A stretch of 64,000 nucleotides of DNA, taken from positions 1,984,001 through 2,048,000 of the forward strand of contig NZ_JAXCLX010000001.1 of NCBI RefSeq assembly GCF_034044635.1. Reading direction: 5' to 3'. This DNA is from Dongia rigui. GTDB taxonomy: Bacteria; Pseudomonadota; Alphaproteobacteria; Dongiales; Dongiaceae. The position numbers and the translations under genes are program-made. The notes below the pieces were generated by a model. The model was given only the letters and a program-made list of their open reading frames with translations, was not told where the DNA came from and did no database searches. Positions 1 to 64,000 of the stretch are shown here, one piece after another (within the stretch, counting starts at the first letter, position 1; each line of letters opens with the position of its first letter).

Positions 1-1257
1 TGGGCCAAGCTCATGCAGCAGTTCGACCCCAAGGATCCGCAGAGCTCGGCCCTGCGCACGCATTGCCAAACGTCCGGCGTCTCGCTGCAGGAGCAGGACC
101 CCTACAACAACGTCATCCGCACCACGATCGAGGCAATGGCGGCGGTGCTGGGCGGCACACAGTCGCTGCACACCAATGCGCTGGATGAAGCAATCGCTTT
201 GCCGACGCCCTTTTCGGCCCATATCGCCCGCAACACGCAGCTGGTCATCCAGGAAGAAAGCGGCATTCCCGCCGTGATCGATCCTCTGGGCGGCAGCTAT
301 TATGTCGAGCACCTCACCGCCAGCCTGGTGGCTGCTGCCGAGAAACTCATCGCAGAGGTTGAAGGCCTGGGCGGCATGACCAAGGCGGTCGAGAGTGGCA
401 TGCCCAAGCTGCGCATCGAAGAAGCGGCGGCCAAGCGCCAGGCGCGGGTCGACCGGGCCGAAGATATCATCGTCGGCGTCAACAAGTATCAGCCGCGCGA
501 AGCGACACAGGTCGACGTGCTCGACATCGACAACAGCAAGGTGCGCGAACAACAGATCGCGCGCCTCAATGCGATGAAGGCACAGCGCGATGGTGCGAAG
601 GCGCAAGCCGCACTCGATGCGCTGCGTCAAGCGGCCAAGGACGGCACCGGCAATCTTCTGGCCCTCAGCGTCGCTGCCATGCGCGCGCGCTGCTCGGTGG
701 GCGAAGTGTCGTCGGCGCTGGAAGACGTGTTCACCCGCCACAAGGCCGAAGTGCGCTCGATCGCCGGCGTCTATGGCGCCGCCTATCGCGACGATCCCGA
801 TTTCGCGGCGATCCAATCCCATGTGAAGGAATTCGCCGCCGCCGAAGGCCGCCGCCCGCGCATGCTGGTGGTGAAGCTGGGACAGGACGGCCATGACCGC
901 GGCGCCAAGATCATCGCCACCGCCTTTGCCGATCTCGGCTTCGATGTCGATGTCGGGCCGTTGTTCCAGACACCGCAGGAGGCGGCGCGCCAGGCGATCG
1001 AGAACGACGTCCATGTCGTCGGCGTCTCGTCACAGGCGGCGGGGCACAAGACGCTGGTGCCGCAATTGATCGCGGCGCTGAAGGAGCAGGGCGCCGCCGA
1101 CATTCGGGTCATCTGCGGTGGCGTTATCCCGGCGCAGGATTACGGCGCCTTGCGTGATGCCGGTGTCGCGGCGATTTTCGGTCCTGGCACCAATATCCCG
1201 AAAGCGGCGGCGGAAGTTCTCGGACTTATCCATAAATCCGGCAGCAAGGCAGCCTGA
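1..1257 (+). CDS. scpA: Methylmalonyl-CoA mutase, C-terminal part (gene cut by window start)
   Basis: The reading frame is open from base 1, so only about the last 418 residues of a roughly 710-residue enzyme are here. The enzyme interconverts (R)-methylmalonyl-CoA and succinyl-CoA in propionate/odd-chain metabolism using adenosylcobalamin. The first part is the end of the substrate-binding barrel (residues [11 protein letters not shown], then [13 protein letters not shown]). A linker follows, then the B12-binding domain with the motif DGHDRG at 886-903; its histidine (codon at 892) is the lower cobalt ligand. Later glycine-rich stretches ([19 protein letters not shown]) fit the same Rossmann-like domain. 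I call the large catalytic subunit because barrel and B12 domain are on one chain. The small subunit, if present, would lie upstream of the window. Confidence 0.95.
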
Positions 1258-1392
1258 ACCCCAGCCTAACCTCTTGATTTTCAGCCTCGACGGAACGTGA
1301 TTGGAGCCTTTCGCAGGCAGCGCCATTTCTCATCGTGAGAACTTTGTGTCGGGGCCGCCATTGGCAGGGCCCCTCAATGATGAGGGACGGTC

Positions 1393-1743
1393 ATGTCGCT
1401 GAAGAAAATCGCCGCAATTGCAGCTGCCATGCTGGCGGCCGCCAGCCTTCTGGCTGCCGTCCCGACCGAGGCCAAGCAGCCCAAGAAGGTGAAACCGCCA
1501 TTTGCGCTGACTGAGATCGACCGCAATGGCGATCGGAACATTTCCGCCAAGGAATGGAACTGGGCCGAGAAGCACGGCTATGACCGCCTCACCAGGCAGG
1601 GTAGCCAGGTAACGCGCAAGACCTACCAGGCCCATGTGAACCGTTATTACAGCTATGTCGATTGGCGCGACGATCACGCCGGCGCCACCTGGTACGGCCA
1701 TAAGACCGGCGGCACCGCGCCCTGGGAGCTGGACCACCGCTAA
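1393..1743 (+). CDS. Small secreted EF-hand protein
   Basis: A protein of 116 residues. The N-terminus is a typical signal peptide (KK, then an alanine-rich hydrophobic run, cleavage likely near residue 27 after TEA). Mature residues 43-54 (DRNGDRNISAKE) fit a calcium-binding EF-hand loop, with D43, N45, D47, S51 and E54 at the ligand positions. The rest is rich in Tyr, Trp, His and Arg and has no domain I recognise. A periplasmic calcium-binding or calcium-sensing role is inferred only from the loop. The gene stands alone. Its leader (about 1350-1390) contains short inverted repeats rich in GGGGCC/GGCCCC, too weak to call a regulator. Confidence 0.7.
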   Translation: MSLKKIAAIAAAMLAAASLLAAVPTEAKQPKKVKPPFALTEIDRNGDRNISAKEWNWAEKHGYDRLTRQGSQVTRKTYQAHVNRYYSYVDWRDDHAGATWYGHKTGGTAPWELDHR

Positions 1744-1995
1744 ACCGCCATGCCGTAGCGTCGCCCGGCCGGTCGCGCGGATCTAACGGCCTTGTCACGC
1801 CGGCGCCAATTGCACCTTTTCCGCCAATGGCTTAGAGTCGAGCCTTCATTTTCTGCCTGAACCACTGGTTGGGGCTGAAGCCGGCCTGCCCGCCTAGATA
1901 CAGCGTGGGCGTCGCCGGCTGAATTGCCAATCGCGGGAGAATCAGGCGGGGGGTCGGGTTTGAGCGGCCTGAAAAAAGGCGCGGGGGCGAAGGTC

Positions 1996-4900
1996 ATGGG
2001 CAAGGGCGATCAGGATTCCGGCACGGCGCGCAGCCTCCTCAAGGCCGCCGCTGGAAACGACCCGGCCACCCGCCACCACAAGCGCGCGGTCCTCCTTGGC
2101 ACCCTGCTGACGGTCGCCTGGTTCATCGCCTATGGCTGGCATGTGGCCGACGCGGTCGGGGTCGAGAACCTGCAGGACCTGATGCCGGCCGAGCTGGCGC
2201 AGATCATCATCGCCTTGTTCGCACCCGCCGTCTTCGTCTGGGTCGTCATCGGCTATGTCATGCGCGGGCGCGATCTTGAACGCCAGACGGCGCTGCTGGC
2301 CCAGCAGCTCAACATGTTGACCTATCCCAACCCGCAGGCCGAGCAGCGCGTCGCCACCGTGGCCGACGCCATCCGCCGCCAGACCATCGAATTGAAGGCC
2401 GCGACCGAGGATGCCGCGGCAGCACTCGCCCAGATCGAAAACCGCTTCCAGCACCAGCGCGGCGACCTCGACGCCGCCGCCAAGGCGGTGCGTGTCGAAA
2501 CCGAAGGCGTCGCGGCGCAATTGGGCCAGCAGCGCCAGCTGCTTGCCGACATGCAGACGGTGCTGGGCGAACAAAAGGCCGCGCTGAAGAAAGCGGGCGA
2601 TCAGGAGACGCAGGCGCTGCAGGCGATCGCCGCCGATTCCGCCGAGCGCGTGGTCGCTGCCTTCGAGGCCAAACGCCAGGACATCAACGACATCCTGGAA
2701 CGCGTGCTCGATCACGGCTCATCGGTGCGCGATGCGGTGGAGCGGCAGGCCGAGATCCTCGCCGACAGCGCCGAGAAGGCGACGCAGGGCATGCGCAGCG
2801 AACTCACCCTTCTCGCCCGGCGCCTCGACGAGGCCGGCGAAGCGGCCAGGCGCGAAGGTCGGGCGCTTGCCGAAGCGGGCGACCAGCAGCTGGCCTCGAT
2901 CAACGAGATCATCGGCAAGGCAGCGCGCGAATTCAACCAGCAGCTCGACGCCCTCAGTCGCAGCACGGTCGAGGCGATCGATGCCGGCAAGCGCCATTCG
3001 GTGGAAGCCGAGGGTGCACTGCGCCAGGTCGTCGCCGAAATCGCCGCCCAGGCCGGGCGCCACGCCAATGACGTGGCGCAGGCCCTGGCGCTGCAGCTGC
3101 AAGGCATCAACGCGGCCAAAGCCCAGGCGATCGATGCCGGCGAGGAATTGCAGGCCGCCTTGACCACGCAGGCGGCGCGCTTGTCCGAGCGCACCACCGA
3201 TGCCTTCGCCCAGATGCGCGGCGAGATCGCGCAGGAGATCGCGACCCTCAAGGAGAGCGAAGACAAGGCGGCAGCGCGCTACCGCGAACTGGACCGCAAC
3301 ATGGCGGCCCATCTTGGCGCCCTCGACAAGGCCTTCGAGACGGCGGGGAGTGCCTTGGAATCGCGCTCGGCTGCCGAGCAGGCAAGCATCACGGCAGCCA
3401 CCGAGGCGACCGAGACCCGCATCAACGCGGTCCTTGCCGCGATTGAGCGGCAGAGCCGCGACATGCACGACCAGGCGGAGGCGAGTGCCGAGCGCTTTGC
3501 CAATACCTTGCGGCGCCATCACGAGCTGGTCTCGGCGACGGCGACCGCGACAGTGGGCGAAGTCATGCGCAAGACCACCGAGATCCAGCGCCAGATGCGC
3601 GAGGAGGGCGATCTGTCGGTTGCCGCTGCCAAGTCGCTGGCCGAGGATTTCACCAATTCGCTGGCCCGCATCGGCGAGATCGTCGCCGAAAGCTCGACCC
3701 GCGCCAGAAACGACAATGCGCTGCTGGAAGAGACCACGCGCCATCAATCGGAGCGCCTCACTGCTGCGGCCCTTGCCGCCGCCGAACAGTTCCGCACCTC
3801 GCTCGACCGCATGTCCGGTGACACGGCGACGATGATCCGGGCGCTGATGGACAAGATCAGCGAGCAGAACCAGGCGGTGAAATCGGCGCTTCGTACCGAG
3901 GCAACCGATTTCCAGGAAGCGACGGGCCGCGTCGGCGAGCAGATCGGCCAGCGCTTTGCCGAAATGCTCAAATCGATCGAAGCTGTGGCCGCCACGGCCA
4001 GCACCGAAACCGATGGCCTCGTCGCCAAAGTCGACGCGCAAGGAGCGCGCCTCAACATCGCCGCCGATGCAGCGGCCCAGCGCCTGCGCCAGCAGATCGA
4101 TGCCGAGACGGCAAAGCTTGCCGAACTCGGCGAGGCGGCCGATACGCGGCATGGCGATCTGGTGAAGGCCATCGACAATGCCCATGCCGCGTTGAGCGGT
4201 GCCGCCGATTCCCATGCCGAGCGCTTCGGCAGCCTGCTGAAGCGGCAGGAGGAGCGTTTGGCCGTCCTGGGCGACGCCCAGGAAGCGACCAGCCGGCGCC
4301 TGGGCCAGACGGTGGATGCACAAGGACATCTGCTGGAACAAGCAGCCGACCGCGCCGCCGAGCGCCTGGCACAGCGGCTGCGCGAAAACGAGATAGCGTT
4401 GTCCGCCGGCATCGCCGCCCTGGTCGCCGAGACGAAAACGCTCGACGCCACGGTCGCCACCCAGCGTGAGAAGCTCAGTGAAGCCGGCAACGAAGCCAGC
4501 GCCAGGATCCGCGCCGAGCTTGATACGCATGCCGTATCACTCAACCGGATGGCCGGCGATCTTGCCGCCACGGTCGGCCTGCTGAGCCAGGCAGTCGATG
4601 CCGAAGGTGTCGCCCTGGCGCGGGCGCTGCAATCGAGCAGCGACAAGACCATGGCAGATTTGCGCGCCGAGACAGAACGCCAGCAGGTCGCCATGACGGC
4701 CCATGCCGAAACCTTGTTGGCGCGCCTCCGCGCCAATGAAACCGCCATCACCGCCAATGTGAACGATGTGATGGAGCGGGCGGCGACCCTGGATACGGCC
4801 ATTGCCGACCAGCGCCAGCGCCTCTCTGACGCCGGCAATGCTGCAACCAGCCAGATCCGCGGCGAGTTGGACGCCCACGCCGTGGCACTCAACGAGATGG

Positions 4901-7900
4901 CAGCGGGCCTTGCCGCCTCGGTGCAAATGCTGAGCCGCGCCGTCACCGCCGAACAGGCGACGCTCACGCAGCATTTCCAGGCGACCGGCGAGAAGGCACT
5001 GGGCGATCTTCGCGCCGAGAATGAGCGGCAGCGCCAGTCGATGAGCGATCATGCCGAGGCCCTGCTCACCCATCTGCGCGGCAATGGTACCGCCATCGAC
5101 GCCCAGGTGAAGGACGTGCTGGAACGGGCGGCGACACTCGACAGCGTCATCGCCCAGCAGCGCGAGCGCCTGCGCGAGGCGGGCGAGGCGGCGAGCGGCC
5201 AGATGCGCAGCGAGCTCGACGCCCATGCGGCCCGGATTGAGGCCATGGCGGCCGGCATCGGCGAGAAGGTCGCCGGCCTCACCGCCACCATCGGCACGGA
5301 AAGCGGTCGCCTGGATGAGAATTTCCGCCACACCACCGACCAGACCATCGCGCGGCTAAAGGAGGCCTTCACCGCCCAGGAAGGCGAAATCGACCGCATC
5401 GCCGCGGCCCTCGGCCTCAAGGTGTCGGGGCTTGGCGACACGGTGAAAAGCGAGAGCCTTGCCCTCGCCGACGCGATCCAGAGCGCTGGCGACGGCGCGG
5501 TAGCGCGCCTTAAAGGCGAGATCGAGCGGCAGATCTCCGGCATGGAGGGCCTCACCGCCACGCTGATCACGCGGACGACGGCGCTCGACGGCACGATCCT
5601 CAGCCAGCGCGACCACCTGGTCGAAGCGGCGGCGGCGGCGGCCGAGGGGTTCCGCGACATCCTGCGGCGCCAGGCCGACGAATTCGTATCGGCGGCCGAG
5701 GCGGTCGCCAGCCGGTCGGCAGCACTTGAAGGCATCACCCACGCCCAGCGCGACGAGCTGATCGCCGCGTCGAAACATGCCGCCGAGCATTTCGCCGGCG
5801 CCTTGCGCCTGCAGGCGCAGGAGATTGCTGCCGCCACGGCCGCAGCCGTGCAGCAGACGGAAGGCCTGGGTGCCGCCGCCCGCGTGCAGGCCGAAAATCT
5901 TGCCGCCATGATGGCCGAGAGCACGCGCCGCTTCGAAAGCGTCACCGCCGAGCATGGCGCCAGCCTGGCGGATGCCGGCGAGAAGGCCGGCAATGCCGTG
6001 CGCGAGAAACTGGCCACGCAATATGCCGAGATCGATCGCCGCTTTGCCGAGATCGTGGCCCAGGGCGACAAGCTGCATGGGAGCGCCGACGAACAGGCCG
6101 TGACCCTGGGCAAGGCCGCCGAACAAGCCGCCCAGGTGGCAATCGCCATGCGCGATGCGCTGGCTGACCAGGCCCGCCAAGTGGGGATTGTCGGCCTCGA
6201 GATCAACGAGAAGGCGCTCGAGGCCGGCCGCGTCATGCAGCGCCAGGCGGGTGACCTGGCCGAGGCCCTGGGTGCCATCGTGCAAAAGAATGCCGCGACC
6301 CTGAAAACCGCCACCGAACAGGCGGGCGTTCAGGCGATCGAACTGGGTCAATCGTTGATGCGCCAGAACGACGATCTGGCCACGGCCCTTGGCCGCACGC
6401 AGGCCGCCACCACCGAGATCCGCAATGCCCTCAAGGCGCAGATCGAGGAATTGTCGGCAGTGACACAGAAGGTCGAAGTCGAAGCCCGCGTCATCGGCAC
6501 CGTGTTCCGTACCGAGGCCGATACCTTGCGCGAGGCGGCGGAGAAGGCATCAGGCACGGCCGGCGATCTGCAACAGCGCATGCGCGACGGCCTTGCCTCG
6601 CTGGACGACATCGCGACTGCGGCGTTGGCCAAGGCATCGCAATTGCACCAGGACGTGGCGCGTCAGAGCGAATTGGTGAAGCAGGCGACCGAGGAGGGCG
6701 GCAAGCGCACGGCGGAACTGGCCGGTCTTTATGAGGGCCATGCGCGGCAATTGTCGCAGGCCTCGGAAATGGCGCGCGACAAGCTGGAGCAGATGGGAAA
6801 ATCGCTGGCCGCACAGGCCGAGATTCTCTCCACCATCACCGACCAGGCGGTTGGACGCCAGCAGCAGCTCAACGTGACGCTGGGCCAGCGCGTCGAGCAA
6901 CTGGCAGCGGTCGGCAAGGAAGGCCAGCAGCAGCTCTCCACGCTCAACATCTCGGCGCAGAACCTTGCTGAATTCCTGCGCGGCACCACGTCGGAAAGCA
7001 CGCGTCAAGCCAAGGACACGATCCAGCTGTTCCGCGACGGTGCCGAGGCGCTGTCGCAGGTGACGAAGAAGGCGGCGCAGCAGGTGAACGGCGTCAAGGC
7101 AGCGGTCGGCGAGCAGATCACCGAGCTCAGCGATCTCTCGGTCAAGGTCCATGACATGGCCGAGCAGGTGCGTGGCCAGCTCCGCGCCCAGGCTAAGGAA
7201 TTCTCGGACGCCGCCGCAGCCGCCAAGGCCTCGGCGGAAGGCGCGCGCGGCGACGCGCAGCAGGCCTCGGAAATCCTCAACCGACAGGTGGAATCGCTGG
7301 CCCAGGCCGCGGCGCGCATGAACCAGCACTTGTCCGGGCTCGGCAGCGATATCGACAAGCGCATCGAGGCGATGAGCCGAGCCGCCGAAAACGCCGCTGG
7401 CCGCGTCGGCGCCATCGGGCAGAGCTTCGAGCGGCAGGCAGAAGGATTCGGCCGCGCTCTCGACCTCGCCCAGGCCAAGGCAGCCGAGCTTGGCGAAGCG
7501 TTCCGCACGCAGAGCCTCGATCTTGCCAAGACCTCGCAGATCGCGCTGGAGCGCATCGACAAGCTGCGCGAGACCCAGACCAATTCGACCCGCGACAGCT
7601 TCCTGCGCGCGGCCTCGGTAATGATCGAGGAGCTGAACGGCCTGGCGCTCGACATCCACAGTCTCCTCGACAACGAGGTGCCGGAGGATATCTGGAAGCG
7701 CTACCGCGAAGGCGACCGCTCGGTCTTCGCCAGGCGGCTGTTCCGCAACAAGGATACCTACGTCATCCCGGCGATCGAGCAACGCTACAACCGCGACGAA
7801 CGCTTCCACGACATCGTCGATCGGTACATCAAGAAGTTCGAGGACCTGTTGGCCCAATCCGCCAAGGCGGACCCCGAGGCGGTACTCAACGCCGCCATTA

Positions 7901-7968
7901 TCACGGCCGATGTCGGCAAGCTCTATCTGGTGATGGCCAAGAGCCTGGGCCGCAGCCTGGAGAATTGA
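1996..7968 (+). CDS. Giant membrane-anchored coiled-coil protein (about 1,990 residues), TipN-like architecture
   Basis: The frame is open from a TTG at 1924; I prefer the ATG at 1996, which removes 24 low-complexity residues, but a TTG at 1960 after a G-rich stretch is also possible. Two hydrophobic segments come first (VLLGTLLTVAWFIAYGW and IIIALFAPAVFVWVVIGYV), so the protein is anchored in the inner membrane by a hairpin near its N-terminus. Nearly all the rest is Ala/Glu/Gln/Arg-rich heptad-like sequence predicted to form long coiled coils, including exact-period repeats (see 4441-5484). The last ~130 residues are different: a compact conserved-looking domain (DIWKRYREGDRSVFARRL, then ITADVGKLYLVMAKSLGRS). 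Architecture resembles the alphaproteobacterial polarity factor TipN but it is about twice as long, so homology is only a hypothesis. A scaffold or envelope-spanning role is inference. No operon partner is evident. Confidence 0.85.
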   Translation: MGKGDQDSGTARSLLKAAAGNDPATRHHKRAVLLGTLLTVAWFIAYGWHVADAVGVENLQDLMPAELAQIIIALFAPAVFVWVVIGYVMRGRDLERQTALLAQQLNMLTYPNPQAEQRVATVADAIRRQTIELKAATEDAAAALAQIENRFQHQRGDLDAAAKAVRVETEGVAAQLGQQRQLLADMQTVLGEQKAALKKAGDQETQALQAIAADSAERVVAAFEAKRQDINDILERVLDHGSSVRDAVERQAEILADSAEKATQGMRSELTLLARRLDEAGEAARREGRALAEAGDQQLASINEIIGKAAREFNQQLDALSRSTVEAIDAGKRHSVEAEGALRQVVAEIAAQAGRHANDVAQALALQLQGINAAKAQAIDAGEELQAALTTQAARLSERTTDAFAQMRGEIAQEIATLKESEDKAAARYRELDRNMAAHLGALDKAFETAGSALESRSAAEQASITAATEATETRINAVLAAIERQSRDMHDQAEASAERFANTLRRHHELVSATATATVGEVMRKTTEIQRQMREEGDLSVAAAKSLAEDFTNSLARIGEIVAESSTRARNDNALLEETTRHQSERLTAAALAAAEQFRTSLDRMSGDTATMIRALMDKISEQNQAVKSALRTEATDFQEATGRVGEQIGQRFAEMLKSIEAVAATASTETDGLVAKVDAQGARLNIAADAAAQRLRQQIDAETAKLAELGEAADTRHGDLVKAIDNAHAALSGAADSHAERFGSLLKRQEERLAVLGDAQEATSRRLGQTVDAQGHLLEQAADRAAERLAQRLRENEIALSAGIAALVAETKTLDATVATQREKLSEAGNEASARIRAELDTHAVSLNRMAGDLAATVGLLSQAVDAEGVALARALQSSSDKTMADLRAETERQQVAMTAHAETLLARLRANETAITANVNDVMERAATLDTAIADQRQRLSDAGNAATSQIRGELDAHAVALNEMAAGLAASVQMLSRAVTAEQATLTQHFQATGEKALGDLRAENERQRQSMSDHAEALLTHLRGNGTAIDAQVKDVLERAATLDSVIAQQRERLREAGEAASGQMRSELDAHAARIEAMAAGIGEKVAGLTATIGTESGRLDENFRHTTDQTIARLKEAFTAQEGEIDRIAAALGLKVSGLGDTVKSESLALADAIQSAGDGAVARLKGEIERQISGMEGLTATLITRTTALDGTILSQRDHLVEAAAAAAEGFRDILRRQADEFVSAAEAVASRSAALEGITHAQRDELIAASKHAAEHFAGALRLQAQEIAAATAAAVQQTEGLGAAARVQAENLAAMMAESTRRFESVTAEHGASLADAGEKAGNAVREKLATQYAEIDRRFAEIVAQGDKLHGSADEQAVTLGKAAEQAAQVAIAMRDALADQARQVGIVGLEINEKALEAGRVMQRQAGDLAEALGAIVQKNAATLKTATEQAGVQAIELGQSLMRQNDDLATALGRTQAATTEIRNALKAQIEELSAVTQKVEVEARVIGTVFRTEADTLREAAEKASGTAGDLQQRMRDGLASLDDIATAALAKASQLHQDVARQSELVKQATEEGGKRTAELAGLYEGHARQLSQASEMARDKLEQMGKSLAAQAEILSTITDQAVGRQQQLNVTLGQRVEQLAAVGKEGQQQLSTLNISAQNLAEFLRGTTSESTRQAKDTIQLFRDGAEALSQVTKKAAQQVNGVKAAVGEQITELSDLSVKVHDMAEQVRGQLRAQAKEFSDAAAAAKASAEGARGDAQQASEILNRQVESLAQAAARMNQHLSGLGSDIDKRIEAMSRAAENAAGRVGAIGQSFERQAEGFGRALDLAQAKAAELGEAFRTQSLDLAKTSQIALERIDKLRETQTNSTRDSFLRAASVMIEELNGLALDIHSLLDNEVPEDIWKRYREGDRSVFARRLFRNKDTYVIPAIEQRYNRDERFHDIVDRYIKKFEDLLAQSAKADPEAVLNAAIITADVGKLYLVMAKSLGRSLEN
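4441..5484 (+). repeat. Three tandem 116-residue repeats inside the coiled-coil gene
   Basis: The codons for L-D in the phrases TLDATVATQREKLSEAGN, TLDTAIADQRQRLSDAGN and TLDSVIAQQRERLREAGE begin at 4441, 4789 and 5137, exactly 348 bases (116 codons) apart. Each unit continues with a matching segment (ELDAHAVALNEMA-like, then an AETLLARLR/AEALLTHLR-like phrase). The third unit decays in its second half. Related shorter phrases recur later (LDGTILSQRDHL near 5584, LEGITHAQRDEL near 5725). The units are diverged at DNA level, so they are old internal duplications, not a recent tandem expansion. Confidence 0.85.
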
Positions 7969-8238
7969 GCGACGTCGCAATTTGGTCAGTCGTCATCCGA
8001 AAGGAGCAGCAGCGGGCCTGGCTGGCTGCGCAGGAAGCCGGGTTTACTGGCATAATTCGACCCGCCAAAGACAGGGCGGCGGGAGCGATCAATGCACCAG
8101 CCGCATACCGACGATCGCCTGGGCGATGGACTGGCCGCCAGATGCATTTAGGGGCGTGGGGCGTCTTCACAAAAGTCATTTGCTTAACAGGCGCCAAACG
8201 CGATCATGGCGCCATCTGGCACAGAGTACGGGCACCCC

Positions 8239-9438
8239 ATGGCACAAGACTTTGCAACCCACACCGCCGACATCCTGGCCGGCATCCGCGCCGATGGCTT
8301 CTGGAAGGCCGAGCGCGTCATCGCCACGCCCCAGGGGGCCGATATCGCGCTCGCTGACGGGCGGCAGGTCCTCAATTTCTGCGCCAACAATTACCTGGGC
8401 CTGGCCGACGATGCCCGGCTCATCGATGCCGCCAAGGACGCGCTTGATGCCCATGGCTTCGGCATGGCGTCAGTACGCTTCATCTGCGGGACCCAGGACA
8501 TCCACAAGCGGCTCGAGGCCGACATCGCGCGCTTCCTCGGCACCGAGGACGCGATCCTCTATTCCTCTTGTTTCGACGCCAATGGCGGGCTGTTCGAGAC
8601 CCTGCTGGGCGAAGAAGACGCGATCATCTCCGACGCGCTCAACCATGCCTCGATCATCGATGGCGTCCGCCTCTCCAAGGCCAAGCGCTTCCGCTATGCC
8701 AATAACGACCCGGCCGATCTCGAGGCCAAATTGAAGGAGGCTGATGCCGCCGGCGCCCGCTTCAAGCTCATCGCCACCGACGGCGTTTTCTCGATGGACG
8801 GGATCATCGCCGATCTCAAGGCCGTCACGGATCTCGCCGCCCGCTACAACGCCCAGGTCATGGTCGATGACAGCCATGCCGTCGGCTTCGTCGGCGAGGG
8901 TGGCCGCGGGTCGGCGGAATATCGCGGCGTGCAGAACAAAATCGATCTTTTCACCGGCACCTTCGGCAAGGCGTTGGGCGGTGCATCGGGCGGCTATATC
9001 GCCGGGCGGCGCGGGCCCATCGATCTGCTGCGCCAGCGCTCGCGGCCGTACCTTTTTTCCAACTCGCTGATGCCGGCGATCGTGGGCGCCACCAGCGCCT
9101 GCCTCGGCCTCATCGCCTCTGACGAGGGTCGCGCGCTGCGCGGTCGCCTGGTCGAGAACGGGCGGCATTTCCGCCAGGCGATGAGCGCGCTGGGCTTCCG
9201 CCTGGTTCCTGGCGAGCATCCGATCATCCCGGTCATGCTGGGCGATGCCAAGCTGGCGACCGCCATGGCCGACGCGTTGCTGCAGGAAGGCATCTATGTA
9301 ATCGGCTTCTCCTATCCCGTGGTGCCCAAGGGCCAGGCGCGCATCCGCACGCAGATGTCGGCCGCCCATTCCCGTGAAGACATCGACCGCGCCGTCACAG
9401 CCTTTGCCAAGGTCGGCAAGGCCCTCGGCGCGATTTGA
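8239..9438 (+). CDS. kbl: 2-amino-3-ketobutyrate CoA ligase (glycine C-acetyltransferase)
   Basis: A PLP enzyme of 399 residues that cleaves 2-amino-3-ketobutyrate with CoA to glycine and acetyl-CoA, the second step of threonine degradation. It is a fold-type I alpha-oxoamine synthase: the PLP lysine is K244 in [15 protein letters not shown], the same number as in the E. coli enzyme, and DDSHAVGF carries the ring-contacting Asp/His. I chose ATG 8239 (MAQDFATH) over the frame's earlier ATG at 8206 because it gives the family's usual length. It is followed 11 bases later by tdh, the classical kbl-tdh operon. The 270 bases upstream (7969-8238) hold no gene I can support. Confidence 0.96.
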
Positions 9439-9449
9439 AGGAGGACATG

Positions 9450-10475
<1,026 letters not shown>

Positions 10476-10505
10476 TCAAAGAAAAGAGACGTCGCGCCAA
10501 AAAAA

Positions 10506-10526
10506 GACCCGCCCAGAGGGCGGGTC
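10506..10526 (-). terminator. Intrinsic terminator between convergent tdh and the 114-residue protein gene
   Basis: Perfect nine-base arms GACCCGCCC and GGGCGGGTC around AGA. On the minus strand the hairpin is followed directly by a run of seven T, so it is a strong terminator for the minus-strand gene at 10596-10940. On the plus strand it may also help end tdh, though there is no T run on that side. Confidence 0.88.
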
Positions 10527-10595
10527 AGGAGCATGGCTGGCAACGTAGGGGGAAACTCAAATCGATCGCGACTGAATAGGGGAGTCTCAGTCGAA

Positions 10596-10940
10596 TTAAT
10601 GCGTGGTCTTGCTCTTTGGTTCCTTGGTTTCTTCGGTCGGAATGACAACGCCAGCGACCTTGCCGTTCGAGGCAGCACCGTCGCCTTCCGGATTGCCGTC
10701 AACGCCCAGGATCTGGATCGCCTCGCGCACCGAACGCAGACGCTCGGCCGTGCTCGACGAACCGGGACCGGTCATGTTTTCTTCCGCAGCCACCAGCAAC
10801 AGGCCCAAATCATAATCCCATTGCTGCAGCAATTTGAGTTTCTGCGGTCGTGAGAGATCGTCGTCGGCCAGCAGTTTTGCCGGATTGCCATAGGCCTTGT
10901 CGACGTCCTGCATGGCCGTGTCGAATTGCTTCTGCTGCAT
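10596..10940 (-). CDS. Conserved small cytoplasmic protein of unknown function
   Basis: A 114-residue protein starting at 10940 (MQQKQFDTAMQDVDKAYG); GGAGG seven bases upstream supports this over the frame's earlier ATG at 10958. The N-terminal ~60 residues look like an alpha-helical module (KLLADDDLSRPQKLKLLQQW, then a VAAEENM phrase). The middle contains SSSTAERLRSVREAIQILG, and the C-terminus is a charged, probably disordered tail. There is no signal peptide or membrane segment. I recall similar proteins in other Rhodospirillales but know of no function. It lies just downstream, on the same strand, of the 24-residue membrane peptide gene at 11011-11085, and ends at a strong terminator. Confidence 0.75.
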   Translation of the reverse strand: MQQKQFDTAMQDVDKAYGNPAKLLADDDLSRPQKLKLLQQWDYDLGLLLVAAEENMTGPGSSSTAERLRSVREAIQILGVDGNPEGDGAASNGKVAGVVIPTEETKEPKSKTTH

Positions 10941-11010
10941 GGCATTTCCTCCGCGCATCGTGATGCGATCGCTTACATGTTGAAACGGGCAGCGACTGCC
11001 GGGGTTCCCG

Positions 11011-11085
11011 TCAGTGGAACAGGAACCAGATCACGATGAGAACCGGGATCGGCACGCCGAGTAGCCACAACAATCCATAGCGCAT
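11011..11085 (-). CDS. 24-residue single-span membrane peptide
   Basis: ATG at 11085, TGA at 11011-11013. The product starts MRYG and continues with the hydrophobic run LLWLLGVPIPVLIVIWFLF, then ends in His. That is one transmembrane segment with a central Pro-Ile-Pro kink. A ribosome site (GGAG, seven bases upstream of ATG) is present. Short alphaproteobacterial peptides of this WLLGVPIP type are familiar to me but I know of no assigned role. It is 70 bases upstream of the conserved 114-residue gene on the same strand, which suggests one transcript. Confidence 0.65.
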   Translation of the reverse strand: MRYGLLWLLGVPIPVLIVIWFLFH

Positions 11086-11187
11086 GAAAAATCTCCGTCT
11101 TCGATGAGGCAAAGGCGCTAGCTTGCGGACGCATACGTTGATGCGCTCGCCTGTCTCGCGCGCGATGATGTCGATAACGGGAAAGAC

Positions 11188-11210
11188 AACCGCCGGCCCG
11201 GCCGGCGGTT
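11188..11210 (-). terminator. GC-rich hairpin after rsmB
   Basis: Arms AACCGCCGG and CCGGCGGTT separated by five bases, located 9 bases beyond the rsmB stop on the minus strand. The U-tract on the minus-strand side is poor (GTCTTTCC), so termination efficiency is uncertain. Confidence 0.6.
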
Positions 11211-11218
11211 CCCAGGTT

Positions 11219-12628
11219 TTAGCCGGCCTTCAGGATGCGGGCGGCAAAGAAGCCGTCGAGCCCGCCTTGGTCGGCGAGATGCGATGGCAGCGAACGGAAA
11301 TCGCCTGCGGGGGAGATGAGCTCAAAAAGGCCGCCCACTTCTTCGGTGTGCAGGCGGTCGCGCTTCAGATTGCCGTGCCGCGAGAGTAGCGCCTCGACAC
11401 GGTCGGGGCCCTCCTCGGGCTGCAGCGAGCAGGTACAGAAAATGAGCGTGCCGCCGGGTGCCAGCAGTGAGACCGCCTTGTCGAGCAGCCGGTCCTGGGT
11501 CGCCGTGAGCTTCCCCAGATCGCGCGGGTCTTTGAGCCAGGCGACGTCGGGATGGCGGCGGATGGTGCCGGTTGCCGAGCAGGGCGCATCGAGCAGCACT
11601 GCGTCGAAATCGCGGCCACGATCCCAGAGTGCCGCGTCGGCTGCTTCAAGTTCGGCATGCAGGCGCAGGCGTTCGAGATTTTCTTTGACACGCGCCAGCC
11701 GCGGCCGCGAGCGGTCAAGCGCCGTCACCTGGGCACCGGCAGCGGCCAGCTGCGCCGTCTTGCCACCGGGGGCTGCGCAAAGATCGATGACGCGTTTCCC
11801 CGCCACATTGCCCAGGAGCCGCGCCGGAATTTGCGCGGCCAGATCCTGCACCCACCAGGCGCCGTCGGCGTAACCCGGCAGGTCTTCGACCCGCTGATGC
11901 AAACGCTCACCACCTTCGGAAGCGGCCGGGCGGCGCAACGTACCGGGAAGCGGCATGACGCGGGCATGGAGCTGGCTTGCCCAATACTCCGCTTCGGCCG
12001 GACGGCGGCAGCAGAAATCGAGCGGCGGTTCGTAAAGATGCGCGGTCGCAATCTGCGTGGCCTTGGCCACGCCGTAAGCCTTCACCCAGCTTTGCCACAG
12101 CCAGTCGGGGAGGCTCACCGCACCGGCAGGGGCGGAGGCCAGGAAGGCCTGCGGGTCGCGCGCGATGCGGCGGAGCACCGCGTTGATGAGGCCCTTGAAA
12201 CCGGTTTCGCCACGGTCGCCGGCAAGCGTCACCATGGTATCGACGGCGGCATGGGGTGCGGTCGCCAGGAACATGATCTGGGCCGCACCGAGACGCAGGA
12301 TGTTGCGCACGATGAGCGCCCGGGCGGGGAGCGGCTTTTCCAGGCATTGGCCCAGCGCGTGGTCGATCTGGCCCATATGGCGCAGAGTGGTGGCGACGAG
12401 CGCGCGCACGAATTGGCGGTCGCGGGTGGCGAGCTTTTCCAATTCGGCATGCTCGCCCAGCGCCTCGTCGAGCGGTTTCCGGCGCCGGAACACGGCGTCC
12501 ATCAGGTCGAGTGCGATTGATCGGGCGGAAAGGATGGGTGAATCGCTGCTGCCGCCCGTTTCGGGCTGGGCATCGCGGGCATCTCGCGCCGGGACGTCAC
12601 GGGGAGATGAAGGTTCTTTTGACGACAT
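11219..12628 (-). CDS. rsmB: 16S rRNA m5C967 methyltransferase RsmB
   Basis: A protein of 469 residues with a NusB-like RNA-binding N-terminal domain (from about residue 30: ALDLMDAVFRRRKPLDEAL) and a C-terminal SAM-dependent RNA m5C methyltransferase domain. Motif I is DLCAAPGGKTAQLAA, motif IV DAPCSATGTIRRHPD and motif VI FCTCSLQPEEG; the two motif cysteines act in catalysis and release. It is slightly longer than the E. coli enzyme because of a ~30-residue polar N-terminal extension, so an internal start is possible. It is the last gene before a hairpin. The kinase gene upstream is 106 bases away on the same strand, which probably does not mean functional linkage. Confidence 0.93.
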   Translation of the reverse strand: MSSKEPSSPRDVPARDARDAQPETGGSSDSPILSARSIALDLMDAVFRRRKPLDEALGEHAELEKLATRDRQFVRALVATTLRHMGQIDHALGQCLEKPLPARALIVRNILRLGAAQIMFLATAPHAAVDTMVTLAGDRGETGFKGLINAVLRRIARDPQAFLASAPAGAVSLPDWLWQSWVKAYGVAKATQIATAHLYEPPLDFCCRRPAEAEYWASQLHARVMPLPGTLRRPAASEGGERLHQRVEDLPGYADGAWWVQDLAAQIPARLLGNVAGKRVIDLCAAPGGKTAQLAAAGAQVTALDRSRPRLARVKENLERLRLHAELEAADAALWDRGRDFDAVLLDAPCSATGTIRRHPDVAWLKDPRDLGKLTATQDRLLDKAVSLLAPGGTLIFCTCSLQPEEGPDRVEALLSRHGNLKRDRLHTEEVGGLFELISPAGDFRSLPSHLADQGGLDGFFAARILKAG

Positions 12629-12734
12629 GGCCGCCCTGATAGCGGATTGGCGGGCACTTGTCTAACGACCAGGGGCCGGATCCAGGCCTATTTCGCCAAT
12701 TTTCGCCTGTTTTCCGCAAGCGATGTGCGCCCGG

Positions 12735-14456
12735 TCACCCCTCGATGACGCGCTGTTTGGGCAGCCACAGGGTCACACGGGTGCCGATCCCGAGGCGCGA
12801 ATGCAGATCGAGCCGGCCGCCTTGCGCCTCGGCCAGCGCCCTGGCGATGGGGAGGCCGAGGCCAGCCCCTTCATGACCGCGGACGAAGGCGTCCTGCACC
12901 TGTCCGAAAGCGGAAAAGACCAGCGGGATATCTTCGCTGGCGATGCCGATGCCGGTATCCGACACAGCGAGCGCCAGGCCATCTCCGGCCTCGCCCGGAT
13001 TGACCCGGGCGGCATCGACCCGAATCTCGCCGCCGGGCAACGTGAACTTCACCGCATTGTTGACCAGGTTAAGAAGAATTTGCGTCAGCGCGCGCTCATC
13101 CGCCTGCACCATGGGCAGATCCGGCGGCACGGCATTGACCAGCTTCAGGCTCTTGGCGTGGGCGGCATTGGCGACCAGGTTGAAGGCGCTGCGCGTGAGA
13201 TCGCCAAGATCGCACGGCGCTTCGCGCAGTTCCATCCGGCCCGCCTCGATCTTGGAGAGATCGAGAATGTCATTGATGATGTTGAGCAGCAGCCGGCCGC
13301 TCTGATGGATGTCGCCGGCATAGGCCTGGACCTTGTCCGGCCCCAGGGGGCCGATGGCATTGCGGGCGAGGATCTCGGAAAAGCCCAGGATCGCGTTCAA
13401 GGGCGTGCGCAATTCGTGGCTCATATTGGCGAGGAATTGCGATTTCGCCTGGTTCGCGGCCTCGGCATGTTCCTTGGCGTCGATCAGCTCTTCCTGGGCC
13501 ATTTTCGCCTGTGTGGTCTCGAGGCCGATGCCGCCGATGGCGACCATGGCGCCGCTGTCGTCGGGGATCGGGAATTTGATGTTGCGGTACCAGCGCGTGC
13601 CGCCGTCGCGCGGATAGGCGATCTCGCGGATGACCGGCGTGCCGGCAGCCAGCATGTCTGCTTCCAGAGCCTTCACCCCATCGGCACCGGACGACTTTTC
13701 GACATCGTCGATGCGCTGGCCCAGCATCGCCTCGGGTGTCTGGCCATAGAACCGGGCGCAGGCGCGGTTGACCATCAGGTAGTGGCCGGAAAGATCCTTC
13801 ACCGACATGGTGATCGGCGCATGCTGCATGAAGGCACTGAGGCGCGCCTCGCTCGAGCGCAGCGCCTGCGTGCGGTTGGCGATCTCGCGCGCCTGGTCGC
13901 GCAGCAGGGTTTTGAGCGCGATCTGACCGCCGCATTGGTTGGCGAGGCGCACGAGGGCGCTTTGCTGTGCCTTGGTCAGTTCACGGGGGCGCCGGTCGAT
14001 CACCGAGAGCGTGCCGAGGATGGCCCCGCTGCAGGATTTGATGAGCGCCGAGGCATAGAAGCGGAAGCCCCATTCGGTGACCAGCACATGCCCGGCAAAG
14101 CGTGCATCGCGGCTGAGATCGCCCACTTCAAAAACGCCGTTATGGCGGATCGCCTCGTCACAGAAGGAATCGGCACGCGGAAATTCGTGGAGGTCGACAC
14201 CATGGCAGGATTTGAACCACAGCCTTTGGGCATCGACGAAGGAGACCAGGGCCAAAGGCGTCTCGCAAATCTGCGCCGCCAAGGCGGTGAGGTCGTCGAA
14301 ATTCTGCTCGGCGCCGGTATCGAGAATGCCGCTGTGATGCAAGGCGGCAAGGCGCCGTTCTTCCCATGCCGCAACGGCTGCGGGATCCGTTGGATAGGGG
14401 TCGGCCGCCACATGACCACTGTAATGGTCCATCAGGTCATTGGCCTTGGGCAGCAA
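12735..14456 (-). CDS. Soluble hybrid-type sensor histidine kinase (GAF-PAS-HisKA-HATPase)
   Basis: 573 residues without a membrane segment, so a cytoplasmic sensor. The order is: GAF domain (about residues 35-190, ILDTGAEQNFDDLTALAAQ, and DSFCDEAIRHN typical of GAF kinases), PAS domain (about 210-320, MSVKDLSGHYLMVNRACARF), HisKA with the phospho-accepting H347 in NMSHELRTPLNAILGFSEI, and HATPase_c with N-box ILLNLVNNAVKFT and G-boxes DTGIGI and GAGLGLPIA. The H-box is of the DivJ/PleC class common in alphaproteobacteria. No receiver domain or response regulator is encoded nearby, so the partner is unknown. An ATG eight codons in (MDHYSG) is an alternative start. Confidence 0.9.
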   Translation of the reverse strand: MLPKANDLMDHYSGHVAADPYPTDPAAVAAWEERRLAALHHSGILDTGAEQNFDDLTALAAQICETPLALVSFVDAQRLWFKSCHGVDLHEFPRADSFCDEAIRHNGVFEVGDLSRDARFAGHVLVTEWGFRFYASALIKSCSGAILGTLSVIDRRPRELTKAQQSALVRLANQCGGQIALKTLLRDQAREIANRTQALRSSEARLSAFMQHAPITMSVKDLSGHYLMVNRACARFYGQTPEAMLGQRIDDVEKSSGADGVKALEADMLAAGTPVIREIAYPRDGGTRWYRNIKFPIPDDSGAMVAIGGIGLETTQAKMAQEELIDAKEHAEAANQAKSQFLANMSHELRTPLNAILGFSEILARNAIGPLGPDKVQAYAGDIHQSGRLLLNIINDILDLSKIEAGRMELREAPCDLGDLTRSAFNLVANAAHAKSLKLVNAVPPDLPMVQADERALTQILLNLVNNAVKFTLPGGEIRVDAARVNPGEAGDGLALAVSDTGIGIASEDIPLVFSAFGQVQDAFVRGHEGAGLGLPIARALAEAQGGRLDLHSRLGIGTRVTLWLPKQRVIEG

Positions 14457-14626
14457 GCGTCTCTCCCGTCCCCAGCTCCGGCGCCCGCCCGTGGCAATAC
14501 ATTCCGCATTAACGATTTTCGCGGAAAAGGGCGAAACGCTACATTTAAGCGGTATTTCTCATACAATTCGTAAGATTCTGGCGTATCTCCCACAAGTCTT
14601 TTTTCGCAGGGCTGGAATAAAGTGAA

Positions 14627-14654
14627 CGGCCGGCAGTCCAGGGACCGCCGGCCG
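14627..14654 (-). terminator. Hairpin after the alpha/beta hydrolase gene
   Basis: Arms CGGCCGGC (14627-14634) and GCCGGCCG (14647-14654) with an inner extension GTCC/GGAC. It is about 33 bases past the stop of the minus-strand hydrolase gene; the following minus-strand sequence is T-containing (TTCACTTTATT) but without a pure U run. Confidence 0.6.
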
Positions 14655-14686
14655 CATCCTTCGGCCAATTGGGGGATGTCGGCCGC

Positions 14687-15517
14687 TCAGCCCTTGATGA
14701 AGGCCAGCAGGTCGGCGTTCAACTGGTCCTTGTGGGTATCGGTGATCCCGTGCGGCGCCCCCGGATACACTTTGAGGACCGCGCCCTTCACCAGCTTGGC
14801 CGAAGACCTGCCGGCGGCGTCGATCGGCACGATCTGGTCGTCATCGCCATGGATCACGAGCGTCGGCACGTCGAATTTTTTGAGATCCTCGGTGAAGTCC
14901 GTTTCCGAGAACGCCTTGATGGAATCGAACGTGTTCTTGTGGCCGCCCGTCATGCCCTGCAGCCAGAAGGAATCGATGGCGCCCTGGGAGGGCTTGGCGC
15001 CGGGGCGGTTGTAGCCAAAGAACGGCCCGCTGGCGATGTCCTGGTAGAGCTGCGAGCGATCCTTCAACGACCCGGCGCGAATGCCGTTGAAGACGTCCAG
15101 CGGCAGGCCGCCCGGATTGGCGGCGGTCTTCACCATCAAGGGCGGCACGGCGGAGACCAGCACGGCCTTCGCCACACGCGCCGTGCCATGGCGGCCGATA
15201 TAGCGCGTGATCTCGCCACCGCCGGTCGAGAAGCCGATCAGCACGATGTTCTTCAAGTCGAGATGGTTGATCACCGCCGCGAGGTCGTCGGCGTAATGAT
15301 CCATGTCATTGCCGTCCCAGGTCTGGCTCGAGCGGCCATGGCCGCGGCGGTCGTGACCGATGGCACGGTAGCCGGCATTGGCGACATGCAGCATCTGCGC
15401 TTCCCAACTGTCGGACGACAGTGGCCAGCCATGGCTGAAGACAACCGGCTGGCCGGTCTTGGGGCCCCAATCCTTGTAATAGATCTCGGTGCCGTCCTTG
15501 GTTTTGACGAAGCTCAT
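14687..15517 (-). CDS. Alpha/beta hydrolase of the non-heme chloroperoxidase type
   Basis: A 276-residue protein spanning the whole alpha/beta hydrolase domain. The nucleophile is S97 in GFSTGG, the acid is in HGDDDQIVP (about D226), and the histidine is H256 in APHG. The early motif [12 protein letters not shown] forms the oxyanion side. The closest family I recognise is bacterial cofactor-free haloperoxidases/esterases (GFSTGGGE and the HGDDDQIVP context); the natural substrate cannot be read. There is no signal peptide. It sits 52 bases downstream of the isochorismatase-family gene on the same strand, so the two are likely co-transcribed and may process the same compound or be controlled by the divergent GlxA-type regulator. 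Confidence 0.9.
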
Positions 15518-15569
15518 GATGTCTTGTCCCTTCTTGATCTTTTTCGCATGGGAGAAATGAGGCGCGAGG

Positions 15570-16130
15570 TTACGCCTTCTTCAAAGTAGAAGTGATGACA
15601 TCATCCGTCGATACGACCTTCGCATAGGAGCCGAGGGCCGCCATGAACGACGCGTGCACATCGCGCGCCGGCACTTTGACGCCGTTGAACTCGGCATCGC
15701 GCGTGGCACAGGCATCATGGGCCAGCGTCACCTTGTAGCCGAAATCGGCGGCGGCGCGCGTGGCCGCATCGACGCACATATGGCTCATCGCCCCACAGAC
15801 GACGAGGTCTTTGACGCCGGCCGCATCAAGCTTCGCCTTGAGGTCGGTGCCAAGGAAAGCATTGACCTCGCTCTTCACCACCTGCGCCTCGCCGGCGGCG
15901 GGCTTCACCTTGGGATGGATCTCGGCACCCGCCGTGCCTTTGGTGAAGAAGGGTGAGTCCGCTTCTTCCATGACGTGCTGCACATGAAAGACCGGATGTC
16001 CGGCCGCACGGGCGGCGGCGATGAGCCTCGCCACATTGTCGCTGGCCTCATCCATGTTGCTGAGGGTCCAGCGGCCGCCGGGGAAATAGTCGTTCTGTAC
16101 GTCGACGACGAGAAGGCCGTTTTTGCTCAT
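15570..16130 (-). CDS. Isochorismatase/nicotinamidase-family cysteine hydrolase
   Basis: 186 residues. The catalytic triad of the family is visible: D10 ([14 protein letters not shown]), K86 (VVKSEVNAF) and C119 ([10 protein letters not shown]). The family hydrolyses amides or vinyl ethers; the substrate cannot be assigned (nicotinamidase, ureidoacrylate hydrolase-like or a peroxidase-associated amidase are all possible). The C-terminus contains the usual AHDACATRD phrase. It is the first gene of a two-gene unit with the hydrolase downstream, and faces a GlxA-type AraC regulator across 104 bases. That arrangement usually means control by that regulator. Confidence 0.9.
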
Positions 16131-16188
16131 GGGGGAACACTCCTGAAGGTTGGCGTTTCGATATGGCTTTTTTAGCCAAGGCCGCGCA

Positions 16189-16233
16189 TTCTGCCCATTG
16201 GCAGAACTGACATAGATCAGGTCAAAACTGACA
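16189..16233. promoter_or_regulatory. Operator-like repeats between isochorismatase-family gene and GlxA-type regulator
   Basis: An inverted repeat TTCTGCC-CATT-GGCAGAA lies at 16189-16206. Overlapping its end, the heptamer ACTGACA occurs twice (16206-16212 and 16227-16233), start to start 21 bases, about two helical turns, which suits an AraC-family dimer. The second copy touches the ATG at 16235, so binding there could repress the regulator itself. Function is inferred. Confidence 0.5.
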
Positions 16234-16234
16234 A

Positions 16235-17215
16235 ATGAGCGTGAGTCCCAAATTCATCGATATCGGCATCCTTGATTATCCCGGCGCGCAGGCCGCGGCA
16301 CTGCATGGCCTGACCGACATGTTCCTGGTCGCCAACCGGCTTTGTGCCGAGCAGAATTTGCGCAACGTGCCGATCTTGCGGGTCAGCCATTGGGCCTTGG
16401 GCGACGGGGGCCAGGTTGCGCGCGGCGCCATCTCGCCGGAGGGAACGCCGAAATCCCTCGACGTCGTCATCCTGCCGCCCAGCCTCGGCGATCCGGTCTG
16501 GACCGACAGCCGCGACCCGCTGCTGCGCTTCCTCAAAAGCCAGCACAGCAAGGGTAGCGTCATGACGTCGGTTTGCGCCGGCGCCTTCCTGCTGGCCGAG
16601 GCCGGCTTGCTCGATGGCCGGCCAGCGACCACGCATTGGTCCTTGGCGGAAGAACTGCAGATGCGGTTTCCTGAGATCGCGGTCGATGGCGATAAGCTGG
16701 TGATCGAGGATGGCGATGTCATCACCGCCGGCGGCGTCATGGCCTGGGTGGAGTTGGGCCTCAAAGTCATCGAACGCTTCATCAGCCCGACCATCGTCCT
16801 CAGTGTGGCGCGGTTTTTCCTGGTCGACGCTGCGGGCCGCGAGCAGCGCTTCTATTCGGCCTTTGCCCCCAAGCTCGCCCATGGGGACGCCGCTGTGCTC
16901 AAGGTTCAACATTGGCTGCAGCGCCATGCATCGGAGAAAGTGACGCTGCCGCAGATGGCGGCGCAGGCCAAGCTTGGCGAGCGCACCTTTCTGCGCCGCT
17001 TTCAAAAGGCGACGGGCCTCAACCCCACACGCTATCTGCAATCACTGCGCCTCGCGAAGGCACGCGAGATGCTGGAGCTTGGCACGCAAAAGATCGACCA
17101 GATCGCCTATCGCGTCGGCTATGAAGACCCGGGCGCCTTCACCAAGCTGTTCCAGGCGCAGATCGGTTTGACGCCAAGCGAGTATCGGAAGAGGTTCGGG
17201 GTGGGGGCTGGGTAG
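16235..17215 (+). CDS. GlxA-type transcriptional regulator (DJ-1/PfpI domain plus AraC HTH)
   Basis: A 326-residue protein. Residues ~8-190 form a DJ-1/PfpI-like domain (IDIGILDYPGAQAAALHGL, with the elbow SVCAGAFLLAEAGLLDG holding the conserved Cys). The C-terminal ~100 residues are an AraC-type double helix-turn-helix (LPQMAAQAKLGERTFLRRF and KIDQIAYRVGYEDPGAFTK). This is the GlxA/FtrA-like class that senses small molecules through the N-terminal domain. It is transcribed divergently from the isochorismatase-family and hydrolase genes, its probable targets. There is no clear ribosome site before the ATG at 16235; a leaderless transcript or a weak site is possible. Confidence 0.92.
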   Translation: MSVSPKFIDIGILDYPGAQAAALHGLTDMFLVANRLCAEQNLRNVPILRVSHWALGDGGQVARGAISPEGTPKSLDVVILPPSLGDPVWTDSRDPLLRFLKSQHSKGSVMTSVCAGAFLLAEAGLLDGRPATTHWSLAEELQMRFPEIAVDGDKLVIEDGDVITAGGVMAWVELGLKVIERFISPTIVLSVARFFLVDAAGREQRFYSAFAPKLAHGDAAVLKVQHWLQRHASEKVTLPQMAAQAKLGERTFLRRFQKATGLNPTRYLQSLRLAKAREMLELGTQKIDQIAYRVGYEDPGAFTKLFQAQIGLTPSEYRKRFGVGAG

Positions 17216-17231
17216 ATTTCCACAGCTTCAA

Positions 17232-17324
17232 TTGTCATGGCCCGCGAAGGCGGGCCATCCACGAGTTACTGCGCAACCGAAGAAAGAGACTCGTGGATGC
17301 CCCGGCCAAGCCGGGGCATGACAA
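17232..17324. repeat. Composite palindromic element, copy 1 (diverged arms)
   Basis: The element runs from TTGTCATGG to GCATGACAA. Outer arms match (CATGG...CCACGAGT against ACTCGTGG...CATG). Each arm is itself a hairpin: ATGGCCCGC-GAAG-GCGGGCCAT on the left, ATGCCCCGGC-CAA-GCCGGGGCAT on the right. The arms differ from each other but each keeps internal pairing. It lies between the convergent ends of the GlxA-type gene and hslU and could act as a bidirectional terminator. It is related to the element at 37121-37207. Confidence 0.85.
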
Positions 17325-17338
17325 GTGATGGCGTGCCA

Positions 17339-18706
17339 CTACAAAATGAACTTCGATAGATCCGTGTTCTTCGCCAGCGGCGCCACGCGTTCGCGGACAT
17401 AGGCGCCGTCGATGGTGACGGTCTTGCCGCCCATCTCGGAAGCGGTGAAGCTCACTTCCTCGAGCAGGCGTTCCAGCACCGTTTGCAGGCGCCGGGCGCC
17501 GATGTTCTCGACGGTCGAATTGATCTCGGTCGCCAGATCCGCCAGGGCGTCGATGGCATCATCGGTGAAATCGAGCGTCACGTCCTCGGTCTTCAGGAGC
17601 GCCACATACTGCTTGATGAGGCTTGCTTCCGGTTCGGTGAGGATGCGGCGGAGATCGGCACGCGTCAGCGCATCGAGCTCGACGCGGATCGGCAGGCGGC
17701 CCTGCAATTCGGGCAGCAGGTCGCTGGGCTTGGCGAGATGAAAGGCGCCTGAGGCAATGAAGAGGATGTGGTCGGTCTTCACCGCGCCATGCTTGGTGGC
17801 GACCGTCGTGCCTTCGATGAGCGGCAGCAGGTCGCGCTGCACGCCTTCGCGGCTGACATCTGCGCCGGCGCGGCCTTCGCGGGCGCAGATCTTGTCGATC
17901 TCGTCGAGGAAGACGATGCCGTTCTGCTCGACGGCACGGATCGCCTCGGCCGTGACCTTTTCCTGGTCCAGCAGCTTGTCGGCTTCCTCGGCCACCAGTA
18001 CGTCATAGGAGTCGGAAACCGTCATTCGCCGCGTCTTGGTGCGGCCGCCCAACGCATTGCCCAGCATGTCATTGAGATTGATCATGCCCATCGAAGCACC
18101 TGGCATGCCGGGAATATCGATGGTGGGCAGAGAGCCGCCGCCGCTGTCCTTCACCGTGAGCTCGATCTCCTTGTCGTCGAGCTCGCCCGTGCGCAGCATG
18201 CGGCGGAACTTGGCGCGCGTTTCGGCACCCGATCCTTCGCCGACCAGCGCATCGAGCACGCGTTCCTCGGCCAGCGTTTCGGCCTTGGCGCGCACCTGGC
18301 GGCGCATCTTTTCCTTCGACATGGCGATGCCGATTTCGATGAGGTCGCGGATGATCTGCTCGACATCGCGCCCGACATAACCGACCTCGGTGAACTTGGT
18401 CGCCTCGACCTTCAGGAAAGGCGCCTGGGCCAGTTTGGCGAGACGCCGCGCGATCTCGGTTTTGCCCACACCGGTCGGGCCGATCATCAGGATGTTCTTC
18501 GGGCTCACTTCCTCGCGCATGCCGTGGTCCAGCTGCTGGCGGCGCCAGCGGTTGCGCAGGGCGATGGCAACGGCGCGCTTGGCGTCGTTCTGCCCGACGA
18601 TGAAACGGTCGAGTTCCGAGACGATCTCGCGCGGCGTCAATGCAGAGGTAACGAGCGGTTCTTCGGCTTTGGGTTCGGATTTGCGGGCGCTACCGGTGTC
18701 GGTCAT
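17339..18706 (-). CDS. hslU: ATP-dependent protease ATPase subunit HslU (ClpY)
   Basis: A 455-residue AAA+ unfoldase that feeds substrates into the HslV peptidase. Walker A is GPTGVGKT at residues 76-83, Walker B is [10 protein letters not shown], and the long inserted I-domain lies between them ([18 protein letters not shown] onward). The pore-type loop phrase GYVGRDVEQ is present, and the C-terminus ends LSKFIL as in the family, which docks into HslV. It starts 4 bases after the hslV stop, so the two are one operon read on the minus strand from an apparent heat-shock promoter. Confidence 0.97.
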
Positions 18707-18710
18707 GGTC

Positions 18711-19274
18711 TTAGAGCTTTTCGACGAGGACGTTGTGATTGGTGTAGATGCAGATATCGCCGGCGATCTTCATCGATTTGCGGGCGATCTCCTCGGCGCT
18801 CAAGCCGTCGATGTCGATGAGGGCGCGAGCGGCGGCGAGCGCATAGGCGCCGCCGGAACCGATGCCGATGAGGCCGTCTTCCGGTTCCAGCACGTCCCCT
18901 GTACCGGTAAGAATAAGGCTCACCGACGTATCCGCCACCGCCATCATCGCCTCGAGCCGGCGCAAATAGCGGTCGGTGCGCCAATCCTTGGCGAGCTCGA
19001 CGCAGGCGCGGGCCAATTGCGCCGGATATTGCTCCAGCTTGGCTTCCAGCCGCTCGAACAGAGTGAGGGCATCTGCGGTGGCCCCGGCAAAGCCGGCGAT
19101 TACCTGGCCCTTGCCCAGCCGGCGCAGCTTTTTGGCGTTCGATTTCATCACCGTATGGCCGACCGTCACCTGGCCGTCGCCGGCCAGGACCACGTCATTT
19201 CCCTTGCGCACAAGGAGGATGGTGGTGCCGTGCCAGGGGGCAAGGCCATGCTTGTCGTTATCGTCGCGCGCCAT
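18711..19274 (-). CDS. hslV: ATP-dependent protease peptidase subunit HslV (ClpQ)
   Basis: 187 residues from ATG 19274 ([10 protein letters not shown]). The nucleophile is the N-terminal threonine exposed by processing before TTILLVRK (T17), followed by the family phrase AGDGQVTVG. An open frame continues upstream to 19358, but those codons cover the putative promoter at 19335-19363, so the shorter start is right. HslV forms a double hexameric chamber with HslU. hslU follows after 4 bases. Confidence 0.95.
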
Positions 19275-19334
19275 GGGAAACCCTTCATGCGGCCGGGTCG
19301 GAGCCCCCAGCCAGATCGTTATCGCTCCCTGGGG

Positions 19335-19363
19335 AGATAGGTTAACGGCGAAAGGCAATCAAG
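19335..19363 (-). promoter_or_regulatory. Putative RpoH (heat-shock sigma) promoter of hslVU
   Basis: Read on the minus strand: CTTG (19363-19360), 18 bases, then CCTATCT (19341-19335). This fits the alphaproteobacterial sigma-32 pattern CTTG-N17/18-CYTATNT. The expected start of transcription is near 19328, about 54 bases before the hslV ATG at 19274. hslVU is a classical heat-shock operon. Confidence 0.7.
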
Positions 19364-19486
19364 CTGCAAAGCTGTCGCTGGCCCGGGCCGGTTTCGCGAC
19401 CGGCGTTCCTACCCACTTCCCCCAGGCGCCCATCGCTGCTAAGAACCCGGCAATTAAGGCCTTTTTACCTTGAAACGGACCCTAAA

Positions 19487-20110
19487 ATGCGTACCGGCAA
19501 GATCGAGCGGCGGACCAAGGAAACCGAGATTGCGGTCGAGGTGAACCTCGACGGCCAGGGACGGTCGGATATTTCGACCGGGATCGGCTTTCTGGATCAT
19601 ATGCTGGACCAGCTGGCCAGGCATTCGCTGATGGACATCACGGTGAAGGCCAAGGGCGATCTGCATATCGATTTCCATCACACCACCGAGGATACCGGCA
19701 TCGCCTTGGGCGAGGCGGTGAGCCAGGCCCTGGGCGAGCGCGTCGGCATCAACCGCTATGGCGAGGCGACCATCCCGATGGATGAGACGCTGACCCGCGT
19801 GGCACTCGACGCCTCGAACCGAGCCTATCTGATCTGGAAGGTCAGTTTCAGCCGCGACAAGCTGGGCGAGATGGACACCGAGTTGTTCAAGGAATGGTTC
19901 CAGGCCTTCGCGCAGAATGCGGGCCTGACGCTCCATGTCGAGAACCTCTATGGCGAGAACAACCACCATATCGTCGAGAGCTGCTTCAAGGCGCTGGCCC
20001 GCGCCCTGCGCCACGCCATCGAGATCGATCCGCGGAAATCCGACGCTGTGCCTTCGACCAAGGGCACCTTGGGTGGAAGTCTGGGCGGAAAATCGCTCGC
20101 CAAGCCATGA
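19487..20110 (+). CDS. hisB: Imidazoleglycerol-phosphate dehydratase
   Basis: 207 residues, the single-domain form without the phosphatase. It dehydrates imidazole glycerol phosphate to imidazole acetol phosphate in histidine synthesis. Manganese-binding histidine motifs are visible: [25 protein letters not shown] and, near the C-terminus, [18 protein letters not shown]. It begins the his cluster and overlaps hisH by four bases (ATGA at 20107-20110), indicating translational coupling. The 212-base gap to divergent hslV must hold its promoter; I could not pick it out. Confidence 0.97.
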
Positions 20111-20742
20111 CGGTCGCGGTCATCGATTACGGCGCGGGTAATCTGAAATCTGCCGCCAAGGCGCTCGTGCACGCAGCCTCCGAGACCGGCGACAAGGTGG
20201 TCATCACCGCCGATGCGGATGTGATTGCCAAGGCTGACCGCATCGTTCTGCCGGGTGTCGGTGCCTTTGCCGAATGCAAGCGTGGCCTCGAAGCGCTGGA
20301 TGGCGGTGTCGCCGCCATGCGCGAAGCCGTGCTGGAGAAGGGGCGGCCGATCTTAGGGATCTGCGTCGGCATGCAATTGCTGGCCACGGTCGGTGTCGAA
20401 TATGGCGAGCATGCGGGCCTTGATTGGATCAAGGGCCGTGTCGTCAAGCTGACGCCCGATGATCCAACCTTGAAGATTCCGCAGATGGGGTGGAACGATC
20501 TCCATTTTAAGCAGCCGCACCCGATCTTTGCCGGCCTCCAATCCGGCGCGCACGCCTATTTCGTCCACTCCTACCACTTCATCGCCGACCATGCGGACGA
20601 GGTCTTGGCTGACGTCGATTACGGCGGCAAGGTGACGGCGGCGGTCGGGCGTCGCAACATCGTTGGACTGCAATTCCATCCTGAAAAGAGCCAGGCGGTG
20701 GGTTTGCAGATCCTTGGCAACTTCCTGCGCTGGAGACCCTGA
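20107..20742 (+). CDS. hisH: Imidazole glycerol phosphate synthase, glutaminase subunit HisH
   Basis: A 211-residue class I glutamine amidotransferase that supplies ammonia to HisF. The triad is C86 (GICVGMQLL), H191 and E193 (LQFHPEKSQ). It starts with [15 protein letters not shown], the standard N-terminus of the family, at the ATG that overlaps the hisB stop. Its partner HisF is encoded about 1.5 kb downstream, after a GNAT gene, hisA and a palindromic repeat. Confidence 0.97.
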
Positions 20743-20746
20743 GATC

Positions 20747-21268
20747 ATGGCCGATATCGCCATCAGCATCGTCAGCGAATTGAAGCGCAGTGAATTGGAA
20801 GAGCTGTGCGAGGCGACCGAACTTGCGATCGAAGCCGGTGGCGGCTTCGGCTGGCTGAAGCCACCGCACCGGAACATCCTGGAAGTGTTCTGGAAGGGTG
20901 TCATGCTGGTGCCCGACCGTGTGCTGTTCATCGGCAAGCTCGACGGCACCATCGCGGCTTCCGCGCAATTGGTGCGCCCGACGCGCAACAACGAGGCGCA
21001 GAGCCATTCGGCGCAGATCACCACGTCCTTCGTCGCCCCCTGGGCGCGTGGCCATGGCCTGGCGCGACAGCTGACTCTGGCGGTTGAGGAAGAGGCAAAG
21101 AAGCGCGGCGTCAAGGTGCTCAATCTCGATGTGCGCGAAACGCTGCAGGCGGCGATCAGCCTCTATCACAATCTCGGCTATCACGAGATCGGCCGACACC
21201 CGCGCTATGCCCAGGTCGATGGGCAATATGTGGGTGGCCTCTATTTCTGGAAATCGCTGGAAGGTTGA
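20747..21268 (+). CDS. GNAT-family N-acetyltransferase embedded in the his operon
   Basis: 173 residues from ATG 20747, four bases after the hisH stop. The acetyl-CoA-binding stretch is recognisable ([18 protein letters not shown] with the R/Q-x-x-G-x-G/A type loop, then [21 protein letters not shown], the usual GNAT beta4-alpha4 and terminal region). An N-terminal helix-rich part [20 protein letters not shown] precedes it. The substrate is unknown. The position between hisH and hisA, with near-zero spacing on both sides, implies constant co-expression with histidine synthesis. It has no known step in that pathway. Confidence 0.88.
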
Positions 21269-21275
21269 CGGCACG

Positions 21276-22025
21276 ATGATTCTCTTCCCCGCGATCGATC
21301 TCAAAGGCGGTCAATGCGTGCGCCTGGTGAAGGGCGACATGGCACAGGCGACCGTCTTCAACACCGACCCCGCCGACCAGGCGCGGCAGTTTGCGGCGGC
21401 CGGGGCCACATGGCTGCATCTGGTTGATCTCGATGGCGCCTTTGCTGGTGAGGCCGTGAATGCGGCAGCGGTCGAGGGCATTCTTGCAGCGGTCGATATC
21501 CCCGTGCAATTGGGCGGTGGCATCCGCGAGATGGCCCATATCGAAGCCTGGCTGGGGAAGGGCATTGCCCGCGTCATCCTCGGCACCGTCGCGCTGAAGA
21601 ACCCCGATCTCGTGAAGGCCGCCTGCAAGCGCTTCCCCAACCAGATCGTCGTCGGCATCGACGCCAAGGGTGGCAAGGTCGCGGTGGAAGGCTGGGCCGA
21701 GACCTCCGAACTCACCGCCCTTGAGCTCGCGCTTCGTTTCGAGGATGCCGGGGTGGCCGCGATCATCTACACCGATATCGACCGTGATGGGCTGCTGCAG
21801 GGTGTCAACGTGACTGCCACGGCGGAGCTGGCGGCAGCGCTCTCGATCCCCGTTATCGCCTCGGGCGGCGTCTCCTCGATCGCCGATATCGACGCGCTGC
21901 TCAGCGTTCAATCGCAAGCCAAGAAGAAGGGCGGCGGCATCACCGGCGTCATCTCCGGCCGCGCCATCTATGACGGCCGCCTCGATCTCAAAGAGGCACT
22001 GCAGAAGTTGCGAGCACACGCATGA
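21276..22025 (+). CDS. hisA: Phosphoribosylformimino-AICAR-phosphate isomerase HisA
   Basis: 249 residues from ATG 21276 ([20 protein letters not shown]). It is a (beta/alpha)8 barrel that isomerises ProFAR to PRFAR. The catalytic aspartates are the one in PAIDLKGG and the one in IYTDIDRDG; the phosphate-binding loops are LGGGIR and IASGGVSS. It starts 7 bases after the GNAT stop. Downstream the operon is interrupted by a ~110-base palindromic element before hisF. Confidence 0.96.
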
Positions 22026-22045
22026 TGAATCTGGCCCTGCAATCA

Positions 22046-22158
22046 CCCCCCTCTCTAGCTCTCTCCCTCCCGGAGGCGAATGCCGACATGCGTCGACGGG
22101 GGGGAGAGGACGTCCTTTTTCCCTCCCCCCTTGAGGGGGAGGGTCAGGGAGGGGGGTA
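22046..22158. repeat. C-run/G-run palindromic repeat between hisA and hisF
   Basis: Pyrimidine-rich ACCCCCCTCTCTAGC and CTCTCCCTCCCGGAGG on the left pair loosely with a right part ending CTTGAGGGGGAGGGTCAGGG and GGGGGGT. It is one of about a dozen related elements in the window and the reason hisA and hisF are 169 bases apart. Confidence 0.8.
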
Positions 22159-22194
22159 TGGCTCGACCGGGTTCGCTCTCGAAGGTCAAATGCC

Positions 22195-22953
22195 ATGCTG
22201 AAGATGCGCGTCATCCCCTGTCTTGATGTGAAGGACGGACGAGTCGTCAAAGGCGTCAATTTCGTCAACCTGATCGATGCCGGCGATCCGGTCGAGCAGG
22301 CGAAGATCTATGATGCGGCTGGGGCGGACGAGCTGACCTTCCTCGACATCACCGCAAGCTCGGACAATCGCGACACGCTTTACGACGTCGTCTCGAAGAC
22401 AGCTGAGGCCTGCTTCATGCCGCTGACTGTCGGCGGCGGCGTGCGCAAATCCGAGGACATCCGCAAGCTGCTGCTGGCCGGCGCCGACAAGGTGTCGATC
22501 AACACGGCCGCGGTGAAGAACCCGGACTTCGTCAAAGAAGCGGCGCAGAAATTCGGCGACCAATGCATCGTCGTCTCGATCGATGCCAAGGAGACCGCGC
22601 CGGGCAGGTTCGAGATCTTCACCCATGGCGGCCGCGAGCCCACGGGCATTGATGCGGTAAATTTTGCCAAGCGCATGGCGGAGAACGGGGCGGGCGAGTT
22701 GCTCGTAACCTCGATGGACCGCGATGGCACAAAGCAGGGCTACAACATCCCGCTCACGCGCGCGATCGCCGATGCCGTTTCCGTGCCCGTGATCGCCTCA
22801 GGCGGCGTCGGGTCCCTGGATGATCTGGTGGCCGGCATCCGCGACGGCCATGCCACGGCGGTTTTGGCCGCATCAATATTTCATTTTGGCACCTTTACCA
22901 TTGGTCAAGCAAAAGCCCATATGCTGGCAGCTGGTCTCAGCATGCGCCCCTGA
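22195..22953 (+). CDS. hisF: Imidazole glycerol phosphate synthase, cyclase subunit HisF
   Basis: A 252-residue barrel enzyme that closes the imidazole ring using ammonia from HisH. The start [20 protein letters not shown] carries the first catalytic Asp. The second is in [12 protein letters not shown], and the phosphate-binding loops are VGGGVR and ASGGVGS. Length equals the family norm. An AAGG ribosome site lies just upstream, beyond the repeat. HisE follows after 113 bases. Confidence 0.97.
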
Positions 22954-23066
22954 TTTGTCGCGCTTTAGCCGAACTTGTTCGGTCAAAGTGTGTCGCGCGC
23001 CACTGACATACAGCAACATGCCGTCCAATATGGGGGAAGGACGGCAAGGGTTAAGGGCTTTTAACG

Positions 23067-23417
23067 ATGTCGGAAAAATTGGACGGGACCGTCTTGGACT
23101 GCCTGTTCCGCACCATCGAGGGGCGGCGCGGCGGCGATCCCAACGGATCCCACACGGCCCGGCTCTTTGCCAAGGGCACGGCCAAGATCGCGCAGAAAGT
23201 CGGTGAGGAGGCCGTCGAGGCCATCATCGAAGCGATGCGCGGTGACAATCCAGCCTTGGTCGCCGAATCCTCGGACCTGCTTTATCACCTGCTGGTGCTG
23301 TGGGCCGATCGCGGTGTGCGCCCGGACGATGTCTGGGCCAAGCTCAAGGAACGCGAAGGCATCTCCGGCATCGCCGAAAAGGCCGCCCGCCGCGAAGCCA
23401 AGCTCGCCGGCAAGTAA
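23067..23417 (+). CDS. hisE: Phosphoribosyl-ATP pyrophosphatase HisE
   Basis: A 116-residue all-alpha NTP pyrophosphohydrolase of the MazG superfamily; it hydrolyses PR-ATP to PR-AMP, the second step of histidine synthesis. Family features are the helix phrase [18 protein letters not shown], then [18 protein letters not shown] with the metal-binding acidic residues. It is a stand-alone HisE, not the HisIE fusion; hisI is not in the window. It is the last recognisable gene of the cluster. Confidence 0.95.
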
Positions 23418-23459
23418 TCAGCTGCCAGCTCACCTCGTCGGCACTCAACTGGTCGGCGC

Positions 23460-23975
23460 TCAACTGGTCGGGGCGTTATCGGCGACGATGGGTGCCGGCA
23501 GGGATTTGAGGCAGGTATCGACCGGCTTCTTTTCAGCCCTGATCGAGCGCGCTTCGGCGTAAGAGACGCGATAGGCGCCTGCTGCCGCTTCCGGATAGAG
23601 GAAGAGATCGAGCACGCAATCGCTGCCGATATATTGAAAGATGCGGCCGTCTTCCTCATCTCGGATGCGTGCCGGCTTGCCGAGGGCGGCCTGCAATTCA
23701 TCGGCGGCGAGGCCCATCAGCTTGTCGGCGGTCTGCCAGATCGTGGCGGGCGCCGGGGTTTCTGCCGGGGCGGCCGCGGCATCGGGTGCCTGCACGCCAT
23801 GGGCCGGATTCTTGGGTGTGCGCATGGCGGCGCCGGGTTTATAGGGCTGGGCGGCGCAGGCCGTGAGCAAAGTGGCGCCGAGGACACAGAACAGGGCGTG
23901 GCGCAATCGTCTGACACCGGCGTGCCTATCGCCGACGGTTGCAACAACCCTACCCCGATGTTTGGAACGCACCAC
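23460..23975 (-). CDS. Putative lipoprotein of unknown function
   Basis: I start it at the GTG at 23975 because GGGAG lies eight bases upstream; the frame is open further up without a plausible start. After a basic N-region comes ALFCVLGATLLTAC, a lipobox with C40 as the lipidated residue, so it should be anchored to the outer or inner membrane. A Pro/Ala-rich linker follows, then a small domain (IWQTADKLMGLAADELQAAL, RIFQYIGSDCVLDLFLY, DTCLKSL) with two cysteines that could form a disulfide. I know of similar alphaproteobacterial lipoproteins near bactofilin or his genes but no function. It lies downstream of the bactofilin gene on the same strand. Confidence 0.7.
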   Translation of the reverse strand: MVRSKHRGRVVATVGDRHAGVRRLRHALFCVLGATLLTACAAQPYKPGAAMRTPKNPAHGVQAPDAAAAPAETPAPATIWQTADKLMGLAADELQAALGKPARIRDEEDGRIFQYIGSDCVLDLFLYPEAAAGAYRVSYAEARSIRAEKKPVDTCLKSLPAPIVADNAPTS

Positions 23976-23995
23976 GTTCCGATCTCCCAAGCACC

Positions 23996-24019
23996 GGTGC
24001 CCTTCGCCTGAAGGGCACC
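23996..24019. terminator. Perfect hairpin between bactofilin and lipoprotein genes
   Basis: Ten-base arms GGTGCCCTTC and GAAGGGCACC around GCCT, 83 bases past the bactofilin stop and 20 bases before the lipoprotein start on the minus strand. No U-tract follows on that strand, so it may be an attenuating or mRNA-stabilising hairpin and not a full terminator. Confidence 0.55.
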
Positions 24020-24102
24020 TACCCCAAGTCAGCCGCTCAAGCCTAATCCCCGGTGGTTTCCCGACTCTTAACGGCCGGGATAACCAAGCAATACGGGGTG
24101 CT

Positions 24103-24672
24103 TCAGCGACCGTTGCCGGAAACGACCGGCGCGCCGTCAGCCAGGGCTTCGATCGTGCCGGAGATGACACCGCCGCGCTCGACTTCGAGCTGGCCGTAAC
24201 GGATCTTGCCCAGCACCTTGCCGGTGGCGCGAATGGTCAGGCGGTTGCGCACGACCAGGTCGCCATCGAAGCGGCCGGAAATATCGGCGGATTCAATTTC
24301 GGCCGAACCCTTGAACTCACCCGACTGGGCGATGTCCATGGCGCGGCAATCGGAGAGGACGGCCTCGACCTTGCCTTCGACGACCAGGCTGTCGCAGGTG
24401 CGGATCTCGCCGTTGAGGAAAATGTCGCGGCCGACGATGAGCTTCTTCTGCTCGGCTTCCGGGGCGCGGGGCGCAGCCGTGGCGCCACCGGTCGGACGCG
24501 GCGCGAACGCGCTCATATCCGGGCCGCGGCGGGCGATGTCGGGGTTCATGGCGGGGCGCGACGGCGCGCTCGGCGCGGCTTCGGGCTTGGTATAGCTCTT
24601 GTTGTCGCCATCGGTCGGTGCCGCGGCGGCGGTGCCCGGAGTGGGTTGCTCGTCTTTCTTTTTGCCAAACAT
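24103..24672 (-). CDS. Bactofilin
   Basis: A 189-residue polymer-forming cytoskeletal protein (DUF583 fold). A disordered Pro/Ala/Thr-rich N-terminal tail (residues ~1-75, beginning MFGKKKDEQ) is followed by the short beta-strand repeats typical of the right-handed beta-helix (LIVGRDIFLNGEIRTCDSL, VEGKVEAVLSDCRAMDI, SADISGRFDGDLVV, RATGKVLGKIRYGQL). Bactofilins form membrane-associated filaments that help place cell-wall enzymes, stalks or polar proteins. It is preceded upstream by an EI24 membrane protein gene and followed by a lipoprotein gene, all on the minus strand. Confidence 0.93.
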   Translation of the reverse strand: MFGKKKDEQPTPGTAAAAPTDGDNKSYTKPEAAPSAPSRPAMNPDIARRGPDMSAFAPRPTGGATAAPRAPEAEQKKLIVGRDIFLNGEIRTCDSLVVEGKVEAVLSDCRAMDIAQSGEFKGSAEIESADISGRFDGDLVVRNRLTIRATGKVLGKIRYGQLEVERGGVISGTIEALADGAPVVSGNGR

Positions 24673-24806
24673 GCGGTGCTGGTCCCTAGCCTGAACGTGA
24701 GAAGCCTGAAACGTGAGAATTTAGTCCCCCAGCAGCACGCCTGTGCGGCGACCCCGGGCGAATGCGTTTGCCGTTCCCGCAAGCCGCCCGGTGTCTCACG
24801 GTCGGC

Positions 24807-25478
24807 CTACCCCCTACGCGGTCCCAGATTTACCACAGATTCAAAGATATGCACCATAAAAGCGATGCCAACGATGGGCGCGATGAGATTGAGAACGGGG
24901 ATTGTGGCAAGGAAAGCGATGACGACGCCGGCCAGCACGAAACGGGCGCGATGGCGCTGGAAAAGGGCCTTGGCATCGGCGCGCGGCAGGCGCCGGAAAG
25001 CCGGCATTTCGAAATACTCGCGCCCCAGCAGATAGCCGTTGAGACCATAGGCGACGACGGCATAGACCGGCGGGAAGAAGAGCAGCGGCAATGTGAAGAC
25101 GTTGACGACCAGGGCGATCGCCGCCAGCTTCACGCCGTCCAGCAGCATTTCCGGGATGGCGACCTTGTAGGGATGGGTGGCGTTCGGATAATGCCGCGCC
25201 ATGACCGCATCGACCACCTGGTCGGAAAAGAGGGCTGCCGTGGTCGCGGTGACGATGGGGAAGGTGAACCAGGCGATCACCAGCACGGCGAAGAAACCTA
25301 AGAAATGCGCGGCATCCGCCCACCAGCCATTGAGACCCGTCAGCCAGTCGATCAGGAACCAGCCACCAATCATGAGCCCGCCGAAAACCACGAAGGCGAT
25401 GGCGATGCTGATGCCGATGACTTTCTGGATGCGCGGGTCGGAAAGCTGGGCAAAAGCCAGCGACAAGGCTTGGATCAC
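24807..25478 (-). CDS. EI24-domain (CysZ-like) integral membrane protein
   Basis: 223 residues with about four to five hydrophobic spans: VIGISIAIAFVVFGGLMIGG, FLGFFAVLVIAWFTFPIV, LAAIALVVNVFTLPLLFF and VLAGVVIAFLATIPVLNLIA. Between them is the family phrase YGLNGYLLGREYFEMPAFRR, characteristic of the EI24/CysZ group. E. coli CysZ is a sulfate permease; the alphaproteobacterial members are not shown to share that. The start is a GTG at 25478, without a strong ribosome site. It is on the same strand as bactofilin but about 130 bases upstream of it. Confidence 0.85.
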   Translation of the reverse strand: MIQALSLAFAQLSDPRIQKVIGISIAIAFVVFGGLMIGGWFLIDWLTGLNGWWADAAHFLGFFAVLVIAWFTFPIVTATTAALFSDQVVDAVMARHYPNATHPYKVAIPEMLLDGVKLAAIALVVNVFTLPLLFFPPVYAVVAYGLNGYLLGREYFEMPAFRRLPRADAKALFQRHRARFVLAGVVIAFLATIPVLNLIAPIVGIAFMVHIFESVVNLGPRRG

Positions 25479-25583
25479 GTGGAATTATCCAGTTCTGTCA
25501 GAATGTTGCCACTTTTTAGCGGAAAGCTCTGCCGCTAACAACCGATGGGGTGCCTGGCGGTGGACAGTGAAGGAAATAGGTAT

Positions 25584-25970
25584 ATGCGCCGCGCGCGCAA
25601 GGTGTTGAGCATTCTGCTCACGGTTTCGTTGCTGCTGGGGACGAGTCTGGCGCAGGCGGAAACGCAAGAACGCCTGTTCGGCTCCTGGTGCGACGATACC
25701 GGCTACCGCATCGATATCGGCCCGCAGGGGATCCGTTTCCGCGACCGCCAGATGGGTGATCCGCCGGCAGGGACCGATCTTGTCGTCAAGGACGGGACCG
25801 CCACCTACACCCAGGATTTCCGCCAAAGCGCCTGGCCGCAGATCGGCCTGCTGAGCTGTACCTTGCGCCTTCTCGGCGACAATGCTGCGGCCGAAACCTG
25901 TTCCGGCGATGGCTACGGTTTCATGCCATTTTTCGCCCTGAAGCGCTGTCCGCAGGATGTGATCAGCTGA
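25584..25970 (+). CDS. Secreted small protein of unknown function
   Basis: 128 residues from ATG 25584, with AAGGA nine bases upstream. There is a clear signal peptide (RRARK, then VLSILLTVSLLLGTSLAQA, cleavage near residue 26). The mature part is about 100 residues with four cysteines (GSWCDDTGY, LLSCTLRLL, AETCSGDG, LKRCPQD), likely two disulfides, and a beta-rich look. The pattern GSWC...I...FRD resembles small periplasmic proteins with a lipocalin-like beta fold, but I do not recognise the family. Confidence 0.7.
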   Translation: MRRARKVLSILLTVSLLLGTSLAQAETQERLFGSWCDDTGYRIDIGPQGIRFRDRQMGDPPAGTDLVVKDGTATYTQDFRQSAWPQIGLLSCTLRLLGDNAAAETCSGDGYGFMPFFALKRCPQDVIS

Positions 25971-25985
25971 AATCGCGGCAGCTTC

Positions 25986-26100
25986 GCCCCCCTCCCGACC
26001 TCCCCCCTGAAGGTGGGAGGGGTCTAGAGCGAGGCTGATCGATCAAACTCAGTCCAAGAGCCCTCCCACCTTCAGGGGGGAGGGATGGGTGGGGGGCGGG
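25986..26100. repeat. C-run/G-run palindromic repeat before the PfkB kinase gene
   Basis: Left half CCCCCCTCCCGACCTCCCCC with CTGAAGGTGGGAGGGG; right half CCCTCCCACCTTCAGGGGGG then GGGTGGGGGGCGGG. The two halves are inverted copies around about 45 bases. Together with the copy inside trmE it forms a subtype marked by AAGGTGGGAGGG. Confidence 0.85.
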
Positions 26101-26226
26101 CCGGAACTCGGTCACAGCCGGTTCGCTTGCCCAAACGCCCTTGATCCCTATACTCCGCCCCGAAAAGCGCTCGGCCCAAAAAGCACTCAGGCAGGGGCGC
26201 TAGTGAATCTGACCTCGCGGGGATGA

Positions 26227-27219
26227 ATGAGCGACAAGTTGTTTGACGTCTGCGGTATCGGCAATGCCATTGTCGACGTGCTGGCCCATTGCGATCAGGA
26301 CTTCATCGAGCGCATGAGCCTCAACAAGGGCACCATGACCCTCATCGATTCAGCCCGTGCCGAGGAGCTTTACGCTGCCATGGGACCGGCGGTCGAAGCC
26401 TCAGGCGGATCCTGCGGCAACACGATTGCGGGCTTGGCGAGCCTGGGCGGCAGGGGTGCCTATATCGGCAAGGTCGGCAATGACCAGCTGGGCGGCATCT
26501 TCCGCCATGACATGCGGGCAACCGGCGTGCATTTCGAAACGCCGAGCGCCACCAGCACGACACCGACTGCGCGCAGCATGATCTTCGTGACGCCCGATGC
26601 CGAGCGCACCATGAACACGTATCTCGGCGCCTGTGTCGAGCTCACCCCCGACGATGTCGACCCAGCGGTCGTGACGCGCTCGAAAGTGACCTATCTGGAA
26701 GGCTATCTGTGGGATCCGCCCTTGGCCAAGCAGGCGTTCCTCAAGGCCGCCAATCTGGCCCATGGTGCGGGACGCGAGATTTCGCTGACCCTTTCGGATC
26801 CGTTCTGCGTGAAGCGCTACCTCACCGAATTCCAGGATCTGGTGAAGAACCATGTCGATATCCTGTTCGCCAACGAACACGAGATCACGGCGTTGTGGGA
26901 GACGGATGATTTCGAGGCGGCGGTGAAGGCCACGCGCGAACATTGCAGCCTTGCCGCCATTACCCGCAGCGCCAAGGGCTCGACCATCGTTACCGAAACC
27001 CAGGTGATCGACGTCCCGGCTTGGCCGGTGCGACAGGTGGTGGATGTGACCGGCGCCGGCGACCTTTATGCCGCCGGTTTCCTTTATGGCTATACCCAGG
27101 GACGCGACCATGCCGACAGCGCCCGGATCGGCGCCTTGGCAGCGGGCGAGGTCATCAGCCATTTCGGCGCCCGGCCCGAAACCCCCCTTGCCGAGCTTCT
27201 GTTGCAGCAAGTGGGCTAA
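26227..27219 (+). CDS. PfkB-family sugar/nucleoside kinase, adenosine kinase-like
   Basis: 330 residues. The N-terminal glycine pair motif is SGGSCGNTIAGLASLGGRGAY (the GG substrate motif and N), and the C-terminal signature DVTGAGDLYAAGFLYG holds the catalytic base D279. The lid region and FANEHEITAL phrase are typical of the adenosine kinase-like PfkB proteins of alphaproteobacteria. The reaction is ATP-dependent phosphorylation of a ribosyl or sugar hydroxyl; adenosine is the best guess. The gene stands alone after a palindromic repeat. Confidence 0.9.
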   Translation: MSDKLFDVCGIGNAIVDVLAHCDQDFIERMSLNKGTMTLIDSARAEELYAAMGPAVEASGGSCGNTIAGLASLGGRGAYIGKVGNDQLGGIFRHDMRATGVHFETPSATSTTPTARSMIFVTPDAERTMNTYLGACVELTPDDVDPAVVTRSKVTYLEGYLWDPPLAKQAFLKAANLAHGAGREISLTLSDPFCVKRYLTEFQDLVKNHVDILFANEHEITALWETDDFEAAVKATREHCSLAAITRSAKGSTIVTETQVIDVPAWPVRQVVDVTGAGDLYAAGFLYGYTQGRDHADSARIGALAAGEVISHFGARPETPLAELLLQQVG

Positions 27220-27460
27220 TCAGGTAAAAGCCCGGCTGAAACAACACCCCTCATTCCAGCCGCGTCCCTTGCTTACCGGGGCGCGGATGAGGAGCTGCCG
27301 TGGGGAAACCCGTCGGCACTGTTAACTGGTTGCCATTCCACAATAATTTCCTCCACCGGGCAGGGCCGGATAAGAGGAATGGGTGAGGGCGGCCGATGGC
27401 GATTGTAACAATCGCCATGGGATGATGGGCGTTACGGCAATTTTTGGATCAAGTGACGTC

Positions 27461-29293
27461 ATGAAACTGCGCAATATCGCCATCATCGCCCATGTCGACC
27501 ACGGCAAAACCACGCTCGTCGACCAGCTCCTGCGCCAATCCGGCGCCTTCCGCGTCAACCAGCAGGTCGCTGAACGCGTGATGGATTCCAACGATCTCGA
27601 AAAAGAACGTGGCATCACCATCCTGGCCAAATGCACCTCGATCCAGTGGCAGGACACCCGCATCAACATCGTCGATACCCCGGGTCACGCCGATTTCGGC
27701 GGCGAGGTCGAGCGCATCTTGAGCATGGTCGACGGCGTCGTGCTGCTGGTCGATGCCGCCGAAGGCGCCCTGCCGCAGACCAAGTTCGTGACCACCAAGG
27801 CGCTGCGCTTGGGCCTGCGTCCCATCGTCATCATCAATAAATGCGACCGCCCGGACGCCGATCCGCATGCCGTCCATGACCAGGTGTTCGACCTGTTCGC
27901 GGCCCTCGATGCCAGCCCCGAGCAGCTCGATTTCCCGACGCTCTTTGCCTCGTCGAAGCAGGGTTGGGCCACCACCGATCTGGAGAAGGGCGAGCGCACC
28001 GACCTCAGCCCGCTCTACAACCTCATCGTCGAACACGTGCCGGCGCCCAAGGTCGAGGAGAACAAGCCCTTCTCGATGCTGGTGACGACGCTCGAATACG
28101 ACAACTATCTCGGCCGCGTGCTCACGGGCCGCATCCAGACCGGCAAGGCGCAGGTCAACATGCAGCTGCGCGCCATGCGTCCCGATGGGACCCAGGTCGA
28201 AGTCGGCCGCCTCACCAAGCTGCTGGCCTTCCGCGGCATCGAGCGCACGCCAGTCGACAGCGCCGAAGCCGGCGACATCGTCGCCATTGCCGGCCTCACT
28301 GAAAGCACCGTCGCCGACACCATCGCCGCGATGGAAGTCGAAGTGCCGCTGAAGGCACAGCCGATCGATCCGCCCACACTTGCCATGTCGTTCTCGGTCA
28401 ATGACAGCCCGCTCGCCGGTCGCGATGGCGACAAGGTGACTAGCCGCATGATCCGCGATCGCCTGATGCGTGAATCGGAAGGCAACGTCGCCATCCGCGT
28501 CACCGAAACGGAAGACAAGGACGCGTTCCAGGTCGCCGGCCGCGGTGAATTGCAGCTGGGCGTGCTCATCGAAGTGATGCGCCGCGAAGGCTTCGAATTG
28601 TCGATCAGCCGCCCGCGCGTCATTTATCAGAACGACCCAAAGACCGGCCAGCGCTTGGAGCCGATCGAGGAAATCGTCATCGACGTCGACGAGGAATTCA
28701 CCGGCGTCGTCATCGACAAGCTGGGCCAGCGCCGCGGCGAACTCGTTGAGATGCGCCCGTCGGGTGGTGCGAAGACCCGCCTTGTGATGCTGGTACCGGC
28801 CCGCGGCCTTATCGGCTATCACGGCGAGTTCCTCACCGATACGCGCGGCACCGGCGTCATGTCGCGCCTCTTCCACGGCTACCAGCCCTATAAGGGTCCG
28901 ATCGAAGGCCGCCGCAACGGCGTGCTGATCTCCAACGCCAACGGCACCTCGGTCGCCTACGCGTTGTGGAATCTCGAGGAGCGCGGCAAGCTCATGATCG
29001 ATGCCGGCGTGCCGATTTATGAAGGCATGATCATCGGCGAGAACAGCCGTGCCAACGATCTTGAAGTCAATCCGCTGAAATCAAAGCAGCTGACCAACAT
29101 CCGCACGACGTCGAAGGACGAAGCCATTCGCCTGACGCCGCCGATGAAGCTGAGCCTGGAACAGGCGCTGGCCTACATCCAGGACGATGAGCTGGTCGAA
29201 GTGACGCCGAAGGCGATCCGTATCCGCAAGGCCCTGCTCGATCCCAACGAGCGCAAGAAGGCCGAGCGCGCGGCGGAAGCGGCGCAAGGGTAA
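27461..29293 (+). CDS. typA: Ribosome-associated GTPase TypA/BipA
   Basis: 610 residues from ATG 27461 ([18 protein letters not shown]), the family's usual length; the open frame extends 26 codons upstream without support. G1 is AHVDHGKTT (residues 10-18), the switch region [16 protein letters not shown]3 [11 protein letters not shown] and G4 NKCDRPD. It then has the EF-G-like domains and the C-terminal BipA-specific domain ([19 protein letters not shown]). It helps 50S assembly and stress or cold adaptation. A strong terminator follows. Confidence 0.96.
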
Positions 29294-29321
29294 CGCTCTC
29301 ATCCGTCGGTTGAGGGATGAA

Positions 29322-29350
29322 AGGGCCGCTCTGCATGAGCGGCCCTTTTT
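29322..29350 (+). terminator. Intrinsic terminator of typA
   Basis: Ten-base arms AGGGCCGCTC and GAGCGGCCCT around TGCAT, followed by TTTT. It lies 28 bases past the typA stop and between convergent genes; the A run on the other side may let it also end the minus-strand MocR gene. Confidence 0.92.
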
Positions 29351-29354
29351 CATG

Positions 29355-30767
29355 TCAGATGAAGCGGTCGATCACACTGAGCAGCCGCTCGCAAGACCGT
29401 GCCACATGCCGGATGGGTGATGTCGCAATGCCGAGCAGCAGGCCGGACTTGGCTGCAGGCGGCGATGCGTACCAGATCGACAGCGGCGCCGGCGTCAATC
29501 CGAACGGCAGCATCTCGCGAATGATCGCGAGATCTGAGACGGCCGTCGGCAGTTGCAGCGACACGGCAAGTCCCGCCGTCGCGATGGTGAAGTCGCGGCC
29601 GCGCGGTTCAAGCTGCTGCAACAACGCATCGCGCTGGGCGGCATAGCTTCGCTTCAAGCGCCGCAGATGCCGCAGGTAATGACCATCGCGCATGAAGGCC
29701 GCAATCGCAATCTGCGCGGCTGGCCCGGGCGGTGGGGCAAGACAGGCCGCGACCTCGCCAAAGTGCCCCACCAGAGACGGTGGTGCGACGATGAAACCAA
29801 GGCGCAGCGCCGGGCTGATGGTCTTGCTGAACGAGCCGATATGAATGACGCGGCCCTCGCGGTCGAGCGACGCCAGCGCCGGTGCGGCACGGCCTTTGAG
29901 CTGCAACTCGCTCAAATAATCGTCCTCGATGATCCAGGCATCCGCCTCTGCCGCCCAATCAAGGAGCGCGAGACGCCGCGCCAGCGACAAGGTGACACCC
30001 AGCGGCGCCTGCTGGCCGGGCGTCACGATTGCCAGGGCCGCGTCGGGGGCTTGGCGCAATCCATCACCCACATCGATGCCATCGCCATCGACCGGCACAG
30101 GGACCAGCGACAAGCGCGCCAAGTCGAGCGCGTGTCTGGTGAAGGGAAAGCCCGGGTCTTCAAACCATGCCTTGCGGCCTTCGAGACCAAGCACCCGAAG
30201 CGCAAGGCCCAGACCCGCACTGAAGCCCCCGGTGATGAGGATTTGCCCCGGCGAACAATCGATGCCGCGCGCGATGGCAAGATAGGTGGCGATCTCGCGC
30301 CGCAAGTCGAGTTCGCCGCGCGGGTCCGGATAGAGCGGCGCGGCACTGGTCTCGTCGCGGACGGCACGGGCGCGGATCCGCGCCAGGAGCTTTGCCGGCA
30401 AGGCATCTTGCCCGGCAATGCCCATCTGGAAGATGGCAGGCCCTGCCGTCATCTCGCGATAGGTTTCCATGAACGAGCCCGGATCGGGCTTGCGATCGGC
30501 CAGCGCCCTTGTCATCGGTCGAGCGGCGATACGGGTCCCCGTGGCGCGGGAGGCCACAATCAACTGCGCCGCGGCAAGTTTTTCATAGGCGACCCGGACC
30601 GTGCCGCGCGCCACGCCCAATTGTGCCGCCAAATCCTGCCAGGAGGGGAGGCGCGCGCCGGGCGCCAACACGCCGCTGTCGATCGCCTGGGCAATGCCCT
30701 GGCGGATCTGCTCGCCGAGCGGCACCCGGGCGGTGCGGTCGAGGTGCAGCGCCAGCGACTTGGTCAT
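29355..30767 (-). CDS. MocR/PdxR-type regulator (GntR HTH fused to aminotransferase-like domain)
   Basis: 470 residues. The N-terminal GntR winged helix is at about residues 12-80 (VPLGEQIRQGIAQAIDSGVL, then LPSWQDLAAQLGVARGTVR). The rest is a fold-type I aminotransferase-like domain with the PLP lysine in HIGSFSKTISPALRLGF and DDYLSEL upstream of it. Such regulators bind PLP or its aldimine and control vitamin B6, taurine, GABA or amine genes. It is divergent from a secreted cupin gene across 87 bases; the cupin and the AhpD-like gene are likely targets. Confidence 0.93.
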   Translation of the reverse strand: MTKSLALHLDRTARVPLGEQIRQGIAQAIDSGVLAPGARLPSWQDLAAQLGVARGTVRVAYEKLAAAQLIVASRATGTRIAARPMTRALADRKPDPGSFMETYREMTAGPAIFQMGIAGQDALPAKLLARIRARAVRDETSAAPLYPDPRGELDLRREIATYLAIARGIDCSPGQILITGGFSAGLGLALRVLGLEGRKAWFEDPGFPFTRHALDLARLSLVPVPVDGDGIDVGDGLRQAPDAALAIVTPGQQAPLGVTLSLARRLALLDWAAEADAWIIEDDYLSELQLKGRAAPALASLDREGRVIHIGSFSKTISPALRLGFIVAPPSLVGHFGEVAACLAPPPGPAAQIAIAAFMRDGHYLRHLRRLKRSYAAQRDALLQQLEPRGRDFTIATAGLAVSLQLPTAVSDLAIIREMLPFGLTPAPLSIWYASPPAAKSGLLLGIATSPIRHVARSCERLLSVIDRFI

Positions 30768-30854
30768 GAGCGTAGTATAGTGAAATTGATCGTTCTTGGT
30801 GCTTTTTTATGAACCACAGAGGGAACAGATTTGGGGGGAAGGAGACAGACCCCC

Positions 30855-31283
30855 ATGACCCTCAGATCCGCCCTTAAATCCACCCTGCTGGCAGCGACCG
30901 CCATCCTGGCCATCGGCACCCTGGTGCCGGCGATGGCCCACGACGCCGGCGAGACAGTCGCCCTGCAATTCGACCAGGCGATTCCCAACCTGCCGGGTAA
31001 ATCGCTGATCGCCGTGACGGTCGATTACGCGCCGGGTGCCGCGTCGCCCACGCATGAACATTCGAAATCGGCCTTCATCTTCGCCTATGTTCTCTCGGGC
31101 GCCATCGACTCTCAGGTGAATGATGGCCCGGCCAAAACCTATCGCGCCGGTGAGAGCTTCGAGGAGGCGCCAGGTGCCCTGCACCGTGTCAGCCGCAATG
31201 CGAGCGCCACGGAACCCGCGAAATTGCTGGCCGTCTTCATCGTGGACACGAACGACAAGCCGCTGACCATCCCGGTGCAGTGA
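30855..31283 (+). CDS. Secreted cupin-domain protein
   Basis: 142 residues from ATG 30855, with AAGGAG ten bases upstream. A signal peptide of about 28 residues ends near PAMAH. The mature protein is a single cupin barrel: metal motif 1 is PTHEHSKSAFIFAYVLSG and motif 2 is YRAGESFEEAPGALHRV, giving the usual His, His, Glu, His ligand set. A periplasmic metal-binding enzyme or sensor is likely; the substrate is unknown. It is followed after 25 bases by an AhpD-like gene and preceded by a divergent MocR-type regulator. Confidence 0.88.
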   Translation: MTLRSALKSTLLAATAILAIGTLVPAMAHDAGETVALQFDQAIPNLPGKSLIAVTVDYAPGAASPTHEHSKSAFIFAYVLSGAIDSQVNDGPAKTYRAGESFEEAPGALHRVSRNASATEPAKLLAVFIVDTNDKPLTIPVQ

Positions 31284-31308
31284 TTCATTCATTCAAGGAG
31301 TAACGATC

Positions 31309-31764
31309 ATGAGCAAGCGTCTCGACTACAACCAGATCGCCCCAGCCGGCGCCAAGGCCTTGGGTGGCGTCTATGCCTATGTCATGCAGAGCGGTCTCGA
31401 TGCGGCACTGGTCGAGCTAGTCTTCCTGCGCGTCTCGCAAATCAATAACTGCGCCTATTGCCTTGACATGCACACGCGCGATTTGCTCAAGAAAGGTGTC
31501 GCCATTGAGAAGCTGGCACTGGTGCAGGCATGGGACGAAGGCGGCGCGTTGTTCGATGCACGCGAACGCGCGGCGCTCGCCTGGGCCGAAACCGTGACGC
31601 GCGTTGCCGACACCAACGTACCGGATGCGGCCTATCAAGCGGCGCGCGCCGCGTTCGGGGAGCGCGAGCTTGTCGACCTCACCATCGCCATCGGCCTGAT
31701 GAACGCCTATAACCGCCTGGCCATCAGCTTCCGCAACACGCCGCAGGCCGTTTCTGCGATGTGA
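31309..31764 (+). CDS. Carboxymuconolactone decarboxylase/AhpD-family protein
   Basis: 151 residues, almost all one AhpD-like domain. The redox motif is NNCAYCLDMHTRDLLKKG, with CxxC and the downstream His typical of alkylhydroperoxidase-type members. DLTIAIGLMNAYNRLAISF closes the fold. It probably works as a thiol peroxidase-like protein; a decarboxylase role is unlikely with this CxxCxxxH motif. It is in an operon with the secreted cupin (25-base gap). Confidence 0.92.
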   Translation: MSKRLDYNQIAPAGAKALGGVYAYVMQSGLDAALVELVFLRVSQINNCAYCLDMHTRDLLKKGVAIEKLALVQAWDEGGALFDARERAALAWAETVTRVADTNVPDAAYQAARAAFGERELVDLTIAIGLMNAYNRLAISFRNTPQAVSAM

Positions 31765-31818
31765 TGCGTGATGGCAGGATGAAAGAGAACAGGGCGGCCG
31801 GCAAGTCACCTTGTGGAT

Positions 31819-32955
31819 CTAGAATTGCAGCGCTGAACCGATCGCGATTTCGAGTGCGTCATACCCATCGGCGTTGTCGCCATCATCATCGGCGGCTTCG
31901 TTCCAGGTATAGAAGATGCCGCCGTCGATGTTGATGCCCGGCCCCATGGCATAGGAGAAATCGACGCCAGCACGGTCGAGTTTGCTGTCGTCGCTGAAGC
32001 CGGCTTCTTCCGTCTGCACATGGGCATAACCACCACCGACGGTCCAGGCGTCCTGCGTATAGGCAAAGCCCAGGCCGAACATCCAGATATCCTGGCCGGC
32101 GCCGTTGCCGTCATCGAGAAACGTGCCGGTGGCACCGACCTGCAGCGCACCGATGCTGACATTGGCGCCGATATTGTAGCCGGCCTGTTCAGCGTCGTCG
32201 GCCGACGTACCCTCGACATCGCCCTCCCAATATCCGGCGGCACCCAGATTGAGACCCCAGCCATTGCCTTCATAATCGTAATGCACGGCGAGCGCGACAT
32301 TGTGGTTTGCGCTGCCGTCGGAGCGGTCGGGATGGAAGCTGTCGGCGACGTTGTCGGTGCCCTCGTCCGTCTTCTCGTCGTCATTAGGTGTGTAAGAGAG
32401 GCCGAAACTGAAACCGTTCCATTGCGGCGTGTAGTAGACGATCTTCATCACCGCATCTTGCAGGGCGAGCGACGCCTCCGGATCGAAAATGCCTGGGCTG
32501 AGCGGCGAGCCGATGATGTTGGGCGAATAGGGTCCGAAATTGGCCGTCGATCCAGGCGGCAGCATGTACATGTTGCCAGCCGCGCCGTCGAGCGCGCCGA
32601 TCCGGATGTCGCCGAAACCGCCTTTGTAGAAGACATAGACATTATCGATGAAATCGTCGGTCTGGCTCTCGGCCTCCATCTCGATGCGGGCACCCACGGT
32701 GACGCCGTTATCGAGCGTGGTCTCGCCCAGGAAGAAGACTTCGGAATCGCTGCTGACGCCGTCGAGATTCTGGTCGTGACCCAGCTCGCCTTGCGCATCG
32801 TCATCGATGGTGAAGCCGTAGGCGCTGCGGAAGAACCCACCGAGACTGAGCTTGATGCCGTCGGAGGCCACGGCCATCGGCATCGCCACGACATTCGCGG
32901 CACCCGTGACCGACAATGCGAGGAGGGAGGTTGTGGAGCGAAAATTCATCGCCAT
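31819..32955 (-). CDS. Outer-membrane porin (paralogue 1)
   Basis: 378 residues. Signal peptide of about 30 residues (MAMNFRSTTSLLALS, ending near AVASDG), then a beta-barrel of alternating aromatic/polar strands with Asp/Gly-rich turns, ending in phenylalanine (SALQF) as outer-membrane proteins do. Recognisable porin phrases are ELGHDQNLDG, GFGDIRIGALDG and GYDALEIAIG. AAGGGG seven bases upstream supports the ATG at 32955. It shares its layout with the porin at 33861-34979 (GVKLSLGGF against GIKLSLGGF), so the two are tandem paralogues split by the PLP-protein gene. Confidence 0.92.
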   Translation of the reverse strand: MAMNFRSTTSLLALSVTGAANVVAMPMAVASDGIKLSLGGFFRSAYGFTIDDDAQGELGHDQNLDGVSSDSEVFFLGETTLDNGVTVGARIEMEAESQTDDFIDNVYVFYKGGFGDIRIGALDGAAGNMYMLPPGSTANFGPYSPNIIGSPLSPGIFDPEASLALQDAVMKIVYYTPQWNGFSFGLSYTPNDDEKTDEGTDNVADSFHPDRSDGSANHNVALAVHYDYEGNGWGLNLGAAGYWEGDVEGTSADDAEQAGYNIGANVSIGALQVGATGTFLDDGNGAGQDIWMFGLGFAYTQDAWTVGGGYAHVQTEEAGFSDDSKLDRAGVDFSYAMGPGINIDGGIFYTWNEAADDDGDNADGYDALEIAIGSALQF

Positions 32956-33015
32956 GCGGCATCCCCTTTCCGCTAACTTTTCTTCGCGATCGCACCCTTA
33001 CCTTGCGCGCAAATT

Positions 33016-33693
33016 TCAGCGTTGTCCAAAGATTGCCGTGCCGACGCGGACATGGGTGGCGCCGAACTGGATGGCGGTCTCGAAATCACCACTCATGCCC
33101 ATGCTGAGCTCTGTGAGGTTGTTGCGCCTGGCCATCTCGCGCAGCAGGGCGAAATAGGGGGCGGGGTGCTTGTCGGCGGGCGGGATGCACATCAGCCCGT
33201 CGATGCCGAGCTTCAGCTCGTCGCGGCACAATTTCACGAAGGCGTCGATCTCGGCCGGGTTGACGCCGGCCTTCTGCGGCTCCTCGCCGATATTGACCTG
33301 GATAAAGAGGCGCAGCACGCGCTTCTGCTTCTGCATTTCATCGGCGAGGGCCTGCGCCAGCTTTTCGCGGTCGACCGATTGAATGACGTCGAAGAGTGCC
33401 ACCGCCTCGCGCACCTTGTTGCTTTGCAGGGGGCCGATGAGATGCAGTTCAAGCGCAGGGTGCATCGCCTTGAGGGCAGGGAACTTCGCCTGCGCTTCCT
33501 GCACGCGGTTTTCGCCGAAGACTGTCTGCCCAGACGTGATGGCGGCCAGCACGGCCTCGGCCGGATGCGTCTTCGAGACCGCGATGAGGTGGATCGTATC
33601 CGCCGGCCGGTCGGCGGCCTTGGCCGCGGCGGCTATGCTGTCACGGATCTCTGCCAGGTTGCTGGCGATGTGCGGGAAATCGGTCATGGTCAT
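33016..33693 (-). CDS. PLP homeostasis protein (YggS/PLPBP family)
   Basis: 225 residues from ATG 33693; an ATG at 33687 is equally possible. It is a single-domain PLP barrel: the PLP lysine is in LIAVSKTHPAEAV, and FGENRVQEAQAKF, HLIGPLQSNK and GLMCIPP are family landmarks, with the phosphate-binding SMGMSGDFETAIQFGATHVR near the end. The protein buffers PLP in the cell and has no catalytic activity known. It lies between two porin genes on the same strand, with 60-170-base gaps, so it is probably not tightly coupled to them. Confidence 0.95.
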   Translation of the reverse strand: MTMTDFPHIASNLAEIRDSIAAAAKAADRPADTIHLIAVSKTHPAEAVLAAITSGQTVFGENRVQEAQAKFPALKAMHPALELHLIGPLQSNKVREAVALFDVIQSVDREKLAQALADEMQKQKRVLRLFIQVNIGEEPQKAGVNPAEIDAFVKLCRDELKLGIDGLMCIPPADKHPAPYFALLREMARRNNLTELSMGMSGDFETAIQFGATHVRVGTAIFGQR

Positions 33694-33793
33694 CAATGCG
33701 AAGGGTCGCTGCCTTGGGGCGGCAGCTTCGTCATCTTAGGGGAGACACAGCGGTGAAGACACCCACTTCAGCCGAGCGCACCCAGAAAGCAAT

Positions 33794-33819
33794 AAGGGGA
33801 GCAGTTGCCTGCTCCCCTT
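33794..33819 (-). terminator. Intrinsic terminator of porin paralogue 2
   Basis: Eleven-base arms AAGGGGAGCAG and CTGCTCCCCTT around four bases, 41 bases past the stop of the porin gene on the minus strand, followed there by ATTGCTTTC. Confidence 0.85.
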
Positions 33820-33860
33820 AAAGTCGTTCCGATATCTATCCAGCCAAGGCTGGAGCGATA

Positions 33861-34979
33861 TTAGAAGGTGATCGACGAACCGACCGAGAACTCGAGCGAG
33901 TCGTAGCCGTCCGACGTAGCCTCGGCCGCATCCACACCGCTGGCCCAGCTATAGAAGAGACCGGCATCAAGGTCGATGCCAGGACCCATGGCGTAGCTGC
34001 CAGTCACACCAACGCGCTGCACTGTGACGTTATCTTCAAAGTCAGAAGCAGGCGTGTTGTTTTCGATGTTACGCAGCGCCCAACCAGCGCCGACGGTCCA
34101 GGCGTCGACGTTGTAGGCGAGACCCACACCAACCGACCATTCGTCGCCATTTTCGCTGTCATCGTCATCGACGATCGTCTGCTGGTCCTTGTAAGTGAAC
34201 GCCGTACCAACGGTCAGGCCACCGAACGACAGATTGACACCGGTGTTGAAGGCAAAGAACTCGTCATCGCCGTGCTCTTCGATGTCACCGGAATAGGCAA
34301 GGGCGCCGCCGAGGGCCAAGCCCCAGCCATCGCCTTCGAAGTCATAGTGCACGCCGGCTTCGAGCTCGTGGTTGATATCGCCAGCGTCACGGTTCGGGTG
34401 GAAGGTGTCGGCCACGCCGTCACCCTGCTTCTCGAAGCCACCTTCCGGCACGTAGGACACGCCGAAGCTGAAGCCGCTGAAGTTCGGCGAGTAGTAGGCG
34501 ATCGACTGCGGCTTGCTGACCGGCGACGGATCGAAGCCGGAGATGACCAGCTTGGAACCGATCTGGGCCGGCGAGAACACGCCGAAGTTCGCCGTGGAGC
34601 TCGGCGGCAGCATGTACATGTTGTCGGCGACGGCACCCTGCGAACCAACGCGGATGTCACCGAAACCGCCCTTGAAGTAGACATAGGCGGCGTCGATCTG
34701 GTCGCCCGAATCTTCGGCTTCCAGCTCGATACGGGTACCAACGGTGATGCCGTTGTCCAGCGTCACGCTGCCGAGGAAGTAGACTTCGCCGTCGGTGCCG
34801 ACGCCGTCGAGGTTCGAGTCATGGCCAGCTTCGCCCTGACCATCGTCGTCGAAGGTGAAGCCGTAGAACGACTTCATGAAGCCGCCAAGGCTCAATTTGA
34901 CACCATCGGACGCCTGAGCGGTGCCGGCCATGAGGCCGATACCGAGCAGAGCCGAGGTCCCCAGGAGAACTTTTTTCAT
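33861..34979 (-). CDS. Outer-membrane porin (paralogue 2)
   Basis: 372 residues from ATG 34979 (MKKVLLGTSALLGIGLMAG); the frame is open for 98 codons further up but those are not coding-like. The signal peptide ends near AQASDG. The barrel shows GLSLGGF-type strands, an acidic GEAGHDSNLDGVGTDG turn as in the first porin, NMYMLPPSSTANFG and a terminal aromatic strand ending SSITF. Probably a general trimeric porin. Its A/T-richer third positions and strong terminator suggest high expression. Confidence 0.94.
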   Translation of the reverse strand: MKKVLLGTSALLGIGLMAGTAQASDGVKLSLGGFMKSFYGFTFDDDGQGEAGHDSNLDGVGTDGEVYFLGSVTLDNGITVGTRIELEAEDSGDQIDAAYVYFKGGFGDIRVGSQGAVADNMYMLPPSSTANFGVFSPAQIGSKLVISGFDPSPVSKPQSIAYYSPNFSGFSFGVSYVPEGGFEKQGDGVADTFHPNRDAGDINHELEAGVHYDFEGDGWGLALGGALAYSGDIEEHGDDEFFAFNTGVNLSFGGLTVGTAFTYKDQQTIVDDDDSENGDEWSVGVGLAYNVDAWTVGAGWALRNIENNTPASDFEDNVTVQRVGVTGSYAMGPGIDLDAGLFYSWASGVDAAEATSDGYDSLEFSVGSSITF

Positions 34980-35421
34980 CTCGAGATTCCCTAAGTTTGC
35001 GATTGCCACCGGACTTTCCCTCAACCTTTTTGGTCTTAGAGAAGGCCCGGATGCCCCTCGTTCACGGACCGGCTTGCTGGGTCGATTTTGCCAAGTACTT
35101 GACGAGATCGACTCAAAAAGCCCGCTCAGCCCGGAACACGTCGTACCTTCTCGGAATGGCGGGGGGGTGTCAAACCATTTGAGCCGAACACTGTGGCAAT
35201 TTTCAGCAGCTGTTGCGCAAAAGCCACAAGGGCGGCGCCCGTTCAGGCAATGATAGCCTGGCTGAACCGGCAATCAATGAAATGTCCTGCAATATGAACG
35301 GGATCAATTGCGGGCATGCGATGGGGTGGGACCGCTTCCACCCGTGTGCCAGCCGGTGCGGATGCGCCACAGGAGCCAGGTTTGAGACGGGGCGAGGGTG
35401 CTTCCGACCCGCCTTAGGAAG
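34980..35421. other. 442-base intergenic region upstream of porin paralogue 2
   Basis: It must carry the porin promoter and a long leader on the minus strand. I see no gene. There is a loose inverted repeat GGGTGG...CCACCC near 35325-35345 and another, GGCGGCGCCC, near 35230; neither is convincing. No small-RNA gene could be supported. Confidence 0.5.
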
Positions 35422-36270
35422 TCAGCCTGCCTTGGTCATTTCCCGCGGCCAATAGCCGAAACGCGTCATCTGTTCCCGATGATTTTCGACGATTTTGTCT
35501 ATTTGCGCCGGGCTGAGCTTGTCCTTCCACTGTCCGGCCTGGCCGACGCGGAAGAACTTTGACCCCTTGGGCGATTTTTCGACGAAGCCTTTGCTGTCCT
35601 CCTGCGCCCGGAGGCTCTTGAAGGAAGAGAGCTCGATCGCCCGGTCGAGGCGCTGGCGCGACGGCTTCAGGCCCATAAAGCGGGCAATGCCGCCGAAAGT
35701 ATGGAGCGGCTTCTTCAGCATGTCCTCGTAGCGGACGATATGGAGGCCGGGATGTGGCCGCTGGGTCCAGCTTTTGACATGTTCCGACCAGGTGTTGTGA
35801 ACCTCGATCACAATCCTGTCGTCGGCGAGGCCGCCATTATAGGGGTCAGCCATGATCTCAATCGCGCGGTCGATATCGACGCCGTAGTGATCGGCCAGCG
35901 ACAGGACCAGATCGAGCGGATTGCGGACCACGTAAATGGCACCGGCGGTCAAATCCATCTGGATGATCTGGTCACCGCCGATCGTGACCAGGGCATTGTG
36001 CGTCTTGACGATGACTGTTTCCGGCTTCGAGGCGCAGATCGCCAGCTGGGCGCCGCGGCGCATGCGGATCATGTCGTCGGTCGACCAGGCGCTTGGCGGC
36101 CGGGGGTCGAGATGCCGGTACCACTGCGTCAGGGAATCCCCGGTCGTCAGCGCGTTCATGTCGTTGATGTCGGCCGGCTTCGCGGGGTTGAGCATCAGAT
36201 TGTGAATAAAGGCGCGGAGCCAAGTGTTGCCCGATTTGGGATAGCTCGCCAGCCAGAGAATCTTACCCAT
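35422..36270 (-). CDS. Sulfotransferase-domain protein
   Basis: 282 residues covering one sulfotransferase domain. The PAPS 5'-phosphosulfate loop is WLASYPKSGNTWLRAF near the N-terminus, the catalytic His is in VIVKTHNALV, and the 3'-phosphate loop is YVVRNPLDLVLSLADHYG. RYEDMLKKPLHTF and GFVEKSPKGSKFF are later family landmarks. It should transfer a sulfuryl group from PAPS to a hydroxyl or amine acceptor; the acceptor is unknown. There is no signal peptide and no glycan or lipid gene next to it, so it is isolated. Confidence 0.9.
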   Translation of the reverse strand: MGKILWLASYPKSGNTWLRAFIHNLMLNPAKPADINDMNALTTGDSLTQWYRHLDPRPPSAWSTDDMIRMRRGAQLAICASKPETVIVKTHNALVTIGGDQIIQMDLTAGAIYVVRNPLDLVLSLADHYGVDIDRAIEIMADPYNGGLADDRIVIEVHNTWSEHVKSWTQRPHPGLHIVRYEDMLKKPLHTFGGIARFMGLKPSRQRLDRAIELSSFKSLRAQEDSKGFVEKSPKGSKFFRVGQAGQWKDKLSPAQIDKIVENHREQMTRFGYWPREMTKAG

Positions 36271-36504
36271 CGTCCTGCCTATCGCCTCTCACACTCATAT
36301 ATATAGCGTCGATCCCGCATTCCTGCCCTTCCGGGACCAAGGGATGGGCAACCATCTTGCCGGCACCGCCCCCTTGGGGCCTTGGGTCGACGCGATTTGG
36401 TTGACGGGGACCCACGATTTCGCATACCAGTCTTGAGCCGTTTCCGGGCTGCCAATTCCTGGCCTTACCGGGGGCTTTTGGGTGAAGAGCGTCGGGCCGT
36501 CAAC

Positions 36505-37101
36505 ATGAAACTCCCACATCGTCGCGTCGACCAGTCCCGCACGGGCGTTTTTTTCGACCGTGAACGGATGGGGGGACGGTTTGTCCTCTTTGTCATGGCC
36601 GCCCTGACGGCCATCACCTTGACCGCCTGCAACGTCGATCTCGGCGGCGAGGAGAAATACCCGACGGCACGCCAGAAGGGCGATGCTGGTCCACAATACG
36701 AAGAGAACGATACCGTGTTCGGCGAAGGCGGCCTTTTCGGCGCCGCGCCCAAGGATAACGGCTCGGGCGGTGGCGGCGGCGTTGGCGTCAACTCGCTGCT
36801 GTGGCGCGCCAGCCTCGACACCATCTCGTTCATGCCGCTGGTTTCGGCCGACCCCTTCGGCGGCGTCATCATCACCGATTGGTACACCCCGCCGGCCACC
36901 CCGGATGAGCGCTTCAAGGTGAATGTCTACATCCTGGGCCGGGCGCTCCGCGCCGACGGCATCCGCGCCTCGGTCTTCCGCCAGCAGAACCAGGGCGGCA
37001 CCTGGATCGACGCGCCAGTGGCCCTCAACACGGCGACCGACCTCGAAAACGCCATCCTTACCCGCGCCCGCCAGCTGCGCCAGTCCGGCCAGCAGGAATA
37101 G
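36505..37101 (+). CDS. DUF3576 lipoprotein
   Basis: 198 residues from ATG 36505, or 177 from ATG 36568. A hydrophobic segment ends in the lipobox AITLTAC (C42 in the longer form), so it is lipidated. A glycine-rich linker (SGGGGGVGVN) precedes a DUF3576 domain (LLWRASLDTISFMPLVSADP, then GGVIITDWYTPPATPDERF). Function unknown. It precedes leuS, lptE and holA, an order I recall as widespread in alphaproteobacteria, which hints at an envelope role. A palindromic repeat separates it from leuS. Confidence 0.85.
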   Translation: MKLPHRRVDQSRTGVFFDRERMGGRFVLFVMAALTAITLTACNVDLGGEEKYPTARQKGDAGPQYEENDTVFGEGGLFGAAPKDNGSGGGGGVGVNSLLWRASLDTISFMPLVSADPFGGVIITDWYTPPATPDERFKVNVYILGRALRADGIRASVFRQQNQGGTWIDAPVALNTATDLENAILTRARQLRQSGQQE

Positions 37102-37120
37102 GGCGGACACACCTCTACTT

Positions 37121-37207
37121 GTCATGGCCCGCTTTAGGCGGGCCATCCACGAGTTTGTCGGCAGCGGCTAGTAATTCGTGGATGGCCCGCCTAAAGCGGG
37201 CCATGAC
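37121..37207. repeat. Perfect 32-base inverted repeat element, copy 2
   Basis: Arms 37121-37152 and 37176-37207 are exact reverse complements over 32 bases, separated by 23 bases. Each arm folds alone: ATGGCCCGC-TTTAG-GCGGGCCAT. The element ends 17 bases before the leuS ATG, so in the leuS leader it would form a very stable structure next to the ribosome site. It is related to the element at 17232-17324. Confidence 0.92.
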
Positions 37208-37224
37208 ACTGAAAGAAACCGATC

Positions 37225-39804
37225 ATGTCGCGATATAATTTCCACGAAGCTGAAGGCAAATGGCAGCAGGCCTGGATGGCCCGGAACTGCTTTGCCGCCT
37301 CCGGCGATCTCACCAAGCCCAAATATTACGTCCTGGAGATGTTCCCGTATCCGTCGGGGCGCATCCATATGGGCCATGTGCGCAACTACACGATGGGCGA
37401 TGTCGTCGCCCGCTATAAGCGCGCCAAGGGCTTCAACGTGCTCCATCCCATGGGCTGGGATGCGTTCGGCTTGCCGGCCGAAAACGCCGCGCGCGACATG
37501 AAGATCCACCCGGCCAGCTGGACCTATGACAACATCGCCAATATGCGCGCCGAGTTGAAGCGCATGGGCCTGGCGCTCGATTGGTCGAAGGAACTGGCGA
37601 CCTGCCATCCGGGCTATTATGCCCACCAGCAGCGCATCTTCCTGGAATTCTTCAAGGCCGGCCTCGCCTACCGGAAGGAAGCCTTCGTCAATTGGGACCC
37701 CATCGACATGACCGTGCTTGCCAATGAGCAGGTCATCGACGGCAAGGGCTGGCGCTCCGGGGCGCCGGTCGAGAAGCGCAAGCTCAGCCAGTGGTTCCTG
37801 AAGATCACCGATTACGCCGACGATCTGCTTTCGGCCCTGAGCGGGCTGGAGCGCTGGCCGGACAAGGTTCGCCTGATGCAGGAGAACTGGATCGGCAAGT
37901 CGACCGGCGCCCATGTGCGCTTCAAGCTTGTCGGGTCGGACCAGCGCATCGAGGTCTTCACCACGCGGCCAGACACGCTGTTCGGCGCCAGTTTCATCGC
38001 CGTTTCGCCCGACCACGCCATTGCGGAAGCAGCCGCGAAATCGGACCCGAAGGCTGCAGCCTTCATCGCCGAATGCCGGGCGGCTGGAACCTCCGAAGCA
38101 GCCGTCGAGGCGCAGGAAAAGCGTGGGTTTGCGCTGGGCCTCGAGGCCGAGCATCCGTTCGTCCCGGGCAAGAAATTGCCCGTCTACATCGCCAATTTCG
38201 TGCTCATCGAATACGGCACCGGTGCCATCTTCGGCTGCCCGGCCCATGACCAGCGCGATCTCGATTTTGCCCGCAAATACAATCTGACCGTGACGCCGGT
38301 GGTGCTGCCGGCCGGCGAGGATCCGAAGACCTTCGCTGTCGCCGACACCGCCTATACCGATGACGGCGTCATCTTCAATTCCGGCTTCCTCGACGGGCTC
38401 GATGTCGAAGCGGCGAAGAAAAAAGCCGGTGCGACGCTGAAATCCCAGGGCGATGGTGAAGCCACCACCGTCTTCCGCCTGCGCGATTGGCTGGTGAGCC
38501 GCCAGCGTTACTGGGGCTGCCCGATCCCGATCATCCATTGCGACACCTGCGGTGCGCAGCCGGTGCCGGAGAAGGACATGCCGGTGCTGTTGCCCGACGA
38601 TGTCACCTTCGAGAAGCCCGGCAATCCGCTCGACCACCATCCGACCTGGAAGCATGTCGATTGCCCGAAATGCGGCAAGGCGGCCCGGCGCGAGACCGAT
38701 ACCTTCGACACCTTTGTTGATTCATCCTGGTATTTCGCGCGCTTCTGCTCACCCCGCCATGACCAGCCGGTCGACCAGGCGCTGGTCGATTACTGGCTGC
38801 CGGTCGACCAGTATATCGGCGGCGTCGAGCATGCCATTCTGCACCTCCTCTATTCGCGCTTCTTCACCCGCGCCATGAAGAAGGTGGGTCTGGTGAAGCT
38901 CGACGAACCCTTCGCCGGCCTCTTCACCCAAGGCATGGTCTGCCACGAGACCTATCGCGACACCAAATCGGGCGAATGGCTGCTGCCCGAGCAGGTCGAG
39001 AAGAAGGGCGAGAGCGCCGTCCGTACCGATACCGGCCAGGCCATCGAGATCGGCCGTTCCGAGAAGATGTCGAAGTCGAAGAAGAACGTGGTGGCGCCGG
39101 ACGTCATCATCGGCGGCTACGGCGCCGATACCGCGCGCTGGTTCGTCCTTTCCGACAGCCCGCCGGAACGAGACATGGAATGGACGGCGGCCGGCGTCGA
39201 GGGCGCCTGGCGCTTTGCCCAGCGCTTGTGGCGCCTCAATGCCACCTGGCTCGAAGCGTATCCGGCACTGAAATCGACCCAAGCCGCGCCGGCCACCTTC
39301 GCCGATGCCGCAACGGCGTTGCGCCGCGCCAGCCACAAGGCGATCGCGGCGGTTTCCGAAGATATCGAGAAGTTCCGCTTCAACCGGGCGGTCGCCAAGC
39401 TCTATGAATTCGCCAATACCCTGTCGGATCTGCCGGAAAAGGACCTCTCCGACGCCGGCGGCCTCTTTGCCCGGCGCGAGGCCCTGGTGACCCTGGCCCA
39501 GCTCATCGGCCCGATGATGCCGCATCTGGCCGAGGAAATGTGGGCTTCCCTGGGTCACGGGACCCTCCTCGCCGAGACCGCTTGGCCCGAGGCCGATCCC
39601 CGGCTTATCATCGACGACACCGCGACCGTCGCCATCCAGGTCAATGGCAAGCTGCGCGCAACCATCCAGTTGCCGCGCGACTGCCCCATGGATCAGGCGG
39701 AAGCGGCAGCCTTGGCCGAGGACGCGGTGACCCGCGCCCTCGAGGGCAAGGCCCCGAAGAAAATCGTCGTGGTGCCGAACAGGATCGTCAATGTCGTGGT
39801 CTAG
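37225..39804 (+). CDS. leuS: Leucyl-tRNA synthetase
   Basis: 859 residues, the bacterial type. HIGH motif: [20 protein letters not shown] motif: [15 protein letters not shown]. The CP1 editing domain sits between ([19 protein letters not shown]) and zinc-binding-like cysteines occur in [10 protein letters not shown] and [11 protein letters not shown]. It charges tRNA-Leu. The start at 37225 follows the perfect inverted repeat. It overlaps lptE by 14 bases. Confidence 0.98.
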
Positions 39805-40390
39805 AAGAGACGTCATTCGCCTTGGGATTGGTGGCTTCGCCCTGGCGGCCAGCGGCCCGCTGCTGTCGGCTTGCGGCTGGAAGCCGCTCTATGGCAATGC
39901 CAGTGCCGGCCCCAGCGGCAACGCCACGGTCGATGCCAATCTGGCTGGCATCGCCATCAAGGAACCGTTCTTTGAGCGCGATGCCGCTCCCTTCGGCGAG
40001 TTCAGCGAGGCCGGCAGCGCCAAGTATGACGCGCGCACCGCGCAGATCCTCCATAACGCGCTGCGCGACGGCATGAACCCTTATGGGCAGCCGGCGGCAC
40101 CCGCCTATACGCTTGCCATCAAGCTGTCGGAATCGATCAACCGCACCCTCACCGCCGACGAGGGCGATGCGCGGCGCGAGAACCTGACCCTGCGCGCGAG
40201 CTTCCTGCTCGCCGACCTCAAGGGCACCGAGTTGCTGAAAGACAAGGCGCGGTCGATCATCGCCTATACCGTGCTGCAGGATCCCTATACCGATCTCGAA
40301 GCCCGCAACGACGCCCGTGACCGCACCGCCCGCCAGCTTGCCGAACAGATCAAGCTGCGCATCTCGAGCTATTTCGCGACGCATGGGTAA
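39791..40390 (+). CDS. lptE: LPS-assembly lipoprotein LptE
   Basis: 199 residues. The N-terminal signal ends in the lipobox LLSAC (C28), followed by GWKPLYG, the familiar start of mature LptE. The middle shows [19 protein letters not shown] and ending [17 protein letters not shown]. LptE plugs and assembles the LptD barrel that inserts LPS in the outer membrane, so this cell makes LPS. It overlaps leuS by 14 bases and is followed by a palindromic repeat before holA. Confidence 0.9.
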
Positions 40391-40404
40391 GTCGGTCCGC
40401 CGAC

Positions 40405-40475
40405 GACCCCTCACCCCAACCCCTCTCCCCCCCCGGAGGCGGATGCCGACTGCGTCGGCGGGCGGGGCGAGGGGC
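40405..40475. repeat. C-run/G-run palindromic repeat between lptE and holA
   Basis: ACCCCTCACCCCAACCCCTC at the left with a GGAGGCGGATGCCGACTGCG core and GGGCGGGGCGAGGGG at the right. It is a shortened member of the element family; it splits the leuS-lptE-holA unit by 114 bases. Confidence 0.8.
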
Positions 40476-40504
40476 AAGCTGCACGGCTCTTTCCCGCACC
40501 TCGC

Positions 40505-41530
40505 ATGAAACTCGACAAACAGCCGCTCGAAAAATTCCTGAAGGAGCCGGCCGGTAACGTCGCCGCGGCACTGGTCTTCGGACCGGACGAGGGCATGGTG
40601 CATGAGCGCGCGATGGCGATGAGCCGCGCGATCCTGGGCGATATGGACGATCCCTTTCGCCTCACCGAACTGACTGGCGACGAGATCAAGGCCGACCCGG
40701 CGCGCCTCATCGACGAGGCGCGGGCGATTGCGATGATGGGCGGGCGGCGCGTCGTGCGCGTGACCCGCGTCAGCGACACGCATGAGCCGGCTTTCGCGGC
40801 ACTCCTTGCCGATCACAAGGACAGCAGCCAATGCCTGGTCGTGATCGAAGCGGGCGATATCGGCGGCAAGTCATCGCTGAAGCGGCTGTTCGAGAACGCG
40901 CCCCATGCCGCGGCCATTGCCTGCTATCGCGACGAAGCGGCGGCGCTCCCTGCCCTCATTACGCAGCATCTCAAGGCGGCAGGCCTGGAGATCGACCGCG
41001 ACGCGGTTTCCTATCTGGCCGCCAATCTGGGTGGCGATCGCGGCATCACCCGGGCCGAACTCGACAAGCTGGTGCTTTATATGGGTGCCGAAAGGAAGGT
41101 CAGCCTCGACGACGCGATGGCCAATGTCGGCGACCAATCGGCCGTCGGCCAGGACGATCTCTGTACCGCGATCGGGCTTGGCGATCTCAAGGGCCTCGAG
41201 CGTCAGATCGAACGCAACCTCGCCGAGAGCAACGAGATCTCGCTCATCCGCGCCGTGGCGCGCCATTTCATGAAGCTGCACCAGGTGACGGCCCGCGTCG
41301 CCCGCGGCGAGCAGCTGGAAGCCGCGATGGCAGGACTGCGCCCGCCGGTCTTCTGGAAAGCCGTCGACGGTTTCAAGGCGCAATGCCGGCGCTGGCCCGC
41401 CGACATCATCGGCCAGGCTCTGCTGCGCCTGGCCGAGATCGAAGCCGAGGCCATGCGCCAGCACCAGTTCGCCGACACCCTCACCCGCCGCGGCTTGATG
41501 GAAATCGCCGCCATGGCGGGGAAGAGGTAG
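40505..41530 (+). CDS. holA: DNA polymerase III subunit delta
   Basis: 341 residues, normal length. The N-terminal half is the AAA+-like part without Walker ATPase residues (ALVFGPDEGMVHERAMAMS, then AGDIGGKSSLKRLFENAP). DRDAVSYLAANLGGDRGITR and the helical collar domain follow (LIRAVARHFMKLHQVTARV). Delta opens the beta clamp as part of the clamp loader. The gene follows lptE as in many proteobacteria. Confidence 0.94.
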   Translation: MKLDKQPLEKFLKEPAGNVAAALVFGPDEGMVHERAMAMSRAILGDMDDPFRLTELTGDEIKADPARLIDEARAIAMMGGRRVVRVTRVSDTHEPAFAALLADHKDSSQCLVVIEAGDIGGKSSLKRLFENAPHAAAIACYRDEAAALPALITQHLKAAGLEIDRDAVSYLAANLGGDRGITRAELDKLVLYMGAERKVSLDDAMANVGDQSAVGQDDLCTAIGLGDLKGLERQIERNLAESNEISLIRAVARHFMKLHQVTARVARGEQLEAAMAGLRPPVFWKAVDGFKAQCRRWPADIIGQALLRLAEIEAEAMRQHQFADTLTRRGLMEIAAMAGKR

Positions 41531-41552
41531 GAGAAGACTTCACGCTCAAGTC

Positions 41553-41675
41553 AAACCTCCCCCCTTGAGGGGGAGGTCGCGCGGCACGCGCGGGCGGGGG
41601 GTATCTCTCCGCCGCAGGATGCAACACGCGTGAAGCACCCCCCTCCCCGACCCTCCCCCTCAAGGGGGGAGGGAG
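41553..41675. repeat. C-run/G-run palindromic repeat after holA
   Basis: CTCCCCCCTTGAGGGGGAGG at the left, GCACCCCCCTCCCCGACCCT and CTCAAGGGGGGAGGG at the right, inverted around about 60 bases. It lies between convergent holA and the HxlR-type gene. Confidence 0.85.
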
Positions 41676-41684
41676 AAGAAGCGC

Positions 41685-42479
41685 CTACCCCTGCGCCACG
41701 TTGAGATACGGCGCGCGTGGTGATGGCGGCGGTGCGACCGGGGCCGGAGCCTTTTGCGCCTTGGCAAATGGGCTGAGGCCGAGCCAGGCCTGCATGTGGC
41801 GCGCCATTTCCTTGTCGCCGCTGACGTCGAAGCGCCCGGCTGCAATTTCAGCCGCCACGGTGCTGATCCCCATCCAGATCGCGGTCATGGATTTCAAGGA
41901 TGTTTCGACATAGAGGTCGACATCAAATCCCGGCTCGACATGACACAGGTCGACATCACCGGCATTGACCACCAGCCACCAGTCGCGCCGGCTGGGCAGT
42001 TCCGGATAGTTGAACTGGATGGTGCAACGGCGCGGCGGCAGTGGCTGCGGATCGAGATGCCGGCGCATGTCCCACATCAGGAGCGAGGGGTCGAGGTTCT
42101 TGAGCGACTTCTGCGTATCGACCCAGCGCGCGCCCCAAAAGCCAAGGCCCATCACCAGTTCGCGCAGATCCTCGCCGGCCGGCGTCAGGCGGTATTCGCG
42201 GTTCTCGCTGACAAGTAGGCCGTCCTGCTGCAATTCCTTCAAACGCCGCGACAGCAGGGTGGGCGAAATGCGCGGCACGCCACGCTTCAGGTCATTGAAG
42301 TGGCGGCTGCCGCACAGCAGCTCGCGCAGGATGAGCGGCGTCCAGCGGCTGCAGAAGATTTCCGCCGCCATCGCCACCGGGCAGAACTGGCCATAGCCGG
42401 TGGCGTCGCTGTCGGGTGCCGCCACACGCGCCGCGGAATCTTGAGACGCCTGCACGTGCGTATCGATCGGGGTGTCCAT
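41685..42479 (-). CDS. HxlR-family regulator with C-terminal SCP2-like domain
   Basis: 264 residues from ATG 42479, with GGAG eight bases upstream; the frame extends 16 codons earlier without a better ribosome site. Residues ~30-120 are an HxlR winged helix (GQFCPVAMAAEIFCSRWTPL, then ISPTLLSRRLKELQQDGLL) with a conserved N-terminal Cys. The C-terminal ~130 residues (RRCTIQFNYPELPSRRDWW onward) resemble an SCP2/sterol-carrier-like ligand pocket, which could sense a hydrophobic ligand. It is divergent from an acyl-CoA-dehydrogenase-like gene, its likely target. Confidence 0.8.
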   Translation of the reverse strand: MDTPIDTHVQASQDSAARVAAPDSDATGYGQFCPVAMAAEIFCSRWTPLILRELLCGSRHFNDLKRGVPRISPTLLSRRLKELQQDGLLVSENREYRLTPAGEDLRELVMGLGFWGARWVDTQKSLKNLDPSLLMWDMRRHLDPQPLPPRRCTIQFNYPELPSRRDWWLVVNAGDVDLCHVEPGFDVDLYVETSLKSMTAIWMGISTVAAEIAAGRFDVSGDKEMARHMQAWLGLSPFAKAQKAPAPVAPPPSPRAPYLNVAQG

Positions 42480-42693
42480 GGATGCCTCTCCTATGAAGGA
42501 AGTCCGTCCCATGGCGCCCTGATACACCCGCTACAAAATCTGAAGCGTCTACCGAATGGGATAGGTGCGGACACATAGTGATCTTTTAGGGAAGACGACT
42601 GCTACACTTCCGTGACTAGAGGGCTTGGGGCCATCGGTGCACTTGATGGGGCGGGATGATCGCCATCATCGATTTGGACAGAGGAACTTACCC

Positions 42694-43860
42694 ATGAACC
42701 GCCCACAGCAAGCTGCCACCACCGCCTCCCCGACCGACTTCCCGACCGATCTCGTGGCCCGCGCCCATGCGTTGGGTGCGGGGTTCGCCGCGCGTGTCGC
42801 CGCCGCCGACGATGGCGACCGCTTCGTCGCCGAGAATTTCACTGAGCTGAAGGATGCAGGCCTCATCGCCGCCGGCGTGCCGACCGATTTCGGCGGTGGC
42901 GGTGCGAGCATCACCGAGCTTTGCAACATGCTGCGCGAGATGGCGCACCACTGCAGCTCGACCGCCCTTGCCTTTGCCATGCACACACATCAGGTGGCGA
43001 TACCCGCCTGGCGCTGGCAGCGCCAGCAGGCAGCACCCGTTGTGCCGCTCCTCAAACGGGTCGCAGCTGAAAAGCTCGTGCTGCTCTCCAGCGGCGGCTC
43101 CGATTGGGTCGCGGGTTCCGGTGAGGCGCAGAAGGTCGACGGCGGCTACCGGATCACGGCGCGGAAGGTCTTCACCTCCGCGGCACCCATCGGCGACCTG
43201 CTGATGACCGGTGCGGTGTGGGAAGAAGCGCCGGAGGGCCCCAGCGTCCTCCATTTCGGCATTCCGATGAAGTCGCCGCATGTGAAGGTGCTGAACAATT
43301 GGAGGGCGATGGGCATGCGCGGCACCGGCTCCCATGACGTCATGATCGATGGCCATGTCGTGCCGGAAGAGGCCGTCGCACTGAAGCGCCGCCAAGGCGA
43401 GTGGCACCCCCTCTTCCACATCATCAGCATGATCGCCTTCCCGATCATCTACGCGGTCTATCTGGGCGTTGCGGAAGCGGCGCGCGAACGTGCCGTCGCG
43501 ATGGCAGGCAAACGACGCATGAGCGAGCATGTAACAAGCCTGGTCGGGCGCATGGATACCGAACTGCGCGCAGCACTTTGGGCACAGGCCGAAATGGTCC
43601 GCATCGCCGAAACCGCAGCACCCGGTGCCGCGACCACCAACGAGATCATGATGGGCCGTACCCTCGTCGCCCGCCATGCCATCGCCGCGGTCGAACTCGC
43701 CATGGAAGCGGCAGGTGGTGCCGGCTTCTACCGCGATGCCGGTCTCGAGCGCCTGTTCCGCGACATCCAAGGCGCCAGATTCCACCCCATGCAACAAGGC
43801 CCGCAGGCAACTTACGCCGGCCGCATGGCGCTTGGGCTGGATGTGTCGACGGTGTTTTGA
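42694..43860 (+). CDS. Acyl-CoA dehydrogenase-family flavoprotein
   Basis: 388 residues from ATG 42694. The fold is acyl-CoA-dehydrogenase-like: N-terminal helical domain (FTELKDAGLIAAGVPTDFGG), beta-domain (ARKVFTSAAPIGDLLMTGAV) and C-terminal helical domain (AMEAAGGAGFYRDAGLERLF, then ARFHPMQQGPQAT). The flavin would be FAD. The set could equally be a class D flavin monooxygenase (DszC-like), because the usual catalytic glutamate is not obvious to me. Induction by the divergent HxlR-SCP2 regulator is suggested by position. Confidence 0.85.
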   Translation: MNRPQQAATTASPTDFPTDLVARAHALGAGFAARVAAADDGDRFVAENFTELKDAGLIAAGVPTDFGGGGASITELCNMLREMAHHCSSTALAFAMHTHQVAIPAWRWQRQQAAPVVPLLKRVAAEKLVLLSSGGSDWVAGSGEAQKVDGGYRITARKVFTSAAPIGDLLMTGAVWEEAPEGPSVLHFGIPMKSPHVKVLNNWRAMGMRGTGSHDVMIDGHVVPEEAVALKRRQGEWHPLFHIISMIAFPIIYAVYLGVAEAARERAVAMAGKRRMSEHVTSLVGRMDTELRAALWAQAEMVRIAETAAPGAATTNEIMMGRTLVARHAIAAVELAMEAAGGAGFYRDAGLERLFRDIQGARFHPMQQGPQATYAGRMALGLDVSTVF

Positions 43861-43882
43861 GAGAGCGAGACTGACGGATAGA

Positions 43883-44007
43883 CCCCCTCTCCCCCACCCT
43901 CCCCCACGTTGGGGGGAGGGGGTTCGACCGAGCTCGCAACAGCGTTCACGTTCAAGCTGGCTCGAATTCCCTCCCCCCAACGTGGGGGAGGGTTAGGGAG
44001 AGGGGGC
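43883..44007. repeat. C-run/G-run palindromic repeat, full-length copy (A)
   Basis: CCCCCTCTCCCCCACCCTCC then CACGTTGGGGGGAGGG, a ~60-base core (TTCGACCGAGCTCGCAACAG, GCTGGCTCGAATTCC), and the inverted end CCTCCCCCCAACGTGGGGGA then GGGTTAGGGAGAGGGGG. Its core as well as its ends match the copy at 47188-47312, which marks these two as true homologous insertions. Confidence 0.9.
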
Positions 44008-44087
44008 GCGCAACAGCGCGAACTTCTCACGTTCGACGCTCGCACCGGTCGGTTGCAGCGACTCAGGCAATACTGTGCTGATGCGGG

Positions 44088-44531
44088 ATGCTGCGCCCCG
44101 CTGTTCTTCTCATCCTTCTCATCACGCTCGGTCACCCCGCTTCCGCCAATCCCGGCGATGGCGGGCGCTATCAATGGCCGGTGGTCGGCGTCGTTGATGG
44201 CGACACGCTGAAAGTGCATCTGCCCGGCCTGCCCGCGGAACTGCAACCGGTGAAGGTGCGCGTGCGCGGCGTCGACACGCCGGAACTCCACGGCAAATGT
44301 GCGTCGGAGAAAGCAGCGGCGAAGAAGGCCGGCGCCTTCACGCGAAATCTCGTCGAGCGCGCAGCAGCGGCGCAACGACCGATTCATTTCTCGCAAATTG
44401 ACTGGGATAAATATGGCGGCCGGATCGACGCCGATGTCGCCATCGACGGCAGGTCGCTTGCGGACATGCTGGTCAGTGCAGGATTGGCCCGGCGGTATGA
44501 CGGCGGCAGGCGCTCGGGGTGGTGTGGGTGA
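44088..44531 (+). CDS. Secreted thermonuclease-like nuclease (SNase domain)
   Basis: 147 residues. A short signal peptide (MLRPAVLLILLITLGHPASA) precedes one SNase domain: WPVVGVVDGDTLKVHLPG, then VRVRGVDTPELHGKC. Staphylococcal nuclease-type residues Arg (in VRVRGVD), Glu (TPEL) and a later Arg (WDKYGGRI) are present. It would hydrolyse nucleic acid outside the cytoplasm. It is flanked on both sides by palindromic repeats. Confidence 0.85.
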   Translation: MLRPAVLLILLITLGHPASANPGDGGRYQWPVVGVVDGDTLKVHLPGLPAELQPVKVRVRGVDTPELHGKCASEKAAAKKAGAFTRNLVERAAAAQRPIHFSQIDWDKYGGRIDADVAIDGRSLADMLVSAGLARRYDGGRRSGWCG

Positions 44532-44550
44532 GAAGGAGCTAACCGCGACG

Positions 44551-44687
44551 CCCCCTCACCCTGACCCTCTCCCGCAAGGGGAGAGGGAATGAGCTGATGC
44601 TGACAACAGTTTTCGGGATTGAATGGAGTTGCAGGACGCACACTTAGCCCCTCTCCCCTCGCGGGAGAGGGGTTGGGGTGAGGGGGG
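44551..44687. repeat. C-run/G-run palindromic repeat before parB
   Basis: CCCCCTCACCCTGACCCTCT with CCCGCAAGGGGAGAGGG at the left; CCCCTCTCCCCTCGCGGGAG then AGGGGTTGGGGTGAGGGGGG at the right, around about 80 bases. It lies between the nuclease gene and convergent parB, so it could also terminate both. Confidence 0.85.
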
Positions 44688-44699
44688 ATTACCCTTGCT

Positions 44700-45593
44700 C
44701 TACCGCAGCTTCTCGATGATGTCGTCGAGTTGGTCGAGGCTCTTATAGTGCAGCGTGACGCTGCCGCCCTTGCCGTTGAAATCGATCTCGACCTTGAGGC
44801 CGAGGCGGGCCGCGAGGTCGCTTTCCAGCGCCTTGGTGTCGGCGTCCTTTTCCTTGGGCGCCTTCTTGGCCTTCAAGGTCTTCAGCAGCGATTTCGGCTT
44901 GTAGTTCTCGGCGAGCTTTTCGGTCTGTCGGACGTTCAACCCCTGCGCCACGACTTCGGAAGCGAGGCTCACCGGGTCGGAGCATTTGAGCAAGGCGCGG
45001 GCATGGCCCGCGGTCAAGCGTCCGTCGCTCAACATCAGGCGCACAGGATTGGGGAGGTCCATGAGGCGCAGCAGATTGGCGATGGTCGGGCGCGACTTGC
45101 CCATGCGCTCGGCCAGTTCTTCCTGCGTGTATTTGAATTCATCCATCAGGCGGCGATAGCCTTCCGCTTCTTCGAGCGGGTTGAGGTCCTGGCGCTGGAT
45201 GTTTTCGATGAGCGCGATCTCGAGCGCATCGCGATCGGTGAGCGTCTTTTCGACGATCGGCACGTCATGCAGCTGTGCCAGTTGCGCGGCGCGCCAGCGG
45301 CGTTCGCCGGCGATGATCTCGAAATGGCCCTTGGCTTTCGTCGGATGCGGTCGCACCAAGATTGGCTGCAGCACGCCATTGCTGCGGATCGATTGCGCGA
45401 GGTCTTCCAAGGCCTGCGCGTTGAACGTGCCGCGCGGCTGATATTTGCCGGGGTGCAGGAACTCGATCGGGACATGGCGCTGGCCGGCAATCGGTGCAAC
45501 CGCCGCCGCATCGACCGGCGCGGTCGTCGCCGCCACCACCGGATCATTCCCCAACAAGGCCGAGAGGCCCCGCCCCAGATGTTTCTTCGCCAT
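44700..45593 (-). CDS. parB: Chromosome-partitioning protein ParB
   Basis: 297 residues. ParB/Srx CTPase domain: VPIEFLHPGKYQPRGTFN, then IRSNGVLQPILVRPH and GERRWRAAQLAQL (the CTP-binding box). Helix-turn-helix: LNPLEEAEGYRRLMDEFKYT, then ERMGKSRPTIANLLRL, which reads parS. The C-terminal dimerisation region ends LDQLDDIIEKLR. ParB slides as a CTP-bound clamp from parS, and parS sites are present in the same gene cluster at 47116 and 49219. parA lies upstream, with a palindromic repeat between the two. Confidence 0.96.
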   Translation of the reverse strand: MAKKHLGRGLSALLGNDPVVAATTAPVDAAAVAPIAGQRHVPIEFLHPGKYQPRGTFNAQALEDLAQSIRSNGVLQPILVRPHPTKAKGHFEIIAGERRWRAAQLAQLHDVPIVEKTLTDRDALEIALIENIQRQDLNPLEEAEGYRRLMDEFKYTQEELAERMGKSRPTIANLLRLMDLPNPVRLMLSDGRLTAGHARALLKCSDPVSLASEVVAQGLNVRQTEKLAENYKPKSLLKTLKAKKAPKEKDADTKALESDLAARLGLKVEIDFNGKGGSVTLHYKSLDQLDDIIEKLR

Positions 45594-45624
45594 GTTTCTA
45601 ATCTTCTAAAAAATCTTCAGTTGC

Positions 45625-45727
45625 TCCCCCTCTCCCCGACCCTCTCCCACGTTGGGGAGAGGGAGAAGAAGGCGGAGCTCGGTCTGGTCCCCTCCCCCCA
45701 ACGTGGGGGAGGGTTAGGGAGAGGGGG
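45625..45727. repeat. C-run/G-run palindromic repeat between parA and parB
   Basis: CCCCCTCTCCCCGACCCTCT with CCACGTTGGGGAGAGGG and, inverted, CCTCCCCCCAACGTGGGGGA with GGGTTAGGGAGAGGGGG. It separates parA from parB by 140 bases in what is otherwise a tight operon. Confidence 0.9.
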
Positions 45728-45733
45728 CTTATC

Positions 45734-46546
45734 TCACGCCACCTTCAGCGATCGGCCTTCAAGCCCCTGCTCCCGCCGCAGCAATTCGCTGGCCAGATGG
45801 ATATAGGCCTGCGAGCCGGCGCAGCGGATGTCATAGAGGAGTGCGGGCTTGCCGTAAGACGGCGCCTCGGCGATGCGGACGTTCCTGGGGATCGCGGTCT
45901 CATAGACCTTCGCGCCGAAATGCGCGCGCACATCGGCGGCGACCTGTTCATTGAGGCTCGAGCGCTTGTCGTACATGGTGAGCACGACGCCCTGGATCTC
46001 CAGCACGGGATTGAGATTCTGCTTCACGCGCTCGACGGTCTTGATGAGCTGCGAGAGGCCCTCCAGCGCATAGAACTCGCATTGCAGCGGCACCAGCACG
46101 CAATCGGCGGCGACCATCGCGTTCAAGGTGAGGAGCGAGAGCGAGGGCGGGCAATCGATGAGGATGAAATCATAGGCGAGGTTGGCATGCGCCAGCGCGT
46201 CCTTGAGGCGGTATTCGCGCCGCTCCAGATCAATGAGCTCGATTTCGGCGCCGGCGAGATCCGGCGTGGTGGGAACGATCGACATGCCGGGGACAATGGT
46301 GGCCTGGGTGGCATCCGCGATCGCGGCACCATCGACCAGCACTTCATAGGCGCCGGTTTCGCGCTGCGCGTTTTCGAGGCCGAGACCGGTCGAGGCATTG
46401 CCCTGGGGGTCGAGATCGATGATTAGGACTTTCTTCCCACATGCAGCCAGTGCGGTGGCCAGATTGACGGCGGTCGTGGTCTTGCCCACCCCGCCCTTCT
46501 GGTTGACGACGGCCATGATCCTGGGATGCGACGTATTAGCGCTCAC
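45734..46546 (-). CDS. parA: Chromosome-partitioning ATPase ParA
   Basis: 270 residues. Deviant Walker A KGGVGKTTTAVNLATALA, then DLDPQGNASTGLG, Walker B FILIDCPPSLSLLTLNA, and the C-terminal DNA-binding surface (RNVRIAEAPSYGKPALLYD). ATP-bound ParA dimers on the nucleoid pull ParB-parS complexes. I use the GTG at 46546, which overlaps the rsmG stop by four bases (GTGA); the ATG at 46516 (MAVVNQKGG) is an alternative. Confidence 0.96.
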   Translation of the reverse strand: MSANTSHPRIMAVVNQKGGVGKTTTAVNLATALAACGKKVLIIDLDPQGNASTGLGLENAQRETGAYEVLVDGAAIADATQATIVPGMSIVPTTPDLAGAEIELIDLERREYRLKDALAHANLAYDFILIDCPPSLSLLTLNAMVAADCVLVPLQCEFYALEGLSQLIKTVERVKQNLNPVLEIQGVVLTMYDKRSSLNEQVAADVRAHFGAKVYETAIPRNVRIAEAPSYGKPALLYDIRCAGSQAYIHLASELLRREQGLEGRSLKVA

Positions 46547-47178
46547 TGTTGTCCCCTGCGTTCGATCCCGGAAAGCTTCAGAATGACGCCGCTGGGATCC
46601 GTGAGACTCCCGTGGCGGGTCGTGGCCATATTCCAGGACCGGCCTGCCAGGGTCAATTCATCTTCCGCCTTCGCGCCCTTCAGAAACAGGCAGACGGTTT
46701 CCGGCTTCAGATACGGCTCGGCCCAGGCGAGAAGCTGGTCGAGGGCCGCCAGGGCCCGGGCGGTGATGATCGGCGCCTTCCAGGCCTGCGCTGCTTCGAT
46801 CCGGGTGGTGTGGACCTTGACCCGGTCGAGCACGCCGGCCTGGCGGGCACATTCCAAGAGGAAGGCGCCCTTGCGCTGGTCGGAATCCACCAGATGCACC
46901 TCCCGCTCCGTCATCATGGCGAGGACCAGGCCGGGAAAGCCGGCGCCCGAGCCGAGATCGGTGATGGGGTCATTACCTGGGGGGAGCAGCGGCAGCAGCT
47001 GGGCGGAATCCAGGAAATGGCGCCGCCAGAGCTCCTGAAGGCTGTCCTTGGCCACCAGATTGATCTTTGCCTGCCACTTTCTGAGCAGCGCGTCATAGGT
47101 CTCCAGCCGGGAAAATGTTTCACGTGAAACATTTTGGCCGAGCCCTTTCATGGCGGAAGTGAATTCGGCGGGAGTCAT
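46543..47178 (-). CDS. rsmG: 16S rRNA m7G527 methyltransferase RsmG (GidB)
   Basis: 211 residues. SAM-binding motif ITDLGSGAGFPGLVLAM; nearby LVDSDQRKGAFLLE and ITARALAALDQLL. It methylates G527 of 16S rRNA; loss gives low-level streptomycin resistance in other bacteria. The N-terminal phrase QNVSRETFSRLETY is partly encoded by a parS site, as I recall for many alphaproteobacteria. It overlaps parA (GTGA). Confidence 0.95.
   Translation of the reverse strand: MTPAEFTSAMKGLGQNVSRETFSRLETYDALLRKWQAKINLVAKDSLQELWRRHFLDSAQLLPLLPPGNDPITDLGSGAGFPGLVLAMMTEREVHLVDSDQRKGAFLLECARQAGVLDRVKVHTTRIEAAQAWKAPIITARALAALDQLLAWAEPYLKPETVCLFLKGAKAEDELTLAGRSWNMATTRHGSLTDPSGVILKLSGIERRGQQ
47116..47131. other. parS site (perfect), inside rsmG
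   Basis: TGTTTCACGTGAAACA, the exact bacterial ParB consensus, lies in the 5' part of rsmG and encodes its residues NVSRET. With the genes for ParA and ParB beside it, this is a centromere site and indicates closeness to the replication origin. Confidence 0.97.
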
Positions 47179-47187
47179 GACGAAGCA

Positions 47188-47312
47188 TCCCCCTCTCCCC
47201 CACCCTCCCCCACGTAGGGGGGAGGGAGCTTCACCGAGTTCGCAACACCGACCGCGTTCAATCGAGGTCGAATTCCCTCCCCCCTACGTGGGGGAGGGTT
47301 AGGGAGAGGGGG
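47188..47312. repeat. C-run/G-run palindromic repeat between mnmG and rsmG, full-length copy (B)
   Basis: Ends and core match the copy at 43883-44007 (CCCCCTCTCCCCCACCCTCC; core with TCACCGAGTTCGCAACACCG and GGTCGAATTCC; inverted end CCTACGTGGGGGAGGG then TTAGGGAGAGGGGG). It puts 160 bases between mnmG and rsmG. Confidence 0.92.
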
Positions 47313-47338
47313 CGTCAGCATCTGAAAACTCCCGCCGA

Positions 47339-49219
47339 TCACGCGCTCTGCCGCTCCGCTTTCTGCCGGCGGACATGGCGCAGCAGGACGGTGAGCGCCG
47401 CCGGAGTGATGCCGGAGATGCGGCTGGCAGCACCCAAAGAGGCCGGGCGGGCCTTCTTTAGCTTCTCGCGCACTTCGGCAGAGAGCGAGGCCACCTGGTC
47501 GTAATCGAGATCCTCGGGCAGCAGCAGTGCCTCGTCCTTGCGGAAGGCGATGATGTCGGCGTCCTGGCGCTTCAGATACCCGGCATAGCGGCCGTCGATT
47601 TCGATCTGCTCGGCGATCTCCGGGGCGAGATCCGCCACTTCCGGCCAGATCTGGGCGACACGGGCGAGGTCGATTTCCGGGTAGGCCAGCAGCCCCATCG
47701 CGGTCCGGCGCTGGCCGTCCTGGTTGATGGTGAGGCCGTGATTCTTGAGTTCATTCGGTGTGGCCGACAGCTCCGCCATGCGGGCGCGCGCGGCCTCAAG
47801 CGCTGCCATCTTGGCGGAAAAGGCCGATTCACGGGCCGATCCCACGCATCCCCAGGCGAGGCCCAAGGCCGTCAAACGCTGATCGGCATTGTCCTGGCGC
47901 AGCTGCAGCCGGTATTCGGCGCGGCTGGTGAACATGCGGTAGGGTTCGGCCGTTCCACGTGAAACAAGGTCGTCGATCATGACACCGATATAGGCCGAGG
48001 CCCGGTCGAGGGTGACACCCTCCCCCGCCCCGCCGACCAATCGCGCGGCATTCAGCCCGGCCATCAGGCCCTGCGCCGCCGCTTCCTCATACCCCGTCGT
48101 GCCGTTGATCTGGCCGGCGAGGAACAGCCCCGGCATCGCCCGGAGTTCCAGGGTGGGCTTCAGTGCACGCGGGTCGACGAAATCGTATTCGATGGCATAG
48201 CCCGGGCGCAGCATGACCGCGTGTTCCAGACCCGCGATGGTCTTGAGGAGTGCCGCCTGCACATCGGCCGGCAGCGAGGTCGAAATACCGTTGGGATAGA
48301 CGGTGTCGTCGTCGAGGCCTTCCGGTTCCAGGAAGATCTGGTGGCGGTCCTTTTCGGCAAAGCGCACCACCTTGTCCTCGATAGAGGGGCAATAACGCGG
48401 CCCCGTCCCCTCGATCTGGCCCGAATAGATGGGCGCGCGGTGGAGGTTGCCGCGGATCAGCTCATGCCCGGCAGCGCTCGTATAGGTGATGCCGCAGGCA
48501 ATCTGCGGCGTCGTGATCTCCTGGGTGAGATACGACATCGGCACCGGCGGGTTGTCGCCGGGCTGGGATTCCAGGGACTTCCAATCGATGGTGCGGCCGT
48601 CGAGGCGCGGTGGGGTCCCGGTCTTCAGGCGTCCCAGCGGCAGGTTGAGGCGCTTCAGGGTCTCGGCGAGTTTCACGGATGGGGCTTCGCCCACCCGGCC
48701 GGCGGGCACCCGTTCCTCGCCACAATGGATGAGGCCGTTGAGGAACGTGCCGGTGGTCAGCACGACGGCGCCGCAGCTGAGACGTTCGCCGGCTTCTGTC
48801 ACCACGGCGGCCACGCGGCCATCCTGGCCGATTTCCAGATCGGCCGCGGCACCGGCTCTGACAGTGAGGTTCGGCTGCTCGGCCAGGAGCGCCTGGACGG
48901 CCTGGCGATAGAGCTTGCGGTCGGCCTGGGCGCGGGGGCCGCGGACGGCCGGACCCTTCGATTGGTTGAGCATGCGGAACTGAATGCCGCCCCGGTCGAT
49001 CGCCCGGGCCATGATGCCATCGAGGGCGTCGATCTCGCGCACCAGATGCCCCTTGGCCAAACCGCCGATGGCGGGGTTGCAGGACATCTCGCCGACCTTG
49101 GCGGGGTCATGGGTGAGGAGCAGGGTCCGGGCGCCCAGCCGCGCAGCCGCCGCCGCCGCTTCCGTCCCGGCATGGCCACCACCGACCACAATCACATCGT
49201 ATGTCTGTTCAGTGCTCAT
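47339..49219 (-). CDS. mnmG: tRNA U34 carboxymethylaminomethyl synthesis protein MnmG (GidA)
   Basis: 626 residues. FAD-binding loop [20 protein letters not shown] at the N-terminus; [20 protein letters not shown] and the conserved [15 protein letters not shown] are later landmarks, and a C-terminal helical domain ends the protein. With TrmE (encoded next) it makes the cmnm5U modification at tRNA wobble uridine. A degenerate parS lies inside, and a perfect parS touches its start. Confidence 0.97.
47951..47966. other. Degenerate parS-like site inside mnmG
   Basis: CGTTCCACGTGAAACA matches 14 of 16 positions of the parS consensus; mismatches are at positions 1 and 5. It lies within the conserved segment coding [13 protein letters not shown]. 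Binding by ParB would be weak if any. Confidence 0.6.
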
Positions 49220-49234
49220 GTTTCACGTGAAACA
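49219..49234. other. parS site (perfect), between trmE and mnmG
   Basis: TGTTTCACGTGAAACA in the 54-base gap between trmE and mnmG, sharing one base with the mnmG ATG. It is the second perfect ParB site, 2.1 kb from the first. Confidence 0.97.
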
Positions 49235-49273
49235 ATTTCATATACGCCATATATTTCAATGGCTTGGCAAATT

Positions 49274-50734
49274 TTACTTGCCGATGCAGAATTCCCGAAA
49301 GATCAAATCGAGAACATCATCGACTTCCACGCGTCCTGTGATCCGGCCCAAGGCCTGGACGGCAAGACGCAAATCTTCCGCCTTCAACTCGACCACCGGG
49401 GCGTGAAGCCCCCGTCGCAAGGCACCGAGGCACCGTTCCAGCGCCGCGCGATGCCGCAGCCGGGTCAGGGCCGGCTGCGCCCCCGGATTCAAGGCCTTCG
49501 CCGCCTTGTCGGTGAGGGCCGCAACCAGGGCATCGAGCCCCTCACCGGTCTTGGCCGAAACCAGCAGCAGGTCACGCTCAACAATCGCCGTCTTCCGGCC
49601 GACCGCGAATTCGGCCTTGTTCAATACGACAATCGCCTCGGCGTCAATCTGCTCGGCGACAGTTGCGTCAAAATCGGGCCAGACCGCGCCATCGAAAACG
49701 ATGAGCTTCAAATCGGCATGCTCGGCCCGTTTCAGGGCCCGCTTCACCCCTTCCTGCTCGATCTCATCAGGACTTTCACGCAAGCCCGCCGTATCGGCGA
49801 TGAGCACGGGATAGCCGCCCAAGTCGAGCTTCACCTCGATGACGTCGCGCGTGGTACCAGCCCGCGCCGAGACGATGGCCGCCTCCCGTCCTGCCAGGCG
49901 GTTGAGCAACGACGACTTCCCCACATTGGGCGAGCCGATGATGGCGACGGAAAGACCATCGCGCAGCATCTCGCCACGATGATTGTCGGCCAGATGCGCC
50001 TCGATCTCGTCGCTGAGGATGCGCATCGTCTCGTCGACCAACATCATCAGGCCGTCGGGCAGATCCTCATCGGGAAAATCGATCGCCGCTTCCATGCGCG
50101 CCAGTGCCGATATGAGCGGACCGCGCCAGCTTTCATAGAGGCTCGAGAGTTCGCCTTCCGCCTGCCGCAGCGCTTGGCGCCGCTGCGCTTCGGTCTCGGC
50201 GGCGATGAGATCGGCAAGACCTTCGATCTCGACCAGGTCAAGCTTGCCATGATCGAACGCACGCCGCGTGAACTCGCCGGGTTCGGCGAGGCGCAGATCA
50301 AGCGCTGTCAAAGCCTTCGCGACGGCCGCGATGATCGCGGGGCCGCCATGGGTATGCAACTCGACCACATCCTCGCCGGTGAAGCTCGCCGGTGCCTTGA
50401 AATAAAGAACGAGCGCGTCGTCGAGGGGGATCTTCTCTTCTCCTCCCACCTTTAGGGGGGAGGTCGGGAGGGGGGCATCTCGGTGGATGGAGGCATCACT
50501 TGCAGCCCCCCACCCAACCCTCCCCCCTAAAGGTGGGAGGGCTTGTCCTTCAGGTGTTGACGCATAGAGCCGCCGCTTCACCGCAACGCGTGGTGTCGGC
50601 AAGGCCTTTCCGGTCAGGGTTTGCAAGGCCTCGGCCGCGCGCGGGCCGGAGAGGCGGAAGACGGCGACGCCGGATTTCCCCGCAGGTGTCGCCAGCGCAA
50701 AGATCGTATCGCCACTCATCGCGTCAGGGGTCAT
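49274..50734 (-). CDS. trmE: tRNA modification GTPase TrmE (MnmE), with an in-frame repeat-derived insertion
   Basis: 486 residues. N-terminal tetrahydrofolate-binding domain (GDTIFALATPAGKSGVAVFR, HTHGGPAIIAAV), helical domain, a G domain inside it (G1 GSPNVGKSSLLN, TTRDVIEV, G3 DTAGLRES) and the C-terminal FCIGK motif. With MnmG it modifies tRNA wobble U34. Two oddities: residues about 61-101 (RVGWGAASDASIHRDA and similar) correspond to a palindromic repeat and have no counterpart that I know in the family; and G4 reads NKAE where NKxD is usual. The ATG at 50734 overlaps the upstream ferredoxin stop (ATGA); ATG 50719 (MSGDTIF) is an alternative. Confidence 0.95.
   Translation of the reverse strand: MTPDAMSGDTIFALATPAGKSGVAVFRLSGPRAAEALQTLTGKALPTPRVAVKRRLYASTPEGQALPPLGGRVGWGAASDASIHRDAPLPTSPLKVGGEEKIPLDDALVLYFKAPASFTGEDVVELHTHGGPAIIAAVAKALTALDLRLAEPGEFTRRAFDHGKLDLVEIEGLADLIAAETEAQRRQALRQAEGELSSLYESWRGPLISALARMEAAIDFPDEDLPDGLMMLVDETMRILSDEIEAHLADNHRGEMLRDGLSVAIIGSPNVGKSSLLNRLAGREAAIVSARAGTTRDVIEVKLDLGGYPVLIADTAGLRESPDEIEQEGVKRALKRAEHADLKLIVFDGAVWPDFDATVAEQIDAEAIVVLNKAEFAVGRKTAIVERDLLLVSAKTGEGLDALVAALTDKAAKALNPGAQPALTRLRHRAALERCLGALRRGLHAPVVELKAEDLRLAVQALGRITGRVEVDDVLDLIFREFCIGK
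50441..50541. repeat. C-run/G-run palindromic repeat inside the trmE coding sequence
   Basis: TCCTCCCACCTTTAGGGGGG then GGTCGGGAGGGGGG; core ATCTCGGTGGATGGAGGCAT; inverted end CCCTCCCCCCTAAAGGTGGG. It keeps the trmE frame open and encodes about 34 residues of the insert. The subtype is shared with the repeat at 25986-26100. Confidence 0.9.
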
Positions 50735-51141
50735 TGCCCGGTATGGCTGAGCCGATTCCGCGACTGGATGTCTTCTGGCAACTTATCTTCGGGCTGCAGC
50801 ATCAGGCGCTCGACGCGCTCACCCTTGATGAGGTGGCGCTGGATGATTTCCTCGGCATCTTCGACCGTGTGAAAGCTGTACCAGATGCCCTCGGGGTAGA
50901 TGACGAGGGTCGGCCCCAATTCGCAGCGGTCGAGGCAACCAGACTGGTTGATGCGCAAATTGTCGAGGCCCAATTCCTTGGCACGCGCCTTCATGTAATT
51001 GCGCAACGGTTCGGCGCCGCGCGACTTGCAGCAACCGCGCTTATGGCCGGCAGGCCGTTCGTTGACACAGGCAAAGACATGGGTCTCGTAATAAGGCGCG
51101 GGGTCGCCGGCTTTGTGGTGATCGTTCAATTTACTTGCCAT
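50731..51141 (-). CDS. Thioredoxin-fold [2Fe-2S] ferredoxin
   Basis: 136 residues from ATG 51141 (MASKLNDHHKAGDPAPYY); the longer open frame to 51210 overlaps the DUF6489 gene and lacks support. The [2Fe-2S] cysteines are in HVFACVNERPAGHKRGCC and SGCLDRCELGP, the pattern of clostridial/azotobacter-type thioredoxin-like ferredoxins, with YPEGIWYSF following. Electron donor in an unknown reaction. It overlaps DUF6489 (11 bases) upstream and trmE (4 bases) downstream, so all three are translated together. Confidence 0.88.
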   Translation of the reverse strand: MASKLNDHHKAGDPAPYYETHVFACVNERPAGHKRGCCKSRGAEPLRNYMKARAKELGLDNLRINQSGCLDRCELGPTLVIYPEGIWYSFHTVEDAEEIIQRHLIKGERVERLMLQPEDKLPEDIQSRNRLSHTGQ

Positions 51142-51382
51142 TCTCTTTGTTGGCCGCGCCACCGAAGGCGTTCCAGAACATCTTCTGCATCTGCTCCATG
51201 CCCGCGGCACCGCCCGGCATCCAGGTCTTCAGCAGCGTTTCGGCATCGGTCGCCTTCATGGCCGTCATGACGCGGTCCTGCATGGCCTGCATCACCGCCG
51301 CCTGCATCGGCGCCACATCGGGCAGGCCGAAAAAAGCACGGGCCTCTTCGGGCGTGCAGTCGATATCGACATGGATCTTCAT
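51131..51382 (-). CDS. DUF6489 family small protein
   Basis: 83 residues starting MKIHVDIDCTPEEARAFFGL, the characteristic N-terminus of DUF6489, then DVAPMQAAVMQAMQDRVM. The C-terminus is Met/Lys/Gly-rich. Unknown function; no membrane segment. It is the first gene of the run that continues with the [2Fe-2S] ferredoxin and trmE. Confidence 0.8.
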   Translation of the reverse strand: MKIHVDIDCTPEEARAFFGLPDVAPMQAAVMQAMQDRVMTAMKATDAETLLKTWMPGGAAGMEQMQKMFWNAFGGAANKENGK

Positions 51383-51524
51383 CAGGAACTCCTGCCCAGC
51401 GGGAACTTAGGGTGCAGGGACACTAGCCGATGGACCTTGCGAACAAAAGTATTACAGGCCGTTTCAGCGCTTCGGCTGCGGGCGCACGACGTGCTAAAGG
51501 CATTCATATGGGCGTTATGATCAC

Positions 51525-52007
51525 ATGACCGGCTTTATCAATTACCTCGATCACAAGGATCCCCGCATCCGCGCCATCAGCGAGACGTGGCTCCGGCTCA
51601 AGGGCGAGGCGCCCTTTCCCGTGTTCGACGCGGCCGCCCTGGCAGCCTTCGCCCCCTTCAAGGACCGGTTGGCCGTGGTCGAAATCCGCGAAGAGCCGGG
51701 CCGCAAGCGACCGCGCTACTTCGTCGCCGCCGACGGGCCGCAGATTGCCGCGGAACTGGGCTTCGATCTCACCGGCCGCTATCTCGACGAGGTGACGGAA
51801 ATGCCCGAATTCCAGACCATGCTGGAAAGCGATTACGACACGGTCCGCACCAGCCGGGCGCCCCGGGCCTATGCCGAAGAGCATCACCTCGACGGCATGT
51901 TGCGCCAGATCTCAGGAATCCAGCTGCCCTTTGGCGCCGATGGGCAGAAGGTCGACCATATTCTCGAAGTCACCTACCGACTGGATCAGGCGGCCCCCAG
52001 CACGTAA
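51525..52007 (+). CDS. Single PAS-domain protein
   Basis: 160 residues, no signal peptide or membrane segment. It resembles the stand-alone alphaproteobacterial PAS proteins (PF07310-like): ISETWLRLKGEAPFPVFDAA, then DLTGRYLDEVTEMPEF and LEVTYRLDQAAP. A stand-alone sensory or adaptor module with no attached output; partner unknown. Its last 22 bases overlap the convergent HxlR-type gene. Confidence 0.8.
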   Translation: MTGFINYLDHKDPRIRAISETWLRLKGEAPFPVFDAAALAAFAPFKDRLAVVEIREEPGRKRPRYFVAADGPQIAAELGFDLTGRYLDEVTEMPEFQTMLESDYDTVRTSRAPRAYAEEHHLDGMLRQISGIQLPFGADGQKVDHILEVTYRLDQAAPST

Positions 52008-52321
52008 CGGTCGCCCCAATCCTTGAGGGCGGCGATGATCGGCTGAAGCGACCGGCCCCGTTCCGTCAGCGAATAGTCGACCCGGGGCGGAACCTGGGCA
52101 TAGACCTCACGGTGGATGAGGCCGTCCTTTTCCAGCTCGCGCAGCTGGTTGGTCAGCATGCGCTGGGTGACATTGGGCATCTTGCGGCGCAACTCATTGA
52201 ACCGCATGGTCTTTTCGAGCAGATGGTAGAGAATGACGCCCTTCCACTTGCCGTCGATGAGCTGCAGCGCCCATTCGACCGGGCAGCCGGGGCCGCAGGC
52301 ATAATCCGTGTGCTTGGCCAT
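51986..52321 (-). CDS. HxlR-family transcriptional regulator
   Basis: 111 residues, a single HxlR/DUF24 winged helix: CPVEWALQLIDGKWKGVIL, then VTQRMLTNQLRELEKDGLI and PPRVDYSLTERGRSLQPI. N-terminal cysteines C9 and C13 (YACGPGCP) match the position of redox-sensing cysteines in quinone/electrophile-responsive relatives such as B. subtilis YodB. It is divergent from an MDR oxidoreductase, with a perfect palindrome 12 bases upstream of its ATG. Confidence 0.92.
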   Translation of the reverse strand: MAKHTDYACGPGCPVEWALQLIDGKWKGVILYHLLEKTMRFNELRRKMPNVTQRMLTNQLRELEKDGLIHREVYAQVPPRVDYSLTERGRSLQPIIAALKDWGDRYVLGAA

Positions 52322-52333
52322 GTGGCGTCTCCA

Positions 52334-52355
52334 ATAGTATCGTTTTCGATACTAT
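52334..52355. promoter_or_regulatory. Perfect palindromic operator, HxlR-type
   Basis: Nine-base arms ATAGTATCG and CGATACTAT around TTTT, 12 bases upstream of the HxlR gene ATG and 88 bases upstream of the MDR gene ATG. The GTATC/GATAC half-sites suit a dimeric winged-helix protein. It is AT-rich against a GC-rich background, consistent with a shared promoter-operator. Confidence 0.75.
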
Positions 52356-52443
52356 ATACAAAAATTGTGCGTTCTTGCGAAGAGTGACGCTACTCCTCCA
52401 TCTGTGTGCATGAAAACCCTGCCCACCGATAAGGATTCGAGCC

Positions 52444-53460
52444 ATGCGTGCCGTCGCCTATGAAACCCCGCAACCCATTGCCGCCCCCAATGCGCTCATC
52501 GATGTGGACCTGCCGGCGCCAACAGATCTCCGCCCCCATGACCTGCTGGTCGAGGTAAAGGCAGTATCGGTCAACCCCGCCGACGTGAAAATCCGCCTCG
52601 GCGTGACCCCGCCCGCCGACACGCGCAAGGTACTGGGCTGGGATGCCGCCGGCGTCGTGCGTCGCGTGGGAGCCGAGGTGACCGGCTTCGCCGTGGGCGA
52701 TGCCGTCTATTACGCGGGTGCCATCGACCGGCCCGGCAGCAATGCCGAATTGCAGGTCGTCGATGCGCGCATCGTGGCGAAGAAGCCGATCAGCCTCGAT
52801 TTCGCCGCGGCCGCCGCCTTGCCGCTCACCGCCATCACGGCCTGGGAAGCCTTGTTCGATCGGCTTGATGTTGCAAAGCCCGTTCCAGGTGCTGCAAAGG
52901 CCATCCTCATCATCGGCGGTGCCGGCGGTGTCGGTTCGATCGCCGTGCAATTGGCGCGGCAACTCACCGACCTCAGCGTCATCGCCACCGCATCACGCGC
53001 GGAAACGCAAGCCTGGGTGAAGGAACTGGGCGCCCATCATGTCATTGATCATGCCCAACCCCTGGCGCCGCAGATCGCTGCCTTGAAGATCGGTGCGCCG
53101 GGCCTTGTCTTCTCGACCACGAATACGGACCAGCATCTGGGCGAGATCGTCGACTTGCTTGCGCCGCAAGGCCGACTTGCCTTGATCGACGATCCCAAGT
53201 CGCTCGACATCAACCCCTTCAAGCGCAAGAGCCTCTCTGTGCATTGGGAGCTGATGTTCACGCGCTCGCTCTTCACCACCGCGGATATCGCCGCACAAGG
53301 GAAGCTGCTGGCCGAGGTCGCGCATTTGGTCGATGCGGGGAAGATCCGCACCACGCTTGCCGCGCATTTCGGGCAGATCAACGCGGCGAACCTGAAGCGG
53401 GCCCACGCCGCGATCGAAACCGGCCGCACCAAAGGCAAGATCGTGCTGGAAGGGTTTTGA
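52444..53460 (+). CDS. MDR-superfamily NADPH-dependent oxidoreductase (zinc-type alcohol dehydrogenase-like, YogA group)
   Basis: 338 residues. N-terminal GroES-like domain (LVEVKAVSVNPADVKIRLG, then VLGWDAAGVVRRVGAEV) and Rossmann domain with IIGGAGGVGSIAVQLARQL, which suits NADPH. No zinc ligand set is visible, so despite the family name it is a zinc-free quinone or enone reductase. Divergent HxlR regulator genes with such neighbours commonly control quinone detoxification. Confidence 0.9.
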   Translation: MRAVAYETPQPIAAPNALIDVDLPAPTDLRPHDLLVEVKAVSVNPADVKIRLGVTPPADTRKVLGWDAAGVVRRVGAEVTGFAVGDAVYYAGAIDRPGSNAELQVVDARIVAKKPISLDFAAAAALPLTAITAWEALFDRLDVAKPVPGAAKAILIIGGAGGVGSIAVQLARQLTDLSVIATASRAETQAWVKELGAHHVIDHAQPLAPQIAALKIGAPGLVFSTTNTDQHLGEIVDLLAPQGRLALIDDPKSLDINPFKRKSLSVHWELMFTRSLFTTADIAAQGKLLAEVAHLVDAGKIRTTLAAHFGQINAANLKRAHAAIETGRTKGKIVLEGF

Positions 53461-53493
53461 GCACCTGACGATTGCTTCAATTGGCACCACCTT

Positions 53494-53516
53494 CCCTCTC
53501 CCCTCGCGGGAGAGGG
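53494..53516 (+). terminator. Terminator of the MDR gene
   Basis: Arms CCCTCTCCC and GGGAGAGGG around five bases, followed by GCTTTAAATT, 33 bases after the stop. The arms resemble half of the C-run/G-run repeat. Confidence 0.75.
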
Positions 53517-53578
53517 GCTTTAAATTCCCAGATGCTTTTCGGGTTGATTAAACGCTTGCGGCAGCCACATTGTGCGGG

Positions 53579-55651
53579 ATGACCAGACACGCCGCACCGA
53601 CACACGCCACAAAGCCCAATCCGCAGAATCTGCTCAGTGCAGAAACCAGTCCCTATCTGCTGCAGCACAAGGACAACCCCGTCAATTGGCGGGGCTGGAA
53701 TGATGCCGCACTCCAGGAAGCGCGCGATGCCGACAAGCCGATCCTGCTGTCGGTCGGCTATGCCGCCTGCCATTGGTGCCATGTCATGGCGCATGAGAGC
53801 TTCGAGGATGACGAGATCGCGGCGCTGATGAATGCGCGCTTCGTCAACATCAAGATCGACCGCGAGGAGCGGCCCGATCTCGACCAGATCTATCAGCAGG
53901 CGCTGGCGTTGCTCGGGCAACAGGGCGGCTGGCCGCTCACCATGTTCCTGACGCCGCAGGGGCAGCCTTATTGGGGCGGCACCTATTTCCCGAAGGAACC
54001 GCGTTACGGAAGGCCCGGTTTCGGCCAGGTCCTCACCGCCCTCTCGGATGCCTATCGCGACGACACGGGCAAGGTGGCGCAGAACGTCGCCGGCATTGCC
54101 GAGGCGATGCAGCGCCTCTCGACACCGCAAGCCGGCGATGCCGTGCCGATCGAGGTGGTCGACCGTATCGCCGAACGGCTGCTGCAGGAAGTTGATCTGG
54201 TGCGTGGCGGCATCGGCGGGGCGCCCAAATTCCCGCAAGGCCCGGTGATGACGCTGCTGTGGCGGGCCTATCTGCGCAGCGGCGACGGGCGGTTCCGCGA
54301 GGCGGTACTGCTCAGCCTCACCCGCATGATCCAGGGCGGCATCTATGATCATCTCGGCGGTGGCCTCGCCCGCTATGCGACCGATGCCGATTGGCTGGTG
54401 CCGCATTTCGAAAAGATGCTCTACGACAATGCCGAGCTGCTGTCGCTGCTGGGTGAAGTGTGGATCGCCACCGGCGAGCCGCTGTTCGAAGCGCGCGCTG
54501 CCGAAATCGTCGAGTGGCTGAAGCGTGAAATGCTGGCGGAGAGCGACAGCGCCGGCACCTCTGCCTTCGCCGCCTCGCTCGATGCCGATTCAGAAGGCGT
54601 CGAAGGCAAGTTCTACGTCTGGGACGAAGCCGAGATCGACGCGGTGCTGGGCGCCGAGGCACCGTTCTTCAAACATGTCTATGGCGTCTCGGCCGAGGGC
54701 AATTGGGAAGACGTCAACATCCTCAACCGTGGGCACCAGATGGGCCTGCTCCAGCCCGCCGATGAACGGCGCCTCAGTGCCGCGCGCGAGAAGCTGCTGG
54801 CGCGGCGCGCGGGCCGCATTCGCCCGGGCTGGGACGACAAGGTGCTGGTCGATTGGAACGGCCTGATGATCGGAGGCCTCGCCAAGGCCGCCATGGTCTT
54901 CGCGCGGCCGGATTGGCTGGATCTCGCCAAGAGCGCCTTCGCCTTTATCGAGCGCAACATGCGCGATGATCATGGTCGTCTGAAACACGCCTGGCGCCAG
55001 GGCAAGCTCGCCCATCCGGCAACGCTCGATGATCATGCCAATCTGGCGGCGGCTGCCTTGGCCTTGCACCAGGCGAGCGGCGACGCCCTCTATCTCGATG
55101 CCGCCAAGAAGATCGTGGCCGATCTCGACGCGCATTACTGGGACAACCAGGGCGGCGGCTATTTCTTCAGCGCCGACGATACCGGCGATGTCATCATCCG
55201 CACCAAATCGGCCAATGACAATGCGACCCCGGCCGGCAACGGCACGATGATCGAGGTGCTGGACCGGCTCTATCATCTCACCGGCATGGCCGATTACGAA
55301 ACGCGCGCCGATCAGCTGGTCCGTGCCTTCGCCGGCGAGGTGCAGCGCAATTTCTTTCCGCTGGCCACTTATCTCAGCGGCCTCGACTTCCGCGCCCGTG
55401 CCACCGATGTCATCATCATCGGCGATCGCCACAAGCCGGATACGGCGGCCCTGCTCGGCGCGCTGCTGGCGCAGCCGCAGGCCCATCTGGTACTTCAGGT
55501 GGTGGCAGACACGTCAGCCTTGGCGGCGGATCATCCAGCCCATGGCAAGGCGCAGGTGAACCAGGCCGCCACCGCCTACGTATGCCGCCACCAGACCTGT
55601 TCCGCGCCGGTCACCGATCCTGCCAAACTTGCTGCTGCCTTGAGTGCGTAG
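53579..55651 (+). CDS. Thioredoxin-domain protein of the YyaL/DUF255 family
   Basis: 690 residues from ATG 53579. The N-terminal thioredoxin-like domain has NPVNWRGWNDAALQEARDAD and the redox motif ACHWCHVM (C64, C67) followed by ESFEDDEIA. The long C-terminal part is an (alpha/alpha)6 barrel like those of N-acylglucosamine epimerases (HFEKMLYDNAELLSLLGEVW, RPGWDDKVLVDWNGLMIGGL). The family occurs from bacteria to humans (SPATA20); its biochemical function is not known. There is no signal peptide, so cytoplasmic. Confidence 0.9.
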   Translation: MTRHAAPTHATKPNPQNLLSAETSPYLLQHKDNPVNWRGWNDAALQEARDADKPILLSVGYAACHWCHVMAHESFEDDEIAALMNARFVNIKIDREERPDLDQIYQQALALLGQQGGWPLTMFLTPQGQPYWGGTYFPKEPRYGRPGFGQVLTALSDAYRDDTGKVAQNVAGIAEAMQRLSTPQAGDAVPIEVVDRIAERLLQEVDLVRGGIGGAPKFPQGPVMTLLWRAYLRSGDGRFREAVLLSLTRMIQGGIYDHLGGGLARYATDADWLVPHFEKMLYDNAELLSLLGEVWIATGEPLFEARAAEIVEWLKREMLAESDSAGTSAFAASLDADSEGVEGKFYVWDEAEIDAVLGAEAPFFKHVYGVSAEGNWEDVNILNRGHQMGLLQPADERRLSAAREKLLARRAGRIRPGWDDKVLVDWNGLMIGGLAKAAMVFARPDWLDLAKSAFAFIERNMRDDHGRLKHAWRQGKLAHPATLDDHANLAAAALALHQASGDALYLDAAKKIVADLDAHYWDNQGGGYFFSADDTGDVIIRTKSANDNATPAGNGTMIEVLDRLYHLTGMADYETRADQLVRAFAGEVQRNFFPLATYLSGLDFRARATDVIIIGDRHKPDTAALLGALLAQPQAHLVLQVVADTSALAADHPAHGKAQVNQAATAYVCRHQTCSAPVTDPAKLAAALSA

Positions 55652-55680
55652 CTGTCCCGCGGTTAGAGTTTGACCATCGA

Positions 55681-55788
55681 CCCCTCACCCCAACCCTCTC
55701 CCCGCTCGCGCGGGGCGAGGGAGTTCGGGGAGAGCCGGATAAAAAAGCCCCTCGCCCCTGCGGGGAGAGGGGTTGGGGTGAGGGGGCT
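55681..55788. repeat. C-run/G-run palindromic repeat upstream of hemH
   Basis: CCCCTCACCCCAACCCTCTC at the left and GGAGAGGGGTTGGGGTGAGG at the right, inverted around a core with CGCTCGCGCGGGGCGAGGG and CGGATAAAAAAGCC. It lies in the hemH leader, ending 30 bases before its ATG. Confidence 0.9.
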
Positions 55789-55818
55789 CACTGCACAACC
55801 ACTGCAAACGGAAACACC

Positions 55819-56877
55819 ATGCCCGCACCCCGCCGTATCGCCATCGTATTGTTCAATCTCGGCGGGCCGGATTCGCTGACGGCTGTGCAGCCCTTCCTGT
55901 TCAACCTGTTCAATGACCGCAGCATCATCAATCTGCCGCAGCCCTTTCGCTGGCTTCTGGCCAAGCTGATCTCCTCGCGCCGCACGCCGGTCGCCAGTCA
56001 CGTCTATCAGCAGATGGGCGGACGCTCGCCGATCCTGCCCAATACGGAAGCCCAGGCGGCGGCGCTCGAAGCGTTGCTCACCACCGGTGGCATCGAGGTG
56101 CGCTGCTTCATCGCTATGCGCTATTGGCACCCCTTCACCGAGGCGACCGCACGCGATGTGAAGGCCTGGGGCGCCGATGAGGTGATCCTCCTGCCGCTCT
56201 ATCCGCAATTCTCGACCACGACCACGGCCTCATCCTTGCGGGTCTGGCATGCAACGGCGCGGCAGATCGGCCTCACGGCGCCGCAGCATGCGGTGTGCTG
56301 CTATCCCGACGAGCCTGGCTTCGTCAGCGCGCTCAGCGAGATCACGCGCCAGGCGATGGGCCAAGCCCAAGCGGCGGCACCCGGAGAGACGCCCGCCATC
56401 ATTTTCTCCGCCCATGGCCTGCCGAAGAAGATCGTCGATGCGGGCGATCCCTATGTGGCGCAGGTGGAAGCGACGGTCGCCGCGGTGGCCCAGGAACTGG
56501 CTCTGACGCCGGCGCAATATCAGATCGCCTATCAGAGCCGTGTGGGTCCCTTGGAATGGGTCGGTCCCGCGACCGACAATGTCATTACCGCCGCCGCCAA
56601 GGCCGGCAAGCCTATCATCGTCGTGCCGGTGGCTTTCGTCTCGGAACACTCCGAAACGCTGGTGGAGCTTGATATCGAGTACCGGCACCTTGCGGAAAGC
56701 AACGGCGCGCCGCTCTATCTGCGCGCCCCCACCGTGGCAACGCATCCGGCTTTCATCGCCGGCCTCGTCCGCCTGGTGCAGGATGCGCTGGCGAAGGGCC
56801 AAGCCCTGCAACCCGGCTGCGGCCGAATGGCATGCAAGGGTCAGAGCCAATGCGCCATGACCAAGGCGGGGGCGTGA
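55819..56877 (+). CDS. hemH: Ferrochelatase
   Basis: 352 residues from ATG 55819 (MPAPRRIAIVLFNLGGPD); the frame upstream is the palindromic repeat. It inserts Fe2+ into protoporphyrin IX. Landmarks: LFNLGGPDSLTAVQPFLFN, MRYWHPFTEA, LLPLYPQFSTTTT, the active-site His in FSAHGLPKKIVDAGDPY (H199) and FVSEHSETLVELDIEY. The C-terminus adds GCGRMACKGQSQCAM, three cysteines that, with one upstream, match the [2Fe-2S] cluster type found in some alphaproteobacterial ferrochelatases. hemJ starts two bases after its stop. Confidence 0.96.
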   Translation: MPAPRRIAIVLFNLGGPDSLTAVQPFLFNLFNDRSIINLPQPFRWLLAKLISSRRTPVASHVYQQMGGRSPILPNTEAQAAALEALLTTGGIEVRCFIAMRYWHPFTEATARDVKAWGADEVILLPLYPQFSTTTTASSLRVWHATARQIGLTAPQHAVCCYPDEPGFVSALSEITRQAMGQAQAAAPGETPAIIFSAHGLPKKIVDAGDPYVAQVEATVAAVAQELALTPAQYQIAYQSRVGPLEWVGPATDNVITAAAKAGKPIIVVPVAFVSEHSETLVELDIEYRHLAESNGAPLYLRAPTVATHPAFIAGLVRLVQDALAKGQALQPGCGRMACKGQSQCAMTKAGA

Positions 56878-56879
56878 CC

Positions 56880-57308
56880 ATGGACCTCTATCTCTGGCTG
56901 AAAGCGCTTCATGTCATCGCCGTCATCGCCTGGATGGCGGGCATGCTCTATCTGCCGCGGCTTTACGTCTATCACTGCAAGGCCAAATCCGGTTCGGAGA
57001 TGAGCGAGACGTTCAAGGTGATGGAGCGGCGGCTCCTGCGCGCCATCATCAACCCGGCGATGATCGCATCCTGGATCTTCGGCCTGTCCCTCGCCTGGAT
57101 GGGCGATTGGTGGGGCGCCGGCTGGTTTCACGGCAAGCTCGCCCTCCTTTTTGGCATGCAACTGATCCATGCCGGTTACGCGCGCTGGCGCCGTGCCTTT
57201 GCCAATGACGCCAACACCCATGATGAGAAATTTTTCCGCATCATGAACGAGGTGCCGACGCTGCTGATGATCGGCATCGTCATCCTGGTAATCGTAAAGC
57301 CGTTCTGA
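56880..57308 (+). CDS. hemJ: Protoporphyrinogen IX oxidase HemJ
   Basis: 142 residues, four hydrophobic spans: LYLWLKALHVIAVIAWMAGM, then YLPRLYVYHCKAKSG, INPAMIASWIFGLSLAWMG and LLMIGIVILVIVKPF. The conserved His (H11) and the FHGKLALLFGMQLIHAGY phrase fit HemJ. It oxidises protoporphyrinogen IX to protoporphyrin IX, the substrate of HemH, encoded immediately upstream. Two-base gap; one operon with hemH. Confidence 0.93.
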   Translation: MDLYLWLKALHVIAVIAWMAGMLYLPRLYVYHCKAKSGSEMSETFKVMERRLLRAIINPAMIASWIFGLSLAWMGDWWGAGWFHGKLALLFGMQLIHAGYARWRRAFANDANTHDEKFFRIMNEVPTLLMIGIVILVIVKPF

Positions 57309-57347
57309 CCCAAAGCGGTATTGGTCGCGCTGTCATCGCCCTTGGTT

Positions 57348-57363
57348 TGTGACCCCAGTCACA
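57348..57363 (+). promoter_or_regulatory. CRP-like box with possible class II promoter, upstream of the O-methyltransferase
   Basis: TGTGACCCCAGTCACA matches the pattern TGTGA-N6-TCACA exactly. A possible -10 is CATGAT at 57385-57390; a start near 57397 would put the box centre at -41.5, the class II position. It lies 72 bases before the ATG at 57436. Inference from pattern only. Confidence 0.55.
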
Positions 57364-57435
57364 ACCGGGCCGACAATTCCTTGCCATGATCCCCCTGCGG
57401 CGCGAGACACGCGGCCAACAAATGGGGACGGACCC

Positions 57436-58485
57436 ATGGACAAGGATGTCATGATGACCAAGAACCTCACACCCGCCCGCCTGCTCGATATCGGCTTCGG
57501 CTTCGCCCCGGCCCAGACCCTCCTTACTGCGACGGCGCTCGGCCTTTTCACCAAGCTCGGCGATCAGGCGATGACCGCCAAGGAGCTCGGCGACAGACTG
57601 GGCCTGCATCCGGCCGACCGTGCACGCAGCGATTTCTTCGATGCCTTGGTGTCGCTGCAGATCCTGGAGCGGCAGGGGAATGGTGCCAAGGCACTCTATC
57701 GCAACACGCCCGAAAGCGGACTCTTCCTCGACAAGGCGAAGCCGTCTTATGTCGGCGGCATTCTGGAAATGTCGCAGGCGCGGCTCTTCCCCTTCTGGGC
57801 GGATCTGAAGACAGCGCTCCTCACCGGGCGGCCGCAGAACGAGATCAAGCATAACGGCAAGCCCCTCTTCGAAGAGCTTTACGCCGATCCGGCGCGGCTC
57901 GAGCAGTTCATGCGCGCGATGGCCGGCATCAGCCGCGGCAATTTCCAATCCTTCGTCGACCAGTTCGATTTCGCGCCCTACCAGACCTATTGCGATGTGG
58001 GTGGTGCGACCGGCCTGCTGGCCGGCATGGTGGCACGCGCCAAGCCGCACCTCACCGTCGCCACCTATGATCTGCCGGTGGTGGCGCCGATCGCGACGCG
58101 GGCGCTCGACGATCAGGGTCTCGGCGGCAAGGTCCAGGTTCTCGCCGGCGATTTCCTCAAGGAGAAACTCCCGCGGGCCGACGTCATCAGCATGGGCATG
58201 ATCCTCCATGACTGGAACATGGAGGGGAAGATGCACCTCATCCGCGCCGCCTATGACGCCTTGCCTGAGGGTGGCGCCTTCGTCGTCATCGAACACATGA
58301 TCGACAACGAGCGGCGCACCAACAGCTTCGGGTTGATGATCTCGCTCAACATGCTGATCGAGTTCGGCGACGCCTTCGACTACACCGCGGCCGAGTTCGA
58401 AGGTTGGTGCCGCGAAGTGGGGTTCACTCGCTTCCAGACCATCCCGCTCACCCCCGTGGCCAGCGCGGCCGTCGCCTACAAGTAA
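57436..58485 (+). CDS. Class I SAM-dependent O-methyltransferase (plant-type family 2)
   Basis: 349 residues from ATG 57436; ATG 57451 or 57454 are alternatives. An N-terminal winged-helix dimerisation domain (LFTKLGDQAMTAKELGDRLG) is followed by the Rossmann domain with the SAM site YCDVGGATGLLAGMVA and ATYDLPVV. The catalytic His is in MILHDWNMEGK. Family members methylate hydroxyls of aromatic or tetrapyrrole compounds. It stands next to hemJ, but a direct role in heme metabolism is not shown. Confidence 0.88.
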   Translation: MDKDVMMTKNLTPARLLDIGFGFAPAQTLLTATALGLFTKLGDQAMTAKELGDRLGLHPADRARSDFFDALVSLQILERQGNGAKALYRNTPESGLFLDKAKPSYVGGILEMSQARLFPFWADLKTALLTGRPQNEIKHNGKPLFEELYADPARLEQFMRAMAGISRGNFQSFVDQFDFAPYQTYCDVGGATGLLAGMVARAKPHLTVATYDLPVVAPIATRALDDQGLGGKVQVLAGDFLKEKLPRADVISMGMILHDWNMEGKMHLIRAAYDALPEGGAFVVIEHMIDNERRTNSFGLMISLNMLIEFGDAFDYTAAEFEGWCREVGFTRFQTIPLTPVASAAVAYK

Positions 58486-58819
58486 GTTCAACCGGTCGGT
58501 CAATATTATGGGGCGGGTGGCGCATGCGACGTCATCCGCCCCATGAATTTAAGGTCATTTGACTTCCAGACCGGATTCCGGTAGGGGTTTTGTTAAGGGT
58601 TCTGGGTCTAACCATTCGGTTGCGACCGGCCCTTGTCTTCCAAGCACCTCCGCTCCCATATCATGTTGGCCGGCCCGGGAAACGAAACGGGCAAAGACGT
58701 GGCGTAAGGGCGGCTTCATGGGCCGAAGATCAATTCCCGGCGCTGCCGTATTCAAGCCTTTTCCCGTCATCGAAAAGCCCGACCGACCCGGTCCCACACT
58801 CCACACATCCAGAAAATAA
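58486..58819. other. 334-base region between O-methyltransferase gene and rho
   Basis: It holds a long-loop hairpin ATGGGGCGG (58508-58516) with CCGCCCCAT (58536-58544), a possible terminator for the methyltransferase gene without a U run. The rest should contain the rho promoter and leader. I see no gene; an open frame on the minus strand is the complement of this leader and the start of rho and is not coding-like. Confidence 0.5.
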
Positions 58820-60181
58820 ATGAATTTACAAGAACTTAAGCGTAAGTCCCCAGCCGAACTCCTGGAGTTCGCCGAGAGCCTGCAGATCGAAAACGCCAAT
58901 TCGCTCAGGCGCCAGGACATGCTGTTCGCGATCCTCAAGCAGCTCGCCGACAACGACACGGCGATCTTTGGCGCGGGCGTGCTCGAAATCCTGCAGGACG
59001 GCTTCGGCTTCCTGCGGTCGCCCGAGGCAAACTATCTGCCCGGCCCCGACGACATCTATTGCTCGCCCTCCCAGGTGCGCCGCTTCGGTCTTCGGACCGG
59101 CGACACGGTCGAAGGGCAGATCCGCGGCCCCAAGGATGGCGAGCGGTATTTCGCCCTCCTCAAGGTCAACACGATCAATTTCGAGGATCCGGACAAGATC
59201 CGCCACCGCATCAACTTCGACAACCTGACGCCGCTCTATCCGGACGAAAAGCTGAAGATGGAGCTGGAGGGCAAGGGCGACGACAAGATGCCCGAGCCAG
59301 AGGCGCTGCCGAAGGCCGAGGCCGCCCGCACCGTCGAGATGAGCCGCCGTGCCCTCAAAGCGCGCGAGAGCAAGGATCTCAACAAGGTCGACATCACCGG
59401 CCGCGTCGTCGATCTCATCTGCCCGATCGGCAAGGGCCAGCGCGCCCTGGTGGTCGCCCCGCCGCGCACGGGTAAGACCGTGATGCTGCAGAACATCGCC
59501 AATTCGATCGCCACCAACCACCCGGAAGCCTATCTGATCGTGCTGCTCATCGACGAGCGCCCCGAAGAAGTGACCGACATGTCCCGCTCGGTGAAGGGCG
59601 AGGTCGTCTCCTCGACCTTCGACGAGCCGGCAGCCCGTCACGTCCAGGTCGCCGAAATGGTGATCGAGAAGGCCAAGCGTCTGGTCGAGCACAAGCGCGA
59701 CGTCATCATCCTCCTCGATTCAATCACGCGTCTTGCGCGCGCCTACAACACCGTCGTGCCATCGTCGGGCAAGGTGCTGACCGGCGGTGTCGATGCCAAC
59801 GCGCTGCAGCGCCCCAAGCGCTTCTTCGGTGCCGCACGTAACATCGAGGAAGGCGGCAGCTTGACCATCATCGCCACGGCGCTGATCGATACCGGCAGCC
59901 GCATGGACGAAGTCATCTTCGAAGAGTTCAAGGGCACCGGTAACTCGGAAATCATCCTCGACCGCAAGCTCTCGGACAAGCGCACCTTCCCGTCTATCGA
60001 CATCACCAAATCGGGCACGCGCAAGGAAGAGCTGCTGGTCGACCGCGCGACGCTGTCCAAGATGTGGGTCCTGCGCCGCATCCTGATGCCGATGGGCGTC
60101 ACCGACGCGATGGAGTTCCTGCTCGACAAGTTGAAGCATTCCAAGACGAATGCCGACTTCTTCCAGTCGATGAACCAGTAG
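58820..60181 (+). CDS. rho: Transcription termination factor Rho
   Basis: 453 residues. Rho_N helical domain ([20 protein letters not shown]), cold-shock-type RNA-binding domain ([20 protein letters not shown]), and RecA-like ATPase with Walker [12 protein letters not shown] (around residue 215), Walker B-like [17 protein letters not shown] and [12 protein letters not shown]. The hexamer terminates transcription. A strong terminator follows, 4 bases past the stop. Confidence 0.98.
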
Positions 60182-60185
60182 AGAC

Positions 60186-60214
60186 AAGGGCCGGTGGAAT
60201 TTTCACCGGCCCTT
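60186..60214 (+). terminator. Intrinsic terminator of rho
   Basis: Eleven-base arms AAGGGCCGGTG and CACCGGCCCTT around GAATTTT, followed by CTTCTTT. Confidence 0.92.
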
Positions 60215-60418
60215 CTTCTTTGGTGGCTGCACCAACTTCGTGTAGGTCGCCGCTTGCCGAGCCACATCTTGTTGTATGTCGCGGCCTTATCCTGCCGTCT
60301 TCGCGCGGCTTGCGAAGAAAACGCCGCCGCTTTAACACATGTTAAACCATATGCCCCGATAGTTTAGGCCATGGATCAAGGGGAAGTTGATCCATAACCT
60401 CTCTGGGGAACTCATCTC

Positions 60419-60934
60419 ATGGCGCTGGGTCGTGCCGCTATCATCGCTGCATTTATCCTCCTTGCCGGTCTGCCGCCGGCAGCGGCGGTAGAGCCATTGC
60501 CGGCGCCCACCGGACCCGTGGTCCTGGTGCTGGAGGGCACGCTCGATGCGCACAACACGATCGACGGCAAGGCCGCCTTCGACATGGCAATGTTGCAGGC
60601 ACTGCCCAAAACCGCATTCAACACGACCACTATCTGGACCGATGGCTTGCAGACCTTCGAGGGCGTGAAGATTGCCGATCTCATGGCACGGCTGGGCGCC
60701 AAGCCGGCCGAGTTCAACGCGCTCGCCACCAATGATTACGAGATGAGCTTTCCGGCCAGTGATGCGCTGGACCACGGCGCCATCATCGCCTATGCGCAGA
60801 ATGGCGCCGCCATTCCACTCGATAACAAAGGCCCGCTCTGGATCGTCTATCCATACGATCAGGATGCCGAGCTCGCCAATGACCGCTATTTGAGCCAGTC
60901 GGTGTGGAGCCTCGACCATATGACGCTGTATTGA
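60419..60934 (+). CDS. Small periplasmic sulfite-oxidase-fold (molybdopterin-binding-like) protein without cysteine
   Basis: 171 residues. A signal peptide of about 22 residues ([23 protein letters not shown]). The mature part resembles the oxidoreductase molybdopterin-binding (SUOX) domain in its small COG3915-like form: [31 protein letters not shown] and [15 protein letters not shown], ending [11 protein letters not shown]. It has no cysteine at all, so the molybdenum-coordinating Cys of true SUOX enzymes is absent. It probably binds a ligand and does not catalyse. Two bases before a membrane sensor kinase gene, it may be its periplasmic input. Confidence 0.7.
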
Positions 60935-60936
60935 GC

Positions 60937-62355
60937 ATGCCGGCCTCCAGCACATTGACGCCAGCCGTCTGGAAACGCGCGATCACTGTGGTCTTCGCCG
61001 TGCTGGTGTGCGGCTTGCTGCTGGCACTGCTGATACTGCGTGACGACGTCTCACAGCATTTCGACCGCATGCGCCGCGCCACCGCCGGTGCTCTTATTTG
61101 GAACACCGCGCAATTCGAAGTCGACGCGGCCCGCTTTGGCACCAGCTTTGCCACCATGCATGGCGCCGATCCCGCCTTGCTGCCGCCCGATGTGCTGCGC
61201 CGCTGGCGCGCTTTGCAGGCGCGCTATCAGGTGCTTATCGCCGGCGTCGTCCATGAAAGCCTCGTCGCCAACCCCAATACCGCTGCCATGCTGCCGGCTC
61301 TCGGCGCTGATCTCGGCCAGTTGCGCGACCTGCTGGAAGGGCCAAACGCGCGCCCGCTCGAACAATACGACACCATCGTCGCCCTCACCGCCGCACTGCA
61401 GGTGAAGGCCCATCGCCTGGCGGTGCTCACGACGACAGGTGCCGCGACCAAGGACGAGCAGGCGCGTGAATCGCTGGCGGCCCTCATCGACCGGCTGTCG
61501 CTGGTGCGCTTCGCCCTCGGCATCGTTCTCGCCATGGGTATGATCGTGCTGTTCCTGCAGCAGCGTCGCTTGAAGCGCCTGGCCAAGGAATTGGTGCGGG
61601 CGAAATTCCAGGCCGAGGACGCCAACCGCGCCAAGACCGATTTCCTGGCGCATATGAGCCACGAATTCAGGACACCGCTCAATGCCATCATCGGCTTTTC
61701 CGATTTGATGAAGGCCGAGATCTTCGGCCCGGTGACGCCGCCGCGCTACAAGGATTATGTCGGCGACATATCCGATGCCGGCACACATCTCCTCGGCCTC
61801 ATCGACAAGGTGCTGGATGTCGCCAAGATCGAAGCCGGCAAGGTCGAGCCACGCCCGCAGCCGATCGACATTCCCGACCTTCTCAAGACCTGCGCCGATC
61901 TCATCCAGCAGCCGCTGGATGCGCGCCAGTTGACGCTGAGCATGCAATTGCCCCCGGAGCTGCCACCCGTCGTCGCCGACCCGCAGCATCTCAGGCAGAT
62001 CATGCTGAACCTGCTCAGCAATGCCGTGAAGTTCACCCTGGCCGGCGGCGAGGTCAGCATCGGCGCCACGCGTATTGCCGCCAATGACCACGCGAAAAAC
62101 GGCGCGGCGCCGGGCATCGAGATCTGGGTCAAGGACAACGGCATCGGCATCGCCGCCGCCGATATCGCCAAGGCCCTGTCGCCTTTCGGCCAGGTCCGCA
62201 CCAATGCCACCACCGCTCAGCAGGGAACGGGCCTCGGCCTCCCCATCACCAAATCTCTGACCGAGCTCAATGGCGGGCGATTCGAAATCGAAAGCGCCCT
62301 CGGCAAAGGCACGAAGGTCAGCATCCACTTCCCAGCTGGCAAGCTCGCCGCCTAA
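60937..62355 (+). CDS. Membrane sensor histidine kinase paired with the sulfite-oxidase-fold protein
   Basis: 472 residues from ATG 60937, two bases after the preceding stop. TM1 [20 protein letters not shown], a periplasmic loop of ~150 residues, TM2 [20 protein letters not shown], then HisKA with H242 in [19 protein letters not shown] and HATPase_c (N-box [38 protein letters not shown]). No response regulator next to it. Translational coupling suggests the SUOX-fold protein supplies a periplasmic signal to it. Confidence 0.9.
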
Positions 62356-62398
62356 TCCACGATTTCCAGCGGAGGCGCTTGTCGCCGTGTCCTGAAGC

Positions 62399-63388
62399 TT
62401 AGGGCAGCAGGATGACCGAGCCGGTGGTCTTGCGTGCCTCAAGATCGCTCTGTGCCTGCGCCGCGTCCTTCAAGGCATAGGTGTGGCCGATATTGATCTT
62501 GACCGTCCCCTTCGAGACGACATCGATCAGCGCATTGGCGGAAAGCTCGAGATCGGCGCGGGTCGCGGTATAGGCCATCAGCGTCGGGCGCGTCAGGAAC
62601 AGCGATCCCTTCTGCGACAGCAGCAAGGGTTCGATCGCAGGGACCGGGCCCGAGGCATTGCCGAAGGTCACCAGATAGCCGCGCGGCCGCAGGCAGTCCA
62701 TCGATGGGATGCAGGTATCCTTGCCGACGCCGTCATAGACGACATGGACACCCTTGCCATCGGTCAGCTCTTTGACGCGCTTCACCCAATCCTCGGCGCG
62801 ATAGTCGATCACGTGATCCGCGCCGAGCGATTTTACGATGGCGCATTTCTCCTTGCCGCCAGCGGTCCCGATGACGGTGGCGCCCAGCGCTTTCAGCCAT
62901 TGCACGGCGATCGACCCAACCCCACCCGCCGCCGCGTGGAACAGCACCAGATCGCCGGGTTTCACCGTATAGGTGCGGCGAATGAGATATTCGACCGTCA
63001 TGCCCTGCAGCATCATGGCGGCGGCGGTGTTGAAATCGATGCTGTCCGGAATCTTCACCAGCTTATCGGCCGGATAATTGCGCCATTCGGCATAAGAACC
63101 CAAAGGGGCCGCGCAATAGGCGACGCGGTCGCCGACCTTCAGGCTGGTCACGCCGGCGCCAAGCGCTTCGACCACGCCAGCGCCTTCGAGGCCGATCCCT
63201 GAAGGAAGCGGCACGGGATAGAGCCCGCCGCGGTGATACGTATCAATGAAATTGAGACCGCAGGCCTTGTTGCGCAGCGTCACTTCGCCGGCACCCGGTG
63301 CCGCCAGCGGTACCGTCTCCCATTTCAACACCTCCGGCCCGCCGGTCTGATGAAAGCGGATGGCATGGGTCTCGGTGGGAATGGTCAT
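62399..63388 (-). CDS. NADPH:quinone oxidoreductase (MDR superfamily)
   Basis: 329 residues from ATG 63388, with GGAG seven bases upstream. GroES-like domain (LRNKACGLNFIDTYHRGGLY, then PSGIGLEGAGVVEALGAG) and Rossmann domain with FHAAAGGVGSIAVQWLKALG. DHVIDYRAEDWVKRV and VYDGVGKDTCIPSMDCL are typical of QorA-like enzymes. It reduces quinones with NADPH. The gene is isolated; ribB is on the same strand upstream, with a palindromic repeat between. Confidence 0.92.
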   Translation of the reverse strand: MTIPTETHAIRFHQTGGPEVLKWETVPLAAPGAGEVTLRNKACGLNFIDTYHRGGLYPVPLPSGIGLEGAGVVEALGAGVTSLKVGDRVAYCAAPLGSYAEWRNYPADKLVKIPDSIDFNTAAAMMLQGMTVEYLIRRTYTVKPGDLVLFHAAAGGVGSIAVQWLKALGATVIGTAGGKEKCAIVKSLGADHVIDYRAEDWVKRVKELTDGKGVHVVYDGVGKDTCIPSMDCLRPRGYLVTFGNASGPVPAIEPLLLSQKGSLFLTRPTLMAYTATRADLELSANALIDVVSKGTVKINIGHTYALKDAAQAQSDLEARKTTGSVILLP

Positions 63389-63451
63389 GGCGTGGCTCCA
63401 GGAGAAGGGATGAATTGGTCGGAGCATAACGGCCCGACCCTCAATAAGAAA

Positions 63452-63580
63452 ACCCTCTCCCCAACGTGGGAGAGGGTGCGAGGCGAAGCCGAGCGGGTGA
63501 GGGGGTGGATCGACCGGATGTGTTGCCGACAGCCCCCTCTCCCCGACCCTCCCCCACCGTCGGTGGGCGGGGGGAGGGAG
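63452..63580. repeat. C-run/G-run palindromic repeat between ribB and qor-like gene
   Basis: ACCCTCTCCCCAACGTGGGA with GAGGGTGCGAGG at the left; CCCCCTCTCCCCGACCCTCC and CGTCGGTGGGCGGGGGGAGG at the right, around about 60 bases. Confidence 0.85.
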
Positions 63581-63610
63581 CTCGAGAGCTGTTTTGCTAG
63601 AACGCGGTTG

Positions 63611-64000
63611 TTACGCCGCTTTGGCCAGCAGGCTCTGGCGATAGGCGACGATGTCTTCGATGGTGAGAACCGGGAAGCCGTTGCGGCGGCCATAGGCCTT
63701 CGCCTGGCGGCCGCGCAGCATTTCGCCCTCACGGGTCATCAGTTCGCAGAGCACCGCCGATGAACCGAGGCCCGCCAGCTGGGCGAGATCGACCGAACCC
63801 TCGGTATGACCGCGGCGGGTCAGCACACCGCCGGGGCTGGCGCGAAGGGGGAACATGTGGCCGGGGCTGACGATGTCGCTGGCCTTGGCAGTGGGGGCGA
63901 TGGCCGCGCGCACCGTGGTCAGGCGATCCGCCGCGGAAACACCCGTGGTGACGCCGTGCCGCGCTTCGATCGAGACGGTGAAGGGTGTGCCAAAGCGGCT
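63611..64000 (-). CDS. ribB: 3,4-dihydroxy-2-butanone 4-phosphate synthase, C-terminal part (cut by window end)
   Basis: The frame is open to base 64000; 129 residues of the C-terminal end are present. It converts ribulose 5-phosphate to the four-carbon precursor of riboflavin. Family landmarks are [40 protein letters not shown] and [20 protein letters not shown], which carry the acid/base His and Arg of the active site. The protein ends just after the domain ([10 protein letters not shown]), so this is not a RibBA fusion with GTP cyclohydrolase II. Confidence 0.9.

Follow-up and report, generated by a model that had tools for sequence, protein, structure and literature searches.

The trmE gene of Dongia rigui raises the question of whether a mobile palindromic repeat can enter the gene of a tRNA-modification enzyme and become part of its protein. 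The gene lies in the window (the whole stretch of 64,000 nucleotides that was analysed), for which an initial annotation had proposed that such a repeat is protein-coding. That reading is supported in substance, and none of the refuting tests named with it went against it. We consider it probable (about 0.85) that a mobile REP-like palindrome inserted in a loop of trmE after the split from the closest sequenced sister species, and that it was kept and translated with the enzyme still working.

The palindrome within trmE

The features of the locus are as follows.

49274..50734, minus strand: trmE/mnmE (tRNA uridine-5-carboxymethylaminomethyl synthesis GTPase), 486 aa; NF003661 (573 bits), PF10396, PF12631 and PF01926
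50441..50542, minus strand: in-frame insert, a near-perfect palindrome, 102 bp, 34 codons (TrmE residues 65–98, ALPPLGGRVGWGAASDASIHRDAPLPTSPLKVGG)
50441..50475, plus strand: first palindromic unit, hairpin followed by a G-rich tail; family profile 23.2 bits
50476..50505, no strand: spacer of 30 nt between the two units, unpaired or weakly paired by arm comparison and RNA folding
50506..50541, minus strand: second palindromic unit, inverted; family profile 29.3 bits
25986..26097, no strand: intergenic element of the same subtype, the closest one in the window, with its tails outward; the corresponding site in the sister species is without the element

This trmE is the sole full-length TrmE match in the genome (G000). 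The match to the MnmE model of NCBIfam, NF003661, covers residues 8–486, and in the Pfam search the N-terminal TrmE domain (PF10396) is broken into two stretches by the insert, in line with the claim that the protein is normal TrmE on either side. The gene directly downstream (47339..49219, minus strand), named from its sequence, is presumably mnmG/gidA-like, the partner of TrmE. The reading frame has no stop across the whole palindrome, and the insert is a multiple of three bases. The initial annotation had assigned codons 61–101 to it; the palindrome is indeed there, but the element itself corresponds to residues 65–98 and the rest are flanking loop residues.

The arms of the trmE element (50442–50475 and 50507–50540) are 85% complementary and 31 nt apart. 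Both are 95–97% like the intergenic copy at 25986–26097, which bears out the assignment of the two to one subtype (the copy had been placed at 25986–26100). In the 1.6 Mb of G000 that were sampled, we found 87 elements of the family, nearly all of them intergenic, comprising 49 tail-out pairs and five tail-in pairs. The tails of the two units in trmE point inward, the layout of those five. The only Rfam matches of the element were sub-threshold hairpin look-alikes, e.g., miRNA families.

The trmE loop in related species

Only a short turn had been expected between the flanking TrmE segments. The segment running from RR.Y to DDAL is 10–16 residues long in 46 of the 48 comparable named orthologues and 51 in G000; the other long one (69 residues) belongs to a second Dongia species, G003. 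The N-domain is unsplit in 15 of the 17 genomes of the family, and is split at the place of the insert only in G000 and G003. The closest sequenced sister (G001), whose TrmE is 93% identical, has an empty site, RRLYA-QR-IPLDD. In all, the insert is absent from five Dongia species. Orthologues thus lack the extra residues, as the proposed alignment was meant to reveal. That the G000 insert arrived after the split from G001 appears to be the best explanation of these alignments. Loop length and sequence vary among species, and we infer the exact sequence of the loop before insertion. At trmE and at the empty G001 sites, where the flanks have diverged, we saw neither a target-site duplication nor a clean junction; the flanking duplication that the initial annotation had named as a check is not visible at trmE.

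The G003 insert, overlooked by the initial annotation, is a second and independent one at the same loop. It is about 150 bp long and in frame, belongs to a different subtype with tails outward and has an extra central hairpin. The G000 and G003 insert peptides have no sequence in common. In the TrmE tree calculated with the loop removed, G000 pairs with G001 (support 98/97) and G003 with G004 (84/92, which is only moderate). Because both tree partners, G001 and G004, are without the insert, two independent gains would be the simplest history and are favoured by the gene tree; one gain followed by losses and replacement is conceivable as a less simple one. An assembly or sequencing artefact, which the metagenome-assembled origin of several comparison genomes brings to mind, is highly improbable: the G000 insert lies deep in a 2.45-Mb contig of a 99.75% complete assembly of 10 contigs, it is a specific 102-bp sequence that differs from every other copy at positions of its own, and an analogous insert was found independently in G003.

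A wider scan covered 387 alphaproteobacterial genomes, of which 335 had a match, seven of them in two pieces; this result rests on the top-ranked matches, below which a longer one-piece insert could be missed. Among the matches listed, two other alphaproteobacteria with two-piece matches, G293 (L304) and G348 (L303), have a long expansion that is not palindromic and sits in an earlier loop of the N-domain. The remaining two-piece matches, besides G000 and G003, were second genes or unrelated matches.

Constraint on the host genes and on the inserted peptides

Both flanks of the insert site in trmE stay under purifying selection. Between G000 and G001, dN/dS is 0.093 upstream of the insert (48 codons) and 0.044 downstream of it (120 codons); the corresponding figures are 0.048 and 0.043 in G003–G004, and 0.116 and 0.051 in the control pair G001–G006, in which both genes lack the insert. 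Flank values lie within 0.04–0.14, and because they are low on both sides, both halves of TrmE remain constrained. The folate-site residues of Escherichia coli MnmE are R23, F73, H84 and FCIGK at 450–454 (PMC12397908). Their equivalents in the insert-bearing TrmE (R27, F118, H129 and the C-terminal FCIGK) are all kept.

In the AlphaFold2 model of G000 TrmE, numbered as the protein minus one, residues 62–96 have pLDDT values below 50 (about 30–50 in the insert) and are bracketed by confident strands at 51–58 and 98–111. Residues 57–110 of G003 TrmE likewise show low pLDDT between strands. Where a surface loop had been anticipated, the model thus predicts a loop, at low confidence, with a strand on either side. 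The low pLDDT suggests, as an indication and not as proof, that both inserts are disordered. The pTM of the whole insert-bearing protein is low (0.43); against the lone N-domain chain 1xzq_B, the model has a target TM of 0.87. The insert thus probably adds about 34–40 residues, likely disordered, to a single loop of TrmE, and we infer that the protein is still a working enzyme.

On the preferred reading, a two-unit C-run/G-run palindrome of a mobile REP-like family would have entered the part of trmE that encodes a short beta-hairpin loop in the folate-binding, N-terminal domain. It would have been moved in trans by a putative transposase that G000 now lacks or that escaped detection there. 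The palindrome would have been retained because its length is a multiple of three, its frame holds no stop and the solvent-exposed loop tolerates length. The ribosome would read it as about 34 Pro/Gly-rich residues (TrmE residues 65–98), and the enzyme would still work. The inserted peptide would be neutral, and the insert is most likely a tolerated passenger.

All open frames across the 87 elements were read, and two copies were genuinely genic, those in trmE and in dnaE2. A coding-score filter alone missed the trmE copy, so that other genic copies with short flanks may be missed in this count. Searching the G000 genome with the insert peptides returned many open frames over palindromes, which were read as antisense or intergenic. 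In dnaE2 of G000, the palindrome is in frame and forms residues 198–233 of this error-prone polymerase, C-terminal to its PHP domain. This insert is common to G000 and G001 and absent in G003, G004 and G006. The dnaE2 gene of another Dongia species, G005 (L249 966–4409), carries a different in-frame palindrome at a different site (residues 797–843, inside the HHH region).

The lengths of the two-unit elements are spread evenly modulo 3 (21 of 68 are divisible by three) and 39.7% of their frames are open, which puts the chance that a random genic insertion is in frame and also open at about 0.12. The G000 copies in trmE and dnaE2 were left out of the frame test, because they were found through being in frame. 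The G003 trmE and G005 dnaE2 inserts would be visible to orthologue searches whatever their frame, although the latter was first noticed by a peptide search; both are in frame, which has a probability of about 0.015 by chance (0.12 squared, assuming independence). These numbers bear on the idea that the trmE insert escapes translation, through bypass of the hairpin by the ribosome or removal of the RNA segment, and that the protein would have its usual length. As RNA, the 102-nt element has a predicted folding energy of −81.4 kcal/mol (z = −9.2 relative to dinucleotide shuffles), and so stable a hairpin might lend itself to skipping or excision. Skipping, however, puts no demand on the frame, which both test cases keep, and the rarity of genic elements (2 of 87) is expected if they are read and costly. 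We therefore regard bypass or removal as very unlikely.

The dnaE2 insert differs between G000 and G001 by 12.5 nonsynonymous and 2.5 synonymous changes (the latter of 24 sites); therefore, the peptide appears to be under no constraint, and it shows no sign of conservation. The dN/dS values of the flanks for the same pair are 0.056 and 0.095. In G001, the far end of the palindrome has decayed with the frame kept. Synonymous change in the insert is low relative to its flanks, which neutrality alone leaves unexplained; small counts or gene conversion could account for it.

Two independent in-frame insertions in one trmE loop and two in dnaE2, all made by strongly structured palindromes, might also be taken to mean that the trmE insert has taken on a role in TrmE or its mRNA (e.g., pausing of translation or an added contact), which would explain why one loop was hit twice. 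The two trmE peptides, however, share no sequence and are predicted to be disordered, the five other Dongia species do without an insert, and the dnaE2 insert lacks peptide constraint and has a decayed palindrome in G001. Adoption is thus an improbable alternative, hardly more likely than bypass. It is also doubtful, if somewhat less so, that the loop in trmE is a genuine hotspot, with the site chosen by these palindromes or their mover through a DNA or RNA target, or with selection repeatedly favouring a translated palindrome; if it were, this loop would be hit by independent insertions again and again. We retain the reading of a tolerated passenger for trmE, and the family seems to be repeatedly tolerated inside apparently working genes.

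Movement of the family and known palindromic elements

The family was also said to move if the trmE insert was real. Within 0.8 Mb of G001, the counterparts of 37 element sites were located: many are common to both genomes, about nine are without an element in G001, and some are occupied there by another family of palindromes. Because several syntenic sites are filled in G000 and empty in G001, the family, judged from these alignments, moves or disappears at a rate that can be measured. At three of the intergenic sites (entries 36, 46 and 68), a C-run/G-run palindrome in G000 faces an unrelated one of the TCATG..GGGCATCC type in G001, which gives the impression that some sites will take any palindrome.

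Rickettsia palindromic elements (RPEs) were reportedly described by Ogata et al. in 2000 and 2002. They are 100–150 bp long, occur between genes as well as in frame in conserved genes, where they add tens of residues, and are described as tolerated passengers (PMC2229807). The trmE element resembles them in its mode of insertion, as the initial annotation had suggested: it is palindromic, 102 bp long, in frame in a conserved gene and absent from orthologues. The likeness does not extend to sequence, because the insert peptide matches no model in NCBIfam, the collection searched, and the whole proteins match no RPE model there. Genic copies are also few in G000 (2 of 87 in 1.6 Mb), and the host is a member of the Rhodospirillales with a 4.7-Mb genome. 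Dongia is a free-living genus.

Intragenic REPs of the GTAG and CGTC types were reported by Di Nocera et al. 2013 (PMC3733652). Their hosts include dnaE2, which was thus already known as such, and the tRNA-modification genes truA/B; in recB of two Xanthomonas species, different REPs lie at about the same site (PMC3733652). trmE is not mentioned as a REP host in the main text of that paper. Like these REPs, the present elements are paired inverted units that are repeated and mostly intergenic, with some in frame in genes, and the two trmE inserts of G000 and G003 parallel the recB case. In contrast, the terminal GTAG and CGTC are absent from both strands of the trmE element, the copy that was read for them. 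The family also differs from REPIN/RAYT or TIRYT systems: no match to the RAYT-type transposase (PF01797) was found in G000, G003 or G006, and the Y1_Tnp gene of G001 was ruled out as a candidate mover because it is flanked by other repeats and not by these palindromes.

The terminal inverted repeats (TIRs) of the TIRYT tyrosine transposases carry a GGGGWSAS motif and come as dimers (PMC3733652). Elements of the present family form dimers too, and 64 of the 87 contain GGGGWSAS, compared with 2.75% of random 130-bp stretches; the trmE copy, unlike the TIRs, carries GGGTGGGGGG instead. The link to TIRYT TIRs appears weak, because G-rich repeats fit the motif easily.

By these comparisons, the trmE element seems to behave like RPEs and intragenic REPs, yet to be neither by sequence. 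The novelty lies in the repeat family, the host clade, the host gene (trmE) and a series of close species in which the site is empty, filled or independently filled. Protein-coding palindromes would thus extend beyond Rickettsiales and tagged REPs. Close Dongia species with the insert present, absent or independently replaced offer tests of neutrality, movement and loop reuse, and a conserved tRNA-modification enzyme bearing a loop of 34–58 residues, predicted to be disordered, provides a natural experiment.

Elements are denser in the window (10 in 64 kb, noted at 41500–63600) than in the sample as a whole (87 in 1.6 Mb). A second palindrome family is present at 37120–37208 (TGTCATGGCCCGC...), with 36-nt arms that are 97% complementary. 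Two adjoining porin-like genes on the minus strand (31819–32955 and 33861–35273) are 71–77% alike in stretches and are apparently a tandem duplication.
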